A DNA stretch of 26,390 nucleotides, from IMG/VR virus record IMGVR_UViG_3300027721_000066, positions 1 to 26,390 of that record. The stretch is one strand, 5' to 3'. Below the pieces are notes generated by a model. The model was not told the DNA's origin, did not search any database, and worked only from the letters and a program-made list of their open reading frames with translations. Below are positions 1-26,390 of this stretch, piece by piece (the stretch's first letter is position 1; the number at the start of each line of letters is the position of its first letter). The position numbers and the translations under genes were made by a program. This DNA comes from a virus.

Positions 1-217
1 AGTTTACTCCGCTAATGGTAGCGGTGGTAAAGAACACTTCTGGTTGTCGCATAAATAAAGTATTGTAGATATACCTCTGTGCGTTGTTCAGTTTACTGAT
101 TATGTATTCATTACGAATAGATCCGCTGGTGTCCTGACCTTGAACCTTCTCGGTTGACCAATCGTTCAAAGCCATTCTCACATCGGAAACCATTTGATAA
201 CAGTTATTGTAGGTCAT
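1..217 (-). CDS. Head-tail connector / tail accessory protein, 3' part cut off by window edge
   Basis: The reading frame starts at an ATG at 217 with an AGGAG site 10 bases upstream and runs off the left edge without a stop, giving 72 residues. It contains MTYNNCYQMVSDVRMALND near the start and KLNNAQRYIYNTLF in the middle, a helical pattern typical of phage connector or gp4/gp6-like head-completion proteins that dock under the portal. Its position at the downstream end of a terminase-portal-scaffold-capsid series matches where P22-like phages encode the tail accessory factor. The family call rests on position and style of sequence rather than on a diagnostic motif. Confidence 0.6.
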   Translation of the reverse strand, partial: MTYNNCYQMVSDVRMALNDWSTEKVQGQDTSGSIRNEYIISKLNNAQRYIYNTLFMRQPEVFFTTATISGVN

Positions 218-236
218 CTATGTTGGCTCCTCGTTA

Positions 237-746
237 TTACTTGGGTACTTTGGCACTCTTTTCAGTTTGATCGGCTTTCATCATCTTCATCATCTCCGCC
301 ATTTGCTCTCTCATCTCTTTCAATTCCGCCTTCAACTTGGCGTTCTCTTCTGTTGATTTTGATATAGCAGCCTTCTCATCGTCTTTCAAATTGTATGGTT
401 CTAACAATTCAATACCAAGATCCATAGCATACTTCCTTACTTCTTCAGTAGGCTGTATGTATGGAACACCTTTAATCTTGTTGTCTGTATTAGTCTGGTT
501 GTAAATAGTTATTTGCTTCTTCTTGAATTCCTTGAATTTACGAAGACCTTCTGTGCCTTTTACTTTCTCATTGTCTCCATACTCTAACTTTACTAATCCT
601 CTGTTGTCATAATGCTGGGTGTGAATAATGTGATTCGCCGCACTATCAGAGATTTTGATTTTGTCGCCCGGATTTAACTTATACTCTAATCCATCGTGAA
701 ACACACTTACTAATTCACCAGTTGGGTTGTACAGAACAGTTGACAT
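237..746 (-). CDS. Small head-module protein with C-terminal coiled coil, function unknown
   Basis: The protein has 169 residues and starts at an ATG behind GGAGG. The first ~75 residues look like a small beta-rich domain (tyrosines, glycines, GDKIKIS). From about residue 125 there is a charged helix (EENAKLKAELKEMREQMAEM) predicted to form a coiled coil, ending in a lysine-rich tail. It lies between the capsid region and the connector gene, 19 bases from the connector start, so it is probably co-transcribed and may be a head-completion or minor structural protein. No family is recognised. Confidence 0.6.
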   Translation of the reverse strand: MSTVLYNPTGELVSVFHDGLEYKLNPGDKIKISDSAANHIIHTQHYDNRGLVKLEYGDNEKVKGTEGLRKFKEFKKKQITIYNQTNTDNKIKGVPYIQPTEEVRKYAMDLGIELLEPYNLKDDEKAAISKSTEENAKLKAELKEMREQMAEMMKMMKADQTEKSAKVPK

Positions 747-759
747 AATTTCCTCCGCT

Positions 760-786
760 CACACAAGGTTAGTATCTAACAGTGTG
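760..786. other. Intergenic hairpin
   Basis: CACAC-aag-GTTAG, loop TAT, CTAAC-a-GTGTG forms a two-part stem between two minus-strand head genes. There is no U-run on the minus-strand side, so a processing or mRNA-stability element is more likely than a terminator for the head transcript. On the plus strand it is followed by TCTTGTTTTTATTT, so it could stop antisense transcription. Confidence 0.45.
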
Positions 787-796
787 TGTCTTGTTT

Positions 797-1225
797 TTAT
801 TTACCGAATGATTTCCCCTTCGGCTTGGGGGTTACTTTACAGAACGGGTCGGCTTTGCCGCCAAAGAAAGCTTTGTTGAAAGCCTTCATAAGGACACGCC
901 GATCTTCTCTTGTCATAGCTAGAATCTCTTCAGACGCTTTAGCTCTTTGTTTCTTTGCAAACTCCTCAATAGCATAAGACGATTTACTTAATCTATCTCT
1001 AACATCATCTCTATGAGTATCCATCTCTGCTATATGTTTAACGTCATCCATACCAAAATGCTTGAAACTACCATCTGGATTTTCTATCCACAATACTTCC
1101 ACTGGTTCACCAGTAGCTCTTTTGTAAGTAATCACAAACCTTTGTATCTCATTGTTGAAATAGCAATCTAAATCTGGTGAGATCAGTTTTAGTTCTTTTA
1201 ATGAGCCTCTGTCCGGTGTGTACAA
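797..1225 (-). CDS. Hypothetical head-module protein (TTG start)
   Basis: The protein has 142 residues. The only well-placed start is TTG at 1225, eight bases after a strong AGGAGG; the next methionine codon is far inside. The N-terminal half looks beta-rich (ENPDGSFKHFGMDD); the C-terminal half is helical and ends in a basic, proline/lysine-rich tail. It sits in the late head operon between two other small structural-type genes. No family is recognised; a head-completion or decoration role is only a guess from position. Confidence 0.55.
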   Translation of the reverse strand: MYTPDRGSLKELKLISPDLDCYFNNEIQRFVITYKRATGEPVEVLWIENPDGSFKHFGMDDVKHIAEMDTHRDDVRDRLSKSSYAIEEFAKKQRAKASEEILAMTREDRRVLMKAFNKAFFGGKADPFCKVTPKPKGKSFGK

Positions 1226-1248
1226 AATCTATTCCTCCTAATAGGTAA

Positions 1249-1272
1249 GGCGAGGGATTTTACTCCCCCGCC
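1249..1272. other. Intergenic GC-rich hairpin
   Basis: GGCGAGGG pairs with CCCCCGCC (seven of eight positions) around the loop ATTTTACT, just downstream of the 194-residue head gene and upstream of the next ribosome binding site. No U-tract follows on the minus strand, which suggests RNA processing or attenuation rather than full termination. Confidence 0.45.
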
Positions 1273-1279
1273 CACAAGA

Positions 1280-1864
1280 TTACACTGCTTCGTAAGAAGT
1301 AGTATGTCTGAAATTATCCGTAGAAGTCATATTGACAGTGTATTCGTATTCCACGCCCCAGATTTCAATCTCATTCGCCTCTGCTCCACCAAGATCGGTA
1401 AGAGTAAGAACCGTAAGAATAAGTTTATCTGTAGTAGGAATGTAAGCTTCACTGCTAGTGTCTACCCAATCAGTGATGCCAAAAGCATTGGCTGTAGTCG
1501 AAACAGCACCACTCCAAGTAGTAACAACAGGAGAGGTGATGTCAGCAACAGCTTCTCCCTCTGCTCTACCCATATAACCAAAACTAAAGGTAGGAGTATC
1601 CGCATCAGTACTAGAATGGGTATACCAAACTCTCCATCTCAATGGCTCTGAATAATCATAATCCCAAGGGATAACGAAGGTATCATAAAGTTCATCACCA
1701 TTCGCTCCGCCAAGAGCAACAACTTGCTCCGAGGCAGCTACTGAACAAGCAGCAAGAACCACACCACCAGTTCCTTCAAAGGTTCCATTGAGACAGCCTT
1801 GCATATCCTGTACTCTGTGAAATTCTTTCTTTGTCTTTAAAGCAATGTTTCTATCTCTAATCAT
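1280..1864 (-). CDS. Putative capsid-associated (decoration-like) structural protein
   Basis: The protein has 194 residues and starts at an ATG behind GGAGG. The first ~25 residues are basic (MIRDRNIALKTKKEFHRVQD); the rest is rich in Thr, Ser, Ala, Val and aromatic residues in alternating patterns (WDYDYSEPLRWRVWYTHSS), typical of an all-beta virion protein. It is the first gene after the major capsid gene, the common place for head decoration or stabilising proteins. No catalytic motif is visible. The decoration role is inferred from position and beta-rich composition. Confidence 0.6.
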   Translation of the reverse strand: MIRDRNIALKTKKEFHRVQDMQGCLNGTFEGTGGVVLAACSVAASEQVVALGGANGDELYDTFVIPWDYDYSEPLRWRVWYTHSSTDADTPTFSFGYMGRAEGEAVADITSPVVTTWSGAVSTTANAFGITDWVDTSSEAYIPTTDKLILTVLTLTDLGGAEANEIEIWGVEYEYTVNMTSTDNFRHTTSYEAV

Positions 1865-1885
1865 TGTATGCCTCCATAGTTGTCC

Positions 1886-1910
1886 CCCACGGGAGGATTA
1901 GTCCCGTGGG
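1886..1910. terminator. Perfect hairpin downstream of the major capsid gene
   Basis: CCCACGGG and CCCGTGGG form an uninterrupted 8-bp stem around a 9-base loop, 23 bases beyond the capsid stop. On the minus strand the downstream side lacks a U-run; on the plus strand it is followed by an A/T-rich stretch. It may be a partial terminator or processing stem that sets capsid mRNA excess over the next gene. Confidence 0.55.
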
Positions 1911-1932
1911 ATACTATATATTTATTTACTAA

Positions 1933-3240
1933 TTACGCAGTTGGTTCCACAAGGTCTTTCAATACGGTCAAGCAGTTACGCTGTTGAACACCAAGGTTAG
2001 TTCTGATCTTAAGTGCCATAGTGTAAACATCATAACTGGTTGTCTGAAGCAGTTTGCCTTCATTTACCCAACCAATAGGAGTCAACTCATACTTCTCAAT
2101 CACGCCTTTAGGCTCGAAGAAAATCATACCAGGCTGTGCGTCTCTGTCGATGATGATCGTTACAGTTCCGTCGCCGGCTGCGAAAGACAACTCTTCGTAA
2201 CCACCCTTAAGCTTGCTATCCATAAATCTACGATCGTTAATCAAAAGATTAGCGTACTTACGTCTCTGACCCAAACCCATCCTCAAAATATCTACCTTCT
2301 TACCACTCACCTGACGGGTCTTGTTAATAGCCTGTAGCATAAGGTCGATAGACAATTCTCTTTCTACTCCACTATTGCTCAAAATATTGGCAGCCCACTT
2401 TGGATGGCTGGCAACGGCAATATTTTCAAAAGTAGAAATCAAAGTACCATCGTCATAAATACCCAACAGACCTGTCAATTCACGAGCGGTATTAGAGGTA
2501 GCATGAACAGCTTCACGCGCTCCCTGCTTTACCATATAGGCACCATCAGGAACAGCGGCGGTAGTAATAGTATAACTTCTAAAAGCAGTAATAGGATGGA
2601 CTGCCTTGTAGGTGCCATCATTACCTTCGAAGGTAACTACCTTGGTGCCAGTGTTAGAATAAGAAACTCTACAAGAAGTAGAACTCTGGTCTACGTTGGC
2701 TCCATCATAGAAGTCAACAATCATTCCATCTCTTACATACTGAACGCCACGAGTGTTATTCAATGTGGCAGTCCAAGCGGCGGAAGTAGACAGAGAATCA
2801 GAAGCGGCGGAAAGAGTTCCAATCAAACCGAAACCATCTCCCCAGCACTGTCTGTTCAAATCATCCAAAAGAGCCTGGTAAGTGTCATCTACTTGACCAG
2901 CAAGTCCCAAAACAAAAGAATCCAAATTACTAATCGCGGTGTCAATCATATTACCAGTAATCTGTAGTTGGGAATAAACACTCTTTGGCAGAATCAAACC
3001 TTTGTCATACTTTCCAACAACGGCGGCAGGAAGCAATTCACCTTCCAGACGAGCACCAGCGTTCTGGGCTCTCTCATATCTCACACCAAACGCAAAACCC
3101 TCACCAGCTGGTTTAACACTGGACTTGGGGAACTGATTGTAAGTAGTAACTTCATCAGCGAACTGATTTGTAATACCATCACCATACACCGTTTTTAGAG
3201 TATCGGCTAAACTCGTAAGGGTTGCACTATCAATAGCCAT
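1933..3240 (-). CDS. Major capsid (coat) protein
   Basis: At 435 residues this matches the size of P22-type coat proteins (about 430). The sequence begins MAIDSATLTSLADTLKTVYG and has the mixed helical start, long beta-rich middle (~130-240, where an inserted domain would sit) and C-terminal beta region of HK97-fold coats. It directly follows the scaffold-like gene (21-base gap), and is preceded by GGAGG. Order portal, scaffold, coat supports the call more than any single motif. It would form the icosahedral shell. Confidence 0.85.
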   Translation of the reverse strand: MAIDSATLTSLADTLKTVYGDGITNQFADEVTTYNQFPKSSVKPAGEGFAFGVRYERAQNAGARLEGELLPAAVVGKYDKGLILPKSVYSQLQITGNMIDTAISNLDSFVLGLAGQVDDTYQALLDDLNRQCWGDGFGLIGTLSAASDSLSTSAAWTATLNNTRGVQYVRDGMIVDFYDGANVDQSSTSCRVSYSNTGTKVVTFEGNDGTYKAVHPITAFRSYTITTAAVPDGAYMVKQGAREAVHATSNTARELTGLLGIYDDGTLISTFENIAVASHPKWAANILSNSGVERELSIDLMLQAINKTRQVSGKKVDILRMGLGQRRKYANLLINDRRFMDSKLKGGYEELSFAAGDGTVTIIIDRDAQPGMIFFEPKGVIEKYELTPIGWVNEGKLLQTTSYDVYTMALKIRTNLGVQQRNCLTVLKDLVEPTA

Positions 3241-3261
3241 ATTATTCTATAGCCTCCATTT

Positions 3262-4047
3262 TTATAGTTTTAATCTTTCTCTGTAAATCTCCGTAGCCTC
3301 TTTAATAGTTTTAGGCTTACGTTCTTCGGTGACTACAGTGGTTTCTCCCGTCGGGGTAATAGGCGGTACTTTTATCTTACCTGATCTATACTCCTCTATA
3401 ATACTGTCTCTCAACTTGTTATATTTAGTTATACCATCCTTTATTGCCTTCCTTACTGCTACCTTGTCTTGGATGTCCACTTCAGTGAAGGGATTCTCCA
3501 CTCCAAGGGAATAAGCAATGAAAGACTTATGTGTATCAGGTATATCTAATTTACTCAAAGAACTTTGAACTTCGCTGGTGTAATCCTTAATCGCTCTGGC
3601 GTTCTCTTCGATAGCCCGGCGTTCGGATTCTTTAGCGTCTCGTTCTCGTTTCTCCTTCTCCAGTTGAGTAGCGTATTCTTCGGGGTCTGTTTCACGAAGC
3701 TTCTGGTGCTTTTGTTCAGCCCAATAAGCCTCAACCTTCTGTCTCCACTCTTTTGCTTCTTTTAATTCCTTGATATCTTCTTTACCCACGGCTTGCCTCA
3801 ATTCTCTTGAGGTCTTTAGATCTTCTAACATCTCATCTAGATTATCATAACCGTGCTCTTCCAATGTCGATTCAATTTTCGCTTCTACGGCTCGCGCTGC
3901 CTTCCAGCGAGGATTCTGGTCGAATGGAAGTTTTTCTTCAGCCGCTGAGGAACCGTCTGCTTTCTTTGCCTCAGTGATCGGTTTGGCTCCGTCTTGTTGT
4001 CCATCTTCTACTTTGACCTGTGTAAGGTCCTTAACTTCTTCTGGCAT
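3262..4047 (-). CDS. Scaffolding protein (probable)
   Basis: The protein has 261 residues and starts at an ATG behind AAAGGAGG. It is highly charged and nearly all helical, with an acidic low-complexity N-terminus (MPEEVKDLTQVKVEDGQQDG), a long coiled-coil run of Lys/Glu/Arg from about residue 55 to 160, and a basic C-terminal segment (REERKPKT... EIYRERLKL) that fits the coat-binding helix-turn-helix end of scaffolds. It sits between portal and coat, the standard scaffold position in P22-like phages (gp8 is about 300 residues). It would direct procapsid assembly and then leave. No protease domain is seen. Confidence 0.75.
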   Translation of the reverse strand: MPEEVKDLTQVKVEDGQQDGAKPITEAKKADGSSAAEEKLPFDQNPRWKAARAVEAKIESTLEEHGYDNLDEMLEDLKTSRELRQAVGKEDIKELKEAKEWRQKVEAYWAEQKHQKLRETDPEEYATQLEKEKRERDAKESERRAIEENARAIKDYTSEVQSSLSKLDIPDTHKSFIAYSLGVENPFTEVDIQDKVAVRKAIKDGITKYNKLRDSIIEEYRSGKIKVPPITPTGETTVVTEERKPKTIKEATEIYRERLKL

Positions 4048-4110
4048 AACTGCCTCCTTTTACATAGTATGTATCATTAGATATCACAGTATGTATTTTG
4101 TAGTTTTTTA

Positions 4111-4284
4111 TTACTTTTTTGTACCTTTTTTATTCTTATCAGGTACAAAACCACCAAATTCTATGGCGTTTAGTAATCTTAATTGTGCTTTTGCATTTCT
4201 TAAGGTCATAGGTTTCTTGGACTTATCACCTGATGGTCCGTTTACCTTGTATCCTTCCTTGTCTTTTCGTAGTTTATATGGCAT
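4111..4284 (-). CDS. 57-residue basic miniprotein between portal and scaffold
   Basis: An ATG immediately follows the portal stop codon (TAA then ATG), with AGAGGTG inside the portal 3' end as ribosome binding site. The 57-residue product starts MPYKLRKDKEGYKVNGPSG and ends in a lysine-rich tail. Its opening MPYKLRK, central Pro-Met-Thr-Leu segment and AKAQLRLLNAIE helix resemble small proteins often found beside packaging and head genes of environmental phages, whose role is unknown. Direct stop-start coupling with the portal gene supports it as real. Confidence 0.7.
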   Translation of the reverse strand: MPYKLRKDKEGYKVNGPSGDKSKKPMTLRNAKAQLRLLNAIEFGGFVPDKNKKGTKK

Positions 4285-6354
4285 TTACAACACCTCTTCT
4301 GCTGCTGGCGCTTGTTCTGACTCACCAGGCTGTTGTTTTGCTGCTTCTACTCCCTGTTCTGCTTGAAACTGTGCCTGTTGCATCTGGTCCATCAGCATTT
4401 TGTGTAGATCAGTATGAGCAATTAGTACTGTTTGTGCCTCTTGTTTCAAATCTTGGAACTGCGGGGAGAGAATAAAGTTCCTATGGGTCTCATAATGGAT
4501 CTTGTGGTTGTCAAACTTGAACAAAGGATCATCATTTACAACTACTAACTCACCAGTCTGTTGATTAGGCATAGCTAACATAATGCCTTGTATCTGACTT
4601 CCGTCTAATTTGTCATCTTTTACACTAAATTTTATCTTTTCGTGCTCTAATTCCGCCCTATTTGTATCTATAGATATAGTATTAGGTAAGTTTCCTAGTC
4701 CAATACGACGAAGAAGTTCTTGTCGTAGGGATGGATCTTGGGTCAAATCACCAAAGAAACCTTCCTTTGCTAGACTTATCATAGTCTGGGTTTGACCTGT
4801 CTTGGTAGATGATATACCAGTAGTCAATTCCAGCATTACATCATCGTTACCTCTTAAGTCTGACGACTTAAACATCTTCACATCAATAGCAGAAGCGTCA
4901 TTTACTATCTTCATAATCCTTTTTTCTGTGTATAGTTCTTCCGCCAGTAACAATCTCTTTCTATACACCCTCTTCAAAGAACGATAGAATCTTCTTATGT
5001 CTGGTGTGTGACCCCGCTCGGCTGCTTCTTGTAGCATATCCACCAATACACCAGAAGCGGCGGAACCAGGAATACCTCCCCTCAATACGTGGTTAGGATC
5101 TCCTGCCGCGTCCTGTGCGGTCTGTCTATGTATTTCTCTCTCCTTGATAAACTGTTCAGGTAGTGGAGTTCCACGATCAATCTTTGGGGGTTGTCCTCCT
5201 GAAGTCCTAGGATCGTACTTCACAGCCAAGAATGACAAACCTTGGTTACTTACTCTTTCCAGATTGACCGCTTCCTTACCCACAGGTATAAATAGTATAG
5301 GTCTACCAAATGATTTTCTATTTATAGCTACGGCTTGGTCTATCTCATTTATATTAGTTTGGGGGGAAATAAGATCGTTTATACCGCCTTCAGACCAGAA
5401 TCTACCAGGAATTTGTAGATATTGAAAGTCAGTTAGGGTATAATAGAACACACCATCTTTGGTAGGTATAGGTAATCTAGGAGAATCTAATAGTACAGTA
5501 TCATTAGTGGATACTATATATCTGCCTTCAGGATATTCTTTGGTTGGTTTGAACTCCAGCTCCTGAAACACGCATAGTTCAGAGTTGGGATCTAAATCAA
5601 TAGAAGAAGAACTACCTAATCCTATACCCTTCCAAGGACTTACATTAGCCACTAACTGCATAAGGCGTCTCTGATAGTTCAATTTCAAATCGGTGGAATC
5701 ACTATTTACTTTTGTTTTGAACGTGTCTTCTACCCATTCTGTGGACTTGAGGGACTTTATCCCGACCCATCTTTTATCGGTCAACTTGTCGCCAAACTGA
5801 TCTACTACTACATTGAAAGGTATTACACATTCAGACGCCACGTCACCGGTAGGTATGAGCTTACCATTACTATCTATACCATACTTACCTCTACTGATCA
5901 TAGGAAAGGTTCTCATAAAGGCAGTGCCGCAGATAACCATCCACAAGGCTACCTTATCTCTTTCATCTTTGAACTCCTCGTCGTAGTCCAAGTCCATAGA
6001 AGTAAGGAGTTGTTCTCCCAGGCGGGCTGCTTCCCTATCTTCCATACTGTTAGAGTTAGGATAGATCTTGATAGAGTATTCTTTATTTAGGATAAGCGCC
6101 TTCATAGAACGGACATAATCACGGAGGATGTTAGAAACCGGGGTGGGGGTGAAAGGGGAAATCTTACTTGACCTGCGGAAGGTCTTGGCTGTCTCATACC
6201 ACTCTATATACTGCTCTCCACAGTAGTATAAGATGTTACGAAACCACTCTCTTTCTAACATTTCCCTTGAAGGATTTATCACGCCGGGATTGAACACATC
6301 GCTCATAAAAGTGGTAATGTCTTTACCGTACATTGTTTTATCTTTTTTTGACAT
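4285..6354 (-). CDS. Portal protein (P22-like size)
   Basis: The protein has 689 residues, close to the ~725 of the P22 portal. It starts at ATG with AAGGA upstream. The N-terminal part has REWFRNILYYCGEQYIEWY, a helical region typical of portals, then PVSNILRDYVRSMKALIL and repeated polar segments of the stem/wing. The C-terminal ~40 residues are Gln/Ala/Glu-rich (QMQQAQFQAEQGVEAAKQQ), which fits the helical barrel. It would form the dodecameric DNA channel at one capsid vertex. It is separated from the terminase only by a small membrane-protein gene, and is followed at once by the 57-residue gene. Confidence 0.85.
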   Translation of the reverse strand: MSKKDKTMYGKDITTFMSDVFNPGVINPSREMLEREWFRNILYYCGEQYIEWYETAKTFRRSSKISPFTPTPVSNILRDYVRSMKALILNKEYSIKIYPNSNSMEDREAARLGEQLLTSMDLDYDEEFKDERDKVALWMVICGTAFMRTFPMISRGKYGIDSNGKLIPTGDVASECVIPFNVVVDQFGDKLTDKRWVGIKSLKSTEWVEDTFKTKVNSDSTDLKLNYQRRLMQLVANVSPWKGIGLGSSSSIDLDPNSELCVFQELEFKPTKEYPEGRYIVSTNDTVLLDSPRLPIPTKDGVFYYTLTDFQYLQIPGRFWSEGGINDLISPQTNINEIDQAVAINRKSFGRPILFIPVGKEAVNLERVSNQGLSFLAVKYDPRTSGGQPPKIDRGTPLPEQFIKEREIHRQTAQDAAGDPNHVLRGGIPGSAASGVLVDMLQEAAERGHTPDIRRFYRSLKRVYRKRLLLAEELYTEKRIMKIVNDASAIDVKMFKSSDLRGNDDVMLELTTGISSTKTGQTQTMISLAKEGFFGDLTQDPSLRQELLRRIGLGNLPNTISIDTNRAELEHEKIKFSVKDDKLDGSQIQGIMLAMPNQQTGELVVVNDDPLFKFDNHKIHYETHRNFILSPQFQDLKQEAQTVLIAHTDLHKMLMDQMQQAQFQAEQGVEAAKQQPGESEQAPAAEEVL

Positions 6355-6367
6355 TGTTTATTATCCT

Positions 6368-6619
6368 TTATACTACCGAGATACCTTCTTCTTTTGATTT
6401 ACTCAACCGTTCTAACATTTCAGCCACGGTAGGTTGAGGTGACGCTTCAGTGTCAGTTACTTCTACCCCGCCGACTGTCAAAGGCTGGTACACTACCGGA
6501 GGTGGATTGATTATCTTCTCTATCAATTCTTTCTCATACTTCCTGGATTGATGATTATTATAGATATTGTAAATGAGTAAGGCTATTACAACAATCACTA
6601 ATGAAATGCTTTCTAACAT
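6368..6619 (-). CDS. Small single-pass membrane protein
   Basis: The protein has 83 residues, with one hydrophobic helix at about residues 3-20 (LESISLVIVVIALLIYNIY), a charged juxtamembrane helix (KYEKELIEKI), a PPP turn and a polar C-terminal tail. It starts one base past the terminase stop; its ribosome binding site (AAGGAG) lies in the terminase 3' end, so the two are translationally linked. It lies between large terminase and portal. A role in lysis (spanin- or antiholin-like) or in tethering packaging to the membrane is possible, but nothing in the sequence decides it. Confidence 0.65.
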   Translation of the reverse strand: MLESISLVIVVIALLIYNIYNNHQSRKYEKELIEKIINPPPVVYQPLTVGGVEVTDTEASPQPTVAEMLERLSKSKEEGISVV

Positions 6620-6620
6620 A

Positions 6621-8117
6621 CTAATCTCCTTCTAATATCTCCGTAAAGTATTCTTCTACTGCTTCTAATTCCAACTTACGGTCTTCCTCTATTTGTTCAT
6701 TCTGCGCTCGTTCTTCTTCCCAAGCTATTCTCGCTAGTGTGGGTAACTTCTCGTAGGTAGCTTGTCGCTCTCGCTCTTTGATTACTTTGTCTACATCTGT
6801 TTGAGAAATACCCACTGGGCGAGCCATCATAAGGTGGCATGCACTGTCAAAACAGTGATTTTCTGAAGTTACATCTATATACTCTATCTTGTTTTTATCT
6901 ACAGGTATTAGTGGTATAGTCCTAATAAAGTTCTTACAGTTCTCATACACCTGAAGCATAGGCTTCGTTTCTTTGTTCTCGGGAATAAAAAGTCTGGACC
7001 TAAATTGTCTTATCTTCAAATCCCTGCTAGGATCACCAGGAAGTAACTTAATATTGTATGTGTCAAATATGTCGGCAGTAGAAGGTCCTTGTCCACCACC
7101 TTTGTAATCTGGTTTCTTATTAAAGCAGTCAGGACCAGCTAGTCTTGTGATATCCTTATTAGTTATACCTAATGTTTTTTCTATCTCAATAATACCTCTA
7201 GCTATTTCTTCGTCCGTAAGCCGTAGTCCTACATTAGGTTCTCCGTTCCATCCATACCACTCATGAAAGTGAAACAATCTATCTTCGTGGTCTACATACC
7301 ACCATTGGGCGCTAAATGGATGCCCATACCCCCAATCAAAGCAGAAAAACAAAGGAGCAAATTCGGGTATAGGAATATCGGAAGGAACTACATGGTATTT
7401 CTTTTGAAAATCAAATGCTTGTCCACCTACAACATCGAATGAGCAGAAGAACTCTTGCTCTATCAAATCATCACTCATTCCTTGTTTTCGTTCATCTTCA
7501 ATAGCTGCCCTAGTAATAATGGGGGAACCGTCGTCTCTTACAGTATCGTCTATAGTAAGTAATTGAGCAAACCAATTAGGATCATCTTTAGCCATTTCAT
7601 ACAATCTTTTGCCATGATTCTGACCCCTCGGCGTGTAAATAAATATCGCCCAACCACCATTCTCCATAAGAATGGGTCTGAACAAATCCCATGCGTCAGG
7701 ATCTTGTAAAGCATACTCACTGAATACACAGCCTATTGGGTTTGTACCTACAACAGAGTTATAGTTGTCAGTACCTACTATTTGGAATAAGGAACCATTG
7801 ATAGTCCTTATTTTCATTTCAGTGTTATTTATCTCGCCGGCAATAAGTTCTTTAGGGAAATGGTCTATGAAACGCATACCTTCTTTGTTAGTGCCATCCC
7901 ATAGAATCTTACGACCTTGGGCGAAAGTAGGAAAAAAGTAATAGTAAGAACCTACTCTTTGGAACATCTTGGATATGGTAAGGTTCATTACTGTACTATC
8001 TTTCCCGGCGCGACGATGCCAGACTAACACAGCTCTCTTTATACCAGATTCTAACGCATTGAATACCTCACGCTGATAGGATCTAGGCTTGAATAGGTGA
8101 GGTAGAGTTATCTCCAT
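6621..8117 (-). CDS. terL: Terminase large subunit (packaging ATPase and nuclease)
   Basis: The protein has 498 residues. The ATPase Walker A is WHRRAGKD at residues 33-40, a hallmark of this terminase group. The Walker B region is VFSEYALQDPDAWD with acidic Glu134, and a coupling-type motif YTPRGQNHGK lies at about 161-170. The C-terminal RNase H-like nuclease begins at FCFDWGYGHP, with the first metal-binding Asp at 261; further acidic residues follow. It would cut the concatemer and power DNA entry through the portal. The start overlaps the small-subunit-like gene by 35 bases. It ends in TAG, with the next gene starting two bases on, which shows TAG is a normal stop here. Confidence 0.95.
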   Translation of the reverse strand: MEITLPHLFKPRSYQREVFNALESGIKRAVLVWHRRAGKDSTVMNLTISKMFQRVGSYYYFFPTFAQGRKILWDGTNKEGMRFIDHFPKELIAGEINNTEMKIRTINGSLFQIVGTDNYNSVVGTNPIGCVFSEYALQDPDAWDLFRPILMENGGWAIFIYTPRGQNHGKRLYEMAKDDPNWFAQLLTIDDTVRDDGSPIITRAAIEDERKQGMSDDLIEQEFFCSFDVVGGQAFDFQKKYHVVPSDIPIPEFAPLFFCFDWGYGHPFSAQWWYVDHEDRLFHFHEWYGWNGEPNVGLRLTDEEIARGIIEIEKTLGITNKDITRLAGPDCFNKKPDYKGGGQGPSTADIFDTYNIKLLPGDPSRDLKIRQFRSRLFIPENKETKPMLQVYENCKNFIRTIPLIPVDKNKIEYIDVTSENHCFDSACHLMMARPVGISQTDVDKVIKERERQATYEKLPTLARIAWEEERAQNEQIEEDRKLELEAVEEYFTEILEGD

Positions 8118-8397
8118 CCTGTTTATCCTTATATGATACTATAGTAACATGTAGCTTACCATCAGAAGTAATGTCCTCGCTTATTGATTGGTGACATTTA
8201 CCAAGTGATCTATCCATCAAAATCTCTGCTGCTTTCATACGGTTTTGGGCACTATACTTTGTACTGGTAGCTATCTTATATAACTCATCTATTAGAACTT
8301 TGAAGTCATCTCCTACCTTTGTTCTTATATATCTACCTATATCTGCTGATATAGATTTCTTTGTCGCTGCTTTATTTCCCTTCTCAAATTTAGGCAC
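8083..8397 (-). CDS. Terminase small subunit-like DNA-binding protein (GTG start)
   Basis: The protein has 104 residues and starts at GTG at 8397, nine bases after GGAG. It opens with a basic segment (MPKFEKGNKAATKKS) like the start of many small terminase or packaging DNA-recognition proteins, followed by helices including KYSAQNRMKAAEILMDRSLGK, typical of a helical pac-binding domain. It overlaps the large-subunit start by 35 bases and the preceding HNH gene by 8 bases, so it is tightly coupled. The family assignment rests on position and the N-terminal pattern. Confidence 0.7.
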   Translation of the reverse strand: MPKFEKGNKAATKKSISADIGRYIRTKVGDDFKVLIDELYKIATSTKYSAQNRMKAAEILMDRSLGKCHQSISEDITSDGKLHVTIVSYKDKQDGDNSTSPIQA

Positions 8398-9103
8398 TGG
8401 CTTGTTCTCCGTTTAGTTTCGTATTCATTAGGCTTTTGTATAGTAAAATATGTTTATCTCTATCATAATTAGCTAATATATTACAATAGTTACATAGTGT
8501 AATACAATTATCCAATCTACAATTCTTTTTATCATAATCTATATGATGTATAGCTAATCCACGATTATGTACTTTATGACTTAATAATCTTGTAATTCCA
8601 CAGTTTTGACACTGATGGTGGTCTCTTTCAAATATCATAGCTCTAAATTCTTTATCTTTGAATATCCTACAATATGGATTTTTACTTAAGCCACCTAACC
8701 AAGAAGGATTTTTAGGACCACATTGTAATGACATTATTTCAGGTTGTAGACAACCACAACTTCTGGTATTACCAGTTACTAAACTTAATGAGGGTATTGT
8801 CTTCTCATTACCACATTCGCATTTACATAACCATAAGGCTGCTCTGTGCTTATTCTTTCCTACCCGCCGCAAAACCGTCAATCTACCATAAATATTATTA
8901 GTAAGATCAGTACTATGTATGTTCCTAACTCTTGAGCAACCACATGTTGTAGAATTGCCTGATCTCAAGGACACACCACTCACTGGAACTTCCTTACCAC
9001 AGACGCATCTACATAACCAATGAACTTCACCTCTGTTATTCGTGTGGTCTCTTTCTATAACTGTTAGATCACCATACACATTACCTAATTCGTTTTTTAT
9101 CAT
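8390..9103 (-). CDS. HNH homing endonuclease with two zinc-finger repeats
   Basis: The protein has 237 residues. Two N-terminal repeats of the pattern YGxLTVxxR ... WxCxCxCG ... SxxxGxxxxCGC lie at about residues 9-60 and 70-120; each carries four cysteines, a DNA-binding module seen in many phage homing endonucleases. The HNH nuclease follows: CQNCG, then LAIHHIDYDKKNC with the double His, and LCNYCN, so both zinc-binding Cys pairs and the catalytic His are intact. It is inserted immediately upstream of the small terminase gene and overlaps it by 8 bases. It is free-standing; no intron core is evident around it. The upstream ribosome binding site is weak. Confidence 0.85.
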   Translation of the reverse strand: MIKNELGNVYGDLTVIERDHTNNRGEVHWLCRCVCGKEVPVSGVSLRSGNSTTCGCSRVRNIHSTDLTNNIYGRLTVLRRVGKNKHRAALWLCKCECGNEKTIPSLSLVTGNTRSCGCLQPEIMSLQCGPKNPSWLGGLSKNPYCRIFKDKEFRAMIFERDHHQCQNCGITRLLSHKVHNRGLAIHHIDYDKKNCRLDNCITLCNYCNILANYDRDKHILLYKSLMNTKLNGEQASA

Positions 9104-9122
9104 AAATAAAATACCTAATCCT

Positions 9123-9323
9123 TTATGGAATGTATTTGAATATTGGATGTTCCCTGTCCGGATTGTCCGGTTTGGGCGTTAGTAAATCTTTTATGTCATC
9201 CTTTGGTTCTTCTTCTATTACTATTTGTTTTCTTATTACTCTATTTCTTATTGGCAACTTCTTTAGATCCTGTTGTCGTTGTTTTACCCGCGCTGAAATC
9301 TTTTGTTTTTCCAATGGGTTCAT
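9123..9323 (-). CDS. Small charged protein, unknown
   Basis: The protein has 66 residues, highly charged, with a basic first half (KISARVKQRQQDLKKLPIRNR) and an acidic, proline-rich second half. It starts four bases after the stop of the upstream fibre-like gene, so coupling is likely; the only nearby ribosome-binding-like element is GGCGG. Its position just before the packaging genes suggests a packaging or regulatory accessory, but no family is recognised. Confidence 0.5.
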   Translation of the reverse strand: MNPLEKQKISARVKQRQQDLKKLPIRNRVIRKQIVIEEEPKDDIKDLLTPKPDNPDREHPIFKYIP

Positions 9324-9327
9324 TAGT

Positions 9328-9786
9328 TTATCCGCCTGTCGTGTAATACAACTCTATGTTTGTGACATTGAACGATCCGCCGTCCAGGTAGAGGCGACCC
9401 CAGGTGTCTGTCAGTTCAAACGACAGTTCAGTACCCGAGGTGTAGGAACCAGAAGATACATAAGTTATTGAACCATCATTGTTTCTCAATGACATATTCA
9501 ATGGTGAAGCTCCTGTGAATGTTATACGAATAGCTGAAACATCAGCAGGTGGTTCTTCTATGTCCTGTAATAGCACCTCCCAACCATTTGATCCCCAATG
9601 GTCTGTATACCACCATCCACTAATGGCTGACCAAGCATAGTTGTCAAACCAAGGATGCCAATCAGGACCAGGAGGGGCATTAGGCATAGTCACACCATTG
9701 ATTGTGTCTATGTTTGCTTTAGCCACTGTGTTTACTGTGTCTATGTTAGCAGCAGCAACTGATTTTATACTTTCGATATCTGACAA
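9328..9786 (-). CDS. Tail fibre-like or virion appendage protein, possibly N-terminally incomplete
   Basis: The protein has 152 residues if the TTG at 9786 is the start. The opening has two near-identical units, SVAAANIDTVNTVAKANIDT, like the short tandem adaptor units in phage tail appendage proteins. From about residue 35 it is rich in Trp, Gly and aromatics (WHPWFDNYAWSAISGWWYTDHWG) and then beta-rich, consistent with a carbohydrate-binding or galactose-binding-like sandwich. The TTG has no good ribosome binding site. The same frame stays open upstream to a TAG at 9916-9918, and another frame there reads like fibre sequence, so the gene may have lost its true 5' end. Confidence 0.6.
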   Translation of the reverse strand: MSDIESIKSVAAANIDTVNTVAKANIDTINGVTMPNAPPGPDWHPWFDNYAWSAISGWWYTDHWGSNGWEVLLQDIEEPPADVSAIRITFTGASPLNMSLRNNDGSITYVSSGSYTSGTELSFELTDTWGRLYLDGGSFNVTNIELYYTTGG

Positions 9787-10012
9787 CTTTTTACCCCGCC
9801 GGTGATTTTGTTTGAGGCTGGCGTTGTGGCACCAGCCCCTGATTGTATCGCAATAGAAATCTGGAGGAGCTACCAGGATTGCCCAGATCCCGATAGCGTG
9901 TTCGGGGGTGGCTGGCTAGAACCGCCCCCTGTGTTAAGGAGATAAACTTATATGACTGATCGTTTGAGGGTGACCAATCCCCAAGCGTGCGAAAAAATAA
10001 GGTGTTCCCTAC
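9787..10012. other. Hairpin-rich, GC-richer stretch with possible gene remnants
   Basis: This 226-base stretch is about 52% G+C over its first 180 bases. It contains four consecutive stem-loops: GGCTGGCG/CACCAGCC (9817-9838), ATCTGG/CCAGAT (9859-9888), GGGGGTGG/CCGCCCCC (9904-9929) and TTGAGGG/CCCCAA (9963-9984). On the plus strand an open frame from GTG 9802 to TAA 9945 (47 codons) is followed by AAGGAG and ATG 9952 to TAA 10020 (22 codons). On the minus strand, a frame containing SIAIQSGAGATTPASNKITG reads like fibre protein but is broken by a TAG. It may be a structured RNA, or a decayed gene end. Confidence 0.4.
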
Positions 10013-10483
10013 CTATATAAGGTTAAATAATGTTTTGTATAAATTCTTTTTGGCTTTGTCTAATAACATATGATGTTGTTTATCTCTACATAATGTAAGT
10101 ATATCTATAAAGTTACTGGATCTACTTCCCCAGTGATGAACTTGCTCTCCCTTTGTAAGTTTTCTACCAATACTTTTTTCTACCATAGCTACATGTAATC
10201 TCTGTTGAAAGCTTGGCTCACCACAGACAGGATTAGGTATTATTACAGATACATACCCATTTTTTGTACTGACAGTGCCACATTTAGATAGATCTGTATT
10301 AATAAGTATTTCTATAGGGGCTCCACATTTATGTATTTTACGGACACCTTCAGAGATTTTTTGTTTAGTTTCAGTAGTGTGGGTGGTTCCTAATCTACTT
10401 TCCTTTATCTTGTTCCTGGATTTTTTTGAAAGTCTGTGTCCTTTAGGTCTACCTATTCCTAATCTTTCACTATACCTATTCAT
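10013..10483 (-). CDS. NUMOD3/HNH homing endonuclease
   Basis: The protein has 156 residues and starts at ATG after AAGGAG. The N-terminal ~50 residues are basic with NUMOD3-like helices (GIGRPKGHRLSKKSRNKIKES, then TTHTTETKQKISEGVRK), a DNA-minor-groove-binding module. The C-terminal half has LHVAMVEKSIGRKLTKGEQV followed by HHWGSRSSN and RDKQHHMLL, the HNH pattern of the phage family without structural zinc cysteines. It is the first gene of the minus-strand block, directly behind a conserved promoter, and lies next to the hairpin-rich region. It is probably a selfish endonuclease. Confidence 0.8.
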   Translation of the reverse strand: MNRYSERLGIGRPKGHRLSKKSRNKIKESRLGTTHTTETKQKISEGVRKIHKCGAPIEILINTDLSKCGTVSTKNGYVSVIIPNPVCGEPSFQQRLHVAMVEKSIGRKLTKGEQVHHWGSRSSNFIDILTLCRDKQHHMLLDKAKKNLYKTLFNLI

Positions 10484-10527
10484 TATTATTTCTCCTTATG
10501 CCTTATGTATTTTGTACCATATAGTAT

Positions 10528-10556
10528 ATTATAGAATAGATAGGGTGAAATACTAG
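10528..10556 (-). promoter_or_regulatory. Promoter of the CTAGTA-17-TATAAT class, driving the minus-strand block
   Basis: On the minus strand CTAGTA (10556-10551), 17 bases, TATAAT (10533-10528). It shares the box pair and exact spacing with the sites at 10707 and 16096, plus TATTC before the -10 box. Transcription would start near 10520, about 40 bases before the HNH gene, and could read into the packaging and head genes. Confidence 0.75.
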
Positions 10557-10560
10557 GCAA

Positions 10561-10680
10561 AATCAACAATGTCAAGTAGTTGATTGAAATTACTTGGAAG
10601 CAATTGTAGACTAAGCTAACCAACCATATAGATTAGATGAAGGTAGGTGGGGATACGATCCTTGCCTACCTTTTTTATTA
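10561..10680 (+). ncRNA. Candidate small RNA ending at an orphan terminator
   Basis: Between the two divergent promoters lies a stem AATCAAC/GTTGATT (10561-10585) followed, 56 bases on, by a textbook plus-strand terminator. No plus-strand gene lies upstream in this window, so the terminator would end either a short RNA from this gap or antisense transcription. No convincing plus-strand promoter is visible just upstream, which limits confidence. Confidence 0.35.
10642..10677 (+). terminator. Rho-independent terminator in the divergent control region
   Basis: GGTAGG-tgg-GGAT, loop ACG, ATCC-ttg-CCTACC, then TTTTTTATTAT. The stem has ten pairs around a small internal loop and the U-run is only on the plus-strand side. 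It insulates the early promoter at 10707 from transcription coming from the left. Confidence 0.85.
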
Positions 10681-10706
10681 TAATAGCAGTTAGTTTGATT
10701 ATTATT

Positions 10707-10735
10707 CTAGTAAATCACGAAATGTATTCTATAAT
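10707..10735 (+). promoter_or_regulatory. Promoter of the CTAGTA-17-TATAAT class, driving the early plus-strand block
   Basis: CTAGTA at 10707-10712 and TATAAT at 10730-10735 with a 17-base spacer ending GTATTC. It is preceded by ATTATT, as is the related site at 16096. Transcription would start near 10742, about 50 bases before the first small gene. Downstream lies CTATTATCTAAC, repeated at 11854. Confidence 0.8.
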
Positions 10736-10792
10736 ACTATTATCTAACTACGCACCTTGGTGTGTAACCAAAACAGAGTGAGGTAACAGAAA

Positions 10793-10966
10793 ATGGCAGA
10801 CTACATAGAACCAGGATACAAAATAGTAATAAATGACTACGGGATAAAACAATACCAAATCACCCTTCATTTTGATGTTGATTTCGAGGGAGATAATGGA
10901 ACTCGTAAGACCTTGGAAGAAGATTTGAGAGATGTGTGGAATGAGATTACAGATAGGGAGGTATAG
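10793..10966 (+). CDS. 57-residue early protein, unknown
   Basis: First gene of the plus-strand block, ATG with GAGTGAGG upstream. The 57 residues are acidic, beginning MADYIEPGYKIVINDYG, with alternating hydrophobic residues (YQITLHFDVDF) suggestive of a small beta sheet followed by a helix (LEEDLRDVWNEI). It ends TAG four bases before the next ATG. As a leader early gene it could be a host-takeover or regulatory peptide, but no family is recognised. Confidence 0.65.
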   Translation: MADYIEPGYKIVINDYGIKQYQITLHFDVDFEGDNGTRKTLEEDLRDVWNEITDREV

Positions 10967-10970
10967 AAAA

Positions 10971-11132
10971 ATGGATACTATAACCACGAAAATGTTGGAA
11001 AAAGATACACGATTACACACAGAGTATGACAATAAGTGGGAAAACAGAAAATGTATGTTGTGTAAGAACCCTGATGGTTTATTCATAAAATGTAAGGATT
11101 GTGAATACTATACGGAAGAAAGGTGGGTATAA
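10971..11132 (+). CDS. Zinc-knuckle miniprotein
   Basis: The protein has 53 residues. The ATG at 10971 is chosen because GGGAGG precedes it by 9 bases and it follows the previous stop by four; an upstream in-frame ATG at 10932 would overlap that gene. The second half carries CMLC and, 14 residues on, CKDC, a four-cysteine metal site with knuckle spacing. The first half is a charged helix. Likely a small zinc-binding DNA/RNA or protein-binding factor of the early operon. Confidence 0.65.
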   Translation: MDTITTKMLEKDTRLHTEYDNKWENRKCMLCKNPDGLFIKCKDCEYYTEERWV

Positions 11133-11136
11133 AAAA

Positions 11137-11346
11137 ATGGAAGAGAGAGACCCTATTAGGTGTGAGTATTGCGGACAAGAAGATTGTTGGTATAGTACTG
11201 GAGAGTATGAGTATTGTGAAAAGTGTGGAACGCAATCCGTTGATGGGTCAGTTGTGATAGATGGTGAAGCGGTTGGTGTGAAGATAGAGAATGGTAAGAA
11301 TGTCTATTACAGGATTTATCTTGATGACTTGACTGATAGAGATTAG
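11137..11346 (+). CDS. Zinc-ribbon miniprotein
   Basis: The protein has 69 residues, starting at ATG 11137 with AAAGGTGGG upstream, four bases after the previous stop. CEYCG and CEKCG, separated by 13 residues, form a zinc ribbon at about residues 9-27, followed by a beta-rich C-terminal half (DGSVVIDGEAVGVKIENGKN). It is the second consecutive four-cysteine miniprotein. Function is unknown; nucleic-acid or polymerase binding is plausible for such a fold. Confidence 0.65.
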   Translation: MEERDPIRCEYCGQEDCWYSTGEYEYCEKCGTQSVDGSVVIDGEAVGVKIENGKNVYYRIYLDDLTDRD

Positions 11347-11374
11347 GGGGTAGGGTTCCTTTGGTCTCACCCCC
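11346..11374 (+). other. GC hairpin after the zinc-ribbon gene
   Basis: GGGGGT and ACCCCC close a 17-base loop right at the stop of the zinc-ribbon gene. No T-run follows, so it is more likely an mRNA 3' end stabiliser or weak attenuator than a full terminator. Confidence 0.4.
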
Positions 11375-11409
11375 GCGAAAATAAAACTAGATAAGGTAGG
11401 TAAACGAAA

Positions 11410-11628
11410 ATGGAGAATCTGACAAAAAAACAACAAGACAAACTAAACGAGTGTTGGAAACTGGAAAGACAAGTGAACATCATCAAACAGAAAATCATCA
11501 ACCTAAAAAAACAATGGTCCCAGGATGAACGGAAAAGATACAACATCGTAGTATGGAAACAATTTGAGAAGTTGAAAGAAAAAGGTGGAGAAACTCTTGT
11601 ATTATTGTCAAGAAGTGCAATACACTAA
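11410..11628 (+). CDS. Small basic coiled-coil protein
   Basis: The protein has 72 residues, ATG behind AAGGTAGG. It is strongly basic and helical throughout (KQQDKLNECWKLERQVNI, then KIINLKKQWSQDERKRY), with heptad-like leucine/isoleucine spacing. It lies in the early block between two small genes. It may bind nucleic acid or act as an adaptor; no family is recognised. Confidence 0.55.
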   Translation: MENLTKKQQDKLNECWKLERQVNIIKQKIINLKKQWSQDERKRYNIVVWKQFEKLKEKGGETLVLLSRSAIH

Positions 11629-11644
11629 CGGGAGGTATAAATCA

Positions 11645-11806
11645 ATGACTATAACACAAAGAATTGCGAAACTGCAAAAGACCTTGAGAGAAATAAAATC
11701 TGAACTGGATGATTATAGAGTTCTATTCTCTATTCCAGGTAAGAGAAGTGTTAGAATGAAGAATGGTAGTGTCTATAAGGTTAGTGTAGAGAGAATTATT
11801 AGGTAG
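11645..11806 (+). CDS. Small helical early protein
   Basis: The protein has 53 residues. ATG 11645 is preferred because CGGGAGG lies 8 bases upstream; a longer in-frame ATG at 11585 would overlap the previous gene and lacks a site. It begins MTITQRIAKLQKTLREIKSE, a coiled-coil helix, followed by a short beta hairpin (RMKNGSVYKVSVER). Unknown function. Confidence 0.6.
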   Translation: MTITQRIAKLQKTLREIKSELDDYRVLFSIPGKRSVRMKNGSVYKVSVERIIR

Positions 11807-11807
11807 G

Positions 11808-11848
11808 TTGTTACGGGGGTTGTGGTGTTTTTACCCGACCCCCAACAA
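11808..11848 (+). terminator. Bipartite hairpin ending the small-gene cluster
   Basis: TTGTT-ac-GGGGGT pairs with ACCCCC-AACAA around a 17-base loop containing TTTTT. It directly follows the 53-residue gene and directly precedes the CTATTATCTAAC element, so it probably separates two transcription units although no T-run follows the stem. Confidence 0.5.
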
Positions 11849-11853
11849 TGTAT

Positions 11854-11865
11854 CTATTATCTAAC
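11854..11865 (+). promoter_or_regulatory. Possible promoter: repeat of the element downstream of the early promoter
   Basis: CTATTATCTAAC is identical to 10737-10748, just after the early promoter -10 box, and TATTAT could serve as a -10. The CTAGTA box is missing at the expected distance. A hairpin GGGGTTA/TAACTCC (11882-11901) lies between this element and the ribosome binding site of the HNH gene. Confidence 0.35.
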
Positions 11866-11921
11866 CATTACTACAGATAGAGGGGTTAGTATTTTAACTC
11901 CTACCGAAAGGAGGCAAGAAA

Positions 11922-12641
11922 ATGCAGTTGAATGAAAACAGATTGGTGTATGTTGGGGACAACATTTACAGAGAAGACAAATCCAACGGACAAAGGAGAT
12001 ACTATCTGAAATCCAAATGTAAGAAATGTAATAAGGAGTTTTTTACGGACAGATACAAGCAATCTTACTTTTGCTCTCAGCAGTGCGCCGGTGTCCAGAG
12101 AGGGCGACCCTTCAACTACAAAGTATCTGACGACGAGAAAAAAAGGATTTCAGAAACAATGACCGGCACCACCAGACCTGACGAAGTCAAGGATAAAATA
12201 AGGAGGGGGGTAGCAGAGGGTAGGGTAGCGGTAATAAATCGAGCCAGGGACCATTTAGGTGGGTTATTGGGTAGGTTTGGACCAGATCACCCTGCCTATA
12301 AACACGGATTGTTAGGTGCGGTATGGTTGAGGTGGTATAACATAAAGACCAGGTGCTACGATCCTGCTGACCCCGCCTACAAATACTATGGTGAGAAAGG
12401 TATAAAAGTTTGCGACGGGTGGATGGATTACCAGAACTTTTTGAAATGGTGTATAGACAACGGATACAAAAAAGGACTTCACATACACAGAATAGACGAT
12501 AAAGGGGACTACGGACCAGACAACTGCGTGTTGATTGACCCGTCGGAACATTTGAAAGGACATTGGGCTACTACAAGGAGACATAACAATGACACTACAA
12601 CAGCATCAGGAATTGACCAAAATTTACAACAGGAGTTATAG
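11922..12641 (+). CDS. HNH-type homing endonuclease with N-terminal zinc finger
   Basis: The protein has 239 residues and starts at ATG after GAAAGGAGG. Residues ~30-57 form a zinc finger (CKKC ... FCSQQC). A NUMOD3-like helix with TGTTRPDEVKDKIRRG follows at ~80-97. The nuclease part at ~130-205 carries WYNIKTRCYDPADPAYKYYG, KVCDGW and IHRIDDKGDYGPDNCVLI, the signature of a widespread phage HNH-like family in which HRID...G.Y.P.NC holds the active site. It lies inside the early block, free-standing, and its 3' end overlaps the next small gene by 53 bases. Confidence 0.8.
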   Translation: MQLNENRLVYVGDNIYREDKSNGQRRYYLKSKCKKCNKEFFTDRYKQSYFCSQQCAGVQRGRPFNYKVSDDEKKRISETMTGTTRPDEVKDKIRRGVAEGRVAVINRARDHLGGLLGRFGPDHPAYKHGLLGAVWLRWYNIKTRCYDPADPAYKYYGEKGIKVCDGWMDYQNFLKWCIDNGYKKGLHIHRIDDKGDYGPDNCVLIDPSEHLKGHWATTRRHNNDTTTASGIDQNLQQEL

Positions 12642-12762
12642 GAAGTATCTGCGGAGAATGTCCTCTTTCAATGCTGATTTGGCAGCGACAAAGATTATTT
12701 ACAAGGTGATAGGAAAAAGGAGGGAGAGAAACTGTGAATGCAGAACAACAAATATGGGGTGA
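12589..12762 (+). CDS. 57-residue basic protein overlapping two neighbours
   Basis: ATG 12589 has a strong AAGGAG eight bases upstream, inside the HNH gene. The 57-residue product (MTLQQHQELTKIYNRSYRKY at the start) is basic and helical. It overlaps the HNH gene by 53 bases and the next gene by 29 bases, in different frames. A ribosome binding site this good and this tight packing support translation; it could be a small DNA-binding or replication accessory protein. Confidence 0.5.
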   Translation: MTLQQHQELTKIYNRSYRKYLRRMSSFNADLAATKIIYKVIGKRRERNCECRTTNMG

Positions 12763-13231
12763 AATTTACAGAATAGTTGCGGAAACCCGTTCAGAAGAAC
12801 CTAAAATGAAAAAAACTATCTACACAAACAATCTGTTTATCAGTCAGGTAAAGGGAGGTATTTTGAGTATGGATTGTGAAAGTTTGAAGAACCCAACACT
12901 CTTGTTGTTGTATCTACTACAACACAAACCATTCGATGGTAAGGGTGATAAACACCACACCTGGACTTATTGGTATAAGAAAAGAAAGTTGATTATCGCA
13001 AGTGTAGGTATTGAGAAAATGTCATTGGACTTGGGAGTGAGTGAAAGAACAACAAGACGATGGGTAAAACAACTATCGCAAGACGGATTGATTATTACCC
13101 TCAAATCTGGATTGGAAAACCTCTATGTGTTAGGTATTGTGGAGGGTAGGAATGAAAGGTTTTTGTATTGCGGTGAGGTCAAACCGGATGAAGTAAAAAG
13201 GGTAATAGGGGTCAAGGTTGACCCTTCATAG
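12734..13231 (+). CDS. Winged-helix DNA-binding protein, candidate replication initiator or regulator (GTG start)
   Basis: The protein has 165 residues and starts at GTG 12734, seven bases after GGAGGGAG. Residues ~55-140 contain a winged helix: NPTLLLLYLLQHKPF, then MSLDLGVSERTTRRWVKQLSQDGLIITLKSG with the recognition helix at SERTTRRWVKQL and the wing after it. Such domains occur at the N-terminus of phage replication proteins (DnaD/RepA-like) and in regulators. The gene overlaps a palindrome and is followed at once by two direct repeats and three 15-base iterons, which favours a replication-initiation role, but a repressor role is possible. Confidence 0.7.
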   Translation: MNAEQQIWGEIYRIVAETRSEEPKMKKTIYTNNLFISQVKGGILSMDCESLKNPTLLLLYLLQHKPFDGKGDKHHTWTYWYKKRKLIIASVGIEKMSLDLGVSERTTRRWVKQLSQDGLIITLKSGLENLYVLGIVEGRNERFLYCGEVKPDEVKRVIGVKVDPS

Positions 13232-13321
13232 GGGACAACATCAACCTTCATTAGGGGACAACTATGACCTATCGTAACATAGATTATTATTACATAGATT
13301 ATATAGACATAGATTATATAT
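13209..13321. repeat. Palindrome, direct repeats and 15-base iterons: candidate origin or operator
   Basis: Three kinds of repeat follow one another. GGGTCAA-GG-TTGACCC is a perfect palindrome at 13209-13224. Two tandem ~21-base copies of CCTTCAT(T)AGGGGACAAC follow at 13219-13239 and 13241-13262. ACATAGATTA then occurs three times at 13277, 13292 and 13307, exactly 15 bases apart, in A/T-rich DNA. Such iterons next to a winged-helix gene resemble phage and plasmid replication origins. The stretch 13232-13520 holds no gene. Confidence 0.6.
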
Positions 13322-13391
13322 GTGTGAGGTCAAAAAAGTGTTCCACTTTTATTGACACTCCCACCCTTCCATCCTTGCGGATGGTAAGACG

Positions 13392-13430
13392 CAATTACAG
13401 ATAAGATTGATAGGGGAACTATTGTAATTG
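13392..13430. repeat. Inverted repeat in the gene-free region
   Basis: CAATTACA (13392-13399) and TGTAATTG (13423-13430) are exact inverted copies around a 23-base loop. Upstream are two further stems: AAAAGTG/CACTTTT (about 13333-13351) and CCATCC/GGATGG (13370-13385). GCGTAGC repeats lie at about 13439-13454. The cluster adds to the origin-like look of this region. Confidence 0.45.
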
Positions 13431-13520
13431 GAAAAAGAGCGTAGCGTAGCGAGCGACATTTGATTACACCAAACCGTTTTACTCACAGCTAATTTTTTTT
13501 TGAAAGGGAGGATAAGGATT

Positions 13521-13676
13521 ATGATAAAATACCGTATGGAAGTTGATCTGTATGAGTTCAATGAGCTGGAACCGGAGATCCAGGATAAGGTGAAGAAGGA
13601 TTGGGGAGATGATTTTGAATACCAGCACCGGCAATTTTATTACTTCAGGTGCGGGAATGTTTGTATGAGTAAGTAG
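13521..13676 (+). CDS. 51-residue early protein, unknown
   Basis: ATG 13521 follows AAAGGGAGG by 9 bases. The 51-residue product has MEVDLYEFNELEPEIQDKVK near the start; the pattern Y-x-F-x-E-L-x-x-x-x-Q-x-K resembles the opening of a widespread group of uncharacterised phage proteins (YTFDELSEEAKEKA type), followed by a short aromatic-rich end (YFRCGNVC). It is followed after 14 bases by the next small gene. Confidence 0.55.
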   Translation: MIKYRMEVDLYEFNELEPEIQDKVKKDWGDDFEYQHRQFYYFRCGNVCMSK

Positions 13677-13690
13677 CAGGAGAAATAGGA

Positions 13691-13846
13691 ATGAAAGAGA
13701 ACGATGTTATTGAAGCAGAGATCACAGCAATTACTGATCTAATAGTGGATGTGATGATACTAAAAGGATCGGCTCCTATGCTAATGAAAAGGAAGGATGT
13801 AAGGATATACCACCGGGGAGAGATCGTAGATCCTGGGGTCAAATAG
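13691..13846 (+). CDS. 51-residue early protein, unknown
   Basis: ATG 13691 lies downstream of CAGGAG. The 51 residues begin MKENDVIEAEITAITDLIVD, an amphipathic helix, followed by a basic beta-like stretch (KRKDVRIYHRGEIVDPG). It ends in TAG 40 bases before the next gene. No family is recognised. Confidence 0.5.
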   Translation: MKENDVIEAEITAITDLIVDVMILKGSAPMLMKRKDVRIYHRGEIVDPGVK

Positions 13847-13886
13847 ACACATTGTGGTTGAAATTTAAAGGAGGTTGGGATGAGAA

Positions 13887-14087
13887 ATGGACAAACAAGA
13901 AAAGGAACTATTGAAACAAACATTGGAGAAGGAATTTTTTGAGGGGGTAGTAAATCCGGTGCTAGACTTTGTAGAGGTGGCAGTTAACCCGGTCAATTAC
14001 CCGAAGATAAGGGCGCGGGTATTGAGAAGATGTAATGATTATGTACGGGCGATGAATAAATTTCTGGATGAAATAGCGAAGGATTAG
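13887..14087 (+). CDS. Small helical protein, last gene of the early block
   Basis: The protein has 66 residues, helical, with LKQTLEKEFFEGVVNPVLDF and a basic RARVLRRCNDYVRAMNKF segment. The start is uncertain: GGAGG is 11 bases from this ATG, but only 5 bases from an out-of-frame ATG at 13880 that would give a 20-residue peptide, so initiation may be shared or reduced. It ends inside a hairpin that faces the integrase gene. Confidence 0.5.
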   Translation: MDKQEKELLKQTLEKEFFEGVVNPVLDFVEVAVNPVNYPKIRARVLRRCNDYVRAMNKFLDEIAKD

Positions 14088-14112
14088 GATAATAAAGATC
14101 CCTAATTTATAG
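14083..14112 (+). terminator. Terminator-like hairpin at the end of the early block
   Basis: ATTAGG (14083-14088) pairs with CCTAAT (14101-14106), followed by TTAT. It overlaps the stop of the 66-residue gene and lies between convergent genes. The stem is short, so it is a moderate candidate. Confidence 0.45.
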
Positions 14113-14154
14113 GATACTATGTCTTCTTTGGAGCAATTAGAGGCATTCTGGAAT

Positions 14155-15201
14155 TCAGTTCACTATCTTATTTACATAGTCCATATACTTCTTGGATGCC
14201 TCTTTCAAATCATCCTCACTTGTAATCAGATATCTAGAAAAGATAGTAGCAGTTTTATGACCCAATATTGTTTGAGCAACTTTTTGTGTTACTCCTGACT
14301 TGATCAAGTTTCTAGCCGCTGACCTTCTCATATCGTGCGGTATGGTTCCATCTAGCCCCACCTTCTCACAGGCAGTCTTCCAAGCGGTTCTGAAATCCTT
14401 TATCCTGCCGGTGTTAGTCCTGTTTAGAAACACATAAGGAATGGTTATCTTGTTGTGCTCCTTCCAGGTGTGCGCCTTCTTAAATAAATCCAACAGTTCC
14501 TCATTGATAATGAACACCCTGCCTTCGTCATTCTTCGACAGTTCGGGCGGTAGAACAATCCTTTTGTCGTCCAAGAATACCATAGACCATTCCAATTGAA
14601 GCACCTCTTGTATCCGCCAGCCACTGTAATATAGTAACATAACAGGGAATATCAGATGATCAGGTAGTTCATCACATAGTTCAAAGAACTTGTCAGGCTC
14701 AATGAATCCTTGTCTTGGTCTACCTTCCTTAAGCATCTGTATGTAAGGTTTGGTGGGTATCCTGTTTCTCTTGTGTAGTAGTGAGTACCCCCGCCTGATA
14801 ATAGCTAATTCTCTATTCACAGTGGCATTCTTCGCTTTGTCAATGTTCACTCTATAACTTGCGTAGTCCATCCAATCTTGTGAAGTGAACTTGATCAGCG
14901 GGAGTTTGGAATTAGTGTGCTTGACTATCCATTTGATTGAGTACTCTATCCTATCTATACTCCTCCTGCCATTCAGAATGTAATCTTCCTTTACCACATT
15001 GATCAGATCCTTAAGGGTAATGTCTTCAGCGCCAGGAATGCCTTGAGCCTCTAACAGGATGCGTAATTTGTTAGTGGCTACCTGATCTGCTACCCTCTTG
15101 TTGCTGGTTTTGGCACTCTCCCTGTGTAGTTTTCCTTGGTTGTCGAACCACTTGATCTGGTAGTACTTCGAATTTTCTCTTTTGTAGACCTTGACTTCCA
15201 T
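14155..15201 (-). CDS. int: Tyrosine recombinase (phage integrase)
   Basis: The protein has 348 residues from ATG 15201, chosen because GGAGGG lies 6 bases upstream; a longer frame to 15234 has no such site. Residues ~1-55 form an arm-binding-type N-terminal domain, ~60-160 the core-binding SAM-like domain, and 165-345 the catalytic domain. All catalytic residues are present: Arg196 (GWRIQE), Lys223 (beta-hairpin LSKNDEG), His289 and Arg292 (HDMRR), His315 (GHK) and the nucleophile Tyr324 (FSRY). It would integrate and, with a helper, excise the phage. The candidate attP lies about 110 bases upstream of its start. It indicates a temperate lifestyle. Confidence 0.95.
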   Translation of the reverse strand: MEVKVYKRENSKYYQIKWFDNQGKLHRESAKTSNKRVADQVATNKLRILLEAQGIPGAEDITLKDLINVVKEDYILNGRRSIDRIEYSIKWIVKHTNSKLPLIKFTSQDWMDYASYRVNIDKAKNATVNRELAIIRRGYSLLHKRNRIPTKPYIQMLKEGRPRQGFIEPDKFFELCDELPDHLIFPVMLLYYSGWRIQEVLQLEWSMVFLDDKRIVLPPELSKNDEGRVFIINEELLDLFKKAHTWKEHNKITIPYVFLNRTNTGRIKDFRTAWKTACEKVGLDGTIPHDMRRSAARNLIKSGVTQKVAQTILGHKTATIFSRYLITSEDDLKEASKKYMDYVNKIVN

Positions 15202-15225
15202 AAATTTCCCTCCGTTGGCACAATT

Positions 15226-15254
15226 ATGATACATTTTTTATGCCGGAAAGTCCA
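15226..15254 (-). promoter_or_regulatory. Candidate integrase promoter
   Basis: On the minus strand TGGACT (15254-15249), 17 bases, TATCAT (15231-15226) lies about 25 bases before the integrase start codon. It resembles a sigma-70-type promoter and sits next to the left att arm repeat, so integrase binding could repress it. Confidence 0.5.
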
Positions 15255-15270
15255 GTGTGGATTAATTTTC

Positions 15271-15298
15271 TTGACTTTTAGATGGAGATCAGTAGGAT
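15271..15298 (+). promoter_or_regulatory. Promoter placed to transcribe the tRNA-Leu 5' half
   Basis: TTGACT (15271-15276), 16 bases, TAGGAT (15293-15298) on the plus strand, nine bases before the first base of the tRNA fragment. The spacing is what a tRNA promoter would need. After integration it would drive the rebuilt host tRNA gene. Confidence 0.55.
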
Positions 15299-15307
15299 AG
15301 ATGGCGT

Positions 15308-15348
15308 GCGAGAGTGGCGGAACTGGCAGACGCGCTGGACTTAGGATC
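15308..15348 (+). other. Candidate attP core: 5' half of a tRNA-Leu (anticodon UAG) gene
   Basis: The 41 bases match a class II tRNA-Leu from base 1 to just past the anticodon: acceptor strand GCGAGAG, then TGGCGGAA, D-loop GG, GACGCG, anticodon-stem strand CTGGA and loop CTTAGGA with anticodon TAG. The other stem strand should read TCCAG but the sequence is TCAAC, so homology stops at 15348. No variable arm, T-loop or acceptor 3' strand follows, and no matching 3' half was found in the window. Next to a tyrosine integrase gene this is best read as the attachment site, with strand exchange in the anticodon loop. Confidence 0.75.
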
Positions 15349-15468
15349 AACCATGTGATTTTATTACGAATTTTTCACCTCTTTTCTACTAATCTAACCA
15401 AATCTTCCTAATTAATCCTGCCAATAAGACACACTCCCTGAACATTGATTAAACACACTTTTGACACA

Positions 15469-15499
15469 CCAAGAAGACCCTCATTAAGGATCTTCCTGG
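15469..15499 (-). terminator. Stem-loop downstream of the small basic gene
   Basis: CCAAGAAGA pairs with TCTTCCTGG (eight of nine positions) around a 13-base loop, 19 bases beyond the stop of the minus-strand gene. There is no clear U-run on that strand. It may end that transcript before the att site. The rest of 15349-15517 holds only att-flanking repeats. Confidence 0.35.
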
Positions 15500-15517
15500 T
15501 ATGCGATTTAGTAGGGG

Positions 15518-15943
15518 CTACTCAACGAGGGTGATAGTGAAGGACTTCCCATCTTCGGAGATCTGACCTTTGCACTTCTTACCTATCCATTCAGTAATCT
15601 CCACATTCTTTCCTGTCTTGTCGTCCTTTTCGAACTTGCCTGTTGCTTTTCTGTACCCCCGCCAGGCTTCAGGAAACTGACCAATAGGAATAGCCAAGGT
15701 TTTTTCGCCCACAGTCCATGTGTCCCCACCCATCTTGATCTTCATTCCCTCAACAGCGGGGAGATCAGTGTTGTAGGACACCTTGATTATTGCGTTTCTC
15801 AAACGGGTGTCATCATTGTCGGTCAACTTCATCTCTTCCTTGATTTGACTGAAGGTTTTCTTCGCCGCAATGAGCCCCTTCAACACCTTCTTGTTGATTG
15901 GATCTGCCTTTTCCTTCTTCTCTACCTTCGATGCTGGTGCCAT
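15518..15943 (-). CDS. Small basic protein, unknown; possible regulator
   Basis: The protein has 141 residues from ATG 15943, chosen because AAAGGAGG lies 9 bases upstream; longer in-frame starts up to 16054 fall in the leader. Residues 1-25 are a lysine-rich tail (MAPASKVEKKEKADPINKK). Residues ~28-65 are helical (LKGLIAAKKTFSQIKEEMKL ... RLRNAII), possibly helix-turn-helix. The rest is a beta-rich domain with GDTWTVGEK and a C-terminal hairpin. Standing alone between att and the glycosylation operon, it could be a lysogeny or accessory factor. No family is recognised. Confidence 0.55.
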   Translation of the reverse strand: MAPASKVEKKEKADPINKKVLKGLIAAKKTFSQIKEEMKLTDNDDTRLRNAIIKVSYNTDLPAVEGMKIKMGGDTWTVGEKTLAIPIGQFPEAWRGYRKATGKFEKDDKTGKNVEITEWIGKKCKGQISEDGKSFTITLVE

Positions 15944-16045
15944 GGTATTCTTGCCTCCTTTGTTTAGTAAGCGGTTGATCTCCTCATCCGGTATATTGGT
16001 GAAAAAAGATGTCTGGAGCATACACACTCCCCTCACTCTATCGGT

Positions 16046-16074
16046 AGGGTACAACAGAAACTTGAATAAGTCAA
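16046..16074 (-). promoter_or_regulatory. Candidate promoter of the small basic gene
   Basis: On the minus strand TTGACT (16074-16069), 17 bases, TACCCT (16051-16046). The -35 matches five of six consensus bases; the -10 is weak. It would give a leader of about 95 bases. Confidence 0.4.
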
Positions 16075-16095
16075 CAAGAAATCTTCATTATTTTT

Positions 16096-16124
16096 CTAGT
16101 ATATCTGTAATTGTATCCTATAAT
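16096..16124 (+). promoter_or_regulatory. Promoter of the CTAGTA-17-TATAAT class, driving the glycosylation operon
   Basis: CTAGTA at 16096-16101, 17 bases ending GTATCC, TATAAT at 16119-16124, followed by CTAACTA. The boxes and spacing are identical to the sites at 10528-10556 and 10707-10735. Confidence 0.8.
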
Positions 16125-16146
16125 CTAACTATATATAATTGAGAAC

Positions 16147-16168
16147 ATATGATCTTGATTGATCATAT
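16147..16168. promoter_or_regulatory. Operator-like palindrome downstream of the promoter
   Basis: ATATGATC and GATCATAT are perfect inverted copies around TTGATT, lying 23 bases past the -10 box, in the transcribed leader of the glycosylation operon. This is a good place for a repressor operator. Confidence 0.5.
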
Positions 16169-16212
16169 AGATAAGATATGGTGGAAAGACAGTATAGATA
16201 GTTATAGTAGTA

Positions 16213-16317
16213 ATGAGTGAATACACACAGCGCACCGAATGGCAGAAGGCTGCTAAACGGATCGGAATAAAAGGGATACTTACTAAAAAATGTGCATATG
16301 TAAAGGAGGAGTTATGA
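16213..16317 (+). CDS. 34-residue leader peptide coupled to the glycosyltransferase
   Basis: The ORF from ATG 16213 gives MSEYTQRTEWQKAAKRIGIK and 14 more residues, and its stop overlaps the next start as ATGA. It has no obvious ribosome binding site, but the exact stop-start overlap suggests translational coupling. It may be a true small protein or a leader. Confidence 0.4.
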   Translation: MSEYTQRTEWQKAAKRIGIKGILTKKCAYVKEEL

Positions 16318-17141
16318 TCTATTTATCGGCGGAGGTAATAAGTGGTCTTGGAGAGGACACCTTTTGGACTTGGTTCAATAGGGAATTTCCAAACAGCAAG
16401 TTCGGATTACCCACCAGTCCAAGTAAGGGAGATGTAATTTTACAATATTCTACCCTCGGTAAACCTAAATTTCCTGAAATAACCGTAGGTTTGCTATGGG
16501 AATTACATCCGGAAATGAAAAAGAAACTAAAATCAGATCAATGGAATAGTGTGTTGGACAGGATACATTTGTGTGCTTCCACTTGTAGATGGAGAACCAC
16601 ACCGAGTAGTTTGATGGTGCCTTACTATGAGAAGTTCGGTAAGCTGGACATCATTCCTATAGGCGTGAACACGGATTTGTTTAGACCCATAGACACTGTT
16701 TCTATGAGAAAGAAGTGGAATATTCCTTTGGACAGACGAGTGGGATTTTGGGGCGGGACTATACACTCAATGAAGGGCTTCGATAACTTGTTGAAGTATA
16801 AGGAGAACAACCCAGACATTTATTGGATTGTGGTTTGGAAACAGAAAGGAGAAGATGGTTATTTGGAAGGGGCTTCTAACTTTGTTCATGTCCGACAGGA
16901 TCAATTAGCAGAACTTATGAACTGTGCCGACTTCTATCTATCCTGTGGATTGCTGTCTCCATTCTTTATGGTAGAGTGGGAAGCCATGGCTTGTGATTTA
17001 CCTGTGGTTATTTTCGAGGGGGAAAAGGACTTTGTGCCTAGTGATCACCCCCGCGACGACATTTTCAGATTGGGTTGGGACAGAAAGACGGCGAAGGAAA
17101 CTTGGAGAAAATACTTGGAGGATATAATGAATGAAACTTAA
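16314..17141 (+). CDS. GT-B fold glycosyltransferase (family 4-like)
   Basis: The protein has 275 residues from ATG 16314, chosen because AAAGGAGGAG precedes it. Residues 114-125 read IPIGVNTDLFRP, the typical linker motif of GT4 enzymes; GFWGGTIHSMKGF at 144-156 begins the C-terminal nucleotide-sugar-binding domain; and PFFMVEWEAMACDLPVVIFE at 216-235 is the conserved donor-binding acidic motif region. At 275 residues it is shorter than usual (~350), with a reduced N-terminal domain. It would transfer a sugar from a nucleotide donor. It overlaps the methyltransferase gene by 11 bases. Confidence 0.85.
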   Translation: MIYLSAEVISGLGEDTFWTWFNREFPNSKFGLPTSPSKGDVILQYSTLGKPKFPEITVGLLWELHPEMKKKLKSDQWNSVLDRIHLCASTCRWRTTPSSLMVPYYEKFGKLDIIPIGVNTDLFRPIDTVSMRKKWNIPLDRRVGFWGGTIHSMKGFDNLLKYKENNPDIYWIVVWKQKGEDGYLEGASNFVHVRQDQLAELMNCADFYLSCGLLSPFFMVEWEAMACDLPVVIFEGEKDFVPSDHPRDDIFRLGWDRKTAKETWRKYLEDIMNET

Positions 17142-17562
17142 CATAGGCTGCGGTCCTTACAAAGAAGCAGGTGCAGTGAACATAGACAAGAATCCTATAT
17201 GGGAACCTGAACTAACATTGGATGTAAGAAAAGGATTACCTTATGAAGACAATTCCGTGGGTGAGATAAAAGCCTGGCATTTCATAGAACACTTGGATAA
17301 GGATGAGATCATATCGTTTCTGGCTGAGTGTTACAGGGTGCTGAAAATCCACGGAAAGTTAGATTTGTTGTTTCCTATAGGAGTTACTTACGACTTGGAT
17401 CATAAATCTTATTTGAACAAAACCAGTTTCGAGTTGATCGGTCGAGGCGGGAAGGACGAATATTATTACGGACCGAAGATTGCGTTTGACATAAAGTATG
17501 AAAAGACACAGCAAGATACACATTGTGATATGTTAAGATTAATACTGGAGGTGAAGAAATAA
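17131..17562 (+). CDS. SAM-dependent methyltransferase
   Basis: The protein has 143 residues, ATG behind GGAGG. Motif I is LNIGCGPYK at residues 3-11, and the acidic end of strand 2 is NIDKNP at 17-22. AWHFIEHLDKDE at about 48-59 is the motif typical of class I methyltransferases of the type 11 group that act in sugar and lipid modification. It is short, lacking C-terminal strands. Its place between two glycosyltransferases suggests it methylates the sugar being added. It overlaps both neighbours (11 bases and 1 base). Confidence 0.8.
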   Translation: MKLNIGCGPYKEAGAVNIDKNPIWEPELTLDVRKGLPYEDNSVGEIKAWHFIEHLDKDEIISFLAECYRVLKIHGKLDLLFPIGVTYDLDHKSYLNKTSFELIGRGGKDEYYYGPKIAFDIKYEKTQQDTHCDMLRLILEVKK

Positions 17563-18305
17563 TGATATCAATAGTATCGCTTATTTACAAATCAACTATT
17601 TATGCAGACAGCGTGTATGATTCCGTAATGGAGAACACACCTTTGGTGAAGGAGGGCAAGGCGGAGTTCTTCTTCGTCGCCAACGATGCCACTGAAAAGG
17701 TAATAAACCATTTAGATACAAAAGGTTATACCTATTACATAAACAATAACCCTAGCCTTACGGAAGAGGAGTTGTTCGCAAAAGGAATAGCCTATCCTGA
17801 ATACATACACAGAGTTTATCGAGGGTGGAATGTAGCCATAGAGAAAGCCAAAGACATAGTGGTATTGGTCAATAGTGATAATGTGTTCGCTCCCAACTGG
17901 TTGGAGAATCTGTTGAAGTATGCCAGAGAAGACAGGGTGGTCTGTTCTCAATTGTTCGAGAGGAACCATCCCAAGCATGGAGTGTTCCCAGGAGCAATCA
18001 GTTTGGACTGCGGTAGTAGTCCTGCTACCTTTGACAAGGACAAGTTTCTGTATCATTGTGAAAGGTCTTCTATCGACGCGCTGAAAAAGGGAGGCGCTTA
18101 TATGCCTTGCTTGTTCTACAAAAAGATTACTGAAAAGGCAGGTGTGTATCCGGAAGGGAATTTGGCGGGGAATTCATACAAACATATAATCCGTCATGGT
18201 GACGAGGACTTTTTCCTACGCCTGAAAAACACTGGCGTTGAACATTTCACAGTGTTATCTAGCCATTCGTACCATTTCAAAGAGGGTGAGATGGAAGAAC
18301 TTTAG
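17562..18305 (+). CDS. GT-A fold glycosyltransferase (family 2-like)
   Basis: The protein has 247 residues, start codon sharing one base with the previous stop (TAATG). It opens MISIVSLIYKS, the first strand of GT2 enzymes. VVLVNSDNVFAPNWLENLL at about 100-118 carries the DxD-equivalent (N104-S-D106-N), which binds the metal and nucleotide sugar, and HGDEDFFLRLKNTG near residue 215 gives the catalytic-region acidic pair (usual ED motif). With the two genes before it, it could glycosylate a virion component or host surface. A strong terminator follows. Confidence 0.85.
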   Translation: MISIVSLIYKSTIYADSVYDSVMENTPLVKEGKAEFFFVANDATEKVINHLDTKGYTYYINNNPSLTEEELFAKGIAYPEYIHRVYRGWNVAIEKAKDIVVLVNSDNVFAPNWLENLLKYAREDRVVCSQLFERNHPKHGVFPGAISLDCGSSPATFDKDKFLYHCERSSIDALKKGGAYMPCLFYKKITEKAGVYPEGNLAGNSYKHIIRHGDEDFFLRLKNTGVEHFTVLSSHSYHFKEGEMEEL

Positions 18306-18311
18306 TATTAC

Positions 18312-18524
18312 TTAAGTTTTGACATAAGGGGGGTTGAAGGGATTTCGTCTCTTCTTCCCCCATTTTGTTTCTTTTAGTTCGGCAAAGCACTGGTCCAGGA
18401 ACTGGGAATAGGTGTTCTGAGCCAGTCTCAGCTCCCCTAACAATGTCTCTATTTCTCTCATATGGAATTCCATTTTTACCAGTGTGTTCCGAAAAACGTG
18501 ATTCATTCCATCCAGGTTATCCAT
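18312..18524 (-). CDS. Small helical protein at the end of the fibre cluster
   Basis: The protein has 70 residues, ATG behind TAGGAG. It is helical (FHMREIETLLGELRLAQNTY) with a basic, proline-rich C-terminus (KKRRNPFNPPYVKT) encoded within the terminator of the opposite operon. Last gene of the minus-strand fibre cluster. A fibre chaperone or a lysis-related role are both possible; nothing decides it. Confidence 0.55.
   Translation of the reverse strand: MDNLDGMNHVFRNTLVKMEFHMREIETLLGELRLAQNTYSQFLDQCFAELKETKWGKKRRNPFNPPYVKT
18328..18377 (+). terminator. Rho-independent terminator of the glycosylation operon
   Basis: A G-rich strand GGGGGG-tt-GAAG-g-GA, loop TTTCG, TC-t-CTTC-tt-CCCCC forms a long stem (18328-18361) followed by ATTTTGTTTCTTTT. 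It overlaps the 3' end of the convergent minus-strand gene, so its reverse complement encodes that protein's C-terminus. Confidence 0.8.
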
Positions 18525-18532
18525 AAATTCTC

Positions 18533-18787
18533 CTATTGTGGAGGCATTGTAGGTCCGCTCGGTTTATTTGTGTATTCATCTATCTCATCTTCTGTAGCCA
18601 GTCTGCTGTCGTAAGTTGTGGATGGTTGTAAATCTCCAGGCAATAACTCACCGATTGTAGCTGTGTTAGGAAAAGTATTCTCTTCTCCTACCCACATTAT
18701 TCCTCCTCCAGACAAAGTAGTCCCAGTTGAACCTATTGGAGGTTGTTGTCCTGGAGTCAGAAAAACTAATCTATACTCTTGTGCCAT
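18533..18787 (-). CDS. Small fibre-cluster protein, unknown
   Basis: The protein has 84 residues from ATG 18787, chosen because GGAGG lies 9 bases upstream; its first base is the last base of the preceding stop (TAATG). It begins MAQEYRLVFLTPGQQPPIG and is rich in Pro, Gly and Thr, ending in TNKPSGPTMPPQ, with an acidic middle. Tight coupling to the propeller gene suggests an accessory or assembly factor for that protein. Confidence 0.55.
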   Translation of the reverse strand: MAQEYRLVFLTPGQQPPIGSTGTTLSGGGIMWVGEENTFPNTATIGELLPGDLQPSTTYDSRLATEDEIDEYTNKPSGPTMPPQ

Positions 18788-19830
18788 TATGCTAATCCTC
18801 CGTGACAATTAGAGGTGCCTGCCAATCCAAATCTTTCTAATGTTAAATCTCCAAAGTCAGTGGAATTTCCAGTGGATGCTATAGTCACATATTCAATAAT
18901 ATTCAAAACTAAACTACCAGCCGTGGTGTAACCACCTCCAAAAGTAGCCCTTGTCAGATTGGCACTTCCAGATAACCAGGATCTAACAGCGGTTAGGTCT
19001 CCAAAGTCAGCGGCATTTCCAGTAGAAGCAATGGTTATGTAATCAATTATGTTGGTATAAGACCCGCCATGCCCACCTCCAAACACACCTCTAGTATCAT
19101 TACTAGATCCACCATTTCTTGTTTTATTCTGACTTGTCAAATCTCCAAAATCAGCAGCGTTTCCAGTGGAAGCAATTGTTATATATTCTATCTCATTGAG
19201 ATGAATAGTTCCAGCTGTTCTATAACCTCCAGCAAACACCCCCCTAGTTGTAGATGCGCATGTACCAGGACTTTCCCTTGAAGTTATTAGATCACCGAAA
19301 TCGGTTGAGTTACCAGTAGTAGCTATGGTTACATAATGAATGGTATTCACACTGGCGGTGCTAACATTTCCAAGAGCGAATACACCTCTTGTGTCAGAAG
19401 CCAAACCAGCAGTTCCATAGGCTGCGGAAAGAAGATCACCAAAGTCAGATCCATTTGAAGGGGTATCTATAGTTATGTATTCAATTACATTAGTTGCTGT
19501 GCCACCAGCATCTCCGCCGGCGAACACGCCTCTAGTAGCGGAAGCGCATGCCCCAGGAGTATATTTGTTCTGTGTAAGATCACCAAAGTCAGCTGAATTT
19601 CCAGTAGTAGAAATAGTAAAGTAATCTATAGTATTCTTGTAAACACCACCAACTATACCACCACCAAAAATTCCTCTGTCTCCACGAGCAGACCACCACT
19701 GTTTCCACACATCTCCAACATTCACATAACCAACAGAAATACTTTTCCATTGATCTGCGATGTTAATCTGAACATTCGATATGCTTTTCCAACTATCAGC
19801 AATATTAATCTTATTGTCTTCGTTAGCCAT
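18787..19830 (-). CDS. Tail fibre-tip protein with six propeller-like repeats
   Basis: The protein has 347 residues, ATG behind AAGGAGG. Residues 3-40 hold three short units of the form INIADxWKSIS, ending WKQWW. From ~52 on, a repeat of about 47 residues recurs six times: (T)RGVFxGG, then NxIxYxTIxxTGNxxDFGDL. The chain ends with GLAGTSNCHGGLA, which resembles half a repeat, and the first unit begins RGDRGIFGGG, so the ends could close a six-bladed propeller. Similar repeats occur in phage fibre proteins. Receptor or sugar binding is inferred. Confidence 0.75.
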   Translation of the reverse strand: MANEDNKINIADSWKSISNVQINIADQWKSISVGYVNVGDVWKQWWSARGDRGIFGGGIVGGVYKNTIDYFTISTTGNSADFGDLTQNKYTPGACASATRGVFAGGDAGGTATNVIEYITIDTPSNGSDFGDLLSAAYGTAGLASDTRGVFALGNVSTASVNTIHYVTIATTGNSTDFGDLITSRESPGTCASTTRGVFAGGYRTAGTIHLNEIEYITIASTGNAADFGDLTSQNKTRNGGSSNDTRGVFGGGHGGSYTNIIDYITIASTGNAADFGDLTAVRSWLSGSANLTRATFGGGYTTAGSLVLNIIEYVTIASTGNSTDFGDLTLERFGLAGTSNCHGGLA

Positions 19831-19840
19831 ATTGACCTCC

Positions 19841-22800
19841 TTAAGCCGTGTACTTAATGTATAAACAACCTATGGTTACACCACTGGCTACGGGAGGGTC
19901 TCCGGTTCCGTAGATAACATTGACAACTTGTTCTGTAGTTCCAGCACCATGATCACCGGTGTAGATGGGACCAGTTCCAGAAATTGTGTCTGCGCCAAAA
20001 AGAATGTCATTACCATTAGTGTCTAAATTTCCACCCAATTGAGGAGTTGTGTCGTCAACCAAAGCAGCTATACCAGAAGTAGTTGAGGCGAGAGAAACCC
20101 AACCATCATTCACATATCCTTCATAGGCTGTTCCAGTGAATCTAATAGTACCAGAAGCAGTGGTTGCTGTTGTTCCGATTAATATAGCCCCGCCGACATT
20201 GAGAGTTTGAGTTAGAGTGGTTGTGTTAATACCTAACTTGTCTGTAGCAAAGTTTCCATAGATAAGTGGTATATCGTTTAGTCCGTATGCACCTCTGTTC
20301 TCTATCTGTAATTGATCATCGTAGTTGATTGAACTAGTGTTTATGTCCCTTCTTCCAATGATAACATTTCTAGAACCAGTTACAAGTGTATCACCAGCAA
20401 CACCACCTATTACTATATTGAAACTTCCAGATAACATTTCAGAGCCAGCTTCAGCACCAATGATTGTATTGTATGTAGCATTATCGAGTAGCCCGCCAGT
20501 ACTCATTCCGATAACAGTGTTGTAATCACCTGTTGTAAGAGAAGTAATCGCGGTTGCACCAATAACAGTATTACCCGTTCCAGTACCATTTGCTAATGCG
20601 GCTGTACCAACTGCTGTATTTGATGATGCGGTTATTACTTTAGCTCCTGCCGCCCCTCCAACAAATACATTCCAATCTCCAGTAGTAAGATCATTACCAG
20701 CACTCTCACCAAGAAGAACATTACTGTTTCCTCCTGATTGTAAAGCAGCGCCAGCGCCAACACCACCTACGAGATTATTAGTACCGGTGCCATAATCATG
20801 TAGCACAGCACGACTGATAATGTTGCCACTAATGGTAGCCATTTCTGAACTGTCAATGTAATTAGTAGAAACATAGGATAGAATATCACCTGAAATAGTA
20901 GTAACTTCAGCCTCTGTGTAATATCTACCATCATGATCACTGCTAGTTTTATGAGTGTCCAGCTTGGTATTTATAGAGCCAGAGATGGTGTCTACTTCCG
21001 ACTCGGTATAGTATCTAGAATCGTGGTCAGAACTGGATTTATGAGTATCTAGTTTAGTGTTTATTGCCCCGGAAATAACATCAACTTCACTTTCTGTATA
21101 ATACCTACCATCATGGTCAGCACTACTTTTATGTGTTGTCAACTGGCTGATTATGTCACCACTGATTGTAGATACTTCCGCATCTGTAATGAAATCAGAC
21201 ACATCAGGTATCTGTGCCACTATATCTCCACTAACCGTAGTTACATAAGCTTCCGTTGCGTATCCTACCAGACTAGGAATTTGACTGACAATGTCTCCTG
21301 ACGCAGTGGTTAGTTCAGCGCTGGTGACGTAATCTACTGGTATTTGAGCAACTATATCCCCACTGATAGTGGTAATCTGTGCCTGGGTGTAATATCTAGC
21401 GTCCCCCCTGGTATCGTTGTGATATTGAGGATGATCGTCAGCACTTAAGTTAGTCAAGTTACTATGACTTGAGGTAACAGATGCAGTGAAGGCAGTTCCA
21501 AAAGCAGATTGAACTGCGACAGGCGCGTCTACCCCTTGTTTGATTACCACTCTTCCAATAAGAATACCATTGTTGGCGATATGAACTGGTAGATTAGAAG
21601 GAGCTCCTACCAACTGCGCTTCAGCAGCGGAGTTGTATTGCGCCTGTGGATAGATGATAGAAATTTCTGAGTCATCTGCCTCTGCGTATACCCATACATT
21701 ACAAAATTTATTATTGTCAATTGTTTGTAATGTAGTTTGAGTAACATCATTCCATTGTGTCACGGAATATTGAGTTAAATCAGAATCCTGCCAACCTTCA
21801 CCAGCTTTATACCAATAAGCTTCGACAGTTCCAGTTACACTTGTATCTAAAGCACTGATAGGAAACTCGTTTAGATTAGACCATAAAGTTCCAGCAGTTA
21901 CAGCAATGTTCCTGGTGCCTGGGACAGATAACATCAGCCCGCCAACACTTTCGTCTCTCATTACTCGACCACTGATAGCATTCAATCTCTCTGTGACATT
22001 TGTAATAGCATCGCCAGTCCACCAAGGATTGCTAATAACATGTAAAGTTTGGGTTCCGTTTAAGCTTTCTGTTATAGCCCGCCCTAAAGGAAATTCAGAA
22101 TCAAAGTTCCAGTTGTAAGAAGTCCTAGAGACAACTTGTGGAGTGCCTCCATTATATTCAACCCCGATGTATCTGATAGAAGAATCAGGAATTACAATGG
22201 CATTGTTAGCCGACCAATTCATCATATACAATTCACCAGTATCAGAATCTACCGCTCTGATGAAACCAGTCCCAGCTGCTACAGCAATAGTGGTTCCACT
22301 TACTACAGTTATTTCTCCACCTGAAACTCTACCTGGAGATTGAGATAGTTTGAACCAGTCTCTTGAAGTGGTATAGGTAGCAGAACCAAGGTAAGGTAGT
22401 TTTAGTAAGTCACCTGAAATGGTAGTCATTTCGGTGTTGTCTATGTAGTTGGAGCTTACATAAGAGAGGATGTCCCCGGATGTGGTAGTCAATAAAGTAT
22501 CTACCTCACCTGTAGTATAAACATCCGTAGGTATCTGGCTCACGATGTCCCCACTGATCGTAACCATCTCCGCCTCGGAAATGTAATCAATTGGAATTTG
22601 AGAAACGATGTCGCCAGAAATTGTTGTCATTTCTGAATCTGAAATGTAGTCAACAGGGATTTGAGCGACTATATCACCACTAGTTGTAGTCAAATTGACT
22701 GTGCTTGCAAAACCAGTATGACCAGAACTATCATAAGCGAGGTTCGTTAACAAACTGTGGTCGTTTGTACCTGACGAAGATATTTGTGCTATGATGTCTC

Positions 22801-23908
22801 CAGAGATTACTGTCATTTCTGCATCGGAAATGTAGTCAACTGGTATTTGTGCTATTATATCTCCCGAGACAGTGGTTACATATAACTCCGTAGCATACCC
22901 AGCTAAACTAGGCATCTGTGCAACAATGTCTCCAGAAGTCGTTGTTAGTTCCGCGCTTGTAACATAGTCAACGGGAATTTGACTGATAATATCTCCCGAT
23001 ATAACAGTCATCTCACTGTCTGAAATGTAGTCGGTCGGAATCTGTGACACGATATCACCACTAACAGTGGTAACATAACTCTCCGTGGCATATCCTGACA
23101 ATGAAGGTATTTGAGCTACTATATCACCAGAAGCTGTCGTTAGTTCGGCGCTAGTAATATAATCGACTGGTATTTGTGCTACTATATCACCACTAACCGT
23201 AGTAACATATGATTCTGTAGCATATCCAGAAAGACTAGGAATTTGGCTTACTATATCTCCTGATGTAGTAGTAAGCTCTCCGCTAGTAATATAATCTACA
23301 GGTATTTGAGCTATAATGTCCCCGGATATAACTGTCATTTCCGAATCAGAAATATAGTCAGTAGGTATTTGTGACACAATATCTCCAGATACGGTAGTAA
23401 GCAAAGTGCTACTTACAAATCCAGTGTGTCCAGAAGCGGCGTAACTTAAATTGGATAATTCAGCATGATCAGTGGTTCCAGTACCGCTTGCAGAGGAAAA
23501 CTCTAATCCATCTTCAGTTATGTTGACTTTGATATACTTATTGGCAGACCCATCATAAGTAGAGGGTGTGTCAGATAAAGATAGGAACGAGCCTCCGCCT
23601 ATCTGTGATACAATATCTCCAGACACTGTGGTAAGGAAAGTATCACTTACAAACCCAGTATGCCCTGCGCTGGCGTACTCCAAGTTATTCAAAGCACTAT
23701 GATCTGTTGTGCCTGAAGCGGAAGCTATTGCTACGTCCACATAATCTTTTGTGGTTAAATGACCAGCTACTGTAGGAGTAACACCACTTATTGTAGTAGA
23801 AACTAAAAGATCAGACCCATCCCAATAGATAGACGAATCATCACTGTCTCCGAAAAAGATCTTTTTATTATCCTTCAATTTCACATTTTGTTGTTTGAAC
23901 TTTGCCAT
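19841..23908 (-). CDS. Large repetitive tail fibre
   Basis: The protein has 1355 residues. Residues 1-60 hold a short N-terminal domain (FFGDSDDSSIYWDGSDLLV). From ~60 to 500 and again ~850-1010, short units recur, such as VTTVSGDIVAQIPVDYISDSEM and SLSGYATESYV, with DHSxLxNLxYxxxGHTGF spacers. The middle (~510-830) is a globular beta-rich domain. A stretch at ~860 has DDHPQYHNDTRGDARYYT, a common fibre motif. From ~1040 to 1190, NTVIG / NVLLGxxAG units match the left-handed beta-roll of trimeric adhesin heads. It is followed by DKLGINTTTLTQTLNVGG and a C-terminal tip. Probably a trimer that recognises the host surface. Confidence 0.9.
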   Translation of the reverse strand: MAKFKQQNVKLKDNKKIFFGDSDDSSIYWDGSDLLVSTTISGVTPTVAGHLTTKDYVDVAIASASGTTDHSALNNLEYASAGHTGFVSDTFLTTVSGDIVSQIGGGSFLSLSDTPSTYDGSANKYIKVNITEDGLEFSSASGTGTTDHAELSNLSYAASGHTGFVSSTLLTTVSGDIVSQIPTDYISDSEMTVISGDIIAQIPVDYITSGELTTTSGDIVSQIPSLSGYATESYVTTVSGDIVAQIPVDYITSAELTTASGDIVAQIPSLSGYATESYVTTVSGDIVSQIPTDYISDSEMTVISGDIISQIPVDYVTSAELTTTSGDIVAQMPSLAGYATELYVTTVSGDIIAQIPVDYISDAEMTVISGDIIAQISSSGTNDHSLLTNLAYDSSGHTGFASTVNLTTTSGDIVAQIPVDYISDSEMTTISGDIVSQIPIDYISEAEMVTISGDIVSQIPTDVYTTGEVDTLLTTTSGDILSYVSSNYIDNTEMTTISGDLLKLPYLGSATYTTSRDWFKLSQSPGRVSGGEITVVSGTTIAVAAGTGFIRAVDSDTGELYMMNWSANNAIVIPDSSIRYIGVEYNGGTPQVVSRTSYNWNFDSEFPLGRAITESLNGTQTLHVISNPWWTGDAITNVTERLNAISGRVMRDESVGGLMLSVPGTRNIAVTAGTLWSNLNEFPISALDTSVTGTVEAYWYKAGEGWQDSDLTQYSVTQWNDVTQTTLQTIDNNKFCNVWVYAEADDSEISIIYPQAQYNSAAEAQLVGAPSNLPVHIANNGILIGRVVIKQGVDAPVAVQSAFGTAFTASVTSSHSNLTNLSADDHPQYHNDTRGDARYYTQAQITTISGDIVAQIPVDYVTSAELTTASGDIVSQIPSLVGYATEAYVTTVSGDIVAQIPDVSDFITDAEVSTISGDIISQLTTHKSSADHDGRYYTESEVDVISGAINTKLDTHKSSSDHDSRYYTESEVDTISGSINTKLDTHKTSSDHDGRYYTEAEVTTISGDILSYVSTNYIDSSEMATISGNIISRAVLHDYGTGTNNLVGGVGAGAALQSGGNSNVLLGESAGNDLTTGDWNVFVGGAAGAKVITASSNTAVGTAALANGTGTGNTVIGATAITSLTTGDYNTVIGMSTGGLLDNATYNTIIGAEAGSEMLSGSFNIVIGGVAGDTLVTGSRNVIIGRRDINTSSINYDDQLQIENRGAYGLNDIPLIYGNFATDKLGINTTTLTQTLNVGGAILIGTTATTASGTIRFTGTAYEGYVNDGWVSLASTTSGIAALVDDTTPQLGGNLDTNGNDILFGADTISGTGPIYTGDHGAGTTEQVVNVIYGTGDPPVASGVTIGCLYIKYTA

Positions 23909-23929
23909 TTACATTACCTCGGTTTAGAT

Positions 23930-25285
23930 TTACGCTATGACTATCATCGACATTTCAGGATTAAAGTACATAGCCGTTGCGCTCAAGGCGTAACCTACAA
24001 TCTGTACTACATTACCACTGCTTGCAGGTGGTGTTTGGGTTAGCTGCCCGTTGTTGGCGGCGGCGTATATAGCCCCACCAACAGTTCCCCAAGTCCAATA
24101 GTTACAAGCCACCTGACCTTTCAATAGAACATATTGATTTTCGTAGTTATACACTATTGACATAGCCCTTACAGGCATTTTAGTTGTGTCTGTGGCATTT
24201 GACCTACTCAAATACCCATCCGTAGTCATATACAACACATCACCTACATCTGCATATTCGTCTTCTACATAAAACTCTTTTGTCTCACCTTCGTAGTTCA
24301 AAGAATATTGTTCTGGAGCAGTAGGAGTAGGACCATAGATTATGTTAGCCCCGCTGGATGTTGCTACGGTAGCAAATTCTAATCCGTCTTCTGTGGCGTT
24401 CACCCTGACGTATTTACCTGTTTCGCCCATGTAGGAACTAGGAGCATCTGTAAGATCTGTGAAAGCACTAGCTCCCCCACCTCCGCTTCCACCAGCATCG
24501 GTGGCGCGCCAACTCAAAATGTAATTATCGGAATCGATCGGATCGGAGAAAGCAACAGTAAATCCAGAAATTGTAGTGCTAGTAGTAACCATACCATATT
24601 GTGCTGGTTCTAAATCTACAATGTTTTTTAATCCATAAGTAAGAATGTAATCAGCGTTGGTAGCATTTGATATGGATACTGTAATGCTGGTAGATCCACT
24701 GACAACAGCTTCATTACCCTCGATTGACCCAGATAAAGTCGCAGTGGCATTATCAACGTAACCTTTAGTGGCTAAATGAGCATAAGCGGTAGGATATACT
24801 CCGGAAATAGTGGCAGTAAAAGCTCTGGTGCCATTAACAAGTATATACTGTAAATGATCATCGTCTCCTAATCCAGTCAAACCACCATGATCTAGGATGA
24901 TACTACCAGATAAAGTTGAAATTGCAGTATCCACATAACCTTTGGTGGATAGATGAGGAGAAAGCGTCGGGGTAACACCACTGACAGTGGAGGTAAAAGG
25001 AGTAGAGCCATCAATGTGAACATACTTTGAGTAGTCATCAAATGAGGACAGCTTTACCCATCGTTTGGTTCCTGGATTAGCATCAGGAGCAATAACATCA
25101 GGATAACTTTCCGCGACCCCACTAGTGGCATTCAATCTGTGTACATATGTTTTGCCAGTGGTAAGCTCAAAAGTAATAGCAATGTCACCTTCATTTAATA
25201 AGGCACCATCTAGTTCGGTTCTGTCTAATGCGTCAGCTCCCCCACCGGTTAAGGATGTTGCTGAATAGTTTTTGTAGTCAGCCAT
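23930..25285 (-). CDS. Tail fibre / tail-tip protein
   Basis: The protein has 451 residues, ATG behind GAGG. Two copies of a unit with STVSGVTPTLSPHLSTKGYV (~105-124, ~165-190) resemble the N-terminal domain of the 1355-residue fibre (VSTTISGVTPTVAGHLTTKDYV). GLGDDDHLQYILVNG is a common fibre motif. A Gly/Ser-rich linker GGSGGGGAS at ~270 precedes TGKYVRVNATEDGLEFAT, also shared with the large fibre. The C-terminal ~140 residues form a beta-rich domain. Likely a fibre or collar adaptor beside the main fibre. Confidence 0.75.
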   Translation of the reverse strand: MADYKNYSATSLTGGGADALDRTELDGALLNEGDIAITFELTTGKTYVHRLNATSGVAESYPDVIAPDANPGTKRWVKLSSFDDYSKYVHIDGSTPFTSTVSGVTPTLSPHLSTKGYVDTAISTLSGSIILDHGGLTGLGDDDHLQYILVNGTRAFTATISGVYPTAYAHLATKGYVDNATATLSGSIEGNEAVVSGSTSITVSISNATNADYILTYGLKNIVDLEPAQYGMVTTSTTISGFTVAFSDPIDSDNYILSWRATDAGGSGGGGASAFTDLTDAPSSYMGETGKYVRVNATEDGLEFATVATSSGANIIYGPTPTAPEQYSLNYEGETKEFYVEDEYADVGDVLYMTTDGYLSRSNATDTTKMPVRAMSIVYNYENQYVLLKGQVACNYWTWGTVGGAIYAAANNGQLTQTPPASSGNVVQIVGYALSATAMYFNPEMSMIVIA

Positions 25286-25287
25286 TG

Positions 25288-25626
25288 TTATTTTACCTCG
25301 TCTATAGTAAATTTAGCCGTAAACCGAAGGGGTAGATTAACTCCATATGTCACACTGTTGTATATTGCTCTGCCTATTAAATATCTTAGCTTGTCACCAG
25401 TTTCAGTCACAGTTAGATCAGCACCACTTAATACTATATTTATAGACGACGCTGGCGTAGCAGACACATTATCTCTGTTATTAACTATCCTATCAGCACT
25501 ATTTTTCAAATCCCAATTGATAGATTCAGGAACTACCAGAGTACCATCCGCGTCTTTGAACACGACATTTACGATATAGGTGCTACCTTCTACGGCAGAA
25601 GCTAGGGTATATGTGCTATTACTCAT
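25288..25626 (-). CDS. Beta-rich (Ig-like) virion protein
   Basis: The protein has 112 residues, ATG behind AGGAG. Alternating hydrophobic strands (STYIVNVVFKDADGTLVVP, then WDLKN, SSINIVLSGADLTVTETGDK) resemble the single-domain baseplate or fibre adaptor proteins (Ig-like) found next to fibre genes. It ends two bases before the 451-residue gene starts. The role is inferred from position. Confidence 0.6.
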   Translation of the reverse strand: MSNSTYTLASAVEGSTYIVNVVFKDADGTLVVPESINWDLKNSADRIVNNRDNVSATPASSINIVLSGADLTVTETGDKLRYLIGRAIYNSVTYGVNLPLRFTAKFTIDEVK

Positions 25627-25636
25627 GTATTTTCTC

Positions 25637-25855
25637 CTATTGCTCTGAAGCAGAAATTGTTGGTGTTACTAAATTAAACCCTGATATCTCTATATAGGGC
25701 GAAAGAACTTCTATAGAAACAGATGGCGTAGACGACTGGACATCCACTAACATGCTATAAGTGACACTATAAACTACAGCTTCGTGTGGATACCATATTC
25801 TTTTTAGATTATCGTGCCATATTCTTTTGAAGTTGTCTATCCAGTATCTCGCCAT
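25637..25855 (-). CDS. Small fibre-cluster protein with tandem N-terminal units
   Basis: The protein has 72 residues, ATG behind AAGGAG. It opens with two copies of (D/H)DNxKRIW (WIDNFKRIWHDNLKRIW) followed by a beta-rich domain (SVTYSMLVDV ... SPSVSIEVLS). The short tandem aromatic units recall those at the start of the propeller protein. No enzyme motif; a small structural or adaptor protein of the tail is likely. Confidence 0.55.
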   Translation of the reverse strand: MARYWIDNFKRIWHDNLKRIWYPHEAVVYSVTYSMLVDVQSSTPSVSIEVLSPYIEISGFNLVTPTISASEQ

Positions 25856-25869
25856 CTGTTAGTATCTCC

Positions 25870-26390
25870 TTATGCAGGTGTGTAAGCCGTAATCAATCCA
25901 TCAGCTACTGTCATACTTCCAGATACAGTAGGAATAGTTCCTGTGTACCCAGTAATCTGCGCCACTATATCCCCAGAGATTGTCGTCATTTCACTATCCG
26001 AAATGTAATCCGTAGGAATCTGAGCTACCAAGTCGCCGGAGATTGTAGTCATAGCAGCTGTTGAAATATAATCAGCTGGGATTTGTGCTACAATATCTCC
26101 AGAGATGGTCGTCATCTCTGCGTCCGAAACATAGTCAACGGGAATTTGTGCTACAATGTCTCCAGAAGCTGTTGTAAGCTGTATAGTTGTTGCGTAACCT
26201 GAAAGCGACGGAATCTGACCAACGATATCCCCAGATATTGTAGTCATTTCAGAATCAGAAACATAATCAACTGGAATCTGAGCTATAATATCTCCTGATA
26301 TAGTTGAAACTTCAGCATCAGTTGCATACCCAGCCAGTGAAGGAATCTGACCAACTATATCACCACTGATTGTGGTCATGCTCGCGGTCG
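25870..26390 (-). CDS. Repetitive tail fibre, N-terminal part outside the window
   Basis: At least 173 residues, open through the right edge; the ATG at 26379 is internal, because the codons before it (Thr-Ala-Ser) continue the repeat pattern. The protein is made of the same units as the 1355-residue fibre, such as MTTISGDIVAQIPVDYVSDS and SLAGYATDAEV, ending in a short tip TGTIPTVSGSMTVADGLITAY. It is a second fibre of the same design, one gene upstream of the 72-residue gene. Confidence 0.8.
   Translation of the reverse strand, partial: TASMTTISGDIVGQIPSLAGYATDAEVSTISGDIIAQIPVDYVSDSEMTTISGDIVGQIPSLSGYATTIQLTTASGDIVAQIPVDYVSDAEMTTISGDIVAQIPADYISTAAMTTISGDLVAQIPTDYISDSEMTTISGDIVAQITGYTGTIPTVSGSMTVADGLITAYTPA

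Follow-up and report, generated by a model that had tools for sequence, protein, structure and literature searches.

A probable phage attachment site with the 5' half of tRNA-Leu(UAG) and a promoter-like sequence beside a tyrosine integrase gene

The phage record and its integrase region

The window, by which is meant the whole stretch of DNA that was analysed, is a complete linear entry of 26,390 bases in IMG/VR. Terminal repeats were sought in this record and none were found. Its gene content includes a terminase, a P22-like portal, a major head protein (capsid), an integrase and tail-type proteins. The terminase, portal, capsid and integrase genes lie to the left of the putative attachment (att) site and the tail-type genes to its right, and both termini of the record fall within phage genes, which makes the att site internal. 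This gene order fits a circular or concatemeric form that was opened elsewhere, as for unintegrated DNA. The GC content is uniform, at about 40%, on either side of the junction at 15308-15348.

Several other genes were noted in the record. Weak matches to HNH endonucleases and to NUMOD3 are found among the phage genes at 8390-9103 and 10013-10483, and suggest putative homing-endonuclease-like genes. On the P' side, two weak glycosyltransferase-like genes and a methyltransferase gene occupy 16290-18305 (+ strand) next to the att site, which is a usual spot for cargo such as surface-modification genes. The tail-type proteins encoded at 19841-23908 and 25870-26390 contain many SGDIVSQIP-type repeats, and the record ends inside the second of them. 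Structural relatives of the phage (L129-L133) have head genes in common with it, but not the integrase region. A search of 396 Nitrospirota genomes for relatives of the capsid protein, conducted without a positive control, returned none, and on that basis no lysogen of the phage was found.

The integrase gene (Table 1) is divergent from the tRNA half described below, with the N-terminus of the protein towards the attachment site. Its true start is probably the ATG at 15201, behind GGAGGG at 15208-15213; 106 nt separate this codon from the tRNA half, which lies outside the integrase gene. The initial annotation placed an intact tyrosine integrase gene next to the site, and both the Pfam match and the retention of the tyrosine-recombinase residues bear this out. 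When the window integrase is aligned with a sister integrase, both open with MxVxVYKR, and the R, K, HxxR, GH and Y residues are conserved. Identity to the integrases of annotated phages is only about 25%, and peptide-pattern searches of IMG/VR detected no relatives of the window integrase or of its sister from genome G605.

The window as a whole contains four occurrences of the motif T[AT]A..CACACT, and three of these lie inside 15254-15459, where they flank the core on both sides as candidate arm-type sites; the motif was picked after the repeats had been seen, so these counts are supportive only.

Table 1. Features in and around the putative attachment site of the window.
Feature	Position	Strand	Basis
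Tyrosine integrase gene	14155..15234	-	Pfam PF00589 E 6e-22; PHROG integrase E 8e-43
Candidate P-arm integrase site, TAATCCACACT	15254..15264	-	Inverted repeat across core
Promoter-like TTGACT-16-TAGGAT, placed to transcribe restored tRNA	15271..15298	+	Consensus scan
tRNA-Leu(UAG) 5' half, nt 1-41, putative attP/attB identity region	15308..15348	+	Exact genomic matches; hybrid tRNAs
Anticodon loop CTTAGGA, probable 7-bp crossover (overlap) region	15340..15346	+	Identity end; G196 overlap
Candidate P'-arm integrase site, TAAGACACACT	15425..15435	+	Repeat analysis
Candidate P'-arm integrase site, TTAAACACACT	15449..15459	+	Repeat analysis

The tRNA half and its upstream sequence

The stretch at 15308-15348 (GCGAGAGTGGCGGAACTGGCAGACGCGCTGGACTTAGGATC) agrees at every base with nt 1-41 of tRNA-Leu(UAG), and chance is excluded as the source of an identity of this length. 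As first annotated, the match extends from base 1 to just past the anticodon, and it ends 2 nt beyond the anticodon loop. The same 41-mer is present at at least 119 genomic loci (exact scan, one genome per species). The matches listed include many Nitrospirota, and also Deltaproteobacteria, Planctomycetes, Rokubacteria and others; because the 41-mer is spread over several phyla, the tRNA sequence alone names no host. Among the matches listed, all loci with downstream sequence run on as tRNA (ATC, then CAGT or CAGA), whereas the window follows the common ATC with AACCATG.

ARAGORN called no tRNA in the window, and Rfam reported nothing there at gathering thresholds, nor in 15280-15420 when run permissively. 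The tRNA 3' half is absent after the core at 15348 and a complete tRNA is absent from the window, so the earlier statement that the site carries the 5' and not the 3' half stands. The exact 41-mer found no match in IMG/VR. When the window up to 15348 was joined in silico to genomic tRNA-Leu 3' halves, as in attR, a tRNA-Leu(tag) was called in five out of five hybrids, and the reciprocal junction (attL) gave no tRNA call.

A 38-base 5' part of tRNA-Leu is present in 60 of the 396 Nitrospirota genomes, only four of which have two copies, and in three of these four a displaced half accounts for the second copy. The target tRNA-Leu(UAG) gene is apparently single-copy, and would be expected to be essential. 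Since the target looks single-copy, a phage that severed it from its promoter would have to replace that promoter.

A sigma-70-like promoter had been annotated nine bases before the tRNA match. The position of this sequence, TTGACT-16-TAGGAT, holds, while its strength is weak: it has nine of 12 consensus matches, a score equalled at the same relative place by about 4% of random window positions and reached by about 5% of shuffles of the site's own 60 bases. The match is well placed and only modestly above chance. The spacing from the -35 element to the tRNA resembles that of host tRNA-Leu promoters. The possibility that the site was recently copied from a host promoter was considered and rejected, as the upstream sequence of the window does not fit the genomic tRNA-Leu weight matrix.

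A degenerate version of the tRNA-Leu(UAG) 5'-half pattern was found in 20 viral contigs, of which all except two (L260 and L265) have complete tRNAs. In L260, the stop codon of an integrase gene is followed within a few bases by the 5' half, with more open frames beyond, and this is an apparent second phage attP carrying a 5' half. The provirus record L265 contains a 39-nt tRNA-Leu(UAG) 5' half at 436-474, with the same sequence as in the window, and an integrase directly after it, with its C-terminus towards the half.

Chromosomal elements and sister integrases

At least six Nitrospirota elements feature exact displaced 5' halves of 39-42 nt (G357, G194, G153, G049, G141 and G196). On contig 67 of G357, position 1400 has a promoter and tRNA nt 1-39, and position 7547 a complete tRNA-Leu preceded by another promoter-like region, with the integrase ending just ahead of the complete tRNA. 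The exact copies in the other genomes (nt 1-42 in G194, 1-41 in G153, 1-40 in G049, 1-41 in G141 and 1-39 in G196) lie 9-15 kb off on the integrase side, and divergence begins just past the anticodon loop. In G196 (L250/L252), displaced pieces flank a single tRNA-Arg(CCT) gene, a 5' piece to one side of it and a 3' piece (nt 33-77) to the other, and these overlap only at nt 33-39, which is the anticodon loop. In G228 and G148, the 5' half and the complete tRNA sit on separate contigs.

Two further loci were noted. In L066, a promoter-like region and 30 nt of tRNA-Leu are found at 2893, 1.4 kb upstream of a complete tRNA at 4297; the 30-nt piece is perhaps a remnant of a 5'-displacing element. 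In L058, a tRNA-Leu(UAG) gene is flanked by a different integrase on each side; the contig is titled Archaeoglobi, yet the tRNA and the integrases are Nitrospirota-like, and it may be misbinned.

Matches to the window integrase at E<=1e-30 were detected in 54 of the 396 Nitrospirota genomes, and the close relatives in this Nitrospirota-based set mostly target tRNA-Leu genes, from the 3' side. Among 74 tRNA-adjacent integrases in the gathered loci, a set that also takes in tRNA-Leu loci of other phyla and weaker matches, the C-terminus is towards the tRNA 3' end in 58 and towards the 5' end in 16. On a tree of the integrase relatives, at least four changes are needed to account for the 5' or 3' side label, and the side has therefore switched more than once.

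A much closer integrase was found in G605, from a second phylum, and the integrase of G794 was found via the relatives of the G605 protein. The window, G605 and G794 integrases form a clade with support of 100/99, in which the sisters are about 42% identical to the window integrase. In G794 (L300), a host promoter (TTGACA-18-TATAAT) and a displaced tRNA-Leu(CAA) nt 1-39 at 7788-7826 are followed by the integrase, and a complete tRNA-Leu(CAA) with identical nt 1-39 is found 11.07 kb beyond, at 18861-18946. A sister integrase has here integrated its element with displacement of the 5' half. The integrase of G605 (L288) has its N-terminus towards a tRNA-Leu 3' half that lies beside host genes, which implies that the G605 element displaces the 3' half; its far end was sought and not found. 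Homology between the small proteins adjacent to the att sites of the window (15518-16054) and L300 (18138-18584) was not supported. The N-terminus of the window integrase faces the restoring half, while the Nitrospirota 5'-side cases have the C-terminus towards the tRNA.

There are thus three layouts in one small integrase clade, and the tRNA half that is carried has changed within it, as judged from three elements, one of which is incomplete. The evidence leans towards repeated switching, within this clade, of the tRNA half that is carried and of the side of the core on which it lies, with 5'-displacing, promoter-bringing elements being recurrent and not rare. The proposed cause of such switching is that the anticodon stem-loop is near-palindromic.

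Proposed integration and known systems

The region 15254-15459 and its flanks are best read, with a probability of about 0.88, as the attP of a temperate tailed phage that integrates into a host tRNA-Leu(UAG) gene, its tyrosine integrase recombining within the anticodon loop, and that carries the 5' half and a promoter-like sequence on its integrase-side arm. The stretch at 15308-15348 is assigned to attP because the surrounding record is that of a phage, an intact tyrosine integrase gene is adjacent and arm-like repeats lie on both sides, and the window integrase presumably acts there. Two observations that count against this reading are the capsid search that brought up no lysogen and the integrase orientation, which differs from that of the Nitrospirota 5'-side cases. 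Crossover would fall within the anticodon loop of the host gene, probably exactly so. The phage upstream sequence and 5' half would join the host 3' half to give a complete tRNA gene beside the integrase, and the host's own promoter and 5' half would be left behind at the far end, fused to phage DNA. The phage promoter-like site would then drive the restored tRNA. An integration outcome of this kind had been predicted in the initial annotation, and a restored tRNA and a stranded host promoter with its 5' half are indeed seen in G794 and in Nitrospirota chromosomes; the tRNA may also come under prophage control, as that annotation claimed, but a replacement that is constitutive and leaves the tRNA functional is the simpler reading.

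It is fairly probable that the sequence at 15271-15298 functions as a promoter. At the 16 loci where an integrase faces the tRNA 5' end, the upstream promoter score has a mean of 8.9/12, compared with 6.7 for shuffled sequence, which supports the idea that elements of this kind bring promoters. The restored tRNA of G794 has a sigma-70-like score of 6/12 and no good site, and a recognisable promoter is therefore not always present. A tentative alternative, which is distinctly the less favoured, is that the 5'-half attP is genuine and that the restored tRNA is transcribed otherwise, from another phage promoter, by readthrough or from a promoter type that the consensus misses. Such transcription would agree with a match near noise level at 15271-15298, with the case of G794 and with the mere few bases between integrase stop and 5' half in L260, and the integrase promoter reportedly drives expression of the pTN3-type tRNAs of archaea (PMC8371274). 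However, the match lies exactly where a tRNA promoter belongs, the 5'-side loci are enriched for promoter-like upstream sequence, and the divergent orientation of the window integrase excludes co-transcription of the tRNA with it.

It is very improbable that the contig is a chimera formed via the 41-nt repeat, or a tandem-prophage junction, and not the attP of one phage. A repeat of 41 nt is able to bridge assemblies, and integrases on both sides of one tRNA do occur (L058 and G196), but the GC content is uniform over the junction and phage genes lie on either side of it. A false join of attR on the left to attL on the right would rebuild attP, and in tandem prophages the left element would still have the 5' half, so that the claim for 15234-15348 survives in both cases. 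The least likely reading is that the fragment is no integration site and is either a remnant of capture or a tRNA-half gene that serves another purpose: tRNA genes are indeed found in tailed phages (18 of the 20 viral matches to the degenerate pattern are complete), but this fragment ends at the anticodon loop as chromosomal att duplications do, and it lies beside an integrase and is flanked by arm-like repeats. The analysis brought up none of the observations that the initial annotation had named as contradicting it, namely a complete tRNA-Leu or its 3' half at this site in related genomes, an integration site elsewhere, or a misassembled join of host and phage DNA.

If the attP reading is correct, the phage would supply the promoter and 5' half of an apparently single-copy tRNA, and a needed host gene would become dependent on prophage DNA. 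The sister integrases are a natural comparison set for how the displaced half switches. Tools that seek only 3' fragments would miss 5'-half elements, and 16 of the 74 tRNA-adjacent relatives are on the 5' side.

By the usual rule, it is the 3' end of a tRNA gene that an integrating element restores, so that the gene retains its own promoter. The conventional 3'-half integrases among the Nitrospirota relatives belong to the same family as the window integrase and use the same tRNA genes, mostly tRNA-Leu among the close relatives, and the anticodon-loop region is also used in at least one case (G196). They differ in that they carry the tRNA 3' half and the host promoter and 5' half stay put, whereas the window carries no 3' half. 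Bacterial elements with reversed gene displacement were reportedly described by Zhao and Williams in J Bacteriol in 2002, and by Williams in NAR in the same year. As in such elements, the 5' part of the host tRNA would be displaced here and the element would supply a 5' part; what differs here is that the site is the attP of a phage and that the half displaced varies between the sister integrases.

The 5'-half arrangement was presented as a surprise in the initial annotation, but it had already been described for archaeal pTN3 and in rare bacterial cases (PMC5495485, PMC8371274). Bacterial tRNAs restored by integration retain their original promoter with very few exceptions, and a 5'-half situation is 'seldomly encountered in bacteria', for which the review cites Williams 2002 (PMC8371274). 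In Thermococcus nautili pTN3, a 41-bp stretch in tRNA-Leu is common to attP and attB (PMC5495485). The window resembles pTN3 and its relatives in the use of 41 bp of a tRNA-Leu 5' half that includes the anticodon, and in the expected separation of the tRNA from its original promoter (PMC5495485; PMC8371274). In the pTN3-type elements, the att site lies within the integrase gene and integration splits this gene, whereas the integrase of the window is separate and divergent. Expression of the tRNA from the integrase promoter is described for these archaeal integrases (PMC8371274). The tRNA of the window is bacterial.

The window attP thus belongs to a known, rare kind, of which it is a well-supported case. 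What is new is a phage attP of the 5'-half kind with a dedicated divergent promoter-like region, together with sister elements that differ in the displaced half, and a count suggesting that 5' displacement is less rare in the Nitrospirota.
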